From assembly GCF_021631985.1 (NCBI RefSeq), contig NZ_CP070225.1, forward strand, positions 10,292,001 through 10,356,000: 64,000 bases of DNA, written 5' to 3'. Positions 1-64,000 of the stretch are shown piece after piece (positions within the stretch are counted from its first letter, which is position 1; every line of letters begins with the position of its first letter). The translations under genes and the position numbers were made by a program. The notes below the pieces were generated by a model. The model ran no database searches. It was given only the letters and a program-made list of their open reading frames with translations, and was not told where the DNA came from. This DNA is from Sandaracinus amylolyticus. GTDB taxonomy: Bacteria > Myxococcota_A > Polyangia > Polyangiales > Sandaracinaceae.

Positions 1-1
1 G

Positions 2-220
2 ACGCTCGTCGCGCGCGGCGGGCAGCAGGAAGAGATCGTCGAGCCGCCGCCTCCGCCGCCGTCGGGCGGGGGCATCTTCGAAGACCCGGTGTTCTGGGTG
101 ATCGCGGGCGTCGTCGTGGTCGGCGCAGGCGTCGCGATCGGCGCGGGCGTCGCGGCGACGCAGAGCGAGCCGCCCTACGGCGGCTCCGCCGACGTCGTCC
201 TGCGCGCGCTCACGTTCTGA
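2..220 (+). CDS. C-terminal end of a membrane-anchored protein (5' truncated by window)
   Basis: Only the last 72 residues are present. They hold a proline/glycine-rich linker with six consecutive prolines, then one strongly hydrophobic segment of Val, Ile, Gly and Ala (roughly 25 residues), and a short tail ending in ALTF. This arrangement is typical of the C-terminal anchor of myxobacterial envelope proteins whose N-terminal part lies outside the cytoplasm, such as PEGA-domain proteins. That family assignment is a guess because the functional part is missing. The TGA stop abuts the TCA of the opposite-strand gene, so the two converge with no spacer (palindrome TGATCA at 218-223). Reading phase was set from the in-frame stop and the G/C-rich third positions. 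Confidence 0.75.
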   Translation, partial: TLVARGGQQEEIVEPPPPPPSGGGIFEDPVFWVIAGVVVVGAGVAIGAGVAATQSEPPYGGSADVVLRALTF

Positions 221-1192
221 TCACTCGCGCACGAGCACGTCGGCGGGCGAGGCCGCGACGCCGCTCGCGATCCAGCTCGCGGCGATCGGGAACATCGCGA
301 CGAGACGCGCCTTCTGGCGCTCGCTCATGCCCCAGAGGACCACCACGGTGCCGAGCGGGAACGACGGCGCGAGCGCGGCGAACGTCGGCACGTCGATCGA
401 GGGGAGCGCGGTGTCGATGACGATCGCGATGCGGCCCGGCGCGCCGGTGTGCGTGAGGAGCTCCGCCGTGGTGCCCACCGCGAGCACGTCGCTGCGGCCG
501 GTGAGACGCCCCTCGGTCTCGGCGATCAAGAGCGGATCGAGCGTCGCGACGAGCACGCGCGACGGCGCGGTCCGTGGCGGCCTCACGGTGTCGCCGGTGC
601 GCTGCACCGGAGCGGCGGGGACCTCGGGCTCGGCGAGCGTGGGAGGCGGCGTCGGCGGCGGGATGTAGCGACGCGCGTCCTCTTCGATCGCACCGCGCGA
701 CATGCCTCCGCGCGACGCCTGGATCCGCCCGAGCGTCTGCGCCTGACGCGGCACGCGCGGCGCGGGCGGGATGAGGATCTCGTCGGAGGGCGGCGGGAGC
801 TCGGGATCGTCGACCTCGACGACCGCGCCGGGACGGCCGGCCTCGGGGAGCGCGGCGAGGCGCACGCGGCTGTCCTCCTCGCGCTCTTCGATCGCGTGCT
901 CGTGCGCTTCGCGCGCGCGCACCTGGCTCGTCGCCATCGCGAGCACGTGCGAGAGGCGCTCCGACACGACCTCGTAGGAAGGATGCCCGAGGGTCTGCAC
1001 GACGACGGTGCGCAGCGCGCCCTCGACGAACGCCGCGAACGGCGCCGCGTCCTCGGGCACTGCCCCACGGCCGGCCGCCGAGAGCGCCATCGAGATCAGG
1101 CGCGGAACCATCGGCTCCGAAGCAACGCTCTCGAGCGCCTCGCGCAACGAACGTGAGAACGGGCCTTCGAGCGAAGCACGTGCCGGCGGCAT
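221..1192 (-). CDS. protein with C-terminal degenerate receiver-like domain
   Basis: A 323-residue cytoplasmic protein. The first 180 residues or so are helical and charged, followed by a Pro-rich linker with the run PPPTPPPT. The last 115 residues (starting RVLVATLDPLLIAETEGRL) look like a CheY-type receiver fold: a beta strand ending in an acidic residue, then a strand IAIVIDTALP in the place of the phospho-acceptor strand, then VVVLWG. The usual acidic pair and the Lys are not clearly kept, so phosphorylation is doubtful. The ATG at 1192 has a good ribosome site, AGGGGG eight bases upstream; the same frame stays open far beyond but has no such site. No output domain is recognisable. It may be a protein-interaction receiver in a signalling pathway. 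The receiver call is inference from the strand pattern. Confidence 0.7.
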   Translation of the reverse strand: MPPARASLEGPFSRSLREALESVASEPMVPRLISMALSAAGRGAVPEDAAPFAAFVEGALRTVVVQTLGHPSYEVVSERLSHVLAMATSQVRAREAHEHAIEEREEDSRVRLAALPEAGRPGAVVEVDDPELPPPSDEILIPPAPRVPRQAQTLGRIQASRGGMSRGAIEEDARRYIPPPTPPPTLAEPEVPAAPVQRTGDTVRPPRTAPSRVLVATLDPLLIAETEGRLTGRSDVLAVGTTAELLTHTGAPGRIAIVIDTALPSIDVPTFAALAPSFPLGTVVVLWGMSERQKARLVAMFPIAASWIASGVAASPADVLVRE

Positions 1193-1336
1193 TCGATGTT
1201 CCCCCTGACCAACTGTAGTTGATCGTGCAAGGGCTTCCCAGCGCTCTGCCCGTTTCCGAGGCGTTTCGACGTGCAATCGTCCGCCTGTGCCATCGTGCCG
1301 GGCTGGTGCTGCCGGCTCGACTACACTCGGTCGGGA

Positions 1337-2581
1337 ATGGCTTGGGCTCGGGTGTGCGTGCTCGCGATGCTCGCGACGGTGTGGGTGGGATGCGACACGG
1401 GCGATCCGACGCAGCTCCTGGTCGTGGTCGAGACCGACTTCGCGGTGCCGGGAGAGCTCGCGTCGGTGCATGCGCAGGTCGGTCCGGACCCCGAGTGCGA
1501 CGGGTGTAGCGCCGACTTCCTGCTGACCGGAGAGAGCCCCCTCGCGATGCCGCTCTCGTTCGCGATCGCGCCGCGGGACGGAGGCGGTGCGATCGCGCTG
1601 CGGGTCGAAGGACGCGACGGGAGCGGCGAGACGCTGGTCGTGCGCACCGTGCAGACCCGCTTCGAGCCCGGGAAGGTCGCGCGCGTCGTGGTGCGCCTCG
1701 AGCGCGCGTGTCAGGCGCGCACCTGCGAGATCGACGGCGAGACGTGCATCGCGGGGGACTGCGCGCCCGACGAGATCGCGCCCGAGATCCTCGAGGGGTT
1801 CGATCCGGGCGAGGAGCTTCCCGACGCGGGCGCGAGCGATGGGAGCGTCGGGGTCGACGCGGGTGATGGGGGCACCGTCGATCCTCCGCCGGACGGGGGC
1901 ACGGTGCCGCGCTCGTGCGCTGGGCTGGACGGGCGGCATCGGATCGATCCCGACGGGGTCGGCGGGGTCGATCCGTTCTCGACGTGGTGCCTCGACGGCT
2001 GGACGCTGCTGCTGAAGGTCGACGCGACCTCGACGCGCATGGTGTTCACCAACGCCGAGTGGACCAACCCGACGCCCACGCGCTCCGGCAGCGAGATGCC
2101 GGGCGAGGTCGAGGACGCGCTGCTCGAGTCGTACTGGACGCTGCCGGTCGGTGAGCTGCGGGTCGTGATGATCGACGGCGCGACCTCGCGGGAAGACGTG
2201 TTCCCGCTGGTCGGCGAGGGGCTGCCGGTGCCGCTGGTCTCGGCGGTGCGCGACGACGTCCCGGTCGAGATCGGCGGCACGCTCGCGCAGTGGACGGGGC
2301 TCGTCGGGGCCGATGCGATCGAAGGCGGAGCGTGCTCGCGCGTGGGCATCCCGGCCCAGGCGCCGGACGTCGACCCGGCGGTCCGGGTGCGCATCGGGAT
2401 CGTGGCCTCGACGACGGCCGACTGCAGCCAGGCCTCGGGCTGGGCGGGCATCGGCGCGAGCGTCGGCGAGCAATCGGGCTGCTCGACGTTCTCGAACACG
2501 GCGGGCGGCGGGCGCCTGTGCGGCAATCCGGCCAACCGGCGTGCGGGCTTCCCGCGTTTCACGCTCGTCTACGGACGCTGA
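1337..2581 (+). CDS. lipoprotein with fibrinogen-like C-terminal domain
   Basis: A 414-residue predicted lipoprotein. It starts MAWARVCVLAMLATVWVGC, a signal peptide whose Cys at residue 19 would be lipidated. An upstream in-frame start at 1271 would bury the signal, so 1337 is preferred. Residues 20-160 carry a beta-rich domain ending in a Cys-rich knot (CQARTCEIDGETCIAGDC). A Gly/Asp/Pro linker with the phrase DAGDGGTVDPPPDGGT follows. The last 220 residues resemble the N-terminal subdomain of fibrinogen-related or intelectin-like domains: a Cys, then HRIDPDGVGG, then a Cys, then GWTLLLKVD. Eukaryotic members bind sugars or acetylated groups, so a surface adhesin or recognition role is possible; the ligand is unknown. 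Only moderate confidence in the domain name, high confidence that the gene is real. Confidence 0.8.
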   Translation: MAWARVCVLAMLATVWVGCDTGDPTQLLVVVETDFAVPGELASVHAQVGPDPECDGCSADFLLTGESPLAMPLSFAIAPRDGGGAIALRVEGRDGSGETLVVRTVQTRFEPGKVARVVVRLERACQARTCEIDGETCIAGDCAPDEIAPEILEGFDPGEELPDAGASDGSVGVDAGDGGTVDPPPDGGTVPRSCAGLDGRHRIDPDGVGGVDPFSTWCLDGWTLLLKVDATSTRMVFTNAEWTNPTPTRSGSEMPGEVEDALLESYWTLPVGELRVVMIDGATSREDVFPLVGEGLPVPLVSAVRDDVPVEIGGTLAQWTGLVGADAIEGGACSRVGIPAQAPDVDPAVRVRIGIVASTTADCSQASGWAGIGASVGEQSGCSTFSNTAGGGRLCGNPANRRAGFPRFTLVYGR

Positions 2582-2619
2582 TTGACGGGCTCGACCGGTG
2601 GCCGCAAATCACCTCGTCG

Positions 2620-2916
2620 ATGGCCGCAGTCCAGCGCATTCCCATGCTGCAGTCCGAGGTCTCGCGCCTCGAGCACGAGCTGTCGATCCTCGAGCGTCAG
2701 TGGAACCGCAAGCACCGCCTCGCGTTCTTCGCGCTGCTCGCGGTCCCCGCGTACTTCTTGTTCGGGCCGCTCGTCGCGGGCGTGATCCTCGTGTGCACGC
2801 CCGCGTTGATCGGCGTGCAGGCGTACCTGCTCGGCGTGCGCCGCATGGAGTGTCGCCAGCTGATCGCCGAGACCCAGCGCGAGCTGGCCGCGGCGAAGCA
2901 GCTCGCACCGGCCTGA
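2620..2916 (+). CDS. small membrane protein with N-terminal coiled coil
   Basis: A 98-residue protein. Residues 5-30 are a charged heptad-like helix (QSEVSRLEHELSILERQW). Two hydrophobic helices follow (about residues 32-50 and 52-72), separated by Gly-Pro-Leu. The tail is charged and helical (CRQLIAETQRELAAAKQ). It probably sits in the inner membrane with both ends on the same side, and the coiled coil suggests an oligomer. No family is recognised. It begins 38 bases after the fibrinogen-like lipoprotein on the same strand and could be cotranscribed with it. The ATG at 2620 is chosen because everything upstream in this frame is the shadow of the preceding gene. Confidence 0.6.
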   Translation: MAAVQRIPMLQSEVSRLEHELSILERQWNRKHRLAFFALLAVPAYFLFGPLVAGVILVCTPALIGVQAYLLGVRRMECRQLIAETQRELAAAKQLAPA

Positions 2917-2966
2917 GGGGGGGCGCTCTCGACGCGGCGCGTCGGGATCGAGTACTCCTCTCGGCC

Positions 2967-3887
2967 ATGCGCTTCCGCTCATGGCTCGTGATCTCCGCCC
3001 TCGCGACGCTCGCGTGCGAGAGCTCGGGCGACGACCCGATGACCGGCACCGATGCGTCGACCGCGACGCCCGACGCCGGCACGTCGAACGGCCCACCCAC
3101 CGAGATCGGGCCCGCGGAGCGACCGGCGCGCCTGGTGCTGCCCGATGCGCACGACGGGACCACGCCGCTGCCGCTGGTCGTGCTGCTGCACGGGTACTCG
3201 GCGAGCGCGGTGCTGCAGGACACCTACTGGCGCGCGAGCCTGGCCGCGCGCTCGATGGGCTTCTACCTCGTGCTGCCGGACGGCACGGTCGACTCGCGCG
3301 GGAACCACTTCTGGAACGCGACCGACGCGTGCTGCGACTTCGACGCGACCGGCGTCGACGACGTCGCGTACCTCACGTCGCTGCTCGACGAGGCGGAGAC
3401 CGTGGTCCCGGTCGACACGTCGCGCGTGTATTTCATCGGGCACTCGAACGGCAGCTACATGAGCTTCCGGATGGCGTGCGAGCTCTCGGATCGCGTCGCG
3501 GCGATCGGCGGGCTCGCGGGCGCCGACTTCCTGAACGACACGGACTGCGAGCCCGAGCACCCGGTCTCGGTGCTGCACGTGCACGGCGACGCGGACGAGA
3601 CGGTGTCGTTCACCGGCACCGCGTACTACCCGTCGGCGCGCACCGCGGTGGAGCGCTGGGCGGTCCGCGCGGGGTGCGACGGCGCGGCGGTCGAGACGCT
3701 CGACCCGATCGATCTCGTGGGCTCGCTCGAGGGCGCGGAGACGACGGTCGAGCGCTGGTCGGCGGGATGCGCCGAGGGCCACGAGGCCGAGCTCTGGACG
3801 ATCCAGGGCGGCTCGCACGTGCCGGGGTTCAATCCGACGTGGATGGAGAAGCTCGTCGGCTGGCTGCTCGAGCACCGGCTCGAGTGA
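2967..3887 (+). CDS. CE1/PHB-depolymerase-type esterase, lipoprotein
   Basis: A 306-residue alpha/beta hydrolase exported through a short signal (MRFRSWLVISALATLAC, an imperfect lipobox). A Thr/Asp/Ala-rich spacer follows, then the catalytic domain. The oxyanion region is LVVLLHGYSA. The nucleophile elbow is GHSNG with Ser160. The acid is probably Asp210 in HGDADE, and His284 lies in GGSHVPG. This is the order and motif set of the LpqC/poly(3-hydroxybutyrate) depolymerase and feruloyl esterase family (CE1), which cleaves esters of polysaccharides or polyesters outside the cytoplasm. Several Cys (ATDACCDFD, a later CDG, WSAGC) could form disulphides, fitting an extracytoplasmic location. The substrate cannot be told from sequence. 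It converges with the next gene. Confidence 0.88.
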   Translation: MRFRSWLVISALATLACESSGDDPMTGTDASTATPDAGTSNGPPTEIGPAERPARLVLPDAHDGTTPLPLVVLLHGYSASAVLQDTYWRASLAARSMGFYLVLPDGTVDSRGNHFWNATDACCDFDATGVDDVAYLTSLLDEAETVVPVDTSRVYFIGHSNGSYMSFRMACELSDRVAAIGGLAGADFLNDTDCEPEHPVSVLHVHGDADETVSFTGTAYYPSARTAVERWAVRAGCDGAAVETLDPIDLVGSLEGAETTVERWSAGCAEGHEAELWTIQGGSHVPGFNPTWMEKLVGWLLEHRLE

Positions 3888-3894
3888 GATGAGA

Positions 3895-4566
3895 TCAGCC
3901 GGCGCGCGGCTCCATCGAAGCGAGCAGCGCGTCGAGGCGATCGGAGAGCGCGTCGAGCTCGGCGCGTTGGGTCGCGAGGTCTTCGGCGACGACGACGCGC
4001 GTCGTCGCGAGCGACGCGACGATCGGTGCGAGCCCTTCGACCTGTTGCTCGAGCGGTCGTAGCCCTCGCTCCGCGTCGCGCAGCGACGCCTCCGCGATGC
4101 CGAAGTTGCGCGCGTCGAGGGCGCGTCGCGCGGCGGTGATGCGCTGCGCGCCTTCGAGCAGCTGCACGTGCTGCTCGGCGCGCGCGGCACGCGCGCTCGC
4201 GTCACCGGCGTGCTGCTCGGCGGACGAGATCGCCTGGGCATGGTCCGCCTGCATGCGCTCGAGCTGCGCCTCCACCGCGCCGACCGCGATCGCGCCGTGG
4301 ATGCGGCCCGCGACGTAGCCCGCCATCGCCGCGATCAGCGCGACGCCGACCATCCGCGCGCCGCGCACGAGCCTCGCGCGCGCCGGGTGCCGCGCGAGCT
4401 CGGCGTCCTCGATGCGGTCGAGCTCGGTGCGATCGCGCTCGACGTACGAGCGGGGCGCGTCCTGCGTGCTGATCGTCGCCACTCCTCCGCGGATCTCGGC
4501 ACCGTCCCGGAGCGCGGCAACGCAGACGTGGATCCCCGCGTCGTCGAGCGTGGCGCGATCGCGCAT
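3895..4566 (-). CDS. membrane-anchored coiled-coil protein, unknown function
   Basis: A 223-residue protein. The first 70 residues are charged and soluble. One transmembrane helix follows (ARMVGVALIAAMAGYVAG, about residues 72-92). The C-terminal 120 residues are a long Ala/Glu/Arg/Gln-rich helix with heptad character, including a segment with the phrase LLEGAQRITAARRALDARN and ending near MEPRAG. This is the layout of a membrane-tethered coiled coil, perhaps in the periplasm. No enzyme motif is visible. The ATG at 4566 has no good ribosome site, and alternative starts further upstream in frame are possible. It is divergent from the zinc-ribbon gene, and the 187 bases between them probably hold both promoters. 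Confidence 0.6.
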   Translation of the reverse strand: MRDRATLDDAGIHVCVAALRDGAEIRGGVATISTQDAPRSYVERDRTELDRIEDAELARHPARARLVRGARMVGVALIAAMAGYVAGRIHGAIAVGAVEAQLERMQADHAQAISSAEQHAGDASARAARAEQHVQLLEGAQRITAARRALDARNFGIAEASLRDAERGLRPLEQQVEGLAPIVASLATTRVVVAEDLATQRAELDALSDRLDALLASMEPRAG

Positions 4567-4753
4567 CGCGATGATCGGCGTGGCAGCGCGCAGCGTCGCA
4601 CGCCGTCTCGTGACGCTCGCGGCGACACCGCTCCGCGTCGCGCGTGGATGGAGCTGGACGATGCGCCACGCGGAGCGACGTCTCCCCGTGCGTGCGGTGT
4701 GATCGAGCGCGCCGGGATCGCGTGCGCCGAGATCCGTTCCGGGGGAGGTCGCG

Positions 4754-6118
4754 ATGAAGATCACGTGCTCGAAGTGTGGCTCGAGGTACTCGGTCGCCGA
4801 TGTCAAAGCGCGCGGGCGCATGCTGCGCATGCAGTGCGCGACGTGCGGCGCGGCGATGTTCGCGATGCCCGACTCCGAGCCCGGGACCGACTCGGGGGAG
4901 CGCACGATCGTGATGTCGTCGCCGCCGAGCGCGCGGCCCACGCTGCCGCTCGGCACGTCGGGGGGGACGCCGCCGCCGACGCGGTCTCTGGTGCCGAAGC
5001 CCTCGTCGTTCCCGTCGCTCGCGCCGCCGGCGCCGCGCGTCCCGCCTGCCGCAGCACCCGCGTCGGAGAGCCCGCCGCGGAGCGCGCGCCCGGCGATGCG
5101 CCCGCCGCCCCAGTCGACTCCGGAGGCGATGCCGTCGGAGGCCGTCCTCGGTCTCGCGTCGCATCGCCCGCCGCCGCCGGCGCGCAGCGTGCCGCCTCCG
5201 ATCCCGAGCCCGCGCACGCCCCCGCCGCTGCCGGGCAAGCGTCCTCCGCGGAGCTCGCCGCCGCCGCTGCCGAGCCGTCGCCCCGAGCCCGCGCAGCCCA
5301 CGCAGGACGACGACAGCTCGAGGCTCGCCGACGTGCGGACGCTCGCGGCGCTGACGGCGCGCGCGCCCTCGCAGCCGCCGAGCGACGTGCTCGCGGGTGC
5401 GCCGCTCGCGCTGCCGCCGCCGGTCGAGGCGCCGTCGGTGCCGCCTCCGCACGCGCCCGCGCCGCGGATGCCGAGCCTCATCGTGAGCGGTGCGATCCTC
5501 GGTGGCTGCGCGCTCGTCGCGGCCGCGCTCGTCGCGGGCGCGGTGCTCGGACGTCCCGCGAGCGATCCCGCGCCGGTGGCGACCGCGCCGGTCGCATCGA
5601 CCGAGCCCGCGCGCGTGGAGCCGGCGGCGCCCGTCGTTCCGGTGGTCGCGCCGGTCGTCGCGCCCGCGACGCCCGAGCCCGAGCCTCGCGCATCACGATC
5701 GCGCGCGTCGCGCTCGCGTCGTGGTTCGTCGAGCGCCCGCGCCGCGAGCAGCGACGTGCCGGTGGTGCCCGCCTCGTCGAGCGGCGGCGAGACCGTCGTC
5801 GAGCGCGCCGCGCCCGAGATCGCGGCGCCGGCACCGGCGCCGGTCGTGGATCTGCCGGAGATGCCGGCGCGCGACGCGGTGATGGCGGCGATGGCGCGGG
5901 TGCAGCCCTCGGTGTCGGCGTGCGGGCAGGGCGCCCACGGCACCGCGACGGTCGCGATCATCGTCGCGGGCGACAGCGGTCGCGTGACGAGCGCGAACGT
6001 GAGCGGCGAGTTCGCGGGCACGCCCGTGGGCTCGTGCGTGGCGCGCGCGGTGCGCAGCGCGCGCTTCGATCGCTTCGAGCGCGCGACGTTCTCCGTGACC
6101 TATCCGTTCCGGCTCTGA
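4754..6118 (+). CDS. zinc-ribbon, Pro-rich, TonB/AgmX-type C-terminal domain protein
   Basis: A 454-residue protein in four parts. Residues 1-37 are a zinc ribbon with two CxxC knuckles (CSKC and CATC), as in the MJ0042-type finger found at the N-terminus of many myxobacterial envelope and gliding proteins. Residues 40-245 are Pro/Ser/Arg-rich and disordered. Residues 248-275 are a transmembrane helix (GGCALVAAALVAGAVLG). The last 100 residues form a TonB-like fold with paired Cys (VSACGQG and GSCVARAV) ending FSVTYPFRL, as in the AgmX/PglI C-terminal domain. So the finger is cytoplasmic and the TonB-like end periplasmic, a layout suited to linking cytoplasmic signals to the outer envelope. 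The ATG follows a strong ribosome site, GGGGGAGG. A role in motility or energy transduction is inference. Confidence 0.85.
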   Translation: MKITCSKCGSRYSVADVKARGRMLRMQCATCGAAMFAMPDSEPGTDSGERTIVMSSPPSARPTLPLGTSGGTPPPTRSLVPKPSSFPSLAPPAPRVPPAAAPASESPPRSARPAMRPPPQSTPEAMPSEAVLGLASHRPPPPARSVPPPIPSPRTPPPLPGKRPPRSSPPPLPSRRPEPAQPTQDDDSSRLADVRTLAALTARAPSQPPSDVLAGAPLALPPPVEAPSVPPPHAPAPRMPSLIVSGAILGGCALVAAALVAGAVLGRPASDPAPVATAPVASTEPARVEPAAPVVPVVAPVVAPATPEPEPRASRSRASRSRRGSSSARAASSDVPVVPASSSGGETVVERAAPEIAAPAPAPVVDLPEMPARDAVMAAMARVQPSVSACGQGAHGTATVAIIVAGDSGRVTSANVSGEFAGTPVGSCVARAVRSARFDRFERATFSVTYPFRL

Positions 6119-6122
6119 GCGA

Positions 6123-7490
6123 TCACGCGAGGAGGCCGGGGACCGCCTCGCTCGTCTCGGCGCCGTGGAAGCCGTAGCTCGGGGTGTCGATGCCGAGCGC
6201 GCGCAGGATCGTGACGTGGACCTTCGCGAGGTTGCCGCCCGGCTCGCGCGCGTGGATGCCGCGAGCGAGCGCACCGCGCGCGCCGCCCGCGAGGATCACC
6301 GGGTGCTCGCGGTTGCTGTGGGTGGTGCCCTCGCCGTACTCGCTCGTCGCGTAGACGACCATCGAGTCCAGCAGCGTCCCGCCGTCGTGATCGGGCACCG
6401 ACGCGAGCACGTCGAGGAAGACGCGGAGCGCCTGCATCTGGCGCTGGGTGACGCGGTAGGTCGCGTCCCAGTCGCCGTCGTGCACGACCTGGTGCATGCC
6501 GCCCGCGACGCCGGCGTCGCGGAACACGTGGGTCGTCGCGGGCGAGGTGAGCATCATCGACGCGACGCGCGTGAGGTCGCACGACATCGCGAGCGCGAGC
6601 AGGCGCGTCTGCGCCTCGAGCTCGGCGATCAGATCGCCGCTGCTCTCACCGGGCATCGCGGGCGTCGTGCACGCCGCGACGCCGGCGCGGAGCCGCGTCT
6701 GGATCTCGCCGACGTGCTCGAGGTGTGCATCGAGGCGCTCGCGATCGCGCCCGCCGAGCCGGCGCCGGAGCGCACGCGCGTCGTCGGCGACCACGTCGAG
6801 CACGCTCGCACGACGGCCCAGCACCGCGGTGTCGGCGGGCACGCCGAAGAGGTGCGCGAAGAGCTCGCGCGCCGAGCGCATCGGCAGGTTCAGCATGTCG
6901 GGGCCGCGATGCGAGATCGCGTTCCAGTGGCCGTAGTCGTGGAAGCGCGCGGGGCTCACGGCGAGCTCGATCGAGCGGAAGCGCGGCTGGGTGCCGAGGA
7001 TCGAGCGGCCCGCGAAGTCGGGGTGCGCGGCGATCACCTGATCGATCGTCGCGCGGTTGAACGCGAAGACGTGATCGGGGTGATGGAAGCCCTCGCTGCG
7101 CGGGCGATCGCTGGTGAGCGCGACCGCGCAGCCGCGCATGTGCCCGTCGCCCTGGCCCGGGGGATCGCCGGGGATCTCGGTGTGCGGCTCGAGGCCGGTG
7201 ATCACGTCGATCGTGGGCTCGATGCCGGCGAACGGGCTCAGCAGCGGCGTCGCGCTCCAGCCCGCGCCGATCGTGCTCGGCGTCCAGTGGTCGGGTCGGC
7301 CGTGTCCGTGCGCGCCGTGCCACGGAAGGCCGTTCGCCCAGAAGAAGACCGCGAAGCGCTTGGGCAGCGAGGTGCCGTCGGCGTGCGCGGTGCCGTGGGT
7401 GTCGAGCATCGCGTCGAGGAGCGGCAGGCCCATCGTGCACACCGCGCCGCCGAGCGCGCCGCGGAGCATCGCGCGTCGCGAGAGCTTCAT
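6123..7490 (-). CDS. DUF1552 protein, Tat-exported
   Basis: A 455-residue protein of the DUF1552 family, common in Myxococcota and Planctomycetota, related in fold to DUF1501/alkaline-phosphatase-like proteins, and of unproven activity. It begins MKLSRRAMLRGALGGA, a twin-arginine signal (SRRAM), so it is exported folded. Family features are FAVFFWANGLPWHG near the start, TGLEPHTEIPGDPPGQGDGH, TGTQ-like segments, and the C-terminal block MVVYATSEYGEGTTHSNREH followed by ILRALGID. The ATG at 7490 overlaps the TGA of the upstream DUF1592 gene (ATGA) and has a strong site, GAGGAGGAG, so both are translated together. The same pair occurs again at 59940-62956 in the opposite order. DUF1552 proteins usually travel with DUF1592 partners, so a shared extracytoplasmic complex is likely. 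Confidence 0.88.
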   Translation of the reverse strand: MKLSRRAMLRGALGGAVCTMGLPLLDAMLDTHGTAHADGTSLPKRFAVFFWANGLPWHGAHGHGRPDHWTPSTIGAGWSATPLLSPFAGIEPTIDVITGLEPHTEIPGDPPGQGDGHMRGCAVALTSDRPRSEGFHHPDHVFAFNRATIDQVIAAHPDFAGRSILGTQPRFRSIELAVSPARFHDYGHWNAISHRGPDMLNLPMRSARELFAHLFGVPADTAVLGRRASVLDVVADDARALRRRLGGRDRERLDAHLEHVGEIQTRLRAGVAACTTPAMPGESSGDLIAELEAQTRLLALAMSCDLTRVASMMLTSPATTHVFRDAGVAGGMHQVVHDGDWDATYRVTQRQMQALRVFLDVLASVPDHDGGTLLDSMVVYATSEYGEGTTHSNREHPVILAGGARGALARGIHAREPGGNLAKVHVTILRALGIDTPSYGFHGAETSEAVPGLLA

Positions 7491-9124
7491 CGTGCCTCCT
7501 CCTCGGTGGTGCGCACCGTGCGGAACGCCTCGCTCGTGACCAGCGCGAAGAGCAGCTCGCGGAACCGGAAGCCGCTCTCGGCGAAGCGCTCGGTGAGCTC
7601 CTCGATCGCGCGCCGCTCGCGCTCCTCCTCGAGCCGACCGATCGCGTGGCGGAAGAGCTGGCGGGTCACGCACGCGGGCACGCGGCCGTCGTGGCGCATC
7701 AGCTCGCCGAGCTCGCGCGCGCCTTCGAACGCGAGGGCGTCGAGATCCCCGCGGGCATCGATCGCGCGCCCCGCTTCGAGCGTGCGGTGCGCGCCGATCG
7801 CGTCGAAGTCCTCCATGCCGAGGCCGATCGGATCGATCTGCGCGTGACAGGTCGCGCACGCCGGGTTCTCGCGGTGCACCGCGAGGCGCTCGCGCAGCGT
7901 GCGCGGACGGCCGTCGTCGTCCTCGGCCTCGCCGAGATCGAGCTCGACGTCCTGCGGGGGATCCGCGACGAGCTGACAGAGCAGTCGCTCGCGCACGAAC
8001 TTGCCGCGCCGCGTGGGCGACGTGAGGTTCGGGTGCGCCTGCGCCGCGAGGAAGCCCGCGGTGGTGAGCAGGCCGGCGCGCACGCCCTCGGCGGGCAGCG
8101 TGACGCGCACGAAGCCTTCTTCGTCGGCGTCCTCGAGCGTGATCGGCAGCTCGTAGAGCGCGGCGAGCGGCGCGTCGACGAAGGTCACCGGCGAGTCGAA
8201 GATCGCGCGGAAGTCGCCGTCCTGCTCGAACACGACGTGCTCGACGAGGCGCTCGATCTCGCCGCGCATCGAGCGTCCGAGCGCGGGCGTGAACGAAGGG
8301 AAGAGCGTGGGATCGCGATCGAGCGCGTCGAGCGCGGAGAGGCCGAGGTACTCGCGGAAGAACGCGCGCACCGTCTCGCGCGCGCGCTCGTCGTCGAGGA
8401 GCCGGCGCGCCTCGTGGCGGAGGCCCTCGTGGGTGTCGAGCACGCCGCGCTCGGCGGCATCGAGCAGCGCGTCGTCGGGGATGCGACCCCAGAGCACGAA
8501 CGCGAGTCGGCTCGCGAGCTCGTGGCGGTGCAGCCGGCTCCATCCCGGGCGCGTGGGATCGGGCTCGCCGAGCTCGACGCGATAGACGAACGAGGGCGAC
8601 TGGAGCACCCCCGCGACCAGGCTCGCGAGGCCGCGCCAGGGATCGGTCTCGGCGCGCGCGAGCGTGGTCCAGCGCTCGAGCTCGTCGTGCTCGATCGGGC
8701 GCCGGAACGCGCGGCGGAGGAAGCGCGCCACGAACGCGCGCGCGCAGGGATCGTCGGCGCTCGCGGGGGTGCACCCGACGAGCGCGACGCGGCGCGCCTC
8801 GTCCGCGAAGACCGCGTCGGCCGCGACGTGGGCGGCTTCTTCGAGCTGCTGCGCGCCGCGGGCCGAGAGCGTGGTGCTCCCGGCGCCGATCGACGCGAAC
8901 AGGAACGGCGTGGTGTCGGCCTCGACCGCGCTCTCGGGCACGGGGCCGCCGAGCAGATCCTCGACCGAGCGGTGGTACTGGCGCGTGGTGAGCCGTGGGA
9001 GCACGGCGGGGCCGGGCTCGTAGCTCGCGGTGGTCGCGCGGCCCGGCGACGCCGGGTCGTCGAGCACGACTCCTTCGCATCCCACGAGCGCGAGCGCGAC
9101 GACGGCAGCTGGAAGGCGACGCAC
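7487..9124 (-). CDS. DUF1592/DUF1588-type protein with CxxCH motif, lipoprotein
   Basis: A 545-residue protein with the block order of the DUF1587-DUF1595-DUF1592-DUF1588-DUF1585 proteins: LTTRQYHRSVEDLLG at the N-terminus, ARAFVARFLRRAFRRPI, then FRRP-type helices and LASRLAFVLWGRIPDD, then TSPTRRGKFVRERLLCQ, then CATCHAQIDPIGLGMEDFD (Cys423, Cys426, His427). The CxxCH is a haem-c-type binding signature embedded in DUF1588; whether haem is attached is unknown. The start chosen is a GTG at 9124 giving (M)RRLPAAVVALALVGCEG, a lipoprotein signal, with AGGCGG upstream; longer forms would bury it. It is the first gene of the coupled pair with the Tat-exported DUF1552 protein and is divergent from a possible small gene. 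Confidence 0.86.
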   Translation of the reverse strand: MRRLPAAVVALALVGCEGVVLDDPASPGRATTASYEPGPAVLPRLTTRQYHRSVEDLLGGPVPESAVEADTTPFLFASIGAGSTTLSARGAQQLEEAAHVAADAVFADEARRVALVGCTPASADDPCARAFVARFLRRAFRRPIEHDELERWTTLARAETDPWRGLASLVAGVLQSPSFVYRVELGEPDPTRPGWSRLHRHELASRLAFVLWGRIPDDALLDAAERGVLDTHEGLRHEARRLLDDERARETVRAFFREYLGLSALDALDRDPTLFPSFTPALGRSMRGEIERLVEHVVFEQDGDFRAIFDSPVTFVDAPLAALYELPITLEDADEEGFVRVTLPAEGVRAGLLTTAGFLAAQAHPNLTSPTRRGKFVRERLLCQLVADPPQDVELDLGEAEDDDGRPRTLRERLAVHRENPACATCHAQIDPIGLGMEDFDAIGAHRTLEAGRAIDARGDLDALAFEGARELGELMRHDGRVPACVTRQLFRHAIGRLEEERERRAIEELTERFAESGFRFRELLFALVTSEAFRTVRTTEEEAR

Positions 9125-9315
9125 GCGAACCGCCTGCGCAACGTGTGTGCCGCCCGTGCAGCGCGCGAAATCACGGCGAAAACGAGGATCGCACCGCGCG
9201 ACGGCCCGGTCGCGCCGGAGCCTACGAGCCCGAGCAGCGGGGACGACGCTCCCCATGCCCCCGCGAAAACGTTGCGATCGACCCGTCGGCTCGTAGAGGA
9301 TTCCGCGACACGCGA

Positions 9316-9498
9316 ATGGTGGCGCGCCCGACTCCTACCCCGTTCGAGCGACCGACGTTGCCGGCCCCGGCGCGGCGCGACGACGACGCGACCCGTCCGG
9401 TGTCGATCGGACGAGCGACGCCGCCGCGGCGCGCGCCTGCGGTGCGGGAGATCGCGCCGCCGCGTGATCCTCGCGATCTGCGTCGCGAGCCGGAGTGA
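9316..9498 (+). CDS. possible small Pro/Arg-rich protein, 60 residues
   Basis: A short reading frame, ATG to TGA, encoding a Pro-, Arg- and Ala-rich peptide starting MVARPTPTPFERP. It has no hydrophobic segment and no recognisable domain. In its favour, it fills a gap otherwise without a gene, third positions are G/C-rich, and its stop abuts the stop of the next gene as TGATCA (9496-9501), the same arrangement seen at two confident convergent pairs in this window. Against it, there is no close ribosome site (AGAGGA is about 16 bases upstream) and open frames are common at this GC content. It would be intrinsically disordered if made. Confidence 0.35.
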   Translation: MVARPTPTPFERPTLPAPARRDDDATRPVSIGRATPPRRAPAVREIAPPRDPRDLRREPE

Positions 9499-10188
9499 TC
9501 AGCGCACGGTGCGCAGCAGCGCGTCGATGCCGACCACGCGCACCGTGAGCGCGCCCTGCGCGGTGCGGGTGACCATCCAGCCCCGCGGCGTGCGTCGCGC
9601 GTAGCCCGCGCCTTCGGCGATCACCCGCGCTTCGACGAACGCGGGCGGCACCGGCACCACGAACGACCCGCCGATCGCGAGCGCCCGCGGGACCTCGACC
9701 CGCGGTGCGCGCGTGACGACCGGCGCACCGATCGGCGAGCGTGCGATCGCCGCGCGCAGGTGCTCGACGATCGTCATCGCGTCCGCGCGCCCGTCGATGG
9801 TGCGCACGATCGCGACCACGTTCGCATCGCGCGCGACGACCAGACCCGCCGCGCCGTGCGCCACGTCGGCCCAGACGTCGGTGTCGCGCGTGACCAGGCC
9901 CCGCGTGCTCTCGAGCTCCACGCGCGCTCGCGCGAACGTGATCGCGTCGCGCTCGCTCTCGCGCACCTCGACGTCGAGCAGCGCGATCGCGCCGGGGGCA
10001 CCGACGCGCGCGATCTCGAGGCGCACCGGGCGATCGGCCTCCTCGTCGAGCTCGATCTCGCGCAGCTCGAGCCCGCCCTCCGCGAGCGTCGCGCGAAGCG
10101 CCTCCACCGAGACGCCGGTGCGCACCTGCGCCGACGCGCTCGTCGCGAGCGCGAGCACCAGCAGCACCGAGAGCAGCAGCGTCCTCAT
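9499..10188 (-). CDS. secreted beta-rich protein of unknown function
   Basis: A 229-residue protein with a clear cleavable signal (MRTLLLSVLLVLALATSASAQ, split AQ near residue 21). The mature part is Val/Arg/Glu-rich and beta-strand-like throughout, with no Cys, and has no recognised catalytic motif. Its ATG overlaps the TGA of the transglutaminase-like gene (ATGA), with GAGG upstream. The two are therefore translated together and probably act on the same periplasmic or surface process. A segment AIVRTIDGRADAMTIVEHLR recalls small DUF-type domains that sense or bind a partner, but no family can be named. Confidence 0.78.
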   Translation of the reverse strand: MRTLLLSVLLVLALATSASAQVRTGVSVEALRATLAEGGLELREIELDEEADRPVRLEIARVGAPGAIALLDVEVRESERDAITFARARVELESTRGLVTRDTDVWADVAHGAAGLVVARDANVVAIVRTIDGRADAMTIVEHLRAAIARSPIGAPVVTRAPRVEVPRALAIGGSFVVPVPPAFVEARVIAEGAGYARRTPRGWMVTRTAQGALTVRVVGIDALLRTVR

Positions 10189-11846
10189 CGGATCCTCACT
10201 CGCTCGTCGTGGTCGGTGCGGATGCGCTCGGCCTCGGACGAGAGCGCCGCGAGGTACACGTCGGGCTCGAGGCCCTGCACCAGGAGCTGCGCGTGGGGCG
10301 GCGATGCGGGCGCGCCGTCGCCGTCGACCGCGAGCGTGGCGTCCCAGGTGCGACCATCGCGCGAGCCGACGATCGCGTGGTAGCGGAAGCCTCCGCGGCC
10401 CGAGTCGAACGGCGTCTCGTCGAACGCGCTGCCGCCGATCGCGCGGATGTAGTTGAGGTCGAAGCCGACCTGGGCGCCCGCGACGTTGGTGAGGATGTGA
10501 TAGCGGAGATCGATGCCGACCATGTTCGCGTAGGCGGTCAGGATCGACGCGGCGTCGCTGCAGTTGATGGTCGTGCCCGAGGCGCGCTCCTCGAAGCGCT
10601 GCATCGAGAACGTCGCGCCGGTGAAGCCGCTCGCGTAGTCGGTGTAGAACGACGCGCCGCGCGCGGTGTCGTAGTGCAGGCCCATCGTCGTGTAGATGCC
10701 CTCGACGATCGCGGCCGCGACCTCGCGCTCGCCGGCGCTCGCGCCGTCCACCCACGTCGCGACGCGATCGACGACGTCGACCCACGCGCGGTAGGGAACA
10801 CGATCGAGATCGAACACCGGCTCCGCGACGAGCCCGTAGAGCCGCAACGCGGGCGTGACCGCGCCGGGGATCGGCTGCCACGCGCCGTCGCCGCGGCGGG
10901 CCTCGAACGTGAAGCGCCACGCGACGTCGTAGCGGCCCACCGCGGGCACCGGCGAGGCCGTGGTGCGCGCGAAGATCTCGGCGCCCTCGGCGAAACGATC
11001 CTCGCCGTCGATCGCGAGGCCCTCGGGTGCGACGACGCGGATCTCGAGGGCCTGGGGCGCGCCCTCGATCGCACCCGCCACGACCGACGTCAGGCGCACC
11101 CGCGCGGTGATCTCCGCGCCCGCGATCCACGCGGTGGGAAGGCTGTACGTGTCGTGCTCCACGCCGTCGTCGGCGCGCTCGTCGAGCGGCGGAGAGAGCA
11201 CGTCGTCCCACGGCGCCGGCAGCGCGCGCGGCGTGCGATCGGCGAGCTCGAGCGCGACCGTGCTCGCGTCCTCGCTCGCATCGCGCGCGAGCTGCCAGGG
11301 CAACATCGCGGTGCCGATCTCGTACCAGCCGTCGCGCAGACCGCCGGTCGCGCGATAGAGCAGCGGCACCCGCGACGCGCCCTCGAGCTGCACGCGATCG
11401 ATGCCGAGCCGCACCACCTCGAGCGCGCTCTCCGCGCGCGCGCGCTCCGAGCCGTCGCCGCGGATCAGCCGCGCGGTCGCGACGATCGCGCCCGGCGCGA
11501 CGAGCTCGCCCGCATCGTCGCGTCCGTCCCACCGCGCTTCGCACCCTTCGAGGCGCCGCACCGTCGTGCCTTCGCGCGCCAGCTCGATCTCGCAGCGATC
11601 GCTCGGGCCGAGCCCGCTCGCTTCGAAGGTGATCGGCCAGCCGTCGAAGCCCTCGAGCAGCGGATCGGCGGCGACGAGCTGATCCTCCGCGGGCCGCAGC
11701 GACGCGCGGAGCGTGGGCGCCGGCCGGCTCGCGACCGGCGGATCGTGGGTGTAGGTCGGGACGGATGGCTCTCCGGAGCAGCCTCCGATCGCCACCATCG
11801 CGGCGAGCGTGACGAGCGAGCGCGAGATCGTTCCCCGTCCGAGCAT
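10185..11846 (-). CDS. lipoprotein with transglutaminase-like catalytic domain
   Basis: A 553-residue lipoprotein. The signal SLVTLAAMVAIGGC ends in a good lipobox (IGGC). Residues 40-400 hold Ig-like beta domains, including FDGWPITFEASGLGPSD and a FlgD-type segment WDGRDDAGELVAPGA. The transglutaminase-like core has a Cys429 helix (TINCSDAASILTAYANMVG), His490 in FRYHAIV and Asp502 in TWDATL, the Cys-His-Asp order of the family. Such domains crosslink or cleave peptides; in bacteria most are thought to be proteases or peptidoglycan-linked enzymes. Only the triad order is visible here and activity is not shown. It is coupled to the secreted protein downstream and divergent from the first RND efflux operon across 144 bases. 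Confidence 0.83.
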   Translation of the reverse strand: MLGRGTISRSLVTLAAMVAIGGCSGEPSVPTYTHDPPVASRPAPTLRASLRPAEDQLVAADPLLEGFDGWPITFEASGLGPSDRCEIELAREGTTVRRLEGCEARWDGRDDAGELVAPGAIVATARLIRGDGSERARAESALEVVRLGIDRVQLEGASRVPLLYRATGGLRDGWYEIGTAMLPWQLARDASEDASTVALELADRTPRALPAPWDDVLSPPLDERADDGVEHDTYSLPTAWIAGAEITARVRLTSVVAGAIEGAPQALEIRVVAPEGLAIDGEDRFAEGAEIFARTTASPVPAVGRYDVAWRFTFEARRGDGAWQPIPGAVTPALRLYGLVAEPVFDLDRVPYRAWVDVVDRVATWVDGASAGEREVAAAIVEGIYTTMGLHYDTARGASFYTDYASGFTGATFSMQRFEERASGTTINCSDAASILTAYANMVGIDLRYHILTNVAGAQVGFDLNYIRAIGGSAFDETPFDSGRGGFRYHAIVGSRDGRTWDATLAVDGDGAPASPPHAQLLVQGLEPDVYLAALSSEAERIRTDHDERVRIR

Positions 11847-11990
11847 GCGCGAGCCCCCGGCGATCGAGCGTAGCCGACGTGTAAAGAGCTCGCCGCCGCC
11901 CTGCCTACATCGCGATCGAAAGATCGGGTGATCACGCATCGCCGCGCGACCATCGCGGTCCCTCTCGCGCGCCTTAGAAGCCAGCGCGCG

Positions 11991-14900
11991 ATGTGGATCG
12001 TTCGACTCGCCCTCCGCCGGCCACACACCTTCGCGGTGCTGGCGCTCCTGATCGTCGTCGCCGGCGTCGAGACGATCCGGCGTACGCCGACCGACATCTT
12101 CCCGAGCGTCGATCTGCCGGTCGTGAGCGTCGTGTGGGTCTACTCCGGCCTGCCGGTGCCCGAGATGCAGCAGCAGATCACGCGCTCCGCGGAGTACGCG
12201 ATCGCCGGCAACGTCGCGGACATCCGCACCATCGAGAGCCAGACGCTCGACGGCGCGTCGGTCATCAAGATCTACTTCCACGAGGGCACCGACGTCGCCG
12301 CGGCGACCGCGCAGGTCACCGCGATCATGCAGACGATCGTGCGGCTCATGCCACCCGGCACCCAGCCGCCGATCATCGTGCGCTACGACGCGTCGAGCGT
12401 GCCGGTGCTCCAGCTCGGCTTCTCGAGCGACACGCTCTCCGAGGCCGAGATCTTCGACTTCGTGAACCGCACCGCGCGCCAGCAGCTCGGATCGATCCGC
12501 GGCTCGCGTTATCCGGTGCCTGCGGGCGGCGCGCCGCGCCAGGTCGTGGTCGATCTCGATCCCGACGCCCTGCGCGCGCGGGGCATCTCGCCCGGCGACG
12601 TCACCCAAGCGGTCGGTCTGCAGAACCTCACGCTGCCCACCGGCACCGCGAAGATGGGCGAGCTCGAGCTGCGCGTGAGCCTCAACAGCAGCGCGACCTC
12701 GATCGAAGCGCTCAACGACGTGCCGATCGCGCGGCGCGACGGGCGCACCATCTTCGTGCGCGACGTCGCGTTCGTGCACGACGGCTACGCGACCCAGACC
12801 AACGTGGCGCGCCGCGAGGGCAGCCGCGCGATCGTGCTCTCGGTCCTGAAGAACGGCGACGCATCGACCACCGACATCGTCGCGCAGGTGCGCGACATGA
12901 TCCCGCGGCTGCAGGCGGTCGCGCCCGAGGGGCTCGAGATCGACGTCGTCTCGGACCAGTCGGGCTTCGTCACCGAGGCGGTGCACGGGCTCGTGGTGGA
13001 GGGCGCGATCGCGGCGTCGCTCACCGCGCTGCTCATCCTCGTGTTCCTCGGGAGCTGGCGCAGCACGATCATCATCGCGACGTCGATCCCGCTCTCGGTG
13101 CTCGTCGCCGCGCTCGCGATGCGCGCGATGGGCCACACCATCAACGTGATGACGCTCGGCGGGCTCGCGCTCGCCATCGGCATCCTGGTCGACGACGCGA
13201 CGGTCGAGATCGAGAACGTCCACCGCCACCGCGCGATGGGCAAGACGCTCACCCGCGCGATCCTCGACGGCGCGCAGGAGATCGCGACGCCCGCGTTCGT
13301 CGCGTCGCTCTCGATCGCGATCGTGTTCGTCTCGCTGGTGTTCCTCGAGGGACCGCCGCGCTTCTTGTTCCTCCCGCTCGGGCTCGCGGTCGGGCTCTCG
13401 GTGATGGCGTCGTACTTCCTCTCGCGCACCGTCGTGCCGACGATGATGCGCGCGATGCTGCGCGACGAGGCGCCGCACGGGCACGGCACCTCGCCGCTCG
13501 CGCGCATCAACGGCGTCGTGGAGCGCGCGTTCGAGCGCATGCGCACGCGCTACGGGCGCACGCTCGCGGCGCTGCTCGCGCGTCCGGCGCTCACGATCGG
13601 CGGGTTCGTGATCGTCGTCGCCGGCGCGATCGCGCTGGTGCCGCACCTCGGACGCGACTTCTTCCCCACCGTCGATCAGGGCCGCATCCGCCTCCACGTG
13701 CGCGCGCCCGCGGGCACGCGCATCGAGGAGACCGAGCGCATCTTCGCGTCGGTCGAGTCGATCGTGCGCGAGGTGGTCCCGGCCCACGATCGCGAGCGGA
13801 TCCTCGACGTCATCGGGCTGCCCGCGCCCTACACGATGGCGATCACCGACACGACGAGCACCAGCACGTCGGAGGGCGAGATCCTGATCGACCTCGCGCA
13901 CGACCGCGCGCGCAGCACCGACGACTACCGGCGCGCGATCCGCGAGGAGGTCCATCGGCGCATGCCCGACGTGACCGTCTACTTCGAGGCGGCCGACATC
14001 ATGACGCAGATCCTGAGCTTCGGGATCCCGGCGCCGATCGACGTGCAGGTCGCGAGCCTCAACCGCGATCAGGCGCTCGCCGCGGCGCGCGCGATCCGCG
14101 CCGAGCTGAGCGAGGTGCCGGGGCTCGTCGACGTGCGGCTGCAGCAGGTGATCGACGCGCCGCGCCTGCACCTCGAGGTCGATCGTGCGCGCGCGATGGA
14201 GGTCGGGCTCACCCAGCGCGACGTCGCGTCGAGCGTGCTGCTCGCGGTGGGCACGAGCGGCGTGACGAACCCGAACTACTGGACCGATCCCCGCACCGGC
14301 AACGCGTACCCCGTGGTGGTGCGCATCCCCGAGCGGCTCACGTCGTCGGCCGACGATCTCTCGACGTTGGGCCTCGCGACCGAGGCGGGCCCGCAGCTGG
14401 TCGGCGATCTCGCCGAGCTCTCGCGACGCACCGCGCCGGTGGTCGCGAGCCAGGTCGACGTGCAGCCCACGTTCAACGTGCGCGCGAGCCTGCAGGACGC
14501 GGATCTCGCGAGCGTCACCGAGCGCATCGACACGATCCTCGCGCGTCACCGCGCCGACCTCCCGCCGAGCGTGACGATCGCGCTGCGCGGTCAGCCTGCG
14601 AGCATGGAGTCGGCGTTCCACGGGCTCGGCCTCGGACTGCTCTGCGCGGCGCTGATCGTCTACGCGCTCATGGTCGTGAACTTCGGCTCGTGGGTCGATC
14701 CCGCGATCGTGCTCGTCGCGGTGCTCGGCTCGGGCGTGGGCATCGTCGCGTCGCTCTGGGTCACGCAGACGACGCTCAACGTGCCGTCGATGATGGGCGC
14801 GATCACCAGCATCGGGATCGCGACCTCGAACGCGACGCTGCTCGTGACCTTCGCGAACGAGTCGCGCGCTCACGCCGCGAGCTCGATCGACGCCGCGCTC

Positions 14901-15167
14901 GAAGCAGGGCGCACGCGCCTGCGCCCGATCGTGATGACCGCGCTCGCGATGTTCCTCGGCATGCTCCCGATGTCGCTGGGGCTCGGCGAGGGCAGCGAGA
15001 TGAACGCGACGCTCGCGCGCGCCGCGCTCGGCGGCCTCGCGGGCTCGACCCTCACCACCTTGCTGATCGTGCCGGTCGTCTACTCGGTCGTGCGACGCCG
15101 CGCGCCCGTGCACGAGCACGACCCCGATCTCGACGGACCCCTTCCCGCGCTGCGCACGGAGAGCTGA
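11991..15167 (+). CDS. RND efflux permease, HAE1/AcrB type (system 1)
   Basis: A 1,058-residue inner-membrane pump, full length for the AcrB-type RND family. It begins MWIVRLALRRPHTFAVLALL (helix 1) followed by the periplasmic porter domain (TPTDIFPSVDLPVV, GLPVPEMQQQITRSAEYAI). The proton-relay helix 4 has the acidic pair Asp401-Asp402 in GILVDDATVEIENV. The second half repeats the pattern, ending with helices at LTTLLIVPVVYSVV. It exports compounds out of the cell using the proton gradient with an adaptor and a TolC-type channel, both encoded directly downstream. Substrates are unknown. Motifs such as GRDFFPTVDQGRIRL are usual for the family. The ATG at 11991 was chosen because it opens directly on the first helix; the ribosome site is weak. 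Confidence 0.93.
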   Translation: MWIVRLALRRPHTFAVLALLIVVAGVETIRRTPTDIFPSVDLPVVSVVWVYSGLPVPEMQQQITRSAEYAIAGNVADIRTIESQTLDGASVIKIYFHEGTDVAAATAQVTAIMQTIVRLMPPGTQPPIIVRYDASSVPVLQLGFSSDTLSEAEIFDFVNRTARQQLGSIRGSRYPVPAGGAPRQVVVDLDPDALRARGISPGDVTQAVGLQNLTLPTGTAKMGELELRVSLNSSATSIEALNDVPIARRDGRTIFVRDVAFVHDGYATQTNVARREGSRAIVLSVLKNGDASTTDIVAQVRDMIPRLQAVAPEGLEIDVVSDQSGFVTEAVHGLVVEGAIAASLTALLILVFLGSWRSTIIIATSIPLSVLVAALAMRAMGHTINVMTLGGLALAIGILVDDATVEIENVHRHRAMGKTLTRAILDGAQEIATPAFVASLSIAIVFVSLVFLEGPPRFLFLPLGLAVGLSVMASYFLSRTVVPTMMRAMLRDEAPHGHGTSPLARINGVVERAFERMRTRYGRTLAALLARPALTIGGFVIVVAGAIALVPHLGRDFFPTVDQGRIRLHVRAPAGTRIEETERIFASVESIVREVVPAHDRERILDVIGLPAPYTMAITDTTSTSTSEGEILIDLAHDRARSTDDYRRAIREEVHRRMPDVTVYFEAADIMTQILSFGIPAPIDVQVASLNRDQALAAARAIRAELSEVPGLVDVRLQQVIDAPRLHLEVDRARAMEVGLTQRDVASSVLLAVGTSGVTNPNYWTDPRTGNAYPVVVRIPERLTSSADDLSTLGLATEAGPQLVGDLAELSRRTAPVVASQVDVQPTFNVRASLQDADLASVTERIDTILARHRADLPPSVTIALRGQPASMESAFHGLGLGLLCAALIVYALMVVNFGSWVDPAIVLVAVLGSGVGIVASLWVTQTTLNVPSMMGAITSIGIATSNATLLVTFANESRAHAASSIDAALEAGRTRLRPIVMTALAMFLGMLPMSLGLGEGSEMNATLARAALGGLAGSTLTTLLIVPVVYSVVRRRAPVHEHDPDLDGPLPALRTES

Positions 15168-15172
15168 CGAAC

Positions 15173-16321
15173 ATGGACGGAGAGCTGCGGACCGAGGCCC
15201 CGACGTCGCCGGTGGGGCGCGTGCTGGGCGTGCTGGCCGCGATCGCGGTGATCGCGGGCGGCGGCGTGCTCGGGTGGATCCCGCGCGCCGAGCGGGCGGC
15301 GCGCCTCGCGGCGCAGGAGGCGGAGCGCGCCGCGCCGCCGCGCGTGCTGATCGACGCGGTGCAGGCCGCGCCGCCCCAGCTCGCGATCACGCTGCCCGCG
15401 ACGAGCGACCCCGCCGAGACGATCGCGGTGATCGCGCGCGCCGACGGATTCGTGCGCGCGCTGCACGCCGATCTCGGCGATCACGTGCGCGCGGGACAGC
15501 TGCTCGCGGAGCTCGGCGCGCCCGAGCGCGACGAGGAGATCCGCGCCGCGAGCGCGCGCCTCGGCGAGGCCGAGCAGCGCCTCGCGCTCACCCGCGCGTC
15601 GACCGAGCGCACCACGACGCTCACCACGCAGGGCGTGGTGACGGGACAGGAGAGCGACGACGCGCAGCTCTCGCTGAGCACCGCGAGCGCCTCGCTCGAC
15701 TCCTCGCGCGCCGAGCTGCGGCGGCTCCAGGCGCTGCGCGGATACCAGCGCATCGTCGCGCCCTTCGACGGGATCGTGACCGCGCGTGCGATCGATCGCG
15801 GCGCGCTCGCCGCGGCGAACGCGACGGTGCTCTTCGAGATCGCGCGGCCCGAGGTCGAGGTGGTGGTCGACGTCCCGCAGGAGCACGCGCCCGCGGTGTC
15901 GATCGGGCTCGAGGCGGAGATCCTCGAGGGCGAGCGCGTGGTCGCGACGGGACGCGTCGCGCGCACCGCGTCGCGGCTCGATCCCGCGACCCGCACGATG
16001 CGCATCGAGATCGAGGTCCCGACCTCGCCGGGCCTGCTCGCGGGCATGTACCTCCGAGCGCGCCTCAGCGTGCCGCGGGTGCACGAGGCCGCGCTCCTGC
16101 CTGCGCGCGCGCTGGTGACGACCAACGAGGGCCCCTCGGCGTGGGTCGTCGACGCCGAGGATCACGCGCACCTGCAGCGCCTCCAGATCGCGCGGGATCG
16201 CGGGCGTGATCTCGAGATCGCGAGCGGGGTCCGCGCCGGCGATCGTGTCGTGCTCTCCGCGCCCGACGGGCTCGTCGACGGAGCGATCGTCACGCCGGTC
16301 GAGCGTGGAGCGCCGCGATGA
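15173..16321 (+). CDS. RND periplasmic adaptor, MFP/HlyD type (system 1)
   Basis: A 382-residue membrane-fusion protein. A single N-terminal helix (VGRVLGVLAAIAVIAGGGVLGW) anchors it in the inner membrane. The lipoyl/barrel-sandwich half-motifs are GFVRALHADLGDHVRAGQLLAEL and FDGIVTARAIDRGALA, separated by a coiled-coil hairpin of about 100 residues rich in Ala, Glu and Arg (residues 120-190). Beta-barrel and membrane-proximal parts follow (SRLDPATRTMRIEIEV, ALVTTNEG). It bridges the permease and the outer-membrane channel. The gene starts five bases after the permease stop, and its own stop overlaps the start of the TolC gene (ATGA), so the three are one operon. Confidence 0.93.
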   Translation: MDGELRTEAPTSPVGRVLGVLAAIAVIAGGGVLGWIPRAERAARLAAQEAERAAPPRVLIDAVQAAPPQLAITLPATSDPAETIAVIARADGFVRALHADLGDHVRAGQLLAELGAPERDEEIRAASARLGEAEQRLALTRASTERTTTLTTQGVVTGQESDDAQLSLSTASASLDSSRAELRRLQALRGYQRIVAPFDGIVTARAIDRGALAAANATVLFEIARPEVEVVVDVPQEHAPAVSIGLEAEILEGERVVATGRVARTASRLDPATRTMRIEIEVPTSPGLLAGMYLRARLSVPRVHEAALLPARALVTTNEGPSAWVVDAEDHAHLQRLQIARDRGRDLEIASGVRAGDRVVLSAPDGLVDGAIVTPVERGAPR

Positions 16322-17586
16322 CGCGATCGATGCTCGTGCTCGCGACGCTGCTCGTCGCGTCGCGCGCCTCGGCGCAGCAGCCGCTCTCCGAGTTCCTCGA
16401 CGCTGCGTCCTCGTACGAGCCCGCGGTGCGCGCGGCGCGCCACGACGAGGCCGCCGCGCGCAGCCGGATCGACGAGGCGCGTGCTGCGCTGCTTCCCTCG
16501 GTGAGCGCGCTGCTCGGCTACCAGCGCAACGAGGTCGAGGTCCGCACCCAGCGCACCAGCCCCGACGGCTCGGTGCTCACCGCGACGATCCTTCCTTACG
16601 ATCAATTCGACGCCGCGGTGCAGCTCGACGTGCCGCTCGTCGACGTCGCCGCGTGGTCGGCGCTCGACGCGTCGGAGTCCGATGCCGACGGAGCGCACGA
16701 GTCGACGCGCGCCGCGGAGGATCGCGCGCGCGTCGCGGTGATCGTCGCGTGGCATCGCGTGGTCGGCGCACGTGCGGTGGTCGACGCGAGCGCGGAGCGC
16801 CTCCGGGTCGCCGAGCGCGCGAGAGAGGACGTGGGGCGCCGCCACGACGCGGGGGTCGCGCCCGCGCTCGACGTCGCGCGCGCCGACGTCGAGGTCGGGC
16901 TCGCGCGCGAGGCGCACACCAACGCGACGCTCGAGGAGCGCATCGCGGCACAGGCGCTCTTCGCGGCGAGCGGCCTCGAGCCCGACGCGACGCGCGCGAG
17001 CCTCGACGTCGATCTCGCCGCCGAGCGCCCGCTCGACGACTACCGCGCGATGCTCGACGAGATCCCCGCGCTGCGCGCCGCGCGCGAGGCCACGCGCACT
17101 GCGTCGCGCCGTCGCGAGTCGGCGTGGCAGCGCATGCTCCCGGTGCTGCGCGCCTTCGCGCGCGAGCGCTACACGAACGCCGCGGGCTTCCAGCCCGAGT
17201 CGCTGTGGAGCGTCGGCGTCGTCGCCCAGTGGACCTTCGACTTCGCGCGACCCGCCGCGCTCTCCACCGCCGAGCACGAGCTCGCGGCGGCCGAGGCCCG
17301 CGCCGACGCGGTGCGGATCGCGGCGGAGACCGCGGTCGTCGAGGCCTGGAACCGCGTCGAGGCCGGGCGCGCACGGGTCGAGGCCGCGGCCATCGCGCTC
17401 GAGGCGAGCGGGCGCGCGGTGCACGACGCGCGCGAGCGCTACCAGGTCGCGCGTGCGACGCAGCTCGATCTCTTGATCGCGGAGCGCGAGCGCTTCGACG
17501 CGACGGTCGCGCACGCGCTCGCGGTCGCGCAGCTCGCGGGCGCACGCGCCACGCTGCACGCGCTGGTCGGGATCGATCGTCCGTGA
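16318..17586 (+). CDS. TolC-family outer-membrane channel (system 1)
   Basis: A 422-residue outer-membrane efflux protein. The signal peptide MTRSMLVLATLLVASRASAQ is followed by two repeated halves of long helices with beta segments, the TolC layout: LSEFLDAASSYEPAVRAAR, then AAALLPSVSALLGYQ-type strand, then long Ala/Glu/Arg helices, then a second strand set (LWSVGVVAQWTFDF) and helices ending near LHALVGIDRP. It forms the outer-membrane exit duct for the pump. The ATG overlaps the adaptor stop and has GGAG eight bases upstream. Its TGA forms TGATCA with the TGA of the opposite efflux operon, so the two operons meet tail to tail with no untranslated gap. Confidence 0.92.
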   Translation: MTRSMLVLATLLVASRASAQQPLSEFLDAASSYEPAVRAARHDEAAARSRIDEARAALLPSVSALLGYQRNEVEVRTQRTSPDGSVLTATILPYDQFDAAVQLDVPLVDVAAWSALDASESDADGAHESTRAAEDRARVAVIVAWHRVVGARAVVDASAERLRVAERAREDVGRRHDAGVAPALDVARADVEVGLAREAHTNATLEERIAAQALFAASGLEPDATRASLDVDLAAERPLDDYRAMLDEIPALRAAREATRTASRRRESAWQRMLPVLRAFARERYTNAAGFQPESLWSVGVVAQWTFDFARPAALSTAEHELAAAEARADAVRIAAETAVVEAWNRVEAGRARVEAAAIALEASGRAVHDARERYQVARATQLDLLIAERERFDATVAHALAVAQLAGARATLHALVGIDRP

Positions 17587-18651
17587 TCATCGCGGATCGC
17601 GAGCGGTGAGCCCGGCCTCGTGCGGGGTCACCGCCGCTCCGTCGGCGAGATCCTCGCGCCCCCGCGCGACCACCACGTCGTCGCTCCGCAGCTCGCCGAA
17701 CACCTCGATGAGCTCGCCTCGCGGCAGCCCGCGCTCCACGGTGACTCGGCGCGTCGCACCGTCGCGCACCGCGATCACGAAGATCGCCGACGTGCTCTGC
17801 ACCACCGCACGACCGGGGACGAGGAGCGAGGGCTCGTCGCGGCTCACGCGCCACTCGACCTCCGCGTACATGCCGGGCGCGAGCGCGCCGCTCGTGTTCT
17901 CCACGTCGAGCTCGATCGGCATCGTGCGGGTCGCGGGATCCACGGCGTGCGCGGAACGCGCGATGCGGCCGGTGAACGCTCGCCCCGGATGGGCTCGCAC
18001 GCGGAACGCGAGCTCGGAGCCTTCCTCCACGTGGCTCGTCGCGTACTCCGGCACCGCGACGACCAAGCGGAGGCGAGCGACGTCCTCGACGCGCAGCAGC
18101 GGGCGATCGCCGCTGGGCCCGACCAGCGCGCCAGGATGCACCCAGCGCTCGGTCACGATCCCGTCGAACGGCGCGCGCACCACGAGGTAGCTCTCGAGCG
18201 CCGAGAGCGAGCGCGCTTCCGCCGACGTGGCGGCCTCGGATGCCGCCGCGAGCTCGACGTCGTGCCCCGCGACCGCGCCCGGCGTACGCGCCGCAGCGCG
18301 CAGTCGGTCGGCGGTCGCCTGCTGCCCGCGCAGCCGTGCCTCGGCGCCCGCGCGCCGCGCGCGCAGCTCGGGCGCCGCGAGGCGCACCACGATCTCTCCC
18401 TCGCGCACCCGCGATCCGCGATCCACCTCGATGAGATCGACGAACCCTTCGGCGCGCGCGTGGAGGTCGACCCGCTCGAACGCCTCCAGCTCTCCGGGCA
18501 GGGCGATCGTCGTGTCGAGCATCTCGTGGCGCACGCGGACGACCTCGACGCTCGGTGGCGCGCTCGCGGGCTCCTGCGGCGCAGGCGTCTCGTCCGCGCC
18601 GCACCCCGTGAGCAACGCGATCACGAGCATCACGTCCGCTCGGCCCTTCAC
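17587..18651 (-). CDS. RND periplasmic adaptor, lipoprotein (system 2)
   Basis: A 354-residue adaptor. Unlike the adaptor of system 1 it is a lipoprotein: a short signal followed by ALLTGCGADE (Cys in LTGC). A Pro/Ala linker precedes the barrel-sandwich motifs FVDLIEVDRGSRVREGEIVV and FDGIVTERWVHPGALVG, with a shorter coiled-coil hairpin between. A beta-barrel follows (AHAVDPATRTMPIELDV). It starts at a GTG overlapping the permease stop (GTGA) and has GAGGAG upstream. It is the third gene of the operon TolC-permease-adaptor, an order unlike system 1, so the two systems are separate acquisitions or rearranged, not a simple inverted duplication. The substrate is unknown. Confidence 0.92.
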   Translation of the reverse strand: MKGRADVMLVIALLTGCGADETPAPQEPASAPPSVEVVRVRHEMLDTTIALPGELEAFERVDLHARAEGFVDLIEVDRGSRVREGEIVVRLAAPELRARRAGAEARLRGQQATADRLRAAARTPGAVAGHDVELAAASEAATSAEARSLSALESYLVVRAPFDGIVTERWVHPGALVGPSGDRPLLRVEDVARLRLVVAVPEYATSHVEEGSELAFRVRAHPGRAFTGRIARSAHAVDPATRTMPIELDVENTSGALAPGMYAEVEWRVSRDEPSLLVPGRAVVQSTSAIFVIAVRDGATRRVTVERGLPRGELIEVFGELRSDDVVVARGREDLADGAAVTPHEAGLTARDPR

Positions 18652-21600
18652 GGGGTCTCCTCGAGCGCCTCGGGCAAGAGCGACGACGACCCGGTCCTGC
18701 GCGGCGCGATCAGCGCATCGATCGCCGGCAGCGCCACCAGGGTCGCGACGGTGGACGCCGCGAGCCCGCCGATGATCGCGATCCCGAGCGGCGACGACTG
18801 CTCACCGCCGCCTCCCAGCGCGAGCGCCATCGGCAGCATGCCCGCGATCATCGCGAGGCTCGTCATCAGGATCGGGCGCAGCCGCGCCGCTGCTGCGGTG
18901 GTCGCGGCCTCGAGACGATCGAGCCCCTCGGCCCGCCGGTCGCGCGCGAACGTCACGAGCAGCACCGCGTTCGCCACCGAGACGCCGATGCTGGTGATCG
19001 CTCCCATCATCGACTGGATGTTCAGCGTCGTGCCGCTGATCGCGAGCGCGAGCACGACGCCCGCGAGCACGGCGGGCACCGTCGAGAGCACCGCGAGCGG
19101 CTCGCGCACGCTCTGGAACGCCGCGACGAGGAGCAGCAGCACGACGACGACCGCGAGCGCGAGGCCCTCCTCCAGGCTCGCGACCATCGCCTCGACCTGC
19201 TCGATCTGCCCGTGCACCGCGACCGTGAGCCCGCGCGGCGGCTCCCCGGCGCGCGCGAGGGCCCGGCGCACCCGCGCCGCGGCGTCGGCCAGATCGCGCC
19301 CTGCGACGTTCGCCGAGATGCCGATCGTGCGCTGGTTGTCGTAGCGATCGAGCTCGCCCGGCGTCGTCGTCGGGAACACGCTCGCGACGTCGCCGAGCGT
19401 CGTCGGGCGAGCGCTCCCCATGTGCTGGGCGATCGGCAGCGCGAGGAGATCGGCGCTCGCGCGCATCTCGGCCTCGGGCACCCGGAGCGCGACGCGATAG
19501 GGCTGACCGCTCGCGGGATCGGTCCAGAAGATCGGCGTCGTGAGCACGCTCGACGAGGTCGCGGCCACCACCGCGCGCGCCACGCTCTCGGTGGTCACGC
19601 CCTGCTGTCCCGTGCGCTCGCGATCGATGTCCACCCGCACCGCCGGGTAGTCGAGCGCGAGCGGGATCTGCACGTCCACCAGCGCCTCGTCGCGCGCGAG
19701 CTCGGCCTCGATCCGCTCGGCGTGTGCGCGCACCGCGCGCAGATCGCGCCCGGTGACCGTCACGAGGACGGGGGTCGGCGCCCCGAAGCTCATCACCTGC
19801 GAGACCACGTCGCCTGCTTCGAACGAGACGCGCACGCCCGGCAGCTCGTCCGCGAAGCGCCGCCGCAGCCGGGCCTGCAGCTCGGGAAGCCGCGGCTCGC
19901 GTGCCCCGCCGAGCGCGACGAGGAGCGTCGCTTCGTGCGGGCCTGCGTTGAAGACGTAGACCGCGTTGACCGGGAAGGTCCACTGAGGGCTCCCGATGTT
20001 CGCGAGCGCGATGCGCACGCCGCGCCCGGCCGCCTCCTCGCGGACCATGCGCTCGACCTCGCGCACGATCTCGGTGGTGCGCTCCACGCGCGTTCCCGCG
20101 GGCGCACGGATGCGGAGCTGCATCTGTCCGGCGTCGACTCGCGGGAAGAGCTCGGTGCCGAGCCGCGGCGCGAGCCCCGCGATGACCGCGATCGCGATCA
20201 CCAGGTACACCGGTGCGACGAGCCAGCGCCAGCGCACCACGCTCGCGATGCCGCGCCGGTATCTCTCTCTCGCGCGATCGAAGCGCCCGGACCGCCGGGG
20301 CGCGCGCACGAGCCACACCGAGAGCACCGGCACCACGGCGGTCGAGACGAGGTACGACGCGATCATCGCGAGCCCGACCGCGAGCGCGAGCGGCGGGAAG
20401 AGCGACGCCGCGACGCCGGTCACGAAGAACACCGGAATGAACACCGCGAGCACGCAGAGCATCGCGAGCAGGCGCGGCAGCGTCACCTCGCGCATCGCGT
20501 CGACGACGGCGCGGCGCGGCTCCTCCCCGCGGCCGAGATGGGTGTGGACGTTCTCGATCGCGACGGTCGCCTCGTCGACCAGGATGCCGACCGAGAGCGC
20601 GAGGCCGCTGAGCGTCATCACGTTCACCGTCTGCCCGGTGAGCCGCAGCGCGACCACCGCCGCGAGCACCGAGGTCGGGATCGTGAGCACGACGATCAGC
20701 GCCGAGCGCCAGTCGCGCAGGAAGAGCAGCACCATCAGCGACGCCAGCAGCGCGCCGAGCAGTCCTTCCTCGACGAGCCCGACGATCGCGTGCTGGACGT
20801 AGGAGGACTGATCGAACTCGAGCTCGATCCGCACGTCGTCCGGCACCAGCGCTCGCATCCGAGGCAGCGCGTCGCGCACCGTGCGCACCACGTCGAGCGT
20901 CGACGCATCCGCGCGCTTGGTGACCGGCATGTACACGGTGCTCCGCCCGTCGACGAGCGCGACGTTGGAGACCACGTCGGCGCCGTCCTCGATCCGCGCG
21001 ACGTCGCGGACGAACACGGTCGGCCCGCTGCCGGTGCGCACCGGCACGTCCGCGAGATCCGCGGGCCGGGCCACCATCGCGCTGGTCTCGACGATGTTCG
21101 TGAGATCGCCGACCCGCAGATTGCCCGCGGGCACCGTCGGGTTCGCGCGCGCGACCGCGAGCGCGACGTCGTCCGCCGAGAGCCCGTAGGCGCGCATGCG
21201 CTCGGGATCGAGATACCCGACGATCGTCCGCACGCGTCCGCCCGACGGCGGCGGCGCCGACACCCCGGGCAACGTCGCGAGGAGCGGCCGCACCTGGTTG
21301 AGCGCGAGATCCTGGACCTCGGCCTCGCTCCGGCCCTCGCTCGAGAACACGAGCTGTCCGACCGGGATCGAGCCCGCGTCGAAGCGGACCATGAAGGGCG
21401 GCAGCGTCCCCGGCGGCATGAACGAGATCGCGCGGAACGCCATCGCCGTCACCTGCGCCATCGCCTGCGCGACGTCGGTGCCGGGGTGGAAGGCGATCTC
21501 GATGACGCCCATCCCCTGGATGGACTGCGACTCGACGTGCTCGACGCCCGCGACGTAGAGGAAGTGGTACTCGTAGTAGCTGACGAGCTGTCCCTCCATC

Positions 21601-21773
21601 TGCGTCGGCGTCATGCCCGCATAGGGCTGGACCACGTAGATCACCGGGACGTTCAGCGTCGGGAAGATGTCTGCCGGCGCGCGCCGCACCGCGAGCGCGG
21701 CACCGACGAGGATCGCGATCATCGCGACGAGCACGGTGTACGGTCGCTTCAGCGCGACGAGGACGATCGGCAC
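18648..21773 (-). CDS. RND efflux permease, AcrB-like (system 2)
   Basis: A 1,041-residue permease. It begins (M)PIVLVALKRPYTVLVAMIA, then RRAPADIFPTLNVPVIYVV, the RND opening. The relay helix carries Asp400-Glu401 (GILVDEATVAIENV), where system 1 has Asp-Asp; Glu at the second position is unusual. Later segments such as GTELFPRVDAGQMQLRIRAP and the last helices (ATLVALPAIDALI) are complete, so the pump is full length. The start is a GTG one base after the TolC stop, with GGGGAGG eight bases upstream. The frame is open further upstream but has no ribosome site there. Compared with system 1 the porter-domain sequence is well diverged, so its substrates probably differ. Confidence 0.92.
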   Translation of the reverse strand: MPIVLVALKRPYTVLVAMIAILVGAALAVRRAPADIFPTLNVPVIYVVQPYAGMTPTQMEGQLVSYYEYHFLYVAGVEHVESQSIQGMGVIEIAFHPGTDVAQAMAQVTAMAFRAISFMPPGTLPPFMVRFDAGSIPVGQLVFSSEGRSEAEVQDLALNQVRPLLATLPGVSAPPPSGGRVRTIVGYLDPERMRAYGLSADDVALAVARANPTVPAGNLRVGDLTNIVETSAMVARPADLADVPVRTGSGPTVFVRDVARIEDGADVVSNVALVDGRSTVYMPVTKRADASTLDVVRTVRDALPRMRALVPDDVRIELEFDQSSYVQHAIVGLVEEGLLGALLASLMVLLFLRDWRSALIVVLTIPTSVLAAVVALRLTGQTVNVMTLSGLALSVGILVDEATVAIENVHTHLGRGEEPRRAVVDAMREVTLPRLLAMLCVLAVFIPVFFVTGVAASLFPPLALAVGLAMIASYLVSTAVVPVLSVWLVRAPRRSGRFDRARERYRRGIASVVRWRWLVAPVYLVIAIAVIAGLAPRLGTELFPRVDAGQMQLRIRAPAGTRVERTTEIVREVERMVREEAAGRGVRIALANIGSPQWTFPVNAVYVFNAGPHEATLLVALGGAREPRLPELQARLRRRFADELPGVRVSFEAGDVVSQVMSFGAPTPVLVTVTGRDLRAVRAHAERIEAELARDEALVDVQIPLALDYPAVRVDIDRERTGQQGVTTESVARAVVAATSSSVLTTPIFWTDPASGQPYRVALRVPEAEMRASADLLALPIAQHMGSARPTTLGDVASVFPTTTPGELDRYDNQRTIGISANVAGRDLADAAARVRRALARAGEPPRGLTVAVHGQIEQVEAMVASLEEGLALAVVVVLLLLVAAFQSVREPLAVLSTVPAVLAGVVLALAISGTTLNIQSMMGAITSIGVSVANAVLLVTFARDRRAEGLDRLEAATTAAAARLRPILMTSLAMIAGMLPMALALGGGGEQSSPLGIAIIGGLAASTVATLVALPAIDALIAPRRTGSSSLLPEALEETP

Positions 21774-21774
21774 C

Positions 21775-23169
21775 TCAGTCCTCCCCGCGGGCGCGGAACG
21801 CGTCGAGGTCTCCCGCGGCGAACGCGAGGTCGTAGCTCGCACGGAGCACCTCGGCGCGCGCCGTGACCTCCTCGAGCTGCGCCTCCGCGAGCGCTCGCTG
21901 CGCGTCGACCACGTCGAGCATCGTCGTCAGCCCCGCCTCGAAGCGCGCGACGGCCTGGGTCAGCGCGACCTCGTACGACGCGACGACCGCGCGCGCCGCG
22001 GTCGCGATCCCGCGCGCTCCCTCGAGCCGCGCGTCGGCCTGCGCGCTCAGCGCACGGAGCTCGAGCACCTGCGCCTCGAGCGCGGCGTCCGCCTCCTCCA
22101 CCCGCGCGTCGGCTTGCTCGAGCCGGGCATCGAGCAGCGGGAGATCGAGCAGCGAGTACGAGAGCACGAAACCGACCGCCCAGTTGGGCACGTTGGGCAG
22201 GAGACCCGCGGCGTCGCCGAGGTCCGATGCGCGGCTGGGTGCGTCGATGCCGCTCCCGCGCGCCCACAGCGCCGCGACGAGCTCGATGCGCGGGACGTAC
22301 GCGAGCACCTGGCTCCGGCGCACGAGACGCGCGGCTTCGAGCTCGGATCGCCGCGCGCGCTCCAGCGCGTGCATCCCGTGCTGCGCCGTGCGCCGCGAGA
22401 CGACGAGATCATCGAGCACCGACGCGTCGACCTCGACGTCGAGGCCGGGATCCCCGAGCTCCGCGGACAGCGCGGCGCGAGCCACGAGCTCTGCCTGCGC
22501 TGCGCGCGCCTCGAGCGCCGATGCTGCGGCCTGCTCGGCGCGTGCCCTCGCCGCGTCGGCGCCAGGTCGCAGCTCCTGTTCCACCAGCGCGTCGGTCACG
22601 CGCACCAACGTCGCCGCTCGCTCGAGCCACGCCGCGACCGCGAGTCGCTGCGCCTGCGCCGCGACGACGTCGACGTAGGCCCGAGCGACCCGCGCCGCGA
22701 TCTCCAGGCGCGTCGCATCGGCGTCCGAGGCCCGCGCATCGAGGTCCGCCAGCGCGGCATCGCGCTCGCCCTCGCGCCGCGGGAACGCGCCCACGTCGAA
22801 CGATGCCGCGCCACCGATCCCGCTGCCCCAGACGCCTTCGTCGAACTGCACCTCCTGAGGCGGTCCCGACAGGCCGGGGATCGAAGGCAGCGCCAGCACC
22901 GTGCCGGGCACCACGTTCCCGGTCGCGCGCTGCAGGGCGAGGGACACGTCGATCCGCGGCCAGAGCGCGCTCTCCGCGATCCGCACGCCCGCGCGCGCGG
23001 CACGCTCGGACGCGACGGCGCGTCGTGCCGCCGGGTGGGCCGTGATCGCCAGCTCGACGGCCTCGGGCAGCGAGAGCGTTCGGCGCTGCGCCGCGGCGGG
23101 TGCTGCGACGGCGAGCACGATGGTGATCGCCAGCCCCCAGCGAGCGACGTAGATCGGTCGGTCGCCCAC
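21775..23169 (-). CDS. TolC-family outer-membrane channel (system 2)
   Basis: A 464-residue TolC-family protein and the first gene of system 2. The start chosen is a GTG at 23169, giving a signal peptide (WGLAITIVLAVAAPAAAQ, cut after AAAQ). The ribosome site is weak and other GTG starts are possible. The mature part opens with RTLSLPEAVELAITAHP, the usual first helix, then RAGVRIAESALWPRIDVSLAL. Repeated long helices follow, including DAALEAQVLELRALSAQ, ending with ALTQAVARFEAGLTTMLDVV. It is followed one base later by the permease. AraC-type regulation is suggested by the gene 119 bases upstream on the same strand. Confidence 0.9.
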   Translation of the reverse strand: MGDRPIYVARWGLAITIVLAVAAPAAAQRRTLSLPEAVELAITAHPAARRAVASERAARAGVRIAESALWPRIDVSLALQRATGNVVPGTVLALPSIPGLSGPPQEVQFDEGVWGSGIGGAASFDVGAFPRREGERDAALADLDARASDADATRLEIAARVARAYVDVVAAQAQRLAVAAWLERAATLVRVTDALVEQELRPGADAARARAEQAAASALEARAAQAELVARAALSAELGDPGLDVEVDASVLDDLVVSRRTAQHGMHALERARRSELEAARLVRRSQVLAYVPRIELVAALWARGSGIDAPSRASDLGDAAGLLPNVPNWAVGFVLSYSLLDLPLLDARLEQADARVEEADAALEAQVLELRALSAQADARLEGARGIATAARAVVASYEVALTQAVARFEAGLTTMLDVVDAQRALAEAQLEEVTARAEVLRASYDLAFAAGDLDAFRARGED

Positions 23170-23288
23170 GCGGTCGACTGGAGTCCCCACCCCGCGGCGA
23201 ATTACGGCCACGATGAGGAAGCTCAAGGCCTCGACCGCGACCCGCTGCGAGGGGACGCCGTCGGCACCTCGCCGGGCTCGGGCGTGGG

Positions 23289-24251
23289 CTAGAACGGCAG
23301 GATCGACTTCGCGATCGATCGGCCTCGGCGCGAGGTCGGCGGCTCGCTCCCGCCCTCGCTGCGCGCGCGGCGCCACGCGCCGGGGGTGAGCTCGTGCGCG
23401 CGCCGGAACTGCCGGATGAAGTGGTTCGTCGAGCGGTACCCGATCCGCTCGGCGACGATCGCGACGTCCTCGTCGGTGTCACGCAGCCGCCGCCGCGCCT
23501 CTTCCATGCGGCGCTCGGTGATCCACTCCACCACCGTGAGCCCGGTCTGCGATCGCACCACGTGCGTCACGTGCGCCGGCGAGCGCCCCACCGCGCGCGC
23601 CACCGTCGCGAGCGAGATCGACTCGGCGTAGCGCGCGTCGATCACCGCGAGCACTTCCTCGACGAGCGGCGAGAGCGCGGACGGAGTCTCCGCGGGCGCA
23701 ACCATCCGCAGCACCTCGACGAGCAGCAGCTGCAGGTGTGCGCGCGCCGCCTCGCGATGCGCGAGCGCGCCGCCGTCGAGCTCGCGCGCGAGATCGCGGA
23801 TCGTCCGCTCGATCACGTCGCGACGCGTGCAGTGCACCGGCGCACGTCGCGAGGTGATGTCGCAGCTCCGCAGGAAGCCGACCCAGCGCGGGCGTCCGCC
23901 CGCGTTGCCGAAATAACCGGGCCCGTCCTGCGCGCCGAGCGCGTCGGTCGTGAACTCGACCACCCACGCCTCGTAGCCCTCGAGCGGCGTGGGATCGTGG
24001 GGCTCGCCCGGGAAGAGCAGGTGAAGGTCGCCCGCGCGCAGCTCGAGCTCCCCGTCTCCGGTGCGCACCCGGCACACGCCGCGCGCCGCGTAGACCATCA
24101 CGAAGAAGCGATGCGCGTGCGGCCCTGCGTGGTGCACGACGCGCGATCCGTCGCAGCGGAACACGCGGATCGGGAGCCCGCTCTCGGTCGCGGGGAGCGA
24201 GACCGTGGGAACGCGGGCGCGGACGGTGCGGGCGCGGACTGCGACGCTCAC
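23289..24251 (-). CDS. AraC-family transcriptional regulator
   Basis: A 320-residue regulator. The N-terminal half (residues 30-140) is a cupin-like sensing domain: HHAGPHAHRFFVMVYAARG, then ELRAGDLHLLFPGEPHD. The C-terminal part has two helix-turn-helix units: SLATVARAVGRSPAHVTHVV and VAIVAERIGYRSTNHFIRQF, the second matching the AraC family signature. It reads into the system-2 efflux operon (119 bases, same strand), so a local regulator of that pump is the likely role; the inducer is unknown. The start is a GTG at 24251 with no strong site. It is divergent from the beta-helix lipoprotein across 158 bases. Confidence 0.88.
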   Translation of the reverse strand: MSVAVRARTVRARVPTVSLPATESGLPIRVFRCDGSRVVHHAGPHAHRFFVMVYAARGVCRVRTGDGELELRAGDLHLLFPGEPHDPTPLEGYEAWVVEFTTDALGAQDGPGYFGNAGGRPRWVGFLRSCDITSRRAPVHCTRRDVIERTIRDLARELDGGALAHREAARAHLQLLLVEVLRMVAPAETPSALSPLVEEVLAVIDARYAESISLATVARAVGRSPAHVTHVVRSQTGLTVVEWITERRMEEARRRLRDTDEDVAIVAERIGYRSTNHFIRQFRRAHELTPGAWRRARSEGGSEPPTSRRGRSIAKSILPF

Positions 24252-24409
24252 GAAGCCTGAGTGCTACCACGCGGGGCCGCGCTGCCAACTCGGCACTGCC
24301 ACGAGCGACGGGTCACGAAGCGCGAGGATCCCACCGGCTCGACGTGGCGAGCGACCTCGCGCCGGTGGCGGGCGTTGAGCCCGCGCGCGCCGCACCGAGA
24401 TCCGTTCGC

Positions 24410-25684
24410 ATGCCCACGCTGCGATCGCACGCTCCATCGTGCTGCATCCTCGCGTCGCTCCTCGCGCTCGGCTGCGAGGCCGGCGACCCCGGCGTGAGCC
24501 ACGAGGAGTCGCGGCGGCGATGGCGTCACGACAGCGGAGCCGGCGCCGTGGACGCGGGCCCGCCTCCGATCGACGCCGGCCGCGACGCGGGCATCGATGC
24601 GGGCCGCGACGCCGCGGTCACGCCGATCGACGCGGGCATCGATGCTGGCCGCGACGCCGGTCGCGATGCCGCGACCACGCCGATCGACGCCGCGATCGCC
24701 GACGCCGCGCGCGACGCCGCGACCGACGGCGGCGGGCTCGCTTGTCCGTGCGCGCGTCGCGAGCTGGGCGCGCTTCCGTCCGAGCTCGCCGCGCTCGCTT
24801 GGCCCGAGCTCCCGGTGACCACTTCGGTCATCGACGTCTCCACCGATGCCGAGCTGCGCACCGCGCTCGACCTCCGCTCGAACGTGACCGTGCGCGTCCA
24901 CGGCGCGCACGCGGGCACCTACACGATCCGCGGCTCGAACGTCGAGCTGCGCCTCGATCCCGACGCCTCGATCGAGTCGCTCCTGATCGCGTGGAGCCAG
25001 CGCCGCATCCGCATCGTCGGCGGCACCTACGACACGATCCAGATCTGGCTGCCGATCGACTTCAACACGTCGCCGCAGGTGCCGCAGGAGCACCTGATGG
25101 TCAGCGACGTGTCGATCGAGTGCGTGACCGTGCGCTCGTCCGACACCGCGTTCTTCCTCCACGGTCGTCGCATCGCGATCCTCGGCGCCGACGTGAGCGC
25201 CGCGCGCTACTCGCTCTTCACCGGCCTCATCGCCCCGCTGCAGACCGAGGACGTGATCATCGCGCACAGCGTCCTGCGATCGGCAGGTCCGGAGGCGACG
25301 CTCCGCTTCCACCAAGCGCTCCGTGGCGTCGTCGCGCACACGACGCTCACGAACCCCGGCAAGCACAACTGGCGCGTGCACGGCGTCTCGGGGCGCATGT
25401 ACCTCGGTGACAGCACGCTCGTCGGCACCGGGATCATGCTCGGCAACGAGCCCGGCGACGCGATCGACCGCGCGTGGGTCGTCCGCAGCACGATCCACTA
25501 CAGCGGGATCAACGGCCCGATCGTCGTGAGCCCCACGACGATCACGGGCCTGACCCTCACCGACAACGTCGTCTACACCGACACGCCGCTCTTCCTGCCG
25601 CCCCCGCCCTCGTCGTGGGTGATCACCGACAACACGGTGCTCCCCTACGAGCCGCCTCCGGGATCGGTCGAGGTCTGTCGCTGA
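24410..25684 (+). CDS. lipoprotein with parallel beta-helix domain
   Basis: A 424-residue lipoprotein. The signal segment CCILASLLALGCEAG places the lipidated Cys about 22 residues in. A linker made of three 19-residue repeats of the type IDAGRDAG follows (bases 24569-24739), then a Cys pair (CPCARR). The last 300 residues consist of short regular strands with the pattern VTVRVHGAHAGTYTI, VELRLDPDASI and RIRIVGGTYDTI, typical of a right-handed parallel beta helix as in surface carbohydrate-active proteins or adhesins. Catalytic residues are not identifiable. The ATG at 24410 is preferred because it opens the signal directly. Confidence 0.82.
   Translation: MPTLRSHAPSCCILASLLALGCEAGDPGVSHEESRRRWRHDSGAGAVDAGPPPIDAGRDAGIDAGRDAAVTPIDAGIDAGRDAGRDAATTPIDAAIADAARDAATDGGGLACPCARRELGALPSELAALAWPELPVTTSVIDVSTDAELRTALDLRSNVTVRVHGAHAGTYTIRGSNVELRLDPDASIESLLIAWSQRRIRIVGGTYDTIQIWLPIDFNTSPQVPQEHLMVSDVSIECVTVRSSDTAFFLHGRRIAILGADVSAARYSLFTGLIAPLQTEDVIIAHSVLRSAGPEATLRFHQALRGVVAHTTLTNPGKHNWRVHGVSGRMYLGDSTLVGTGIMLGNEPGDAIDRAWVVRSTIHYSGINGPIVVSPTTITGLTLTDNVVYTDTPLFLPPPPSSWVITDNTVLPYEPPPGSVEVCR
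24569..24739 (+). repeat. three tandem 57-base repeats inside the lipoprotein linker
   Basis: Three in-frame units of exactly 57 bases begin at 24569, 24626 and 24683. Each starts ATCGACGC and encodes 19 residues starting Ile-Asp-Ala; the third is more diverged. The unit reads IDAGRDAGIDAGRDAAVTP in copy 1 and IDAGIDAGRDAGRDAATTP in copy 2. Unit number could vary between strains by slippage and change the length of the surface linker. Confidence 0.85.
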
Positions 25685-25687
25685 GAG

Positions 25688-25722
25688 ATTGTCCAAGGAA
25701 AATCGGCTCGCCGGCGCAGAGC
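25688..25722 (-). repeat. extragenic palindrome copy F (short), probable terminator
   Basis: Read on the minus strand it begins right after the TGA of the Cys-rich lipoprotein gene: GCTCTGCGCCGGCGAGC can fold into a short bulged hairpin and is followed by CGATTTTCC. It carries only the distal half of the family, the block GGCGAGCCGATTTT, which is shared with the copy at 30003. The plus-strand gene ends just before it, so it lies between convergent genes. Confidence 0.6.
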
Positions 25723-26592
25723 TCACTCGGTCGCGCGGAGATCCCACGACCACACGCGCGGGCTCAGCGTCGCGCTGCCGACGAACGTGCGCCCGTCGGT
25801 GCGCGGCGCGGTCGTCCCGTTGCTCAGGTTGTGCTCGGCGTTGAAGATGCCGGTGCTCGTTCCCGCGGGCGGCGGACACACACTGATCATGCCGTTCGGG
25901 TGGTGCACCGAGAGCGCCGTCGAGAGCTCGTAGTGGTGCAGCCCGTCCGCGCCCGGCGTGCGCTCGATCATGAGGTTGTTCTCGAACGGGTCGGGCGCGA
26001 CGAAGCTCTCGGTCTCGTCGGCGGTGGTGGTGCAGATGCCGCCCGAGCTCGTCGCGGTCGCGCGGTAGTCGATCCGCTCGACGCGGTAGAACGCCACGCT
26101 CGCGGTCGGGAAGCCCGCCGCCGCGCCCGCCGCGTCGTCGCGCACGAACACGACCGTCGCGTTCGAATCGAGCGTCAGCCCCGGGGCCTCGGTGAAGTCG
26201 CGCGACGTGCCCTCGATGCGCGACGGCAGTGGATCGCCGCCTCCGTCGTGCGGCACCACGATGACACCTCCGTCGAGATCCTCGCCGCCGAGGCACGACG
26301 CGACCTCGGCGCCGCAGCGCGACTCGATGCACGCGTCGTCCTCGCCGCACCCCTCGCGCTCCACGCAATCGATGAGCGCGCTCACCCGCGTGATCGCATC
26401 GGGCGTCGCGCGCGCCACGCATCCGTCGGTGCACGGCTCGTCCGCGCACTCCGCGGCGCACCCGAGCAGGCCCGCGCAGTCGAGCGCTCCGCCACTCGAT
26501 GCATCGGGCGCGACCCCGGCGTCGCTCACCGGATCTTCTTCGCGGCACGCGGCGATCAGCACGACGCACGCGACGAGCACGGTCTTCCTCAT
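25723..26592 (-). CDS. Cys-rich lipoprotein of unknown function
   Basis: A 289-residue lipoprotein. The signal MRKTVLVACVVLIAAC ends in the lipobox IAAC. Residues 35-110 are Cys-rich (for example CAGLLGCAAECADEPC) and would form disulphides. The remainder is a beta-rich domain with FTEAPGLTLDSNATVVFVRDD-type strands and no recognised active site. The start has an excellent ribosome site (AGGAGGAG). It is divergent from the STAS-like/AraC regulator, with 73 bases between. Nothing in the sequence suggests an enzyme; a surface or periplasmic binding protein is the broad guess. Confidence 0.8.
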   Translation of the reverse strand: MRKTVLVACVVLIAACREEDPVSDAGVAPDASSGGALDCAGLLGCAAECADEPCTDGCVARATPDAITRVSALIDCVEREGCGEDDACIESRCGAEVASCLGGEDLDGGVIVVPHDGGGDPLPSRIEGTSRDFTEAPGLTLDSNATVVFVRDDAAGAAAGFPTASVAFYRVERIDYRATATSSGGICTTTADETESFVAPDPFENNLMIERTPGADGLHHYELSTALSVHHPNGMISVCPPPAGTSTGIFNAEHNLSNGTTAPRTDGRTFVGSATLSPRVWSWDLRATE

Positions 26593-26665
26593 CGGCTCCT
26601 CCTGCGCCGGTAGTACGATGACGAGACGCGCTCGCGCTCCGTGCGTGGCGCGTACCGAGAACACG

Positions 26666-27493
26666 ATGGCGCTTTCCCCGTTCACGCCTGCGCCCGACAT
26701 CGAGCGCTTCCTCGGAGCGCCCGCCGATCTCGTGCTCGTGCGGCGCAGCTTCGCCTTCTGGGAGTCGCGCGAGCGCGTGCACGGCACCGTCATGTGGGGC
26801 CGCCCGACCGAGCTCGACGTCGAGGAGATGTGCGGCGTGTGGGACGCGCACGTGCGCTCGCCGCGCGGATCCGATCCGACGCTGACCGACATCCGCGGGC
26901 TCGAGTCGATCGACGTGCTCGCGTTCGATCGACTCCTGCGCGTCTTCGCCGAGCACCGCGCGGTGTGGACCGCGCGCACCGGGCCGCAAGCGATCCTCCA
27001 CGGTGGCGGCTTCAGCGGCGCGGTGATCCTCGGCGCGCTGCAGCTCGTGGGGCAGGGCTATCGCATCGGCGCGTTCGACTCGGCGCGCGCCGCGCTCGCG
27101 TGGCTCGGCGCGCCGCAGGTGGAGGACGACTTCGAGCTGCTGCGCGCGTCGCTCGTCGAAGCCCCCGACATCGTGCGCCGCGTGCGCGTCACGCTCGACG
27201 ATCAGCCACACGCGCTCTCCGCGCGCGACCTCGCGCGCAAGCTCGGGCTCAGCGTGCGCTCGCTGCAGCGTCACCTCGCCGCGGCGGGCACCTCGATCCG
27301 CGAAGAGCGAATCCGCCACGTCGTCGCGCGCGCCGAGCGCTTGCTCGAGGGCACCGAGCTCGACCTCGCCGCGATCGCCGCGATGCTCGGTCTGGGATCC
27401 GCCGCGCGGCTCGTGACGCTGTTCCGCAGCGTGCGCGACACGACGCCGGGCGCGTTTCGTCGCGAGCGTGCTCCGCGCCCTCGGGACCCCTGA
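26666..27493 (+). CDS. AraC-type regulator with STAS-like N-terminal domain
   Basis: A 275-residue regulator. Residues 15-165 resemble a SpoIIAA/STAS-like domain: ERVHGTVMWGRPTELDVEEM, TLTDIRGLESIDVLAFDRLL, then a C-terminal FDSARAALAWLGAP, the pattern of a stand-alone STAS-type fold. The last 90 residues carry an AraC-type DNA-binding domain (LSARDLARKLGLSVRSLQRH and LDLAAIAAMLGLGSAARL). The STAS part would sense a ligand or a partner. It lies 47 bases upstream of the Rieske oxygenase gene on the same strand, so it may regulate that gene. Its ribosome site is weak. Confidence 0.78.
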   Translation: MALSPFTPAPDIERFLGAPADLVLVRRSFAFWESRERVHGTVMWGRPTELDVEEMCGVWDAHVRSPRGSDPTLTDIRGLESIDVLAFDRLLRVFAEHRAVWTARTGPQAILHGGGFSGAVILGALQLVGQGYRIGAFDSARAALAWLGAPQVEDDFELLRASLVEAPDIVRRVRVTLDDQPHALSARDLARKLGLSVRSLQRHLAAAGTSIREERIRHVVARAERLLEGTELDLAAIAAMLGLGSAARLVTLFRSVRDTTPGAFRRERAPRPRDP

Positions 27494-27540
27494 GCGGGGC
27501 TCGCTCCACATGGTTGTGAATGCAGCTAACATCGCTCGCC

Positions 27541-28614
27541 ATGAACGAGCGTCGCTTGCCTGTTCTCGATCCGACCCGCGATCCCGCGGCGAACCTCTAC
27601 GATCACTTCCCGAGCGGCTGGTTCGATCTCGCGCGCTCGAACGAGCTCGACGGTGGTCGCGTGCTGACACGACGGCTCGCGGGACGCGACGTCGTCCTCT
27701 ACCGCACCGAGTTCGGCGTCCCGTGCGCCGTCTCGCCGCATTGTCCGCACATGGGCGCGCACCTCGGCTGCGGTGGAAAGGTCAGCGGCGAGAGCATCGT
27801 GTGCCCGTTCCACGCGTTCGAGTTCGATCGCGAAGGGCGCTGCACGAAGACCGGCTACGGCACGCCGCCTCCGCCGCGCGCGCGATTGACGACGTACGCG
27901 GTGCACGAGATCCACGGCTGCGTCTTCGTGTGGCACGGCGCGGCCGGGGAAGCGCCGACGTTCCGCATCCCGCACCTCGACGACGCGCACGACGGCTCCA
28001 TGCCGATGCTCGATCGCGTGTTCGAGCTCCGCGGTCATCCCCAGGAGACGAGCGAGAACAGCGTCGACGTCGGGCACTTCGGTCCGGTGCACGGCTACTC
28101 GAACGTGAAGATCGTCGAGCCGCTGCGCGTCGACGGCGCGTCGCTGACGACGACGTACTCGATGGACCGCCCGATGATCCCGGGGCGCCCGAAGCTCGGC
28201 TCGGTCCACGCGGTGTTCCAGATCCACGTGCACGGCCTCGGGTACTCGATGGTCGAGGTGAAGGTGCCCTCGCTCGGCTTCGAGTCGCGTCACTACGTGC
28301 TCGCGACACCGACCGAGCGCGAGCGCGTGCGGCTGCGCGTCGGGTTCTCGGTGCGTCGTGGCACGCTTCGTCTGCCCTTCGCGAGCCGCATCGCGCGCGA
28401 CCTCGTCGAGGCGGTGTTCATGCAGGTCGGCATCCGCGTGTTCGCGCACGACGTCGGGCAGGACTTCGAGATCTGGAAGAACAAGCGCTACGTGCACCCG
28501 CCGCAGCTCGCGGTGGGCGACGGCCCGGTCGGGACCTACCGGCGGTGGGCGCGGCAGTTCTACCCGGTGAACGGCGCGCCCTCGTCGAGCACCGAGGACA
28601 TCGCCGCGGAGTGA
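27541..28614 (+). CDS. Rieske non-haem iron oxygenase, KshA/Neverland-like
   Basis: A 357-residue oxygenase. The Rieske 2Fe-2S centre has Cys68-Pro-His70 and Cys88-Pro-Phe-His91 (HCPHMGAHLGCGG then VCPFHAFEFD). The mononuclear iron site is NSVDVGHFGPVH (Asn173, Asp176, His179, His184), and a later QDFEIWKNKRY carries the likely third ligand. The overall length and the QDFEIW phrase match the KshA (3-ketosteroid 9-alpha-hydroxylase) and cholesterol 7-desaturase group more than ring-hydroxylating dioxygenases. It would need a separate reductase, which is not in the window. A sterol-like substrate is inference. An alternative ATG lies at 27520. Its stop overlaps the start of the next gene (GTGA), so they are coupled. 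Confidence 0.9.
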   Translation: MNERRLPVLDPTRDPAANLYDHFPSGWFDLARSNELDGGRVLTRRLAGRDVVLYRTEFGVPCAVSPHCPHMGAHLGCGGKVSGESIVCPFHAFEFDREGRCTKTGYGTPPPPRARLTTYAVHEIHGCVFVWHGAAGEAPTFRIPHLDDAHDGSMPMLDRVFELRGHPQETSENSVDVGHFGPVHGYSNVKIVEPLRVDGASLTTTYSMDRPMIPGRPKLGSVHAVFQIHVHGLGYSMVEVKVPSLGFESRHYVLATPTERERVRLRVGFSVRRGTLRLPFASRIARDLVEAVFMQVGIRVFAHDVGQDFEIWKNKRYVHPPQLAVGDGPVGTYRRWARQFYPVNGAPSSSTEDIAAE

Positions 28615-29120
28615 GCGCACCTCCGGCGCTCTCCGAGCGGCTCGCTGCGATCGACTGGTCGCAGTTCTCGACGGCCTACGGCCGCGCGGACCAGCCGCAC
28701 GCGTTCGAGCGACGCGATGGATCGCCGGCGGGCCGTTGGGGGTCGATCCCCGAGCAGCTCGCGCGGCTGTGGTCGGACGATCGGCGAGCCGCGCTCGAGG
28801 TCACGCACCACCTGTGGTGCAGCCTCTGTCATCAGCACGCGTACGTCTCTTCGGCGGCGCTCCCTGCGCTGCCCTTCCTGCTGGAGGCGCTCGACGGCGC
28901 GGACGACGCGTTCTCGGTGGAGCTGCTCGACATCGCCGCCGGGATCGCGGTGTGCGCACGGACGGGCTCGGCCGCGCCGGCGGGCCCGTGGCTCGAGGAG
29001 CTGCGGGCTGCGCTCTTGCGCGAGCGGGCGCGCTTCGAGCGCCTCGCGACGAGCGCGGGCCAGGACGTCGCCAGCTTCGCGCAGCGGATCGTGGCGGACC
29101 TCGACGCGATGCCGCGGTGA
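28611..29120 (+). CDS. HEAT-like repeat protein, translationally coupled to the oxygenase
   Basis: A 169-residue protein starting at a GTG that overlaps the oxygenase stop (GTGA). Conserved-looking pieces are LSERLAAIDWSQFSTAYG, GSIPEQLARLWSDDRRAALE, HLWCSLCHQHAYVSSAALPA and LPFLLEALDGADD. The motif of a small region followed by alternating helices with an aromatic/His-rich turn and ALPFLLEAL resembles HEAT-like repeat proteins seen in bacterial genomes beside varied partners. It has no catalytic site. The coupled position suggests it works with the Rieske oxygenase, perhaps as a partner or stability factor, which is inference. Confidence 0.72.
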   Translation: MSAPPALSERLAAIDWSQFSTAYGRADQPHAFERRDGSPAGRWGSIPEQLARLWSDDRRAALEVTHHLWCSLCHQHAYVSSAALPALPFLLEALDGADDAFSVELLDIAAGIAVCARTGSAAPAGPWLEELRAALLRERARFERLATSAGQDVASFAQRIVADLDAMPR

Positions 29121-29261
29121 GGTCCAGCGCCACCGTGGCACTGGCGTGCTCGCGTGCGCATGAAGAAGCGTGAACGCGCCCACGACGGATGCGATGCACA
29201 CGGTCTCGTGTCTGAATACGGCCGCTCGCGGTCGCGTTCCTTCCCATCGAGGCCATCCGCA

Positions 29262-30002
29262 ATGAATCGACGATCCGTCCTGTTCGCCGTTCCCGTCGCG
29301 CTCGCCACGCTCGCGCTCCCCTTGCAGCCGCACGCCGGCGCGCAGGAGCGCGTGACCGCCGACGTGGTCGCGGCGCGGGTGCAGCAGTTCTACGAACAGA
29401 CGCGCACCGTGCAGGCCCGCTTCCAGCAGCACTTCTGGAACCGCGTCTACGCGCGCACGCAGAGCTCGCGCGGTCGCGTCTCGATCGGCCGCCCCGGGCG
29501 CATCCGCTTCGACTACGACCAGCCGAGCGGCAAGGTGCTCGTCAGCAGCGACGGCGAGTGGACCATGTACGAGCCGGGCGACGAGGGCGGCGCCGGGCAG
29601 TACGCGCGCGGCAGCAGCGCCGCTGCGAGCCAGAGCGCGTTCGGGTTCCTGATGGGCACCGCGGACCTGCGTCAGTTCCGCCGCTCGCTGCGCGCACGCG
29701 CGAGCTCGGACCCGCCGAACACCGACGCGCTCGAGCTCACGCCGCGCCGCGCCGATCCCCACTACCGGCGCATCGTCGTGCACGTCGACAACCAGCCCGC
29801 GTCGCTCGGTGTGGTGCGCCGCGTGAGCATCGAAGATCCCGACGGCAACTGGAACCGCTTCGACTTCAGCGAGCTGCGCTTCAACCGCGAGATCGGCGCG
29901 GACACGTTCCGCTTCACGCCGCCCGCGGGCGCGCGCGAGATCGGCGGCGGCGCCGCGCGCGCGACGGGACCGCGCGTCGAGTCGGCGCCGGTGATCGAGT
30001 GA
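29262..30002 (+). CDS. lolA: LolA-type outer-membrane lipoprotein carrier
   Basis: A 246-residue periplasmic protein. The signal MNRRSVLFAVPVALATLALP is followed by the LolA core: VVAARVQQFYEQTRTVQARFQQHFWN, then GRVSIGRPGRIRFDYDQPSGKVLVSSDGEW and the strand series typical of the half-barrel that shields lipoprotein acyl chains. This carrier moves lipoproteins from the LolCDE complex to the outer membrane, which fits a region with about fifteen lipoprotein genes. The ATG at 29262 opens the signal; an upstream start at 29154 would add a positively charged stretch and is not preferred. A terminator-like palindrome begins directly at its stop codon. Confidence 0.9.
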   Translation: MNRRSVLFAVPVALATLALPLQPHAGAQERVTADVVAARVQQFYEQTRTVQARFQQHFWNRVYARTQSSRGRVSIGRPGRIRFDYDQPSGKVLVSSDGEWTMYEPGDEGGAGQYARGSSAAASQSAFGFLMGTADLRQFRRSLRARASSDPPNTDALELTPRRADPHYRRIVVHVDNQPASLGVVRRVSIEDPDGNWNRFDFSELRFNREIGADTFRFTPPAGAREIGGGAARATGPRVESAPVIE

Positions 30003-30089
30003 GTCCCTGCCGGAGTGCTCGTCCCGCGGGGCCCGGACGGGAGCGCGCGCAGCGCGCGGACGGTAGGGACCGGCGGGCGAGCCGATTTT
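30003..30089 (+). repeat. extragenic palindrome copy A (long), probable lolA terminator
   Basis: It begins directly after the lolA TGA with GTCCCTGCC, then GGAGTGCTCGTCCCGC, a variable GC-rich middle with GCGCGCGCAGCGCGCG, then GGTAGGGAC (pairs with GTCCCTGCC, 8 of 9), GGCGGGCGAGCC and GATTTT. GCTCG near 30018 pairs with CGAGC near the end, giving a long two-tier hairpin followed by four T, the shape of an intrinsic terminator on the plus strand. A separate inverted repeat follows at 30098-30129 (GCGCGCGA and TCGCGCGC). Confidence 0.75.
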
Positions 30090-30144
30090 GAGCGAGAGCG
30101 CGCGAGAGATCGATCGTGATCTCGCGCGCGCTTCGCGCTCCGTC

Positions 30145-30648
30145 TCACGCCATCGCGCGGCGACCGAGCACGCGACGCTCGGTCGGCAACGCGGGGTGCA
30201 CGACCGGTCCGTACATCACACCGACGACCGCGCCGTAGACCGCGTGCAGCACGACGAACGCGATCACGCCGGCGTCGCCGATGTTCGACATGAACGCGCC
30301 GGGTGCCGCCATGCGCTCGGGGATCAGCGGATGGATCGCGGGCAGGATCCCCATGAAGAGCCCGCCGATCACGATGTGCACGAGCGAGAACACGACGCCG
30401 GGCAGCGCGCCCGAGCGATGCGACACGTGCTCGAACCCGAACGCGTAGGCCAGCGCGATGAGCCCGCTGATCACCAGGTGCTCGACCAGCCCCAGCACCC
30501 ACGCGCCGGAGCCGGGCGCCATGCCGGTCATCGTCCCGATCATCATCTCCAGGTTCACCGGCAGGCCGAGCAGGCGCGCCACCGCGAGGCACACGCTCAT
30601 CACGGCCCCGCCGACCACGCCTGCGACGAACGCCTTGGCGGGCTTCAT
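30145..30648 (-). CDS. four-helix membrane protein, unknown family
   Basis: A 167-residue inner-membrane protein. Four hydrophobic helices are visible: FVAGVVGGAVMSVCLAVARL, AWVLGLVEHLVISGLIALAY, GVVFSLVHIVIGGLFMGILP and GVIAFVVLHAVYGAVVGVMY. Between helices lie His, Met and Gly-rich turns (MMIGTMTGMAPG). No transporter or enzyme motif is recognised. The ATG at 30648 has a strong site (GGAGGT) and the frame upstream adds nothing recognisable. It converges with lolA, and the 142 bases between hold the palindromic element and a second inverted repeat. Function unknown. Confidence 0.8.
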   Translation of the reverse strand: MKPAKAFVAGVVGGAVMSVCLAVARLLGLPVNLEMMIGTMTGMAPGSGAWVLGLVEHLVISGLIALAYAFGFEHVSHRSGALPGVVFSLVHIVIGGLFMGILPAIHPLIPERMAAPGAFMSNIGDAGVIAFVVLHAVYGAVVGVMYGPVVHPALPTERRVLGRRAMA

Positions 30649-30786
30649 CGTCACACCTCCTTCGCGGGCCCCGTCGTCCGTGGGGCTCACACGGGGACGC
30701 GCAACGGCCGTGCCGCGCTCACGCGCGGGCGATGCGTGGAGCAGGCCGCGCGAATCGATGCGATCCGCAACGGGTGAGGCGTCGCG

Positions 30787-31605
30787 TCACTCTTCTTCGA
30801 CGACGACCGGCGCGAAGGGCGCGGGCTGCGGAAGCACCCACGGCTCCTCGCCGGCGCCCACGACGCGGTCCGCGGGATCGCGCACCCGCACCACCGCCTC
30901 GAGCGCGGCGGGCGGTGCTTCGGTCGCGTCCTCGCCGGCCTCGATGCGCATCCCGAGCCGCACGCCGACGAGCGCGGGCACGATCGGCGGGATGTACATC
31001 TGCGAGCGCGCGTCGTGCGACGACTGGTTCTGGAAGAACACGATCTGGTTGCTGTTCGGCGCGCCGTTCACGACCGTCGCGAGATCGACCGCGACCTCGT
31101 CGATCTCCTCCTCGCGGATCGTCACCTGGATGCGCTCGCCGGGATCGAGCGCGTAGGTGCGCTCCCATCCCGAGAAGTCGACGACCGTCTCGTCGCCCAC
31201 GACGCTCACGCCCGGCACGTACTCGTGGAACTCGTTGATGCCGTTGAGCGTGACCGCGATGCGCTGCGGCTCGTCGTCGAGGTTCGAGAGCGTGAAGTCG
31301 ACCTGGAGCTCGTAGTCGCCGCGCGCGGCCCAGGGGCGTCGCGCGTAGGGCGTGAACTCCGTCGCGTCGCCCTCGGAGAGCGCGGCGAGCTCTTCGTCGT
31401 TCGGAGGACGCACCGGGAGCTCGATGCGCTGCTCGACGAGGAAGACCGTGAGCTCCTCGCCCGTGAAGAATGGCGCTGCGCCTTCGGGGAACGCGAGCTG
31501 CCACGTCGCTCCGCCCTCGGGCGTCACGTAGCGCCGGTCGGTGTGACAGCCCGCGAGCGCGAGCATCGACGCGAGGACGAGCGTGGACCGAGACGCTAGG
31601 CGCAT
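30787..31605 (-). CDS. lipoprotein of unknown function, beta-rich
   Basis: A 272-residue lipoprotein (signal ending LVLASMLALAGC, lipobox ALAGC). After a short Thr/Arg spacer, two or three beta-sandwich-like segments follow, for example YELQVDFTLSNLDDEPQRIA, VDFSGWERTYALDPGERIQV, and LVGVRLGMRIEAGEDATEA. Motifs of a sensor or enzyme are absent. The chosen ATG opens the signal; an in-frame start 42 bases upstream is possible. Downstream it ends in an acidic run (VVVEEE). It is divergent from the HAD phosphatase gene across 80 bases. Confidence 0.78.
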   Translation of the reverse strand: MRLASRSTLVLASMLALAGCHTDRRYVTPEGGATWQLAFPEGAAPFFTGEELTVFLVEQRIELPVRPPNDEELAALSEGDATEFTPYARRPWAARGDYELQVDFTLSNLDDEPQRIAVTLNGINEFHEYVPGVSVVGDETVVDFSGWERTYALDPGERIQVTIREEEIDEVAVDLATVVNGAPNSNQIVFFQNQSSHDARSQMYIPPIVPALVGVRLGMRIEAGEDATEAPPAALEAVVRVRDPADRVVGAGEEPWVLPQPAPFAPVVVEEE

Positions 31606-31685
31606 GCGACCTCCGCGCGGCAGAGCGACGAGCATAGCCGATCCCATGCGGTCAGGAGATCTGTTGCCTCGGGACGATCGATGCT

Positions 31686-32549
31686 ATGGCTCCGCCCCTC
31701 ATGAGCAGCATCGAGTGCATCGTCCTCGACTTCGACGGGACGTTCACGCGCGTCGACGAAGAGGCCGCGCCCTTCGTGGAGGCGTTCCGCACAGGGATCT
31801 CCGAGCACCTCTCGCCGGAGCGCGCGGCGCGCTGGGACGAGGCGGCGAAGATCGTCCAAGCCGATCCCGATCGCTACGGCTGGGAGTACGAGGGCGTGAT
31901 CGTCGCGCCGTCGCACGCCGATCCCTACATCCGGTGCACCACGATCGGTCAGCTGCTGCTCGCGGAGGAAGGGCACTCGCCGGGGCGTCGCACCGAGATC
32001 CTGCAGGGGCTCTACAAGCACGCGTACCCGCTCTCGCGCACGGTGTTCCGGCCCGACGCGAAGATGGTCGTCGAGGCGCTGGTCGCGAGCGGCGTTCCGC
32101 TCTTCGTGGTGTCGAACTCGGCGACCGAGCACGTGCGCGCGAAGATCGACGCGCTCGATCCGATCGGCAAGAGCGCGATCCGCGTGCGCGGTGACGCGCG
32201 CAAGTTCGTGATCCACGAGCCCGAGAAGGCGCACCCGCTCTTCAGCGCGCTGCCCGAGACGATGGAGCTGCCCGGCCTGGGCCGACCGATCCACCTGCGT
32301 CGCGGCTTCTACTTCGAGGCGCTGCGGAAGATCTGGGAGGAGACCGGCGCGGGCCCCGAGACGACGATGGTCTGCGGCGACATCTTCGAGCTCGATCTCG
32401 CGATGCCGGCGCGGCTCGGCGCGCGCGTGCACCTCGTCGCGCGGCCCGAGACGCCGGAGTACGAGCGGCGCGCGGTGCGCGGCATGCCGGGCGGCAGCGC
32501 GAGCCAGGATCTCGGCGGACTGCTGCTGCAGCTCGAGCTTCCTGGCTGA
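31686..32549 (+). CDS. HAD-superfamily hydrolase
   Basis: A 287-residue cytoplasmic hydrolase of the haloacid-dehalogenase superfamily. Motif I is ECIVLDFDGTFT (Asp15 nucleophile, Asp17). Motif II is FVVSNS. The acidic pair of motif IV is in VCGDIFELDLAMPARL (GDxxxxD). Between I and II is a sizeable cap of about 110 residues, so it is probably a small-molecule phosphatase of the C1 type. A second ATG at 31701 would trim five residues without touching motif I. The substrate cannot be told. The gene is followed by palindrome copy E and then the next gene on the same strand. Confidence 0.85.
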   Translation: MAPPLMSSIECIVLDFDGTFTRVDEEAAPFVEAFRTGISEHLSPERAARWDEAAKIVQADPDRYGWEYEGVIVAPSHADPYIRCTTIGQLLLAEEGHSPGRRTEILQGLYKHAYPLSRTVFRPDAKMVVEALVASGVPLFVVSNSATEHVRAKIDALDPIGKSAIRVRGDARKFVIHEPEKAHPLFSALPETMELPGLGRPIHLRRGFYFEALRKIWEETGAGPETTMVCGDIFELDLAMPARLGARVHLVARPETPEYERRAVRGMPGGSASQDLGGLLLQLELPG

Positions 32550-32550
32550 C

Positions 32551-32592
32551 GTCCAGAATCGGCCCGCCGGGGGCCCCGCGAGCACTCCAGCT
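32551..32592 (-). repeat. extragenic palindrome copy E (short)
   Basis: It lies between two same-strand genes, starting two bases after the HAD stop. On the minus strand it reads CTGGAGTGCTCGCGGGG, then CCCCCGGCGGGCCGATTCTGGAC. The GGAGTGCTCGC and GGCGGGCCGATTCT blocks match the family, with T-run reduced to TTCT. The hairpin is GC-rich with a short loop. Its orientation opposes the flanking genes. Confidence 0.6.
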
Positions 32593-32624
32593 GAGCTCCT
32601 CGCAACGCGCGCGGCGGCGGCTCG

Positions 32625-33410
32625 ATGGGGCCGCCCGTGCGTACACGCTGGATCGTCTTCGCCGCAGCGCTGCTGGTCGCGCTCTCCACCTTCGTTCCTT
32701 CGTCGGCCGATGCGCAGCGACTGCGACGCGCATCGGGCGTGGTGCGGGGACAGCCGCAGCGCGCGGAGAGGACGAGACCGCAGCGGTCACGACGCAGCAC
32801 GCGTGCTCCGGTGCGGGTGGTGCGCGCGCCGCGACGTTGGGCGGCGCTGATCGTGACCGGGCCCTACCTCCCGATCGCGAGCGAGGAGGAGGTCGAGCCG
32901 TTCCTCCGCATCACGATCGCGGGCGAGGGACAGTACGTGCTCGACGGGATCGGGCACGGCGCGCTGATGCTGCGGGTGGGGCTCGCGTGGCCAGTGGAGC
33001 TGCACGCGGCGTACGGCGTGTACGTCGAGCCGCTCGTGCGCGGGGTGGAAGGATTGGGGCTCGGTCGGCTCGGGCTCGCGGCGCGCCTCGTCGAGCTGCC
33101 CGAGGTGCAGGCGCGCGTGGGGCTCGCGCTGCGTCACGTGCACGATCGGCTGGGCGGCATCGCGGGCATCGAAGGGTTCGGCGGGATCGACGTCATGCCG
33201 ATCGAGCCGCTCGTGATCTCGATCGACGGCGGCGTCGGTGTGTTGGGTGAGGGCTGGGTGCTCACGGCGCGCGCGACGCTCGGGCTCGCAGCGGGGCCGA
33301 TCGAGGTCTATGCGGGCTGGGAGCACGTCGCGTTCGAGCCGATCGATGCCGAGCTCGGAGGCGGCACCTGGCTCTCGGGCCCGCTGCTCGGCGTGCGCGC
33401 GTGGCTGTGA
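32625..33410 (+). CDS. predicted outer-membrane beta-barrel-like protein
   Basis: A 261-residue protein. Its signal is the N-terminal IVFAAALLVALSTFVPSSADA, cut before QRLRR. A basic, disordered region with Arg/Pro/Thr follows to about residue 70. The rest is alternating-hydrophobic strands with aromatic ends (RITIAGEGQYVLDG, ALMLRVGLAWPVELHAAYGVY, ARVGLALRHVHDRLG) ending in LLGVRAWL, where the terminal aromatic/Leu pattern suits an outer-membrane beta barrel. No pore or enzyme family can be named. Start at 32625; a later GTG at 32637 is an alternative. It converges with the 1,899-residue gene. Confidence 0.68.
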   Translation: MGPPVRTRWIVFAAALLVALSTFVPSSADAQRLRRASGVVRGQPQRAERTRPQRSRRSTRAPVRVVRAPRRWAALIVTGPYLPIASEEEVEPFLRITIAGEGQYVLDGIGHGALMLRVGLAWPVELHAAYGVYVEPLVRGVEGLGLGRLGLAARLVELPEVQARVGLALRHVHDRLGGIAGIEGFGGIDVMPIEPLVISIDGGVGVLGEGWVLTARATLGLAAGPIEVYAGWEHVAFEPIDAELGGGTWLSGPLLGVRAWL

Positions 33411-33417
33411 TCATCGA

Positions 33418-33479
33418 ACATCGGCTCGCGCGCGCCTGCCGTCCGCGCGCGTCGCGCGGGACGAGCACTCCGGTAAGAG
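33418..33479 (-). repeat. extragenic palindrome copy C (long)
   Basis: On the minus strand it starts immediately after the TGA of the 1,899-residue gene: CTCTTACCGGAGTGCTCGTC, then a GC-rich middle with GCGCGCGGACGGCAGGC, then GCGCGAGCCGATG. The leading 20 bases match copies A and B, which also abut a stop codon. The T-tract is replaced by GATGTT, so termination would be weak. It lies between convergent genes. Confidence 0.7.
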
Positions 33480-36400
33480 TCAGCGCGCCGTGAGCAGCGC
33501 GAGGATCGCGTGCCCCTCGGCCTCGTGCGCGTCGTCGGTGTCGCGCGCCGCGAGGCCGATCACGTGCGCGGCGAGGATGGCGAGCGCTTCGGGGTGATCG
33601 CCTGCCTGCGCGAGCGCCTCCGCGAGCGGGTGGGAGCGCGCGAGCTCGACGCTGCCTTCGGGCCGCAGCGCGGCGAGCGGGTGTGTCGAGAGCGGGAGCG
33701 CGTGGATGCGCGGCACCGCACCGCGGGCGGCGCCGGCGCGGCGCAGCAGCGCATCGACGCGCTCGGCGAGCGGATCGACGGCGACGAGAGGGCGCGCCGC
33801 GGGCTTCGGCAGCGGCGCCTCGATCGGCTTTGGCGGCGTGATCGGCGGCGGCACGATCGCGGTCGCGGGGAGCTGCTCGGGCTGCGCGCGCACCTCGGGC
33901 TCCTCGCGCACGCGATCGGCGAGCGCCTGCTCGAAGCGCACGACGCGATCGCCGAACGCGAGGATCGCGCGCATCGACGCGAGCGACCCGTCCTCGCGCA
34001 GGATCGGGCCCTTCCACGCGAGCTCGCGCGCGTGGACCGCGCGCTCGGGCGGGACGATCAGCGCGTTGTGGCGATCCTCGAGCGCGCGCGCGAGCCCGAG
34101 CACGTCCCCTTTCGAACGGCGGCGGTACGAGAGATCGAGGAAGGGCAGGGCGATCGCGGCCGCGGGGTGCTCCGCCTGCACGAAGCCGAGCGCGGCGGCG
34201 CGCACCATCTCCGCGAGGTCGAGCTCGCGCTCCTCGCCCTTCCGCTCGCCGCTGAAGAGGCGCCGCGCGATGTCGCGCGACATGCGCTCGTACGCGTGGT
34301 TCGCGATCGACGTGAGCACCGCCGCCGCGCCCTGGCCCGCGACGCCGACGATCGCGAGCTCGCCCGCGAGCGGCACGCGCGCGTCGCGCGTCGTGCTGCG
34401 GGAGGTCGTGAGCACGCGCTCGGCGCGCTCGTACGCGTCGAGCACGATCACCGTCGGCTCGCCCGCGGGCTCGAGCCACAACACCCCGCGCGCCTGCGCG
34501 CCGCGGCCCGAGAGCGCCTGCGTCGAGAACGTGCGATCGACGCGCACCATCGCGAAGGGACGCTCGGGCGCGGTGAACGCGCTCTCGAGCGCGCGCTCGC
34601 ACGCCTCGAGCACGGCGCCCGAGACCTCCTCGAGCGCCGCGTCGGGCACGGGTGCGGCCCACGTGCGATCGGGCGTGAAGCGCGGCTCGTCGACCCACGA
34701 GAGCGCGGGCCACGCCGCGGGATCCTGGAGCGTGCCGAGCGGCTGTCGGTCGCGCGACGCGTGCATCGTGCGGCTGCTCGCGTGCGTGGGCAGCAGCGCG
34801 AGCACCACGCCCTCGTGCCCCTCGAGCGCGGCCTCGGCGATCGCGCGGGCACGATCGCCGCTCGCCGGGCCGACGATCTCGAGCTTCGGGCGCGCGAGGT
34901 TCCTCCGCGCGATCGCGTCGAGGCGCAGCTCGGGCTCGGCGTCCTGCGTCGCGAGCACCACGCCGAGGCGCGTCGCGTCGGCGCGCGCGAGGCGGATCGC
35001 GAAGCGCTCGGGATCGAGCGGCTCGAGGCTCTGCATCGAGTCGGTGGTGACCCAGAGCTTCGCGAAGCGCGCGACCTGCGCCTGGAGATCGCGGAACGAG
35101 GCCCAGCGTCCGGCGGTGGTCTCGAACATCGGGAGATCGGGGATCGAGTCGAGGTGAGCGCGACCGCCGAGCAGCGCGCTCTCGCACAGCGCGACGCGCA
35201 CCCACCCGGGCAGCGTCGCGTGATCGACGCTCTCGACGAGATGGCGGATCGCGCGCGCGAGCACGGTGCGCACCGCGTTCTCGAGGCGCGTCCGATCGCT
35301 CGGCGTCACCTCGCGCGCGACCGGGAACGAGGGCTCGCACGCGAGCTGCACGCTCGGGCGCAGGTCGAGATCGATGCGCGTCACGACGACGCCCGCCTCG
35401 TGGACCGCGACGAGGGTCGTGTCGCTGCCGCTCACCGCGATCTCGCCGATGCCGAGCGCCTCGAACGCCTCGCGCTCCGAGGGCAGCGCGACCTCGAGAA
35501 GATCTTCGAGCGTCCAGCGGAAGCGCGTGTCGCGCACCGAGAGGAGGCGAGGGCGCTCCGCGAGGCCCCATCGCACGCGACGCGTGGCCTGGAGTCGACG
35601 CACGTCCGCGCTCACGTCGCGCACCACGCTCGGGGCCAGCGCGCGGACCACCCGCGCGACCGGTCCCTCGCCCGCGAGCGCGAGGATCGGCGCGTCGAGC
35701 GAGTCGGGCTCCTCGCCCTGCGGCGCGTCGAGCCAACGATCGATCGGCGCCGCGATGCGCAGCGTCCGACGCGAGACGGTGCACGCGGTGATCGACGCGC
35801 GCGTGCCCTGCACGGTCTCGAAGATCGACGCGTTGCGCAGCGCGTCCATCGCGCGCTCCGATGCCGCGCGCCGCTTGCCGCCCGCGAGCGTCTCGGCGAG
35901 CCACGCGTCGACGAGCGCGAGCGCGGGCTCGTCGTGGGCGAGGGCGCCGTCGAGCGACGTCGCGAGCGCGCCGACGAGCTCGCACGTGGCCTCGCGCAGC
36001 GCGCCGCGCACGCGGCTCTCGCCGGTGCCGTTGAGCGCCTCGAGCTCGCCGTCGACGAGCGGGAGGTCGACGTCGACGATCCCCGCGAGGTGCGGCAGGC
36101 CTTCGCTGCGCGTCGCGAAGGGGCGGTGCTCGAGCAGGATGCGCAGCTCGTGGCGCGCGGCGCCGCGGGAGAGGCCGAGCACGCCGCGCAGGCCGTCCCC
36201 CGAGAGGCGCGCCACCGGCTCGCAGCGCGAGAGCTCGAGCGCGCGCTTCGGCAGCGCGCGATGCGCCTCGATGCGCGCGTGGCGACGCGCGTCGCGTCGT
36301 CGTCGCTCGAGCTCGCCGAGGCCGTTCTGCACGCGCACCTGGAAGAGGCGGCCGATGCTCTCGGCGACGTCGTCGCGCGCGAGGAGCGGGTGGAAGTCGG

Positions 36401-39179
36401 CGGGCGGTGCGCTGCGATCCTCGGCGATCGCGATCGGCGTGACGTAGACCAGCTCGCCCCCGAGCGCGGCGACGAGCTCGTCGAGCGACGCGAGGCGATG
36501 GGTGTAGGCGCAGCGGAGGATCGGAGCCTTGCGCAGCGCCTGCACGCGCTCGCGGCCGAGCACGTTCGCGGCCGAAGGACGGATGTCGCGGCACGCGGCG
36601 AAGAAGGTCTCGAGCGCGTGCGCGTCGGGGGTCGGATGGAGCGGCGGCGCATGCAGGCCGGGCACCTCGCGGCCGATCAGCGCATCGGCGGTCGCGACCA
36701 CGAGGCGCGCGATCTCGCCCGCGATGTCGTCGTAGGGCGCGGCCGCGGGCACGAAGCGCGGCGCGCCGATGCCGGGCACCACACGATCGTCGTCGAGCGC
36801 GAGCAGCCATCCCGCGCGCGGTGCGCCGGTGGGCACGACGGCGTCGAGCGGGCGTCCTGCGTGCGAGAGCTCGAGCGCGCCTGCGCCTTCGTGGAGGCCG
36901 ATCGCGCCGCGGTGATCGCGACCTTCGATCTCGAGCGCGACGGTGCACCGCGTGCGCAGCCCGCGCGCGATGCGCGCAGCGCTCGGGGGCGAGGGCGCGC
37001 CGTCGTAGCCGACGATCGCGAGGTTGGGCAGCAGCGCTGCGAGCAGATCTCGCTCGCGGGAGTCGAGCACGAGCACGCTGCGCCCCGCGGGCTCCCACGG
37101 CGTGTGCGGCACCGAGGTCACGTACCCGATCGCGCTCGACGGATCGCTGCCGAGCGCCACGAGGTCGGTGAGCGAAAGGTGCTCGCCGGTCACCGTCGGC
37201 CACACCGGCGCGTCGAGCAGCGGGCTCTTGCTCCCGAGCAGGCGCGTCGCGCCGGCGCCCGCATCGCCGGTGCCGATCCGATGGAGCAGCTCGATCGCGA
37301 GGAGGATCCCGGCGCGCACCGCGCGCGCGGCGTCGTGCACGTCGAGCTCCCCGACCCAGCGCACCGGATCGCCCTTCGGCGCGTCTCGCTCGGCGAGGCG
37401 GCGTGCGATCGACTCGCACGCGATCACCCGCGCGCCGTCGATCGCCGACAGGAGCGCGGCGCGGGCGTCGTCGGCGGCGAGGCGCGTGTGATCGGCGGCG
37501 ACGCGGAGATCCGATGCGGTCGCGATCGCGTCGAACGCGAGCGGCACCGAGAGGCGCGCGATCTCGGTCGCACGTCCCTCGACCAGCAGCGTGATCGTCG
37601 ACGAGCGAGCGGGCGACGTGTCGATCGCGACCTCGCCCGCGAGATCGGGGCGCGCGAAGAGCGTCGCGGGGACACACGTGCGCGCGCTCTTTCCGGGCGC
37701 CGCGAGCGGCGCGATCACGAGGTGCCCTTCGTGCGGCGCGGTGATCGTCGGTGGCGTGATCGGCTTCTCGAGCCACCGCGCGCGGGCCTCGCGCGATGCG
37801 CGTGCGAGCTCGATCGTGCGCCGTGCGCTGCGCGGCGGCTCCGCACCCCACACCCGCGCGAGCGCGTCGCCGGGCGGCACCCACGGGAGATCGCCGATCC
37901 ACGGCGCGAGCTCCGGCGGCAAGGGCTCGGGCCCGGTGTGCGCGCCTCCGTCCTCGCCCCGCGCGAGCTCCCGCAGCGATCGCGCGCGCCCGATCGCGTC
38001 GCGTGCGATCGGCGCATCGAAGAGCGGCGCGAGGCGCTCCGGCATGCCGAGCACCGGCGGCGCGCTGGCGAGCCGGCGCCAGTCCGGGCCGCCGCACCAC
38101 GCCGAGGCGAGCTGGATCGCCGCCGCGCGCAGCCGCGCGCGTCGATCCGCGTCCCACGTGCCCTCGGGCGCATCGCCGAGCTCGCGCGCGACGCGCGCGA
38201 CGAGGTCTCCGAAGCGCTCGACGAGGTGCTCCTCGAGCTCGGTGATCCAACGCTCGTCGCGTCGGATCGCGGAGCGCGACGCGTTCGTCGGCAGGCGCGC
38301 CGCATCGATGCGCGCGCGCACCGGGATTCGCGCGCCGGTCTGGAACGGGACGCCGAGCTCGAGCGGCTGCGTCGCGAGCACGACGCCGAGCTCCGCGAAG
38401 TCGATCCACGGCTCGGCGCGCGCGGCGCTGGGATCGACGATCGCGAGGAACCCCTCGCGGCCCTCGCCGAGCACGCTCGCGTCGAGGCGCACGCGCAGCA
38501 GGTCGCGGCCGGCGTGGTGTCGCGCGAGCGCGCCGCGCGCGATGCGCAGCGGCAGCGGGAAGTCCTCGCACGCGCGCCGCACGAAGCGCAGCTCGCGCGC
38601 TTCCTGGCCGGTCGCGAGCAGCGAGAGCGCCTCGAGCGCGGGGAAACGACGGAGATGGACGACGACGCCGCGGCGGATCGTCGGCGCGCCCGCGGGCAGC
38701 GTCGCATCGACCGGCGCGAGCCGGCGCAGCCCCTCGGCCGTGCCCTCGTGGCCCGCTGCCAGCAGATCGGGCGTGTAGCGCACGCGCGCCGCGCCCTCGT
38801 CGGTGTCGCCGATCGTGTAGAGGTCGACCCAGCGCGGACCGAGCCCGAGCGCGGTGTTGACCGCGGTCGCGAGCAGGCGCAGCGCGCGGCGATCCTCGCT
38901 CGCCTGCGGGCTCACCAGCTCGTCGAACAGCCGCGTGAGCTCGTCGCGCGCGATCGGCGTGCCTTCCCACGCGACCCACACGTCGTCGGCGTCGCCGTCG
39001 ACGTGCACCGCGGTCGCCGATGCGCTCGCCGCGGCGCGCACCGCTTCGAGCGCCCACATCGCGGGATCCGCGAGCTGGTAGTCGCGGAGCTTGTGCACCG
39101 CGCGCGCGGCGTCGACGCGGAGCCGGCCTCCGCCGACGCGCGATCCGGTCGCGGCGCGCGGCTTGCGCGAGCGGCTCAT
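33480..39179 (-). CDS. 1,899-residue protein with degenerate HSP90-like N-terminus
   Basis: A very long cytoplasmic protein. Residues 25-130 align by pattern with the HSP90 ATP-binding (GHKL) domain of its neighbour: LRDYQLADPAMWALEAVRAA, then AVHVDG, then WVAWEGTPIARDELTRLFDEL, then LLATAVNTALGLGPRWVDLYT. However, the Asn and Asp of the ATP site are replaced (EAVRAAASASA instead of ELVQNSIDAGA), and the GxxGxG loop is absent, so it looks like a pseudo-ATPase. Residues 296-308 (LPTNASRSAIRRD) match the HSP90 middle-domain phrase. The remaining 1,500 residues are helical/beta and unrecognised. ATG has GGAGGT five bases upstream and overlaps the HSP90-like gene's stop (ATGA). An equally long open frame on the other strand is a codon-bias shadow. 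Confidence 0.8.
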   Translation of the reverse strand: MSRSRKPRAATGSRVGGGRLRVDAARAVHKLRDYQLADPAMWALEAVRAAASASATAVHVDGDADDVWVAWEGTPIARDELTRLFDELVSPQASEDRRALRLLATAVNTALGLGPRWVDLYTIGDTDEGAARVRYTPDLLAAGHEGTAEGLRRLAPVDATLPAGAPTIRRGVVVHLRRFPALEALSLLATGQEARELRFVRRACEDFPLPLRIARGALARHHAGRDLLRVRLDASVLGEGREGFLAIVDPSAARAEPWIDFAELGVVLATQPLELGVPFQTGARIPVRARIDAARLPTNASRSAIRRDERWITELEEHLVERFGDLVARVARELGDAPEGTWDADRRARLRAAAIQLASAWCGGPDWRRLASAPPVLGMPERLAPLFDAPIARDAIGRARSLRELARGEDGGAHTGPEPLPPELAPWIGDLPWVPPGDALARVWGAEPPRSARRTIELARASREARARWLEKPITPPTITAPHEGHLVIAPLAAPGKSARTCVPATLFARPDLAGEVAIDTSPARSSTITLLVEGRATEIARLSVPLAFDAIATASDLRVAADHTRLAADDARAALLSAIDGARVIACESIARRLAERDAPKGDPVRWVGELDVHDAARAVRAGILLAIELLHRIGTGDAGAGATRLLGSKSPLLDAPVWPTVTGEHLSLTDLVALGSDPSSAIGYVTSVPHTPWEPAGRSVLVLDSRERDLLAALLPNLAIVGYDGAPSPPSAARIARGLRTRCTVALEIEGRDHRGAIGLHEGAGALELSHAGRPLDAVVPTGAPRAGWLLALDDDRVVPGIGAPRFVPAAAPYDDIAGEIARLVVATADALIGREVPGLHAPPLHPTPDAHALETFFAACRDIRPSAANVLGRERVQALRKAPILRCAYTHRLASLDELVAALGGELVYVTPIAIAEDRSAPPADFHPLLARDDVAESIGRLFQVRVQNGLGELERRRRDARRHARIEAHRALPKRALELSRCEPVARLSGDGLRGVLGLSRGAARHELRILLEHRPFATRSEGLPHLAGIVDVDLPLVDGELEALNGTGESRVRGALREATCELVGALATSLDGALAHDEPALALVDAWLAETLAGGKRRAASERAMDALRNASIFETVQGTRASITACTVSRRTLRIAAPIDRWLDAPQGEEPDSLDAPILALAGEGPVARVVRALAPSVVRDVSADVRRLQATRRVRWGLAERPRLLSVRDTRFRWTLEDLLEVALPSEREAFEALGIGEIAVSGSDTTLVAVHEAGVVVTRIDLDLRPSVQLACEPSFPVAREVTPSDRTRLENAVRTVLARAIRHLVESVDHATLPGWVRVALCESALLGGRAHLDSIPDLPMFETTAGRWASFRDLQAQVARFAKLWVTTDSMQSLEPLDPERFAIRLARADATRLGVVLATQDAEPELRLDAIARRNLARPKLEIVGPASGDRARAIAEAALEGHEGVVLALLPTHASSRTMHASRDRQPLGTLQDPAAWPALSWVDEPRFTPDRTWAAPVPDAALEEVSGAVLEACERALESAFTAPERPFAMVRVDRTFSTQALSGRGAQARGVLWLEPAGEPTVIVLDAYERAERVLTTSRSTTRDARVPLAGELAIVGVAGQGAAAVLTSIANHAYERMSRDIARRLFSGERKGEERELDLAEMVRAAALGFVQAEHPAAAIALPFLDLSYRRRSKGDVLGLARALEDRHNALIVPPERAVHARELAWKGPILREDGSLASMRAILAFGDRVVRFEQALADRVREEPEVRAQPEQLPATAIVPPPITPPKPIEAPLPKPAARPLVAVDPLAERVDALLRRAGAARGAVPRIHALPLSTHPLAALRPEGSVELARSHPLAEALAQAGDHPEALAILAAHVIGLAARDTDDAHEAEGHAILALLTAR

Positions 39180-40903
39180 CGCGCACCTCCGCCCGCGAGC
39201 GCATCGCGCATCGCGCGCTCGGTCAGCGACGCGTCGATCGCCGGCGTGAGCGCGCCGCGGGCGACGAGGATCGCGCGCGCGAGCAGCGCCGACGCGAGGA
39301 CCGGCGCGTCCACGGCGCGCGCTCGCGCGGCGTGCACGATCGGGTTGTCGGCGCGCAGCACCAGCGGTGGCCGCATCAGCATCCGGAACGGGTCGGCCTG
39401 GTGATCGGACGCGCGCGCGAGCCACGGCGTCGCGCGCGCGCTCGCCGCGACCGCGAGGTGGCTCTCGGCCGCGCCATGGACGTGTGCGAGCACGAGCTCG
39501 CTCGGACGCCGCACCACGTCGCCGAGCCGCTCGGAGACCTGCTCGAGCAGCGCGACGTCGGTGGGGCTCGGCTCGATCGGGACGATCAACGACCACAGCG
39601 CGCGATCCCTCGCCGGCGCGGCGTCGGCGATGCGCGCGAGGAGCGCGATCACGCGCCCCAGCGCGTCGTGATCGGGCGCGAACGAGAGATCGACGACGAC
39701 GTGGCCCGCGGCCGCGAGCGCTTCGGCGAGCTCGGTGCGCCCCTCGTGCGAGGCGAACGCGCTCGCGAGATCGTGCAGCCGTGCGACCCGCTGCTCGCGC
39801 TCTCGCGTGATCGCCGGCAGCACCAGCGCACGCCGCGGCGCCGGCAGCTCCGAGCGCACGAACGCGTCGAGGATCTCGACGATGCGACCGCCCGCATCGC
39901 GACTGCCGCGCGCGAACGCCTCCGATGCGTTCGCGAGCTGCTCCGCGAGCTCGTCGAGCAAGGGCCCGCGGATCGTGCTCGCGACGAGCTCGACCGCGCG
40001 CGTGTAGTGCTCGTCCCGCCGCACGTCGTCGCGGCTCAGCGTGTGCTCGAGGCGCGCGTCGGAGACCTTGAAGATCACCTCGCCGAGCTCGTGATCGCGC
40101 GTCTCGTGCAGCAAGAGGCCCTGGTTGAAGAACGCTCCGTAGCGATCGCCTGGTCGCGGGAGCCCCGCGACGACCGTCGTCAATCCGTCGCGGCTCCGCG
40201 CGTGCACCCCGACCACCGCGTCGATCGTCATCGGCTCGTCGATGCGCACGTCGCGGCGCGGCTCACCGCCCTCGGCACCCAGCGCGACGAAGCGGATCGG
40301 CACTCGCGTGTGGCGGCACCAGCGCTTCAGCGCGGCCTCGGATCGCTCGACGAACCCGGCCTCTTCGGCGTCGGGCAGTGGCACGACCAGCGTGACCGTG
40401 GTGCCGCGGCCGGCGTCGCTGTCGGCGCGGAAGAGGTCGTAGGTCTGATCGCCGTGCAGGTGCAGCGACCAGCGCGTGCCGTCACCGGTCGACGTGTCGA
40501 CGATCACGACCTCGGGATCGACCGCGAGCACCGAGACGAAGCCGATGCCGAACTTGCCGATCGCGTCGTCGCGCGACTCCTTGGTCGACTTGAACAGGAC
40601 GGTGAGATCGTTCTCGAGGATCTCTCGCGTCATGCCGGTGCCGTCGTCGCGCACCGACACGCGCATCGTGCCGACCTCGTCGCCGGCGCCGGGCTCCCAC
40701 GCGAGCTGCACGTGGATGGACGTCGCGCCCGCGTCGATCGAGTTCTGCACGAGCTCGCGAAAGAACGCGAAGCGGTCCGCGAACTGCCGGATCAGATCGT
40801 CGACGAGCCCGCGATCGCTCGGCGCGCTCTCCGCCGGCGCGGCCGGTCCGCCGCGATAGGGCGTCCCCGCCGCGGGCTTCTTGTTCTTCTTCTTCGCGCT
40901 CAC
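39176..40903 (-). CDS. HSP90-like GHKL ATPase
   Basis: A 575-residue protein with intact ATPase motifs: FRELVQNSIDAGATSIHV (Glu50, Asn54, Asp57), VRDDGTGM (Asp86, Gly88, Gly90) and GKFGIGFVS (Gly116, Gly119, Gly121). The middle-domain phrase HTLSRDDVRRDEHYTRAV is at residues 287-304. It lacks the usual C-terminal dimerisation domain of HtpG; instead the last 250 residues are unlike HtpG (ALVLPAITREREQRVARLH, TPWLARASDHQADPFRMLM). It begins with a Lys-rich tail (AKKKNKKPA). A GTG start at 40903 overlaps the upstream gene's stop (GTGA). It is part of a three-gene unit with a 78-residue protein and a giant partner that seems to have lost its ATP site. Confidence 0.85.
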   Translation of the reverse strand: MSAKKKNKKPAAGTPYRGGPAAPAESAPSDRGLVDDLIRQFADRFAFFRELVQNSIDAGATSIHVQLAWEPGAGDEVGTMRVSVRDDGTGMTREILENDLTVLFKSTKESRDDAIGKFGIGFVSVLAVDPEVVIVDTSTGDGTRWSLHLHGDQTYDLFRADSDAGRGTTVTLVVPLPDAEEAGFVERSEAALKRWCRHTRVPIRFVALGAEGGEPRRDVRIDEPMTIDAVVGVHARSRDGLTTVVAGLPRPGDRYGAFFNQGLLLHETRDHELGEVIFKVSDARLEHTLSRDDVRRDEHYTRAVELVASTIRGPLLDELAEQLANASEAFARGSRDAGGRIVEILDAFVRSELPAPRRALVLPAITREREQRVARLHDLASAFASHEGRTELAEALAAAGHVVVDLSFAPDHDALGRVIALLARIADAAPARDRALWSLIVPIEPSPTDVALLEQVSERLGDVVRRPSELVLAHVHGAAESHLAVAASARATPWLARASDHQADPFRMLMRPPLVLRADNPIVHAARARAVDAPVLASALLARAILVARGALTPAIDASLTERAMRDALAGGGAR

Positions 40904-41136
40904 GAGCGTCGCTGTTCCTGCGCGCTTCGTTCCGCGATCACCGCGACGAGCACCGCGCGCACCGCGGCCTCGTCGAGGCCCTTGAGGAAGTCGACCTTGT
41001 CCACGAGCTGCGGGAGCCCGGCGATCACCAGGCGATCGTGGGTGACCGGACACCCGAGCTGGCCGCGATGCAGCCGCGAGAGCATCAGCTTCAGGTCGCT
41101 CGTGGAGACGTGAACCAGGCCCTTGCCGCCGATCAT
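40900..41136 (-). CDS. 78-residue protein heading the HSP90-like operon
   Basis: A small soluble protein beginning MIGGKGLVHVSTSDLKLMLS. It continues with HRGQLGCPVTHDRLVIAGLP and LVDKVDFLKGLDEAAVRAVL, ending VIAERSAQEQRRS. It is helical, with one conserved-looking Cys and no enzyme motif. I know no family for it. The ATG has GAGGG seven bases upstream and palindrome copy D ends just upstream of that site. Its TGA overlaps the GTG of the HSP90-like gene. The overlap and gene order suggest a small cofactor, adaptor or regulator of the HSP90-like pair. Confidence 0.78.
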   Translation of the reverse strand: MIGGKGLVHVSTSDLKLMLSRLHRGQLGCPVTHDRLVIAGLPQLVDKVDFLKGLDEAAVRAVLVAVIAERSAQEQRRS

Positions 41137-41145
41137 CGCGCCCTC

Positions 41146-41230
41146 GGCTGGAGTGCTCGCCGGCGCAGGGCTCCCACGGGAGCCTGTGGAGCACGTGGAC
41201 GGAAGGGCCCTGAGCAGGCGAGCCGATTCT
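41146..41230 (+). repeat. extragenic palindrome copy D (long), in leader of HSP90-like operon
   Basis: Read on plus: GGCTGGAGTGCTCGCCGGCG, a variable middle with inverted pieces (CAGGGCTCCC and GGGCCCTG), then GCAGGCGAGCCGATTCT. GGAGTGCTCGCC pairs with GGCGAGCC. On the minus strand it lies between the TGA of the lipoprotein gene at 41241 and the ribosome site of the 78-residue gene, so transcription from upstream would have to cross it. Confidence 0.65.
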
Positions 41231-41240
41231 CGGACATCTT

Positions 41241-41969
41241 TCACTCCTCGGGATCGTCGATCGCGCCGGGCTCGCTCGGCGTCTCGGTGGGCTCGAGCGC
41301 GTAGGTCTGCACGACGTCGGTCGCGCGCTCGCGACAGTACGCGGCCCACTCGCCCCAGAGCTCCTCGCCGGACTCCTGGAACGCCGCCTCGCAGAAGCGA
41401 TACGCCTGCACCGCGACGCGCGCGTAGGGCACGAGCGCAGCGAGCATCGACTCGTCGTAGACGCGCAGCAGCTCCGCGTCGCTGGTGATCGCGTCGGGGA
41501 TCGGCGCGCCGCGCACGTCGGCGACCGTGTCCTCCTGCAGGTACCCGAAGAGCCCGGCCGCGACGCCGCGCTCGTGCGCGGGCGCCTCGGAGAGCGGCTC
41601 GAGCGCGTTCTGCACGTCGGTCGACGCGCGTGCGCGCTCGGTCAGCCACGATGCGAAGGGCCCCTCGGCCCACGCGTTCACCGACTCGGTCGAGCCGTCG
41701 CTCGGTGGCTCGGGCGGGCGCACCGCGACGGCGGCCTCGACGCGATCCCAGAGCGCCTGGAGCTCGGGCGACATCTGCTCGCGCGCGACCGCGGGCTGCG
41801 GCACCGGGATCGGCGTGGTGGTGCGGATCGGGTGCGCCTCGGGCGTGGTGGTCGCTTCGCCGCCGGCGGTCGTGTCGGTCGTCGCGGTCGTCGTCTCGGT
41901 GCGCGCGCCGCCGCACGCGGTGAGCGCGGCGGCGATCGCGACGACGAGGAATGAACGGAGCGTCGTCAT
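41241..41969 (-). CDS. lipoprotein of unknown function
   Basis: A 242-residue lipoprotein (signal VVAIAAALTAC, lipobox LTAC, then GGARTETT). A Thr/Pro/Glu-rich linker of about 40 residues follows. The rest is helical and acidic, with no recognised domain. A pair of Cys (YRFCEAAFQ and AYCRER) may form one disulphide. It is divergent from the ferritin-like gene across 116 bases. Downstream, copy D separates it from the HSP90-like operon. The ATG is chosen because it opens the signal. Confidence 0.75.
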   Translation of the reverse strand: MTTLRSFLVVAIAAALTACGGARTETTTATTDTTAGGEATTTPEAHPIRTTTPIPVPQPAVAREQMSPELQALWDRVEAAVAVRPPEPPSDGSTESVNAWAEGPFASWLTERARASTDVQNALEPLSEAPAHERGVAAGLFGYLQEDTVADVRGAPIPDAITSDAELLRVYDESMLAALVPYARVAVQAYRFCEAAFQESGEELWGEWAAYCRERATDVVQTYALEPTETPSEPGAIDDPEE

Positions 41970-42085
41970 GGTGGGCCGACAACGTAGCCGAAAGGTGCGC
42001 GCGGCGCCGAGGGTCCGAGCACGCGGCTTGCTCTCGCCCTCGACCGCCCGCGTCGCGGCACGGACGGGCACAGGAGGGATGCTCG

Positions 42086-43030
42086 ATGGCTCCGCTCGCG
42101 CTGGTCTGGATGCGGCGCATCGCGCTCGGACTCCCGCTGGTCGCGGGCCCGCTCGTCGTATCGGGCTGTGATGGCGACGCGCCGACGTCGGGCGGATGTG
42201 GGCAGACCACGCGGACGTTCGCGCTCGACGAGCGGGACGGCGGGGTGGACGCGACGACGTGTCTCGCGCTGTGCGACGAGCTCGGCGCGACGGACATCCC
42301 GGCGGGCGGGCGCGTGAGCGAGTGCGACGTGCTCCTCGTCGATGGCGGCCAGACGCTCGTCTGCACGGTGGACCGGTTCTGTCGTGGTCGGCCGCCTGCG
42401 GGGCTCCTCGCGGCGCGCGCCGAGGTCACCAGCGAGATCGGCGCGTACCTCGCGCGCGCGGCGCACCTCGAGCGTGCATCGGTGCCCGCGTTCCTCGACC
42501 TCGCGCGCGAGCTCGAGCTCCACGGCGCACCGGCGCCGATGATCTCGGCGGCGCGGTGCTCGGCGATCGAAGAGGCGCGGCATGCGCGCGCGATGGATCG
42601 GCTCGCGTCGCGCGAAGGAGCGATCGTCGCGCCGGTCGAACGTGTGGCCGGTGGGCCCCGCTCGCTGCGCGAGCTCGCGATCGACAACGCCGTGCACGGA
42701 TGCGTCGGCGAGGCGCACGCTGCGCTCGTCGCGTGGGCCCAGTCGCGCGCGGCCCGCGATCCCGAGGTACGTCGTGCACATGCGGAGATCGCGCGGGACG
42801 AGGCGCGTCACGCGCTGCTCTCGATCGCGCTCGACACATGGGCGCGCGAGCGACTCCCGGCGCGTGATCGACGTGTGCTCGAGGACGTGCGTCGCGACGC
42901 GGCGAGCGCACTGGTGCGCGACGCCGAGGTCGAGCCTTCGCACGCGATGCGCGACGTGCTCGGCATGCCGGACGCGACGCGCGCGGTCGACGTCGCACGG
43001 GCTCTGGAGGAGACCTCCGAATGCGTCTGA
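42086..43030 (+). CDS. ferritin-like di-iron lipoprotein
   Basis: A 314-residue protein with a lipoprotein signal (LPLVAGPLVVSGC) and a Cys-rich spacer. The four-helix ferritin-like core has the ligand pairs of a di-iron site: EIGAYLARAAHLERASVPAF (Glu), IEEARHARAMDRL (ExxH), AVHGCVGEAHAAL (Glu) and ARDEARHALLSIAL (ExxH). Such lipoproteins could act as ferroxidase or peroxide-handling surface or periplasmic proteins, but the substrate is unknown. The ATG has a strong site (AGGAGGG). The last ten bases overlap the start of the next gene, and the ribosome site of that gene lies in its coding end inside a small hairpin. Confidence 0.85.
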   Translation: MAPLALVWMRRIALGLPLVAGPLVVSGCDGDAPTSGGCGQTTRTFALDERDGGVDATTCLALCDELGATDIPAGGRVSECDVLLVDGGQTLVCTVDRFCRGRPPAGLLAARAEVTSEIGAYLARAAHLERASVPAFLDLARELELHGAPAPMISAARCSAIEEARHARAMDRLASREGAIVAPVERVAGGPRSLRELAIDNAVHGCVGEAHAALVAWAQSRAARDPEVRRAHAEIARDEARHALLSIALDTWARERLPARDRRVLEDVRRDAASALVRDAEVEPSHAMRDVLGMPDATRAVDVARALEETSECV

Positions 43031-43512
43031 TGCTCGCTTCGGCGCTCGCGATCGCGCTCCTGGCCGCACCGAGCGCGGCGAGCGCGTGCTCGTTCGTCGG
43101 CCCGCCTCCACCGCCGCCGCCCGATCACAGCGAGCTCCACTGGGGCGTCGCGTTCGGCGTGGGGAGCGCGATCGAGCTCACCGTGATCGGCGCCCAGATC
43201 GCGATGGGCAACGAGATGTTCCCCGACTGGGCGGCGGCGCTCGAGCTCTCGCTCGGGATCGCCCAGAGCGTGGCCGCGCCGCTCGTCGTCTTCGGCGTGG
43301 CGTCCCAGGGCGTCGACTCGTGCAGCTCGGGCTCGAACAACATGGACGAAGCGGCGATCGCCGGGGGCTTCCTGCTCTTCGCCGGAGGCTGGCTCATCGC
43401 GCACGCGATCTGGAGCTTCGCGGACGGCCCGATCGACGTGGAGCCCACGGTGATGCCCAGCGTGTCGTTCGATCGCGACGCGGTCGCGCTGCACGTGCTC
43501 GGCACGTTCTGA
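43021..43512 (+). CDS. secreted three-helix membrane protein, paralogue 1
   Basis: A 163-residue protein with a signal (MRLMLASALAIALLAAPSAA) and a Pro-rich start (PPPPPPPDH). Three hydrophobic helices follow: AFGVGSAIELTVIGAQIAM, LGIAQSVAAPLVVFGVA and AGGFLLFAGGWLIAHAIW. The tail reads PTVMPSVSFDRDAVALHVLG. It starts ten bases inside the ferritin-like gene with GGAGGAG upstream. A near-identical paralogue follows. No family is recognised; the coupling suggests the paralogues work with the ferritin-like lipoprotein. Confidence 0.82.
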   Translation: MRLMLASALAIALLAAPSAASACSFVGPPPPPPPDHSELHWGVAFGVGSAIELTVIGAQIAMGNEMFPDWAAALELSLGIAQSVAAPLVVFGVASQGVDSCSSGSNNMDEAAIAGGFLLFAGGWLIAHAIWSFADGPIDVEPTVMPSVSFDRDAVALHVLGTF

Positions 43513-43531
43513 CGCCGCGAAGAGCACCGAA

Positions 43532-44032
43532 ATGAACGTCAGCCACACGATGCTGGTCCCTGCGCTCGCGCTCGCGCTGCTCGCCGCGCCGAGCTCCGCG
43601 CACGCATGCCGGCTCGTCACGACGCCTCCACCTCCACCGGCCGATCACATCGAGCTCCACTGGGGCATTGCGTTCGGCGTCGGCAGCGCGGTCGAGCTCA
43701 CGTTGATCGGCACCCAGATCGCGATGGGCGACCAGATGTTCCCCGACTGGGCGGCGGCGCTCGAGCTCTCGCTCGGGACCGCGCAGAGCGTCGCGGGGAT
43801 CGTGCTGATGCTGGCGCCGGTACCGCCGGGGTCCGAGTCGTGCGACCCGGACGAGAGCACCGGCGACGAGAGAATGCTCGCCGCGGCCTTCCTCGCCGGC
43901 ATCGGAGGCTGGCTCATCGCGCACGCGTTCTGGAGCTTCGGCGACGGACCGCTCGACGAGTCCCCGACCGTGATGCCCAGCGTCGCGTTCGATCGCGACG
44001 CGGTCGTGCTGCACGTGCTCGGCACGTTCTGA
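43532..44032 (+). CDS. secreted three-helix membrane protein, paralogue 2
   Basis: A 166-residue paralogue of the preceding gene, 19 bases downstream. Over the DH to QSVA block about 84% of residues are identical (43 of 51 by eye). Both share ELHWG, QIAMG, MFPDWAAALELSLG and SFDRDAV or AFDRDAV. The N-terminal signal and the Cys-containing middle (SCDPDEST here, SCSSGSNN in copy 1) are the most divergent parts. A tandem duplication is clear. Its ribosome site is weak. After its stop the palindrome TGACCCGGGTCA (44030-44041) overlaps the TGA and is followed by TTTT, a possible weak terminator. Confidence 0.82.
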   Translation: MNVSHTMLVPALALALLAAPSSAHACRLVTTPPPPPADHIELHWGIAFGVGSAVELTLIGTQIAMGDQMFPDWAAALELSLGTAQSVAGIVLMLAPVPPGSESCDPDESTGDERMLAAAFLAGIGGWLIAHAFWSFGDGPLDESPTVMPSVAFDRDAVVLHVLGTF

Positions 44033-44164
44033 CCCGGGTCATTTTCGCCGACGCAATCGGGAGCTTCCCCGACACGCGCGCATCGCGATCGATCGCATCG
44101 CGTGGGACCTGCTCGCGTTACCCTCTCGCCGAACGTGAGCACGCTCGCGTCGCGGAGGAAGAAC

Positions 44165-47100
44165 GTGCAGCACGACCGGTCCCGCCTCGTCTCGCTCGCG
44201 CTGGTTGCGCTCGCGCTCTCGCTCGCCGGCTGCGGCGCGAGCTACTTCCGGGCGCCGTTCCGGAACGCGGCAGGCGCGCCGTCCGACGACGAGCGCCGGG
44301 AGCGTCTCGCGCTCGGCGCGATCGATCCCGACCTCGCGACCGACCCGCCGAGCGAGGTCGCGCGCCTGCGCCGCATCGCCGCGCTCGAGGCGCGCCTCGG
44401 CAACCACGGCCTCGCGATCGAGGCGACGCTGCGCGCGCTGCAGGTCGCCCGCGCGAACGCGACGCTCGCGCCGGAGGCCGAGCGCGATCGAGCGCGACGC
44501 CTCCACGTCGAGGTGCGCGACGAGGCGCTCGCATACGCCGAGCGCACCGGGAGCCTCGAGCTCGCGCTCGAAGCGGTGGGGCGCGGCGATCCCGGTCGCG
44601 CGCGCGACCTGATCGCGCGCCTCGTGTGGGTGCGTGCCGACGCGGGCGGATCGCTCGAGGGGCTGGTGCTCGCCGATCCTCTGGTCCGCGCGCTCGACGA
44701 TGCGGCGCGACTCGACTTCGAGCGCCTCGGCGCGGAGCTCCCGGGCGAGCCGCTGCCGATCGATCGCATCGCGCGGTTCGGGTCGCGCGCCCTGCCGGCG
44801 CTCGCGCGTCGCCTCCGCGAGGCCGCGCGCCGCGACGACGCCGCCCAGGTGCAGGCGCTGGCCCGCGCGATCCGCGAGATCGATCGCTGGGACCCGATGG
44901 CCCGCGCGATCGTGCACCTCGCGGAGGCCGGCCATGCCGAGCTCGCCGTCGACGTGGTCGGCAGCGCCGATGCCGCGGGGCACGGGCTCGCCGTGGCCCG
45001 GCTCGAGCGTGCCCGCCGGGCGGATCCCGACGACGCGTCGATCGCGATCGGCCTCGCGCTGCACTGCCTCGGGCTGCGCCTGCACGGTGACGCGCTCGAG
45101 CTCGCGCGCGACGCGCTCCCGCACGCGCGGAACGACGACGAGCGGAAGACCGCGACGTTGATCGCCGGCCTCGCGTCGACGATCGACGGCGACGGCGGTG
45201 CGATCGCGGACTGGGAGCTCGAGCACGATCGCGAGCACCGATCGATCGCGGTCGCGCGCGCGATCGCGCCGCTGCGATCGATGCCCGGCGTGAGCGAGGC
45301 GCTCCGCGATCGGGCGCGGTGGGCGGCGCGGACGCTCGTCGCGGCGGGCGTCGCGACGCCGACGCTGGTGCTCGAGGTCGCGCTCGACGGGGACGCTCCG
45401 AACGAGCTGCGCGAGCGGGCGATCGACGCGCTGTGGACCGTCGATCGCGGCGCGGCGCGCGTGGCGGCGCAGTGCGCGGCGCAGCGGACCGAGCGCGAGG
45501 CGTGCGAGGCGCGGCTCGTGGTGCTGAGCGAGGACGCATGGCGCGGTGGGCTCACGCCGGAGGGCGAGGTCCCGGACCTCGACGAGGCGTCGCTGCCGGC
45601 GATCGAGCTCGCGGTCGACGACGCACGGCTCGGGGCGACCGCCGAGTGGATCGAGTCGGCCTCGCGCTCGCGGCTCTCGCTGGCGCCGCGCTGGGTGCGC
45701 GCGCGCATCGTGCTCGCGGCGCGACAGGGCGACGTGGGCGGCGCGCGGATGCAGCTCGAGAGCGACGGTGCGCTGCTCACCGGCGCGACGCGGATCGCGC
45801 TCGCGGCGTGGCTCGACGATCTCTCCGCGGGTCGCGAGGTCGCGCTCTCGGATCTCGCCGAGGCGCTGGCGCTCGGGCCCGCGCTCACGCGCTTCGGGAC
45901 CCCGCCGGTCGATGCACCGCGCGTGACCGCGCCTTCGATCACCGGCGACACCGACCGGCTCGTCGCGGCGGATCGCCACCTCGCGTACGACACGTGGCGC
46001 GCCGCGGCGCCCGCCGCGCTGCGCGTGCTGCTCGAGCGCGCGGCCGATCACGACGGCGCAGTGATCGCGGGCTGGATGGGCGCGGCGATCGAGCGCGACG
46101 CGCGCGAGCGAGGCGCGTCCGCGAGCGAGCTCGCGCAGGTGGCGGAGCGCGCGCAGGCGCTCGCGCCGGGGAGCGCCGTCGCGCTCTTGCTCGATGCCCT
46201 GCGCCGCCGCGCCGAGGGCGATCCCGGCGCGGCCCGCGACACGCTGGCCCGCGCGCTCGTGCTCGCACCGACCGCGCCGATGCTGCAGCGGCGATGGATC
46301 GAGGCGTGGGGCGAGGCCGAGCCCGATGCGCCGGCGGAGCGGGCGCGCGCGGTGCTCCTCGCGATCGATCCGCTCGGGCTCTCGCCCGCGCTGGTGAGCG
46401 AGCAGGCCGCGCAGGTGGCCGACCTCGCCGATCTCTACGGCGCGCCGACGCGCGACGGATACCTCGAGTTCGTGGCGCGTGGTGGGCCGCGCATCGCGCG
46501 CGTGCCCGGCGCGTGGGAGGCGATCGAGGCGGCGCTCCGGCACCGCATCGCGCAGGGTCCGGGTGAGGAGGCGCCGAGCGCGAGCGCGATGCTCGCGCTG
46601 GTGGAGAGCTCGCCCGCGTCGCCGTCGCGGCGGCGATGGCTGGTGCGTCTGCGCGTGCTGGTCGGTGACGGCGAGGGCGCGCTCGCCGCGGCGGACGCGG
46701 GCGCCTCGACGCGCGCGCGGGTGCGCGACGATCGCCCGCTCGCGCCGCACGATCGATTGCGTGCGCTCGCGAGGGCGCGCGGTGCGATCGACGAGCGGCT
46801 CGCATGGCGGCTCGTCGCGGCGGACGCGCTCGATCGGCAGGAGCCCGACGTGCTCGCGCGGCTGCGAACGCTCGCGGAGCACCACCCCGAGCTCGACGCG
46901 CTGGCGTGCAGCGAGCACGCGCGCCTCCTCGGGCACACTGCTGCGCTCCCGACGTGCCTGCGGGCGTGGCGCCGCGGGCACGATCCCGTCGTCGCGGCGC
47001 TGCTCGCCGACGCGGTGACCGAGGTACCGCGCGCGGCGCGCGCTGCGGGGCTCGAGCCCGAGGCGTTCTTCGCGGAGGCGCGCGACGCCATGGGCGACGC

Positions 47101-50100
47101 GCTGCCCGGGGCCGTGTTGCACCGCGAGGCGGTGTTCCGGGCGCAGCGCGGGGAGCGCGACGAGGCGATCGCCGCCGAGCTCGAGGCCCAGGCGCGCGGA
47201 TGGCTGCCCGACGGATGGGAGCGCGATCCGACGCGCCGTCCGCCGGCCGGTCTGCTGCTGCGGGCCCAGCGCGCGCGGACCGCGGCCGATCAGTGGCAGG
47301 AGCTCGCGGCGCTCGCGCTCGCCGAGGCGCGGGTGCGGGCGGCCAAGCTCTACGCGGACGCGGCGGTGCGCGCGATGGAGGGTGCGCCCGCGGAGCAGCT
47401 CGAGAGGGTGTACGAGCTGCGCGATCTCGTCGGATGGGCGGAGCGCGATCTCGCGGACGGGCACCTCGACGCGGCCGGCGTGGACACGTTCGAGCGCGCG
47501 CGGCGGAGCGGGTTCGCGGGCGAGGAGATCGCGGCGCTCGCGAGCGAGCATCCCGACTCGGCGCTCGCTGCGTACGGCGCGGCGGTGCGGGCGGTGCGCA
47601 CGGGCCGGCGCGACGAGGCGCTGCGGCTCGCGGAGGTCGCGCTGCGCGACGTGGCGCGGCCCACGATGATCGCGGCGATCGCGGGCATCGCGGACGAAGA
47701 GGGGCTCGTGGCGATGCGCGAGCGGGCGCGGGCCAGCGTGCCCGACGATCCGCGGATCGAGCGCGAGAGCGCGGCGCCCCCGGTGGTGGTCGCGAGCGCT
47801 CCGGCGGCGACGCAGGAGCCGGTGCGCGCCGCGAGCGATGGCGACGAGCGATGCCCGCTCGCGCGCGAGCTGCGTGCGGCCGGGTCGGCGGAGGCACGCG
47901 ACGCGCTGCTGCGGGATGCGTACGTGGCCGCGAGCGATGCGGGTGAGCGCGAGCGAATCCTCGCGTGCGCGGGCACCGCGACGGCGAGCGCCCGTGCGAC
48001 CACCGAGGAGCCTCGGGTCGCGCGCGCCGCGCCGAGCGAGCGCCCCACCGAGCGCGCGGTGGCCGTCTCCGAGCGAGCTGCCACGGCCGACCCGGACCGC
48101 GCCGAGCGCGCGACGTCCGCCGAGCGGACGGCCGAGCCCGCTGCATCACGCGAGACCGTCGCGCCGGTGGAGCCCGCCGAGCGCACTGCGCCCGCCCAGC
48201 ACGCCGCGGCGGCGGAGCGCCCCGAGCGCACTGCGCCCGCGGAGCGCGCCGAGCCCATCGAGCGCGCCGCGCCCACCCAGCGAGCTGCGTCGGCCGAGAG
48301 CACGGCCGCAGCCGAGCGCGCCGCTGCCGCCGCGAGCCAGGAGCTCGTCGAAGAAGCGGCACGCCGGGCCGTCGAGTCGGAGCGCCGGGCCGCCGAGGCC
48401 GAGCGTCGTCGCCGCGAGGCCGAGGCGCGCCTCGCGGAGGCCGAGCGCCGGGCTGCCGAGTCGGAGCGCCGCGCGCTCGATGCGCGTCCTCGCCCCGCCG
48501 CCGCCGATCCCGACGCGATCGGCGAAGCCGAGCCGGACGAGCGCGCCGCCGACGCTGCACGCCGCCTCGCCGAGGCCGAGCGTCGCGCGCTCGAGGCCGA
48601 GGCGCGCGCGGAGCGCGCCGAACGCGCCGCGATGGAGGAAGCGCGCCGCACGGTGATCGCAGCGCGCGCCGCTGCCCAGATCGCCACGGCTCGCCCCGAG
48701 GCCGCCCCGCCGCCGCGGGTCGCTGCGGCAGCCGAGCCCCCGCCGCCCGCGACGCCCGACGCCGCGCTCGCTCCCGTTGCGCCGGCGTCGGAGCCGCCGG
48801 TCGACGTGATCGCCGTCGCGCCCGCGGCGGTCGCCGCCGTTCCTCCCGCGGACGACGCGGCCGACGCGGGAGTCGCCGCTCCGCCCGTCGTCGCCGAAAC
48901 CGCTGCTGCCACCGAGCCCGCCGCCGCGCCGCCGACCGCCGAGTCGGGGATCCGCGTGCTCGCTCAGCTTCCCCCGCTGCCACCGCCGCCCGTCGCGTCG
49001 AGCGAAGCGCCCCCGACGCCGAGCGCTCCGCCCGTCGCGGTCGTGCCGCCCAGCGATCCGAGCCCCGATCCCGACGCGCGCCAGCGCGCCGCCGCCGCCG
49101 AGGTCGCCGCTGCGGAGTCGGAGCGCCGTGCCGTCGAGGACACCGCGCGTCTCGCCGATGCCCAGGAGCGCGCCGCCCTGGCCGAGCAGCGCGCCAGCGC
49201 GTCGGGCGAGCTCACCTCGCACGCCGATGCGCAGGCCCTCGCCGCCGAACGCCAGGTGCTCGAGGCCGAGGCGCGCGCGATCGAGGCCGAGCGTCGCGCC
49301 GCCGACGCAGCCCACCGCGCCGCGGCCGAAGCGCTCCGCACCGCCGAGCAGACCGAGCGCGTTGCCGAGCCCACGCCCGCGAGCGCCGCATCGCCGGAGC
49401 CGCAGCCGCAGCCTTCGGCGCAGCACGGCGGCCTCGGCCTCGCGGCGCTGCTCGACGCCGATCCTCGCGCCCATCGTCGCGGCGTCGCGCTCGCGATGGT
49501 CGATCCCGAGGGCGCGCTGCGCGCCGCGCGCGACGTCCTCGCGCGTCCGCCCGCCACCCGCGCGGCCGAGCTCCCCTATGCGAGCGTCCAGGTGCTGGTC
49601 GGGCTGCCCCAGGACGCTCGCCGCACGCTCGCCGACGAGCTGATGCAGCGCACCGACGGGCCTCGCCTCCCGCTGATCGCGCTCGCCGCCGAGCGCATCC
49701 AGCCCGGCACCGTCGATCCTGCGCTCCTCGGTCGCGCCATCCAGAGCGGTCCCACCGCGCTCGCGATCGAGGCGGTGCGCGCCCACGACCTGCGCGCGCC
49801 GGCCGCCGAGCTCGACATGATGCGCTCGCGCCTCGACGCCATGCAGCCCTCGGCCGAGCCGCTCGACGGCGCGCTGGTGGCGGCGCTCGTCCACGCGCTC
49901 GCCGCCGCGGGTGATCCCCAGGACCGCTCGCGCCTCGAGCGCGCGCCCTCGCTGGTCGCCGGCGCGCCGGTCCTGCTCGCCGCGATCTCCCGCGACGTCG
50001 CGCTCCATCGCGCCGGATCGGCGCGGGGGCGCGTCACCGACCCCGAGGTCGAGCGCGCCCGGCGCGCGCGCCGCCCGAGCGAGCTCTCGACCGCTGCGAT

Positions 50101-51505
50101 CACGCTGCTCGCGAGCGAGCCGCTGCCGCGCGTGCTCACCGGCTCGTACTGGCGCCACGCGCGCATCAGCCAGCCCGCCGGCTTCACCGCGGCGCTGCGC
50201 TCGGGCCCGCTCGCACCGATCGCGACTGCGGCCGGCAACGGCAGCGGCGTCGATCTCGAGCGCCCCATCGAGTGCGCGATCGCCGACTCCGGCGAGCGCT
50301 CGTGGGTGTGCGTCGCGCACGTGCAGGACGCCGATCGTGTGCGCGCGTCCCTCGCCGAGCCGGCGTCCAGCGCCGCCGCGGCCGCGCGCCTGCCGCTCGA
50401 CGTCGCGGTCCTCGCGGGCGAGCTCGCCGCGCTCGCGGGCCCGGCGCCGCTGGTCGTGGATGCGCTCCTCGATGCGCCCGGCGCCGGCGGCACCGGCGAG
50501 ATCGTGATCGCCGAGCGCGCGCGCGCCGAGGTCGATCTCGGAGGCGTGGGCATCGAGCGCTACGCGACCGTCGAGCGGCGCGAGAACGGCGCGACCGACG
50601 TCCGTCTCACCCACGTGCTCTTCACCGGCGATCGCGTCGTGCTCTTCGGCGACGAGGAGATCGCGCGCGCCGTGCTCTCGACGCCGCCCCGCGCGAACCG
50701 ATCGCTCGCCGGCTCGTCGCGCCTGCGCCGGCTCGAACGGAGCTGGACCGCCGGCCCGGTGCTCCAGCTCGCGACGCTCGACTGGCGCAGCGCGCGCGAG
50801 CTGCCGCTGACGGCCCGTCGTGACTCGACGCTCGAGGTCCGCCCCGAGGGCGGCGCGCTCGTGGTCACGATGCGCTCGCCGTATCGCGAGCCGCGTCGCG
50901 ACATCGTGCCGCTCGAGGGCATGCTGCCCGAGGGCGCGATCGCGCGCTTCGCGCTCGCCTCGCACGCCGCGCGCGCGCCGCGGCGCCGTCCGGGCGCGGT
51001 GCAGCTGCCCGCGGATCGCGCCGCGCTCGGCCGCCTCGTGCTGCGCGAGACCGAGCAGATCGCGTTCGCGTGGATGCCCGCGGCGGGCGAGGGCGCGTGG
51101 GATCGCTGGGTCGCGATCGGAGAAGGCGCGCGGATCGACGGCGCGCTCGCGGGAGCCGGGCTCGCGCGGGGCGACGCGAACGTGCGCGAGATCGGCGGTG
51201 GGTTCGCGGCCCGGCGCGGCGCGCGCTGGATCGTCGGAGCCCGCGAGGACGACGTGCGAGCGGCGCTCGCGCGCCCCGAGACCACCGGGGATCGCGCCTC
51301 GACGGAGCGCGGCTCGGGCGCGATCGACGGCGATCGGGCCGCGAGCGTGCTCGCCGACATCGCGCGTGGCGTGCCCGAGACCGACGCGCGGCGCGGAGCG
51401 CTCGACGAGCTCGCGCGGCGGGTCGGGCGCGCGCACGGCGTCTCGTATCGCGCGCGCGCCGAGGGTCGCGAGCTCGTCGTGGAGCTGCGCGCCGGCGCGC
51501 CGTAG
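44165..51505 (+). CDS. 2,446-residue lipoprotein with helical repeats and long disordered linker
   Basis: A giant lipoprotein. The start is a GTG at 44165 with GGAGGA six bases upstream; the signal SLALVALALSLAGC places the lipidated Cys near residue 21. Residues 30-1200 are TPR-like helical hairpins (for example LRRIAALEARLGNHGLAIEA). Residues 1215-1760 are a low-complexity Ala/Glu/Arg/Pro stretch with phrases such as EAERRRREAEARLAEAERRA, probably coiled coil plus linker. Residues 1760-2446 are a globular domain with a possible Ig/beta part (VGIERYATVERRENGATDV). No catalytic motif is seen. A surface scaffold is the broad guess. Palindrome B begins six bases beyond its TAG. Confidence 0.82.
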   Translation: MQHDRSRLVSLALVALALSLAGCGASYFRAPFRNAAGAPSDDERRERLALGAIDPDLATDPPSEVARLRRIAALEARLGNHGLAIEATLRALQVARANATLAPEAERDRARRLHVEVRDEALAYAERTGSLELALEAVGRGDPGRARDLIARLVWVRADAGGSLEGLVLADPLVRALDDAARLDFERLGAELPGEPLPIDRIARFGSRALPALARRLREAARRDDAAQVQALARAIREIDRWDPMARAIVHLAEAGHAELAVDVVGSADAAGHGLAVARLERARRADPDDASIAIGLALHCLGLRLHGDALELARDALPHARNDDERKTATLIAGLASTIDGDGGAIADWELEHDREHRSIAVARAIAPLRSMPGVSEALRDRARWAARTLVAAGVATPTLVLEVALDGDAPNELRERAIDALWTVDRGAARVAAQCAAQRTEREACEARLVVLSEDAWRGGLTPEGEVPDLDEASLPAIELAVDDARLGATAEWIESASRSRLSLAPRWVRARIVLAARQGDVGGARMQLESDGALLTGATRIALAAWLDDLSAGREVALSDLAEALALGPALTRFGTPPVDAPRVTAPSITGDTDRLVAADRHLAYDTWRAAAPAALRVLLERAADHDGAVIAGWMGAAIERDARERGASASELAQVAERAQALAPGSAVALLLDALRRRAEGDPGAARDTLARALVLAPTAPMLQRRWIEAWGEAEPDAPAERARAVLLAIDPLGLSPALVSEQAAQVADLADLYGAPTRDGYLEFVARGGPRIARVPGAWEAIEAALRHRIAQGPGEEAPSASAMLALVESSPASPSRRRWLVRLRVLVGDGEGALAAADAGASTRARVRDDRPLAPHDRLRALARARGAIDERLAWRLVAADALDRQEPDVLARLRTLAEHHPELDALACSEHARLLGHTAALPTCLRAWRRGHDPVVAALLADAVTEVPRAARAAGLEPEAFFAEARDAMGDALPGAVLHREAVFRAQRGERDEAIAAELEAQARGWLPDGWERDPTRRPPAGLLLRAQRARTAADQWQELAALALAEARVRAAKLYADAAVRAMEGAPAEQLERVYELRDLVGWAERDLADGHLDAAGVDTFERARRSGFAGEEIAALASEHPDSALAAYGAAVRAVRTGRRDEALRLAEVALRDVARPTMIAAIAGIADEEGLVAMRERARASVPDDPRIERESAAPPVVVASAPAATQEPVRAASDGDERCPLARELRAAGSAEARDALLRDAYVAASDAGERERILACAGTATASARATTEEPRVARAAPSERPTERAVAVSERAATADPDRAERATSAERTAEPAASRETVAPVEPAERTAPAQHAAAAERPERTAPAERAEPIERAAPTQRAASAESTAAAERAAAAASQELVEEAARRAVESERRAAEAERRRREAEARLAEAERRAAESERRALDARPRPAAADPDAIGEAEPDERAADAARRLAEAERRALEAEARAERAERAAMEEARRTVIAARAAAQIATARPEAAPPPRVAAAAEPPPPATPDAALAPVAPASEPPVDVIAVAPAAVAAVPPADDAADAGVAAPPVVAETAAATEPAAAPPTAESGIRVLAQLPPLPPPPVASSEAPPTPSAPPVAVVPPSDPSPDPDARQRAAAAEVAAAESERRAVEDTARLADAQERAALAEQRASASGELTSHADAQALAAERQVLEAEARAIEAERRAADAAHRAAAEALRTAEQTERVAEPTPASAASPEPQPQPSAQHGGLGLAALLDADPRAHRRGVALAMVDPEGALRAARDVLARPPATRAAELPYASVQVLVGLPQDARRTLADELMQRTDGPRLPLIALAAERIQPGTVDPALLGRAIQSGPTALAIEAVRAHDLRAPAAELDMMRSRLDAMQPSAEPLDGALVAALVHALAAAGDPQDRSRLERAPSLVAGAPVLLAAISRDVALHRAGSARGRVTDPEVERARRARRPSELSTAAITLLASEPLPRVLTGSYWRHARISQPAGFTAALRSGPLAPIATAAGNGSGVDLERPIECAIADSGERSWVCVAHVQDADRVRASLAEPASSAAAAARLPLDVAVLAGELAALAGPAPLVVDALLDAPGAGGTGEIVIAERARAEVDLGGVGIERYATVERRENGATDVRLTHVLFTGDRVVLFGDEEIARAVLSTPPRANRSLAGSSRLRRLERSWTAGPVLQLATLDWRSARELPLTARRDSTLEVRPEGGALVVTMRSPYREPRRDIVPLEGMLPEGAIARFALASHAARAPRRRPGAVQLPADRAALGRLVLRETEQIAFAWMPAAGEGAWDRWVAIGEGARIDGALAGAGLARGDANVREIGGGFAARRGARWIVGAREDDVRAALARPETTGDRASTERGSGAIDGDRAASVLADIARGVPETDARRGALDELARRVGRAHGVSYRARAEGRELVVELRAGAP

Positions 51506-51510
51506 GGCCT

Positions 51511-51560
51511 GTCGAAAAATTCGGCTCGCCCGCCGGCGGGACGAGCACTCCGGCAGGGAG
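51511..51560 (-). repeat. extragenic palindrome copy B (short), probable hrpB terminator
   Basis: On the minus strand, immediately after the hrpB TGA: CTCCCTGCCGGAGTGCTCGT, then CCCGCCGGCGGGCGAGCCGA and ATTTTTCGAC. GCTCG-CCCGCC pairs with GGCGGG-CGAGC with one bulge, giving an 11-pair stem followed by five T: a textbook intrinsic terminator for hrpB. The minus-strand lead sequence is nearly identical to copies A and C. It lies between convergent genes. Confidence 0.82.
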
Positions 51561-54116
51561 TCACTTCGGCGGGAGCGGCTTGCGCGGATCGTCCGGCCAC
51601 GCGTGGCGCGGATATCTGCGCATCAGCTCTTTGCGCAGCGTCGGATAATGGCGGTCCCAGAACCCCGCGAGGTCGGTGGTGACCTGCACCGCGCGCTGGT
51701 TCGGCGCGAGGAGGTGCAGCACCACCGGCTCGCCCCCGATCCGCGGCCCCTCGAGCCAGCCGAAGAAGTCCTGCATCCGGCTCTCGATCCACGGCGGACG
51801 ATCGACCTCGTAGTGCACCGCCACCCGCTTGCGCCCCGGCAGCGAGACGTGGTCGGGCGCGAGCCGATCGAGCTTCGACGTCACGTCGTGCCCGAGGTCC
51901 GCGAGCAGCAGATCGAAGAGCCCGGCGCCCTTCACCTCGTCGACGCTGCGCCGTCCTTCGCTCGCCTGCTCGAGCACCGACAGCAAACGCGCATCGTCGA
52001 GCTCGGGGAGCGAGGGATCGACCTTGCGCGCCAGCGCGAGCCGCAATCGCAGCTGCGCGAGCGCCTCGCGATCGATCAGCCGATCGATCCCCTGCTCCAT
52101 CAGCGCGCGCGCCAGCACCGCGGCCGCGCCCGGCTCGCCCGCAGCGTCTCCGCGCGACTCGTCGATGGTGAGCCCGAGATAACGCAGCGCCGCGATCTTC
52201 TCGATGCGCCGCGTCTTCGGATCGAAGCGCAGCTCGCGCACGTCCTCGATCGCATCGGGCAGCATCTCGAGCAGCCACTCGGCCTCGATCGCGCTCGCGG
52301 TGCGCACCTCGATCGCCCCGCGCCGCTCCTCGGCGTCGATCGCGACCATCAGCTCGGGCTCGCGCACCACGCTCGTCTCCGCGAGCCGCGCCGAGCCCCC
52401 GCCCGCGAGCACCACCTCGGGCTCCTTCGCGCGCCGTCTCCTCGCGACGCGATCGGGAAACCCCGCGAGCAGCGCGCGCCGCAGGATCGCGTCCTCGTCG
52501 AGATCGGCGTGCTCGCTCGGACGGCCCTTCACGCGCTTCAGCGCGCGCACGATCTGCTCGGACGCCCGCGCCGCCGCCATCCCGCCCGCGACGTCGAGCT
52601 CGTGCGCGCGCAGCCGCGACGCGCTCACACCCTGCGCCGCGACCGTCTCGAAGAGCTCGAGCCGGTGCACCGCGTCGCTCGTCCCGCTCTCGTGCGCGTG
52701 ATCGCGATCGCGCGACATCCGCGTGCGCATCGACATCCGCAGATCGCGCTCCGCGAGCAACGCGGCGAGCGTCGCGCCCCGCGCCCCGAGCCCGTGCGCG
52801 TCCGCCTCGAGCACCACCCGTCCGAGCCGGGGATGGAGCGGCAGCGCGAGCAGATCGCGCCCCACGCCCGTCAGCGCACCTTCGTGCGTCGTCGCGCCGA
52901 GCAGCGAGAGCAGCCGATCCGCGGCCACGATCGCAGCGCGCGGCGGGGCCTCGAAGAACGGGAACTCGAGCACGTCACGCACCCCTCGCGCACGCAGCGC
53001 GAGCACGGTGTCGGCGAGATCGACGCGCTGGATCTCGGGCGCGTCGTGGCGCGGCCGCGTGTCGTGATCGTGCTTGGTGTAGAGACGAATCGCGCGCCCG
53101 GCGCGGGTGCGCCCCGCGCGTCCCGCGCGCTGCGTCGCGCTCGCCTGACAGATCGGCTCGGTCTCGAGCGTGGGCAGGCCCGACCACGGCGAGTGCCGCG
53201 CGACCCGCGCGAGCCCCGAGTCCACCACCGCGACCACTCCGTCGATCGTCAGCGACGTCTCGGCGACATTGGTCGCGAGGATCACCTTGCGGCGCGCCGA
53301 GGGACGCACCGCGCGATCCTGCTCCGCGGGCGGCAGATCGCCGTGCAGCGGGAGCACGTCGACGTCGAGCGCGCGCGCACCCTCTTCGAGCGCCTCGGCC
53401 GCGCGACGGATCTCCGCCGCGCCGGGCAGGAACACCAGCACGTGCCCCTCGCTCGACTCGCGCAGCGCACGCTTCACCGCGGCCGCGACGCGCCGCTCGA
53501 GCGGGCGGTCGTCTGCTCCCTCCGCGTGCTCGATCGTCACCTCGTAGCGGCGCCCGGGCACCCGCACCACCGGCGCGTCGAGGAACGACGCGACGCGCTC
53601 CGCCTCGAGCGTCGCGCTCATCGCGACGAGCCGCAGATCGGGCCGCTCCGCGCGCTGCAGCGCGCGCACCATCGCGAGCGCGAGATCGGCGTGCAGCGAT
53701 CGCTCGTGCAGCTCGTCGAGCACCACGCACGACACGCCGCGCAGCGTCGGATCGGCGACCAGCCGTCGCGTGAGCACGCCCTCGGTCACGAAGCGCACGC
53801 GCGTCCTCGCGCTCGACACGTCGTCGAAGCGCACCGTGTACCCGACGCGCCCGCCGACCTCCTCGCCGAGCTCCTCGGCGACGCGCTTGGCCGCCATGCG
53901 CGTCGCGATGCGCCGCGGCTCGAGCACCACGATCTCACCAGCGTCCGCGAGCCCGCTCTCGAGCAGCAGCGCACGCGGCACGCGCGTCGTCTTGCCCGCG
54001 CCCGGCTCGGCGACGAGCACCAGGTTGCCCGCCCGCGCGGCCGCGGTGATCTCGGGCAGGAAGGGATCGATCGGGAGCGCTTCGATCGGCACGACGAGAG
54101 GCCGTATAGCGCGCAT
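51561..54116 (-). CDS. hrpB: HrpB-type DExH RNA helicase
   Basis: An 851-residue ATP-dependent helicase of the HrpA/HrpB branch. Walker A is AEPGAGKTTRVP (residues 37-48). Motif II is VVLDELHERS, DELH instead of the more common DEFH. Motif VI is QRAGRAGRTRAG. The middle and C-terminal parts (ELMVAIDAEERRGAIEVRTA, LPGRKRVAVHYEVDRPPWIE) match HrpB rather than HrpA, and the overall length suits HrpB. The cellular substrate of HrpB is not well defined. Its start has a G-rich site only (GGGGGG), and it is divergent from the RCC1/MopE gene across 66 bases. It has its own intrinsic terminator. Confidence 0.93.
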   Translation of the reverse strand: MRAIRPLVVPIEALPIDPFLPEITAAARAGNLVLVAEPGAGKTTRVPRALLLESGLADAGEIVVLEPRRIATRMAAKRVAEELGEEVGGRVGYTVRFDDVSSARTRVRFVTEGVLTRRLVADPTLRGVSCVVLDELHERSLHADLALAMVRALQRAERPDLRLVAMSATLEAERVASFLDAPVVRVPGRRYEVTIEHAEGADDRPLERRVAAAVKRALRESSEGHVLVFLPGAAEIRRAAEALEEGARALDVDVLPLHGDLPPAEQDRAVRPSARRKVILATNVAETSLTIDGVVAVVDSGLARVARHSPWSGLPTLETEPICQASATQRAGRAGRTRAGRAIRLYTKHDHDTRPRHDAPEIQRVDLADTVLALRARGVRDVLEFPFFEAPPRAAIVAADRLLSLLGATTHEGALTGVGRDLLALPLHPRLGRVVLEADAHGLGARGATLAALLAERDLRMSMRTRMSRDRDHAHESGTSDAVHRLELFETVAAQGVSASRLRAHELDVAGGMAAARASEQIVRALKRVKGRPSEHADLDEDAILRRALLAGFPDRVARRRRAKEPEVVLAGGGSARLAETSVVREPELMVAIDAEERRGAIEVRTASAIEAEWLLEMLPDAIEDVRELRFDPKTRRIEKIAALRYLGLTIDESRGDAAGEPGAAAVLARALMEQGIDRLIDREALAQLRLRLALARKVDPSLPELDDARLLSVLEQASEGRRSVDEVKGAGLFDLLLADLGHDVTSKLDRLAPDHVSLPGRKRVAVHYEVDRPPWIESRMQDFFGWLEGPRIGGEPVVLHLLAPNQRAVQVTTDLAGFWDRHYPTLRKELMRRYPRHAWPDDPRKPLPPK

Positions 54117-54182
54117 CGGGGCCCCCCGTGCGGAGGACGCGGCCCTTCTGTTAGCGTCGGCGCGATGGGGAGGGTGCGTCCG

Positions 54183-57100
54183 ATGACGTCAGCGCGGTCG
54201 TGGGTCGTGGTGTCGGTCCTGTCGTTCGTCGCCACGTCGTTCGTCGGATGCCGCGACGAAGATCCACCTGCCGACGCGGGCCCAGACCCGGCTCGCGACG
54301 CGAGGGCGCAGTGCACACGCGACCTCGATTGCTCGAACGGCGTGTTCTGCGATGGCGAGGAGCGATGCGTCGTGGGCGCGGTCGACGCCGACGAGCTCGG
54401 CTGCGTCGCATCCGCGGCGCCTCGCTGCGAGCCCTCGCAGACCTGCGACGAGGAGGCCGACGCGTGCCTCTCCGACTGCATCGCCACGCCCGATGCCGAC
54501 GGCGACGGCGTCGACGCGATCGCGTGCGGAGGCACCGACTGCGACGACGCAGATCGAGACCGCGCGCCGACGCTGTCCGAGATCTGCGATCTCGAAGGCC
54601 ACGACGAGGACTGCGATCCCGAGACCTTCGGCGACACCGACGGCGACGGCGACGGCGCGATCGACGCCTCCTGCTGCAACGGCGCGACCTGCGGCACCGA
54701 CTGCGACGACGGCGACGCGGCGATCTCGCCCGCGGCCGACGAGATCTGCGGTGAGCACGACGACGACTGCGACGGGCGCGTCGACGAAGGCCTCGGCCGC
54801 ACCTACTACCCCGACCGCGACGACGACGGATACGGCGACGCGACCGGCGCGCCGCGCACCGCGTGCACCGCGCCCGCGGGCCACGCCGCGATGGCCGGCG
54901 ACTGCAACGATCTCGAGCCGCGCGTGCATCCGGGCCGCACCGACGTCTGCGACGGCCTCGACAACGACTGCGACGGCACCGTCGACACGCCCGGCGACCG
55001 CGTCTACTACCGCGACGCCGATGGCGACGGACGCGGCGATCCGTCGGCGACCACGACCCGCACCGACTGCACGATCCCGAGCGGCTACATCGCGGTCGGC
55101 GGCGACTGCGACGACTCCGATCCCGCGATCCACCTCGGCGCCTCGGAGCGCTGCAACCGGCGCGACGACGACTGCAGCGAGGGAGGCGGCGACGCGATCG
55201 ACGAGGATCGCGACGAAGACGGCCACGCGCCGCTCGCCGCGATGTGCGGCGGCGGCCTTCCGAAGGACGACTGCGACGACTCGGACGCGAGGCGCTCTCC
55301 CGAGGCGCTCGAGACCTGCAACGGGCGCGACGACGACTGCGACGGAGCCGTCGACACCGCGCTCGACGTGAGCTGCGGCCCCGGCGCCGAGTGCATCGCG
55401 GGCGCGTGCCAGAGCGCGCGTCGCTTCTCGGTCGGGTCCTACCACGCGTGCGTGGTGCGCGGCGGCGAGGTGTACTGCTGGGGCCACAACCAGGAAGGAA
55501 AGCTCGGCGACGGCACCACCGCGCGGCGCGTCTCGGCGGTGCGGGTGACCGGGCTGACCGACGTCGTCGAAGTGAGCGCGGGCGGCGAGCACAGCTGCGC
55601 GCGCACGACCGACGGCCGGGTCCACTGCTGGGGCGACAACACGGTCGGGCAGCTCGGGACGAGCTCGATGACCGCGTTCTCGGCGACGCCGCTGCTGGTC
55701 ACCGGCATCCCGCTCGCGGTCGAGGTCACGGCCGGCGGCTACCACACGTGCATCCGCTCGACCGCGAACGAGGTGTGGTGTTGGGGCGAGGGCCGCCAGG
55801 GACAGCTCGGCGACGGCACGCGCACGAGCCGCGCGACTCCGGCTCGCGCCACCGCGTTCACCGGCGCTCCGGCGCAGGTCGACACCGGCGACGCCGTGAC
55901 GTGCATCCGCACCGACGCGGGCGCGCTCCAGTGCGTCGGCGATGCCATTGCTCCCGCCGTCGCGGCCACCGTCACCGGCGCGACCTACGTCGACGTGCGC
56001 GCCGGAGGCTGCGCGATCCAAGGCGCGGGCGCGCTCCGCTGCTTCGGGCGCGCAGGCACGCTCGGTGTCGTCGATGCCGCGGCGACCTCGGCGCTGCTGC
56101 CGGGCATGACCGACGTCGTCGACGTCGGGCTCAGTGGCTCGCACACGTGCGCGGTCCGGGCGAACGGCACGGTGTGGTGCTGGGGCCAGGGCACCTACGG
56201 CCGCCTCGGCGATGGAGGCGTCACCGCGCGGATCACGCCGGTCGCGGTCGCCGGGATCACCGACGCGGTGCGCGTCGGCGCCGGGGCCCGAACCACGTGC
56301 ATCGAGCGCACGGGCGGTCGTGTGACCTGCTTCGGATCGACGCAGTACGGCCTGCTCGGCGACGGCGCGCCGCTCGCGCCGCTCGAGGTCATCGGGATCA
56401 CCGATGCGGTCGACGTGGCCGCGGGCCCCGAGCACACGTGCGTGCGTCGCGCCGACGGAACCGTCGCGTGCTTCGGTGCCAACGCCGCCGGACAGCTCGG
56501 CGACGGAACCACGACGTCGCGCCTCCTCCCCGTCGCCGTCAGCGGTCTCGCGGGCGTCACGCGCCTCGAGGCGAGCCGCTCGGTCTACGGCACCGACGGC
56601 GGCTCGACCTGCGCGACGCGCGCCGCAGCGGGCGGCACCGGGCACGAGCTCGTCTGCTGGGGATCGAGCGGCGAGCACCAGTCGGGCGCGGGCATGCCGT
56701 TCTTCACCGCGCCCAACGTGGTGAGCCCGCTCCAGGCGTCGACGCTGGTGACGATCGGCGAGGCGCACGTCGTGATCGCGTCGAGCACCGCCGGCTCGAT
56801 CTCGGGCCTCGGCAGGAACGACTACGGCCAGCTCGGGCTCGAGCCCAACGCCTACCGCACGACGATGACGTACTCGTTCGACGCGAGCCCGATCGGCGCG
56901 GTCTCGTCGCTGAGCGCCGCGAGGTCCACCACCTGCGCGACCCGCGCGAGCGACGGCGCGGTGTATTGCTTCGGCGAAGGACAGCAGCTCTTCGCGGTCC
57001 AGACCGAGCCCTACTACTCGTACGTGCCGTTCCGCATCACGGGCATGAGCGGCGTCGAGGTCGTCGGCGGCCAGCTGCACTTCTGCCTGCGCTCGGCGAC

Positions 57101-57497
57101 CGGCTCGGTGCGCTGCTGGGGCCGGAACGAGAGCGGCGAGCGCGGCGACGGAACGCGGCTGAGCGTGACCGCGCCGACGAGCACGCTCGCGATCACCGAC
57201 GCCGTCCAGCTCGCGGCGGGCAGCTCGCACACCTGCGCGCGTCGCGCGTCGGGCGCGGTCGCGTGCTGGGGCCTCGACAGCTCCGCTCAGGTGAGCGGCG
57301 GCGGGCCCGAGCTCGGAACGTGCGGGTGCTCGACCATGCCGCTCGACGTGCCGGGGCTCGCCGACGCGATCGACATCTCCGCGGGCGCCGCGCACACCTG
57401 CGCCGTGCGCGCGAACGGACGCGTCGTGTGCTGGGGCTCCAACGAGACCGGTCAGCTCGGCGCGTGGGCGCTGCGCGACGTCACCGGCCTGCCCTGA
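54183..57497 (+). CDS. MopE-type Cys/Asp repeat plus RCC1-repeat lipoprotein
   Basis: A 1,104-residue lipoprotein. The signal VVVSVLSFVATSFVGC precedes residues 30-410, which carry repeated DCDDxDxxxxP..ExCNGxDDDCDGxxD motifs (for example GDCDDSDPAIH, DGLDNDCDGTVDT), as in MopE-type metal-binding surface proteins, with thrombospondin-3-like Asp runs (DADGDGVDA). Residues 415-1100 are RCC1-type beta-propeller repeats (CWGHNQEGKLGDGTT, CWGDNTVGQLGT, CWGQGTYGRLGDGG, and so on), with a Cys in most blades. The start at 54183 has GGGGAGGG about eight bases upstream; an ATG at 54165 is possible. Calcium binding by the first part is likely from the family; the propeller partner is unknown. Confidence 0.9.
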   Translation: MTSARSWVVVSVLSFVATSFVGCRDEDPPADAGPDPARDARAQCTRDLDCSNGVFCDGEERCVVGAVDADELGCVASAAPRCEPSQTCDEEADACLSDCIATPDADGDGVDAIACGGTDCDDADRDRAPTLSEICDLEGHDEDCDPETFGDTDGDGDGAIDASCCNGATCGTDCDDGDAAISPAADEICGEHDDDCDGRVDEGLGRTYYPDRDDDGYGDATGAPRTACTAPAGHAAMAGDCNDLEPRVHPGRTDVCDGLDNDCDGTVDTPGDRVYYRDADGDGRGDPSATTTRTDCTIPSGYIAVGGDCDDSDPAIHLGASERCNRRDDDCSEGGGDAIDEDRDEDGHAPLAAMCGGGLPKDDCDDSDARRSPEALETCNGRDDDCDGAVDTALDVSCGPGAECIAGACQSARRFSVGSYHACVVRGGEVYCWGHNQEGKLGDGTTARRVSAVRVTGLTDVVEVSAGGEHSCARTTDGRVHCWGDNTVGQLGTSSMTAFSATPLLVTGIPLAVEVTAGGYHTCIRSTANEVWCWGEGRQGQLGDGTRTSRATPARATAFTGAPAQVDTGDAVTCIRTDAGALQCVGDAIAPAVAATVTGATYVDVRAGGCAIQGAGALRCFGRAGTLGVVDAAATSALLPGMTDVVDVGLSGSHTCAVRANGTVWCWGQGTYGRLGDGGVTARITPVAVAGITDAVRVGAGARTTCIERTGGRVTCFGSTQYGLLGDGAPLAPLEVIGITDAVDVAAGPEHTCVRRADGTVACFGANAAGQLGDGTTTSRLLPVAVSGLAGVTRLEASRSVYGTDGGSTCATRAAAGGTGHELVCWGSSGEHQSGAGMPFFTAPNVVSPLQASTLVTIGEAHVVIASSTAGSISGLGRNDYGQLGLEPNAYRTTMTYSFDASPIGAVSSLSAARSTTCATRASDGAVYCFGEGQQLFAVQTEPYYSYVPFRITGMSGVEVVGGQLHFCLRSATGSVRCWGRNESGERGDGTRLSVTAPTSTLAITDAVQLAAGSSHTCARRASGAVACWGLDSSAQVSGGGPELGTCGCSTMPLDVPGLADAIDISAGAAHTCAVRANGRVVCWGSNETGQLGAWALRDVTGLP

Positions 57498-57546
57498 TCG
57501 CGGCGCTCGCTCGACACCCGGTCGCGCCTTGCCGTAGCGTGCTCCC

Positions 57547-59817
57547 GTGAAGCTTTCCAGCCACACGCTGCTCGCGCTCTGCCTCGTCCTCTCGACGTTC
57601 GGGTGCGACGAGGCGCCGCCTCACGTCGAGCGTCCACCCGCGCCCGAGCACGACGGAGTCCACTCGTTCGCGAGCGGCTGCTACGCGATGGACGCGACCG
57701 AGCCCGGCAGCACCAACACGCGCTGGCTCGTCGCGGCGCCGGGTGGCGAGACGTTCACGTTCTCCGCGACCACGCAGGACGCGGGCGCGCGCTTCACGAT
57801 GCGCGCCGCCGATCTCGGCACCTATCTGTTCTTCGACGCCGAGCGCCACTACCTCGTCGCCCAGGAAGGCACGCTCGCGCGCACGTCCGAGCTGCTCTCC
57901 GACGTGCTGCTGATCGACGACACCTACCAGTCGCCGGCCGAGTGGGATCTCGAGCCCTCCGCCCACGATCCCGATCGCTTCCAGCTCGTGCACCGCGCGA
58001 GCGGCCGCTACCTCGGCACCCGCGGCCTGGTCGACGACGAAACGCGCGCCGCGGTGATCGCGCTCTATCCGACCACCGGCTGCGCCGAGTTCCCCGAGCT
58101 CACGCTCGACGCCGAGGGCACGATCGATCCGCAGCGCTTCGACGACGGCGCGGTGTACGGCATCGTCGAGACCCACGGTCACCTCTTCAGCAACGCGGGG
58201 TTCGGTGGCGGCGGCCAGTACCACGGCGCGCCCTTCCATCGCCTCGGCGTCGAGCACGCGCTGCCGAGCTGCGAGCCCTTCCACGGCATCGACGGCCGTC
58301 GCGACCTGATCGGCTTCGCGTTCGCGGGCCTCGGCGATCTCGACGTCGACGCGCTGCTCCCCGCACTGATCACCGGCCAGACCCCCGAGCCGAACCACGC
58401 GACCGACGGCTACCCGACCTTCACGGACTGGCCGAATTCCTGGGGCAGCGCGACGCACCAGACGATGTACTACCGCTGGCTCGAGCGCGCGTGGATGGCG
58501 GGCCTGCGCCTCTTCGTGCAGCACGCGACGAGCAACTCGGTCCTCTGCGAGTTCATGGCGGGCCTGCCCGGCGCCTCGCCCACTCGCTACTCGTGCAACG
58601 ACATGGTCGCGACCGAGCGCTCGATCGAAGCGGCGTACGCGCTCGAGCGCTACGTCGACGCGCAGTGGGGCGGTCCGGGCCGCGGCTGGTTCCGCATCGT
58701 GACGACGCCCGAGGACGCGCGCCGCGTGATCGACGAGGGCAAGCTCGCGGTGATCCTCGGCATCGAGACGTCGAACCTCTTCGACTGCTTCCTCACGCCG
58801 CGCGAGGGCTTCCCCACCTGCGACGAGGCGCACGTGCGCGCGCAGCTCGACCGCTATCACGAGCTCGGCGTCCGCGCGATCTTCCCGGTGCACAAGCTCG
58901 ACAACGCGTTCTCCGCGGGCGACGGCGATCGACGCGTCGGACAGATCGGCAGCTTCGTGAACAGCGGCCACTGGTCGAGCTTCGTCCTCGACTGCCCCGT
59001 CGTGGACTCGGTCTTCGATCACGGCGACGTCGTGTTCGGCGGGCTCAACATGCCGCGCGAGGACTATCTCGCGCCCGCGCCCAACGACATGAGCGGCTTC
59101 GCAGACAACCCGATCGGCACGCTCCGGCCCTTCCTCGCCAACCTCCAGGAGCCGCCGCTCGAAGGCGACTACTGCCAGAGCGCGGGCCTCACCGCGCTCG
59201 GCGAGACGCTGATCCGCGAGCTCATGCAGCGCGGGATGATCATCGAGGTCGATCACCTCCCGCGCCGCTCGTTCCTGCGCGCGTACGAGCTGCTGATCGA
59301 GGCCGACTACCCCGCGGCGGGCACCCACGGCAACACCCACGGCGGCGTGATCTACGAGCTCGGCGGCGTGTCGAAGACCGGGCTCGGTCGCTGCAGCGCG
59401 CCCGATCGCCCGGGCGCGATGGGCGATCGACTGCGCGACCGCATCGCGCTCATCCAGGCGCACGGCGGCTATCCCGCCGAGGGCTTCGGGTTCGACCTCA
59501 ACGGCTTCGCCGGTGGCCCGCGCCCGCGCTTCGGCGAGGACAGCGACTGCGGCACGCCGCAGGCGAACGGAATGGAGTACCCGTTCGAGTCGTACCGCGG
59601 CGACGTCACGTTCACCGCGCCCCACCTCGGCGAGCGCGACGTCGACTTCGACACCGAGGGCATGCTCCACATCGGACTGATGCCCGAGCTGATCGAGGAC
59701 GCGCGCAACGACGGAGTCACCGACGAAGACCTCGAGCCGCTCTTCCGCTCCGCCGAGGGCTACCTGCGCATGTGGGAGCGCGCCGAGGCGAGATCCGCGG
59801 AATTGCGAGGAGAATAG
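57547..59817 (+). CDS. M19-like amidohydrolase lipoprotein with N-terminal beta domain
   Basis: A 756-residue lipoprotein (GTG start; signal LALCLVLSTFGC, an imperfect lipobox). Residues 30-190 are a beta-trefoil-like domain (TFTFSATTQDAGARFTMRAA, PDRFQLVHRASGRYLGTRG), of the lectin/fascin type. The rest is an amidohydrolase-fold domain with an HxH (ETHGHLF, His208 and His210), PVHKLDN (His449), VDHLPRRSF (Asp569, His570) and THGNTHGG (His594, His597). The pattern suits M19 membrane-dipeptidase-like enzymes, which hydrolyse dipeptides and related amides using zinc. Substrate unknown. Cys are abundant and periodic (SCEPFHG, DNDC-type), fitting an external location. Confidence 0.83.
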   Translation: MKLSSHTLLALCLVLSTFGCDEAPPHVERPPAPEHDGVHSFASGCYAMDATEPGSTNTRWLVAAPGGETFTFSATTQDAGARFTMRAADLGTYLFFDAERHYLVAQEGTLARTSELLSDVLLIDDTYQSPAEWDLEPSAHDPDRFQLVHRASGRYLGTRGLVDDETRAAVIALYPTTGCAEFPELTLDAEGTIDPQRFDDGAVYGIVETHGHLFSNAGFGGGGQYHGAPFHRLGVEHALPSCEPFHGIDGRRDLIGFAFAGLGDLDVDALLPALITGQTPEPNHATDGYPTFTDWPNSWGSATHQTMYYRWLERAWMAGLRLFVQHATSNSVLCEFMAGLPGASPTRYSCNDMVATERSIEAAYALERYVDAQWGGPGRGWFRIVTTPEDARRVIDEGKLAVILGIETSNLFDCFLTPREGFPTCDEAHVRAQLDRYHELGVRAIFPVHKLDNAFSAGDGDRRVGQIGSFVNSGHWSSFVLDCPVVDSVFDHGDVVFGGLNMPREDYLAPAPNDMSGFADNPIGTLRPFLANLQEPPLEGDYCQSAGLTALGETLIRELMQRGMIIEVDHLPRRSFLRAYELLIEADYPAAGTHGNTHGGVIYELGGVSKTGLGRCSAPDRPGAMGDRLRDRIALIQAHGGYPAEGFGFDLNGFAGGPRPRFGEDSDCGTPQANGMEYPFESYRGDVTFTAPHLGERDVDFDTEGMLHIGLMPELIEDARNDGVTDEDLEPLFRSAEGYLRMWERAEARSAELRGE

Positions 59818-59827
59818 CGAGCACACC

Positions 59828-59858
59828 GAGTGCTCCGCGCGCGGCGCACGGAGCGCTC
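59828..59858 (+). terminator. candidate terminator hairpin after the M19-like gene
   Basis: GAGTGCTCCG (59828-59837) pairs with CGGAGCGCTC (59849-59858), nine Watson-Crick pairs and one G-T, around an 11-base loop. No T-run follows directly; TTCTT is six bases later and TTTTT lies 25 bases downstream inside the next palindrome. A weak terminator or attenuator is possible. Confidence 0.45.
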
Positions 59859-59873
59859 TACGTTCTTCGCAAG

Positions 59874-59901
59874 CACGCGATCTTTTTCTCGAAATCGCGT
59901 G
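59874..59901. promoter_or_regulatory. perfect 8-base inverted repeat ahead of the DUF1552 gene
   Basis: CACGCGAT (59874-59881) and ATCGCGTG (59894-59901) are exact reverse complements with a 12-base loop CTTTTTCTCGAA. The loop is unusually AT-rich for this window. It sits 38 bases before the DUF1552 start, so it could be an operator or part of the preceding terminator. Confidence 0.4.
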
Positions 59902-59939
59902 ACCCGAAGCGCGGCGGCCCTCGCTACTGACCGCACGCC

Positions 59940-61250
59940 ATGCTCGCACGCCGCCGCTTTCTCCAGGGTCTCGCGCTCACGGCAGCCGCCGCACCGTTCA
60001 CCTCGTTCGGACTGCGCGCGCTCGCAGGCCCCGGCGATCCGCCGCTGCGCCTCGTGCTGTGGCCGATGATGAACGGCGCGGACCCCTCGCACTTCTGGCC
60101 CTCGTCGGTCGGCGCGACCTCGCTCGTCACCGAGCCGCTCCGCGCGTTCGCCGATCAGATCACGTACGTGCGCGGCCTCAACGTGCAGGGCTCGGACAAT
60201 CACTTCGCAGTCCGGAGCATCTTCACCGGCGCGCCGGTCCCCGACTACCTCACGGCCGATCCGCGCGTGCGCTCGCTCGACCAGGTGGTCTCGGCGCACG
60301 TCGACGCGTCGAGCCCGACGCCGGTGCGCAGCGTCCACCTCGGCGTGCGCCCCGCCGACAGCTACGACTTCTACCAGCTGTACGGGCGCTCCACGCTCTT
60401 CTTCACGCCCGACGGCCCGGTCGACTACGAGGCCTCGCCGGTCGCCGCGTACGATCGCCTCTTCGCGGGCGGCCCCGTCGATCCCGGTCCGATGGAGCCG
60501 GCGGTCGACGTCGAGGCCGAGGCGCTCGCGATCACCGAGGCCGAGCTCGGCGATCTCGGTGCGCGCGTGAACGGCCTGACCACCGAGCAGGAGAAGATCG
60601 CGCAGCACCTCGCGGCGGTGCGCGCGCTCCGCACCACCGGCGAGATGCCGCCTCCGACCACGGTGTCGTGCGAGACCGGCACGCTCGCGAGCGTCGAGCG
60701 CCTGCGCAGCGCGCTCCAGGGCAACCCGCGCGAGGCGTACAAGGACGAGCACTTCTCGAACATCTTCGACGCGCAGGTCGACGTGATGGCGCGCGCGATG
60801 ACGTGCGGCCTCACCCGCGTCGCGACGCTGCAGGCGGGCTCGGCCGACGGCAACGTGCTGGTCCCGGTCAACGGCGGTCAGCCGCACCACAACACGTCGC
60901 ACGGCGATCAGGCCCTCTTCGCGCGCTGCCAGGCCTGGTACATGGAGAAGCTCGCGCGCTTCCTCACCGCGATCAACGTGCCCGATCCGCTCGATCCGAG
61001 CGGCAACACGGTGCTCGCGAACACCTGCGTCGTGGTGATGGCGGAGTGCCTGCCCTCGTCGCACTCGAGCATGGGCGTGCCGACGATGATCATCGGCCGG
61101 CTCGGTGGGCGCCTGCGCACCAACGCGATCATCGACGCGGCGGGCGCGACGAACCGGCACGTCCTCAAGTCGATCTGCCGCGCGTTCGGCGTGAGCGACG
61201 CGGACAGCGGTCACTTCGGCGGCGACGAGCTCCGGGAGGTGCGGTCGTGA
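59940..61250 (+). CDS. DUF1552 protein, Tat-exported (second copy)
   Basis: A 436-residue DUF1552 protein. The N-terminus MLARRRFLQGLALTAAAAPF is a twin-arginine signal. Family blocks are LVLWPMMNGADPSHFWPSSV, VRGLNVQGSDNHF, TCGLTRVATLQAGSAD and VVMAECLPSSHSSMG, ending ICRAFGVSDADSGHFGG. It has diverged from the copy at 6123, for example the motif EYGEGTTHSNREH there is ECLPSSHSSMG here. Its TGA overlaps the GTG of the DUF1592 gene (GTGA), so the pair is coupled as in the first copy, but in the reverse order. It starts 122 bases after the M19-like gene. Its ribosome site is weak. Confidence 0.88.
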   Translation: MLARRRFLQGLALTAAAAPFTSFGLRALAGPGDPPLRLVLWPMMNGADPSHFWPSSVGATSLVTEPLRAFADQITYVRGLNVQGSDNHFAVRSIFTGAPVPDYLTADPRVRSLDQVVSAHVDASSPTPVRSVHLGVRPADSYDFYQLYGRSTLFFTPDGPVDYEASPVAAYDRLFAGGPVDPGPMEPAVDVEAEALAITEAELGDLGARVNGLTTEQEKIAQHLAAVRALRTTGEMPPPTTVSCETGTLASVERLRSALQGNPREAYKDEHFSNIFDAQVDVMARAMTCGLTRVATLQAGSADGNVLVPVNGGQPHHNTSHGDQALFARCQAWYMEKLARFLTAINVPDPLDPSGNTVLANTCVVVMAECLPSSHSSMGVPTMIIGRLGGRLRTNAIIDAAGATNRHVLKSICRAFGVSDADSGHFGGDELREVRS

Positions 61251-62956
61251 AGCTCGTGCAGGCGATCGTGATCATCGGCGCGCTCGCGATGGCGAGCGTC
61301 GGCTGCGTCGGCAACCTCGGCGACGGCGCGGCGGGGCCGAGCGGCAGCGGGCGTCCAGGGGACCCGAACAACCCGGGAAATCCGAACAACCCGCGCCCCA
61401 ACGAGCCGGTGCCGGCGTGCCCCGACGGCGACGAGCTCGGCCCGCGCGTGCTGCGCAGGCTGACCGCGTCGGAGCTCGAGACGACGATCCGCAACGTGTT
61501 CACGCTCGACGCGACCGCGTGGAGCGGCCCGACCACGCCGCCCGACGCGGCGAGCGGCGACGGCTTCACCGGCGACGTCGATCGCCTGCGCGTGAACGAG
61601 ACCTATGCGTCGCGCCTGCTCGAGACCGGCCGCGCGGTCGCCGACGCCGTGAGCGCGCAGCCGCGCCTCTCGACGCTGCTGCCCTGCGCGACCACCGGCG
61701 ACGAGGCGTGCGCGCGCAACTTCGTCACGACCTACGCGCGTCGTCTCTTCCACCGGCCGCCGACCGACGCCGAGCTCAACCGCTACCTCGACGCGTACCG
61801 CCGGATCACCCCGGCCGCGGGCTTCGCGACGTGGGTGCGCACCGCGACGATCGCGATGGTGCAGTCGCCGCACGTGGTGTGGCGCTCCGAGCTCGGCACG
61901 GTGTCGGGCGACGGCACCGCGCACCTCGCGGGCTGGGAGATCGCGACCGAGCTCGCGTACACGTACACCGGCGCGCCGCCCGACGATGCGCTCCTCGCGC
62001 GCGCCGAGCGTGGTGAGCTCGACGATCCCGCGATGGTGCGCGAGGTCGCGCGCTCGCTCGTGCTCGACGAGGCGGGCGCGGTGCGCCCCGCGTTCCGCCG
62101 CATCGCGCTGCGCTTCTTCGAGCAGTGGGCGGGCCTCGCGGCGCTGCCGAACATCACCAAGGACACCGAGCTCTATCCGGGCTTCACGCCCGCGGTGCGC
62201 GACGCGATGCGCCGCGAGCTCGACGCGTACTTCGATCACGTGATCCTCGAGGAGCGCGGCGGCGTCTCGGATCTGCTCACCTCGCCGAGCACCTACGTCG
62301 ACGCGACGCTCGCGAGCTACTACGGCTTCGGCGCCGCGGGCGGTGGGGACATGATCGAAGCGGAGCGCCCGGACGGCTGGGGCATCGGCCTCCTCGCGCA
62401 GGGTGGCTGGCTCAGCGTGCAGGCCAACGCGGAGATCACCTCGCCCACGCGCCGCGGTCACTTCATCCGCGATCGCATCCTCTGCCAGGAGATCCCGCCG
62501 CCGCCGCCGACCGTCGGTCCGCTGCCCGAGGTCGACGTCGGCAGCGTCAGCACCCGCGAGCGCTACGAGGTGCTCCACGCGTCGAACGAGTCGTGCAACA
62601 GCTGCCACCGCCTGATGGATCCGATCGGCTTCGGCTTCGAGCACCTCGACGCGGCGGGCCGTCGTCGCGAGACGGAAGGGCGCTTCGAGATCGACGACAC
62701 CGGTCGTCTCACGAACGTGAGCGCGGGTGACATCGAGTTCGAGGGCGCGGAGGAGATCGCGGCGCACCTGGCCGAGCTCCCCGAGGTCGAAGGCTGCATC
62801 GCGACGTGGGTCGCCCGCCACGCCTACGCGATCGATCGCCACGACGCCGCGTGCATGGCCGCGAGCGCGCGCCCGCAGCTCGAGCAGGACGGCGGCAGCT
62901 TCGTCGACCACTGGATCGCGCTCGCCGGCACCGCCCACTTCACCAGCCGCCGCTGA
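61247..62956 (+). CDS. DUF1592/DUF1588-type protein with CxxCH motif, lipoprotein (second copy)
   Basis: A 569-residue protein with a lipoprotein signal (VIIGALAMASVGC). A Pro/Asn/Gly-rich linker (PNNPGNPNNPRP) follows. Blocks are LRRLTASELETTIRNVFTLD, ARNFVTTYARRLFHRPPTD, LAGWEIATELAYTYTGAPPDD, ITSPTRRGHFIRDRILCQ and SCNSCHRLMDPIGFGFEHLD (Cys450, Cys453, His454). Block order matches the copy at 7487. The start is GTG at 61247 (GTGA overlap) with GGGAGG upstream. It would be attached to the outer membrane while its partner is Tat-exported, so both act outside the cytoplasm. Confidence 0.88.
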   Translation: MKLVQAIVIIGALAMASVGCVGNLGDGAAGPSGSGRPGDPNNPGNPNNPRPNEPVPACPDGDELGPRVLRRLTASELETTIRNVFTLDATAWSGPTTPPDAASGDGFTGDVDRLRVNETYASRLLETGRAVADAVSAQPRLSTLLPCATTGDEACARNFVTTYARRLFHRPPTDAELNRYLDAYRRITPAAGFATWVRTATIAMVQSPHVVWRSELGTVSGDGTAHLAGWEIATELAYTYTGAPPDDALLARAERGELDDPAMVREVARSLVLDEAGAVRPAFRRIALRFFEQWAGLAALPNITKDTELYPGFTPAVRDAMRRELDAYFDHVILEERGGVSDLLTSPSTYVDATLASYYGFGAAGGGDMIEAERPDGWGIGLLAQGGWLSVQANAEITSPTRRGHFIRDRILCQEIPPPPPTVGPLPEVDVGSVSTRERYEVLHASNESCNSCHRLMDPIGFGFEHLDAAGRRRETEGRFEIDDTGRLTNVSAGDIEFEGAEEIAAHLAELPEVEGCIATWVARHAYAIDRHDAACMAASARPQLEQDGGSFVDHWIALAGTAHFTSRR

Positions 62957-63094
62957 TCACGACTGGCCGCTGACACGCGACGCCGCAGTGCGCGGCGCGA
63001 CGAGCTCCACGATCCCGCGAGGAGACCTTCGCCTCCTCCCACCCACCATCTCCTCGTGGGCTCGTGGACTTCGTCGCGCCGCGCACTCGTTTCT

Positions 63095-63595
63095 TCACGC
63101 GTCGCACATCGAGAGCGCGGCGATCACGAGCAGCGCCGTGCGCCGCAGCGTCGGCTCGTCCGCACCCTCGACGCGCAGCCCGAGCCCGCTGCTGCCCTCG
63201 AAGCGCACCACGCCGTCGTCGATCGTCGCCGCGCCGGTCCCGTCCGCGCGAACCAGTCGATCGCCGGTCACCTCGAAGCGCACCGCGCCGCTCGCGTCGA
63301 CCACCTGCGCGCCGTCCGCGAGCTGCAGCACGATCGCTTCGCTCGCGGCATCGCGCACCGAGCCGTCGCGCGCGATCACGCGCTCGCAATCGCGTCGATG
63401 CAGCCGCCCGTCGGCATCGAGCACCGCGAACGGCTCGCTCGCGCGCTCGTCGACGAGCACCAGCGCGCCGAGCGCGAGCTCGTCCGCCGCACGCTCGTCC
63501 TCGCTCGCCACGTGCGCGCGCGCCTCGGTCCATCCCGCGTAGCTCGGCCCGCCGCACCCCGCGAGCGCGACCATCATCCACACTGCGCGTCGCAT
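63095..63595 (-). CDS. small lipoprotein, unknown function
   Basis: A 166-residue lipoprotein; MRRAVWMMVALAGC is the signal and Cys14 the lipidated residue. The mature part is Ala/Asp/Val/Arg-rich, with beta-like repeats LVLVDERASEPFAVLDADGR and DGTGAATIDDGVVRFEGSSG, and one Cys-containing tail (LSMCDA). It has no family. A longer in-frame start at 63697 is possible but would add a stretch with no signal in front. The 214 bases to the divergent partial gene hold a possible promoter. Confidence 0.7.
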   Translation of the reverse strand: MRRAVWMMVALAGCGGPSYAGWTEARAHVASEDERAADELALGALVLVDERASEPFAVLDADGRLHRRDCERVIARDGSVRDAASEAIVLQLADGAQVVDASGAVRFEVTGDRLVRADGTGAATIDDGVVRFEGSSGLGLRVEGADEPTLRRTALLVIAALSMCDA

Positions 63596-63759
63596 CAGCA
63601 CCCCACGCGCTCGGCGGCTCGAGCCGTCCCGCGAAGTCGAGAACGCGAACGGGAATTTCGGCACGTGCATGCGAGTCGATGACGCATCGGCTCGCAACGC
63701 TACTCGACCGAGCCAGGTGCCACCACTCGCAGCCGCCTGCCTCGTCTGCTGTGTTCGCC

Positions 63760-63765
63760 TATATT
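63760..63765 (+). promoter_or_regulatory. weak -10-like element TATATT
   Basis: TATATT stands out in a GC-rich gap 45 bases ahead of the last gene. A -35-like CTGCCT lies 17 bases upstream but matches the TTGACA consensus at only three positions. Sigma factor unknown. Confidence 0.3.
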
Positions 63766-63809
63766 CGCCCCCGCCGACCGCTCAGCGCGATCGGCGAGGA
63801 GTTGGAATC

Positions 63810-64000
63810 ATGAGAACGATGCTCGCGTCCCTCGGCGTGCTCGCGGTGCTGATCGCCGTTCCCCTCGCGGCGTTCGCCGACGCATGGACCACCACAGGGT
63901 TGATCACCGACTACCAGGACGGCGGCAACGGCGCCGAGATCATCATTGCCGGATCGACCAACGGAGAAGGCGCGACGTGCGCCAACGGTTCGAGCTACGT
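63810..64000 (+). CDS. secreted protein, 3' truncated by window
   Basis: Starts MRTMLASLGVLAVLIAVPLA, a cleavable signal, cut near AFADAW. About 40 residues of the mature part are visible (WTTTGLITDYQDGGNGAEII), with a Cys at the last part (ATCANGSSY). The ATG has AGGAG eight bases upstream. Too little is present to name a family; a small surface or exported protein is all that can be said. Confidence 0.7.
   Translation, partial: MRTMLASLGVLAVLIAVPLAAFADAWTTTGLITDYQDGGNGAEIIIAGSTNGEGATCANGSSY

Follow-up and report, generated by a model that had tools for sequence, protein, structure and literature searches.

Textbooks present HSP90 as the product of a single gene that forms a symmetric dimer with one middle domain per arm. 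The locus described here raises the question of why a gene for an HSP90-like ATPase should overlap a gene for a giant protein that begins like the same ATPase and has key residues of its ATP site replaced. The window, by which we mean the whole stretch of 64,000 nucleotides analyzed, has a G+C content of 73.9% and comes from a genome of 10.96 Mb comprising two contigs (G000). Three genes, here called g1, g2, and g3, follow one another in this order on the minus strand within 41136-33480 and have 78, 575, and 1,899 codons. As the first-pass annotation of this DNA had described, each overlaps the next by 4 bp, by GTGA between g1 and g2 (40903-40900) and by ATGA between g2 and g3 (39179-39176); the start codons are ATG, GTG, and ATG. 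Comparison with the sister species (G008) gave dN/dS values of 0.13 for g1, 0.26 for g2, and 0.31 for g3, indicating purifying selection on all three and hence that all are real genes. Our preferred answer, to which we give slightly better than even odds (a probability of about 0.55), is that g2 and g3 would encode two subunits of one HSP90-like machine.

An active-looking ATPase and a giant relative with a replaced ATP site

The gene g2 (40903-39176, minus strand) encodes a 575-residue HSP90-like ATPase whose GHKL site is intact by Pfam, profile alignment, and motif counts. The N-terminal GHKL ATPase domain (residues 31-205; 40289..40813, minus strand) contains E50/N54/D57, D86-x-G88-x-G90, and G116-x-x-G119-x-G121, the complete set of motifs that had been read from the single sequence. 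Nine GHKL positions and Arg291 of the middle domain were invariant in all 34 rows from the host order (the window included) and in all 40 further rows, hence in 74 of 74, and Thr168 was replaced by serine in two rows. The further rows were the 40 of 46 g2-like frames that passed a filter on length and E value, L155 and L156 being one gene; L004 (same genome as L057) and L052 and L060 (contig end; start misassigned) were left out of the alignment.

When g2 was compared with Pfam, only the GHKL domain scored above cut-off (HATPase_c_3, 1.4e-13; HATPase_c, 2e-10). The SACS family matched under its cut-off (2.5e-7), and the HSP90 family (PF00183) gave no match at E<=1. HSP90/HtpG N-domain models of NCBIfam matched residues 31-207 under cut-off, and MutL models matched more weakly. 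The 34-row family profile reached HtpG (2iop, positions 34-538) with an E value of 5.2e-14 and also TRAP1, and profile-profile alignment with 30 HtpG proteins of the phylum placed g2 30-556 on HtpG 28-634 (E 1.8e-26). The middle domain (about residues 216-330; 39914..40258, minus strand) was delimited from the HtpG profile alignment and residue counts; its HTLSRD loop, with the invariant Arg291, lines up with LPLNVSRE of HtpG. The C-terminus had been judged to be unlike HtpG, and it is indeed very diverged, but a short motif at residues 514-528 (39320..39364, minus strand) aligned with the HtpG C-domain (hhalign E 7e-4 over 46 columns; reversed controls 0.38-0.40). On the aligned length and the invariant site, g2 is a nearly full-length, strongly diverged HSP90-type protein with an active-looking site. 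An ordinary HtpG is also encoded in the genome (C1:668773-670014).

The 1,899-residue product of g3 (39179-33480, minus strand) matched no family of Pfam, PADLOC, or NCBIfam at E<=1, and its reading as a pseudo-HSP90 with an amplified middle domain draws on hhalign, self-comparison, and residue counts. Profile-profile alignment placed g3 26-434 on g2 32-406 (E 3.4e-16); the first-pass annotation was thus correct that the giant begins with the same layout, and the g3 N-terminus is a paralogue of g2. We counted residues in 58 rows, of which 32 are order rows (the window included) and 26 are others, the latter being those of 31 g3-like frames that passed the length and E-value filter; one row is gapped at several positions, and L004 (same genome as L057), L052 (no g3), and L049, L053, and L061 (contig end) were left out.

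The N-terminal domain of g3 (residues 1-210; 38550..39179, minus strand), delimited by hhalign to g2, residue counts, and structure matches in the PDB, is a putative pseudo-GHKL domain. None of the 57 rows with residues at these positions keeps the ATP-site Asn, the Asp after it, or the Asp of DxGxG; the Asn position is occupied by Ala (50 rows), Gly (3), Val (3), or Phe (1). The claim that g3 lacks the Asn, the Asp, and the glycine loop therefore needs one correction: of the three loop glycines, the first and the second each persist in only 1 of 58 rows, but the last persists in 36 of 58. Several other residues are partially retained among the 58 rows, namely the first Glu (51), the Gly of DxG (49), and a late Thr (27), and because the Gly of DxG and other ATP-site residues persist, some nucleotide binding by g3 may persist as well. 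With its ATP-binding residues replaced, g3 is best classed as a pseudo-HSP90 and not as an HSP90.

Invariant residues are present in g3 among the order rows. The middle-domain phrase that had been noted in g3, LPTNASRSAIRRD, spans residues 296-308 and contains one of them, Arg302, present in all 32 order rows and in 3 of the 26 others. Its first part, the LPTNASR loop (residues 296-302; 38274..38294, minus strand), aligned with DLPLNVSRE of HtpG and is the counterpart of the catalytic-arginine loop of HSP90.

A structure model of the g3 N-terminus, built from four rows, had a mean pLDDT of 44.9 overall, with blocks over residues 41-180 reaching 55-77. In a Foldseek search, the best 50 of 573 matches were HSP90-family, MutL-family, and gyrase N-domains (top E value 2.2e-5). 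Re-alignment gave a Z score of 13.7 with HtpG (1y4u_B; rmsd 3.8, 164 aligned residues) and of 11.7 with human HSP90 (8gae_A; rmsd 6.7, 235 aligned over model residues 15-370). The structure match depends in part on the sequence evidence, since the alignment behind the model contained two g2 rows; searching the g3 profile against the sequences of the PDB gave a best E value of 0.086, which is chance level. Direct alignment of g3 residues 1-450 with HtpG gave an E value of 1.4e-4 and extended to the SL element of HtpG. The low-confidence model, which matches HSP90 and MutL N-domains, agrees with the HSP90-like N-terminus that the first-pass annotation had expected. The N-domain register in the direct alignment differs from that in the alignment with g2, so that the N-domain assignment rests on the g2 alignment and the model. 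By the alignments and the model, g3 has an HSP90-type N-domain followed by a first middle domain.

Repeated units and the C-terminus of the giant protein

The first-pass annotation had overlooked both the tandem middle-domain-like units of g3 and its HSP90-like C-terminal motif. To search for repeats, we compared 140-residue windows of the 32-row g3 alignment pairwise (1,128 pairs), with one side reversed as a control. The best pair had an E value of 1.7e-13, compared with 0.017 for reversed controls, and the matches fell into a single register with a period of about 245-260 residues. This yielded six units with borders set by hand, all on the minus strand: R1 (residues 213-480; 37740..38543), also located by the HtpG alignment, and, from the self-comparison, R2 (about 470-742; 36954..37772), R3 (about 728-985; 36225..36998), R4 (about 975-1212; 35544..36257), R5 (about 1205-1432; 34884..35567), and R6 (about 1425-1660; 34200..34907). 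The unit consists of strands, a 'P..a.vD...LxP' loop, long helices, and a 'G...SLxxL' element. Weak similarity at about residues 1556-1651 (E 0.018-0.024) was not claimed as a seventh repeat.

R1 alone aligned with HtpG with an E value of 1.9e-4, its loop LPTNASRS facing DLPLNVSRE/LPLNVSRE. R2-R6 matched R1 with E values of 1e-5 to 1e-7, and their homology to R1 is firm at the level of profile comparison. The step from these units to HtpG itself is of moderate strength: combined, with R1 omitted, R2-R6 aligned weakly with HtpG 309-450 in the register of R1 (E 0.014; singly 0.012-0.34), suggesting that they are HSP90 middle domains. A structure model of R5 (mean pLDDT 52.9) had no PDB match at E<=0.001. 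The array of six units is established for g3 of the order type; in 17 distant g3 proteins of 1,000-1,400 residues, the repeat signal was weak (best E 3e-4 versus 0.012 when reversed).

The C-terminal region of g3 (residues 1760-1899; 33483..33902, minus strand) contains an HSP90-type motif, SHPLAEAL, from residue 1849, with His1850 kept in 26 of 32 rows. By hhalign, this motif aligned with the HtpG C-domain (E 1.4e-4 over 21 columns; reversed controls 0.37-0.52) and with the C-terminal motif of g2 (E 0.0065), the six reversed controls across all motif comparisons giving 0.37-0.64. We thus read g3 as a putative pseudo-N-domain followed by six middle-domain-like units and an HSP90-like C-terminus.

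These data also bear on whether the pair acts on DNA instead of on proteins, as a GHKL clamp of the MutL/MORC/SMCHD1 type whose repeats would serve as a DNA-bound arm. The pseudo-GHKL model does match the ATPase modules of MutL/PMS2 and SMCHD1 with Z scores of about 12, and MutL models hit the N-domain of g2 (1.1e-8). However, the best long profile matches of g2 are HtpG and TRAP1, the middle-domain loop and the C-terminal motif are of the HSP90 type, and no nuclease, helicase, or DNA-binding family of Pfam or NCBIfam matched g3. We regard a DNA clamp as quite unlikely.

Inheritance of the pair and of its neighbors

We determined the presence of g2 (E<=1e-20) and of the g3 N-terminus (E<=1e-15) in 144 genomes of the order. 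The former was found in 39, the latter in 42, and both in 38 (Fisher p 4.5e-29). Five genomes are mismatches, and in four of them (G143, G027, G082, and G090) the match lies at a contig start able to cut the partner off. The only genome with g2 alone (G143) has its match beginning at contig base 69, with g3 expected beyond. Those with g3 alone are G027, where a partial g2 lies just upstream, G082 and G090, whose matches begin 109 and 591 bases from the contig start, and G017, in which the g3 match is weak (4.9e-20).

At 34 of 35 order loci, g3 follows immediately after g2, and at the 35th the contig stops inside g2; by automated start assignment, 21 of the 34 have the 4-bp overlap. In a mirror-tree comparison of 31 loci, the identities of g2 and g3 correlate with an r of 0.98, a value that still includes shared species history; none of 1000 permutations exceeded 0.36. 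The g2 tree places the members of f12, of f5, and of f1 in a single clade per family, with modest support for f1 (90/72), and f4 needs two changes, suggesting that g2 is inherited along host families within the order. With this adjacency, the presence of both genes in 38 genomes, and the live/dead split in every row, the initial idea of an active-looking HSP90-like enzyme with a dedicated pseudo-ATPase partner stands. The same results bear on a simpler history, in which the second copy of a diverged HSP90 duplicate decayed and expanded without taking part in a joint function. The paralogy of the g3 N-terminus to g2 and the additional, ordinary HtpG would fit such a history, but g3 is under purifying selection and has invariant residues, and across the order the two genes almost always occur together and show overlap; we therefore consider it very unlikely.

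Similar pairs exist elsewhere in the phylum, the carriers being myxobacteria and their relatives. The g2 profile matched 70 of 329 genomes at E<=1e-15, the weakest of which may be other HSP90 paralogues, and five genomes had four matches each. From these phylum-wide matches we picked 40 further regions by hand, not at random, including a second locus in an order genome (L160). They contain 39 further g2 loci, 38 of them outside the order. The order-built profile detected a nearby g3-like frame in 27; a broader profile that included the other rows, trained on 26 frames from 25 of the 39 loci, detected one in 32 and no clear one in 7. The arrangement varies, with two g3-like genes after g2 in L139, g3-like frames upstream of g2 in L133 and L137, and 2.1 kb between g2 and g3 in L134.

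The small gene g1 (41136-40900, minus strand), a real gene by the homologue survey and dN/dS, had been proposed as a third member of the system. It overlaps g2 by 4 bp in the window and lies directly before g2 in the sister species, too. Homologues are present in 9 of 10 genomes of the family (weakest best match 4.9e-6), yet three of these (G002, G003, and G009, all drafts) have g1 and no detected pair, in four others g1 and the pair are on different contigs, and no g1 precedes g2 in the 34 order loci outside the sister species. The gene that precedes g1 in the window has a homologue ahead of g1 in G002 and G003 but not at the two other loci examined. Since g1 dissociates from the pair and, at two of these four loci, has this gene in front of it, it is probably a bystander that travels with that gene. 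A three-gene system is thereby largely refuted, and we give it hardly any credence. Shortly before the start of g2, a 'TA...T' box was often seen by eye in order loci.

The order loci had no widely recurring neighbors besides the partner gene beyond close or genus-level synteny and scattered matches, and we saw no recurring chaperone gene near the pair. Among the further loci, two unnamed families occur near the pair in eight loci each, seven having both; one is of about 370 residues and coiled-coil-rich by eye, the other of about 335 residues. They had no Pfam match (L140, L143, and L150) and no NCBIfam match (L140 and L150).

A defence-type complex had also been suggested, and we considered an anti-phage or other conflict system in which g2 would be the ATPase switch and g3 a giant sensor or effector, as in GHKL-containing defence systems; passages of PMC12137116 report a form of Shedu that has a GHKL domain. 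PADLOC models matched the GHKL stretch of g2 weakly (TmtA, 1.8e-9; MzaB, 0.0039), and the presence of the pair is patchy, with g2 in about a quarter of the order genomes (39/144); outside the order, single genomes of the phylum have as many as four matches. These PADLOC matches are, however, confined to the generic ATPase domain, with none for g3 at E<=1, and no known effector domain of Pfam, PADLOC, or NCBIfam was found in g3. No match to g2 was found in plasmids at E<=1e-10, and phage records gave two weak matches covering 41% of g2. On viral contigs, the g2 profile matched short stretches of nine GHKL-domain relatives, and g3 had no match. A defence island or mobile system was rejected because the order loci share no conserved neighbor, apart from genus-level synteny and scattered matches, and because plasmids had no match for g2 at E<=1e-10. 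Taken with the inheritance along host families, the evidence for phage defence is slight, and we consider a conflict system unlikely.

A possible split HSP90 and its relatives

As two subunits of one HSP90-like machine, g2 and g3 would be translated in a coupled manner via their gene overlap and would assemble in the manner of HSP90 protomers and MutL-type heterodimers, by way of their N-terminal domains, their C-terminal domains, or both. ATP hydrolysis by g2 would drive an open/close cycle, the non-catalytic g3 would tether g2 as a scaffold, and its middle-domain modules would provide a long surface holding large or multi-domain client proteins. The middle domain of HSP90 binds clients and supplies a catalytic arginine. 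Because Arg302 is invariant in the order, g3 may influence the active site of g2 there; such an influence would not be general, since so few of the other g3 proteins keep this residue.

More tentatively, and at somewhat less than even odds, we propose that what was one bacterial HSP90 now consists of two subunits that need each other: a compact ATPase and a dead giant whose middle domain has been multiplied sixfold. Such a chaperone would have one engine and a long arm with many sites for holding clients. Several lineages of one phylum would then have a bacterial counterpart of sacsin that arose independently. If true, the pair would offer an asymmetric natural machine to test why HSP90 needs two ATP sites, its repeated middle domains would show how HSP90 lengthens for large clients, and it would provide a small, tractable bacterial comparison for sacsin, the loss of which causes the ataxia ARSACS. 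We did not find such a live/dead HSP90-like gene pair in the open-licence PMC literature. As far as this literature shows, a split HSP90 with an amplified middle domain is absent from sacsin, HSP90A/B/C, MutL dimers, and GHKL defence proteins as the passages concerned describe them.

Among known systems, HtpG/HSP90A shares with g2 the order of N-domain, middle domain with a catalytic-type Arg loop, and C-terminal motif, and it aligns over nearly the whole length. In contrast to HtpG, g2 is too diverged for the Pfam HSP90 family, lies next to a pseudo-HSP90 gene, and occurs in addition to a separate HtpG in the genome. MutL-type heterodimers (MLH1-PMS1/2) are pairs of GHKL subunits built from paralogues, and g2 and g3 resemble them in this respect; g3 differs by its repeated middle, which to our knowledge these heterodimers do not have. 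Long-branch paralogues, Hsp90B and Hsp90C, are known in bacteria; neither a partner gene nor repetition of the middle domain is mentioned in the passages of PMC3708813 that describe them.

Sacsin (SACS) and the bacterial sacsin-like GHKL proteins resemble g3 as giants with an HSP90-like N-domain and a middle-domain equivalent, on which passages of PMC9880540 and PMC3629688 bear, those of PMC9880540 for the middle-domain equivalent of sacsin. Neither the g3 profile nor the repeat profile significantly matched three bacterial PF25794 proteins (G156, G192, and G173), and g3 was not assigned to the sacsins; a 24,615-residue 'frame' in G168 was discounted as it runs through masked N. We found one GHKL region in g3, not repeated SIRPT blocks each with a GHKL domain, and no Pfam match to J or HEPN domains at E<=1. 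Large blocks are repeated three times in sacsin, each with an ATPase domain, and J and HEPN domains are added, whereas g3 combines one dead N-domain with a middle part that is itself repeated.

The small gene and its upstream neighbour

The 78-aa gene g1 (window 40900-41136, minus strand), which we read as a bystander of the pair formed by the HSP90-like ATPase g2 and the giant pseudo-HSP90 g3, gave a weak match to DrmC in a search against PADLOC (E 0.0032) that is probably due to chance. A 276-aa gene with weak lipoprotein-type matches lies upstream of g1 (window 41241-42071, minus strand). This gene also precedes g1 in two draft genomes of the same family (G002 and G003), and no g2/g3 pair was found in either genome.

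Variant pairs and neighbouring families

At one further g2 locus (L139:5142-12814), a single g2 is followed by two successive g3-like genes, encoding 1,372 and 1,194 aa. In a genome of the same order (G087, L160:5410-9390), two adjoining genes encode GHKL proteins that are more weakly related to g2, of 607 and 703 aa, and these genes possibly represent a second type of pair. Two protein families, one of them coiled-coil-rich, occur close to the pair in 8 loci each and together in 7 (L140:1248-2366 and 2370-3380; further loci L143, L148, L149, L150, L151, and L153).

Other long or HSP90-like frames

A 24,615-aa open frame on contig C83 of genome G168 (L200) is apparent only and crosses masked bases, with 8,500 N within the stretch. 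The genome of Sandaracinus amylolyticus itself contains another HSP90-like frame of 760 aa, at about 10.738 Mb of C1 (L201:2656-4935), which matched the g2 profile (E 1.6e-19) and barely reached PF00183.
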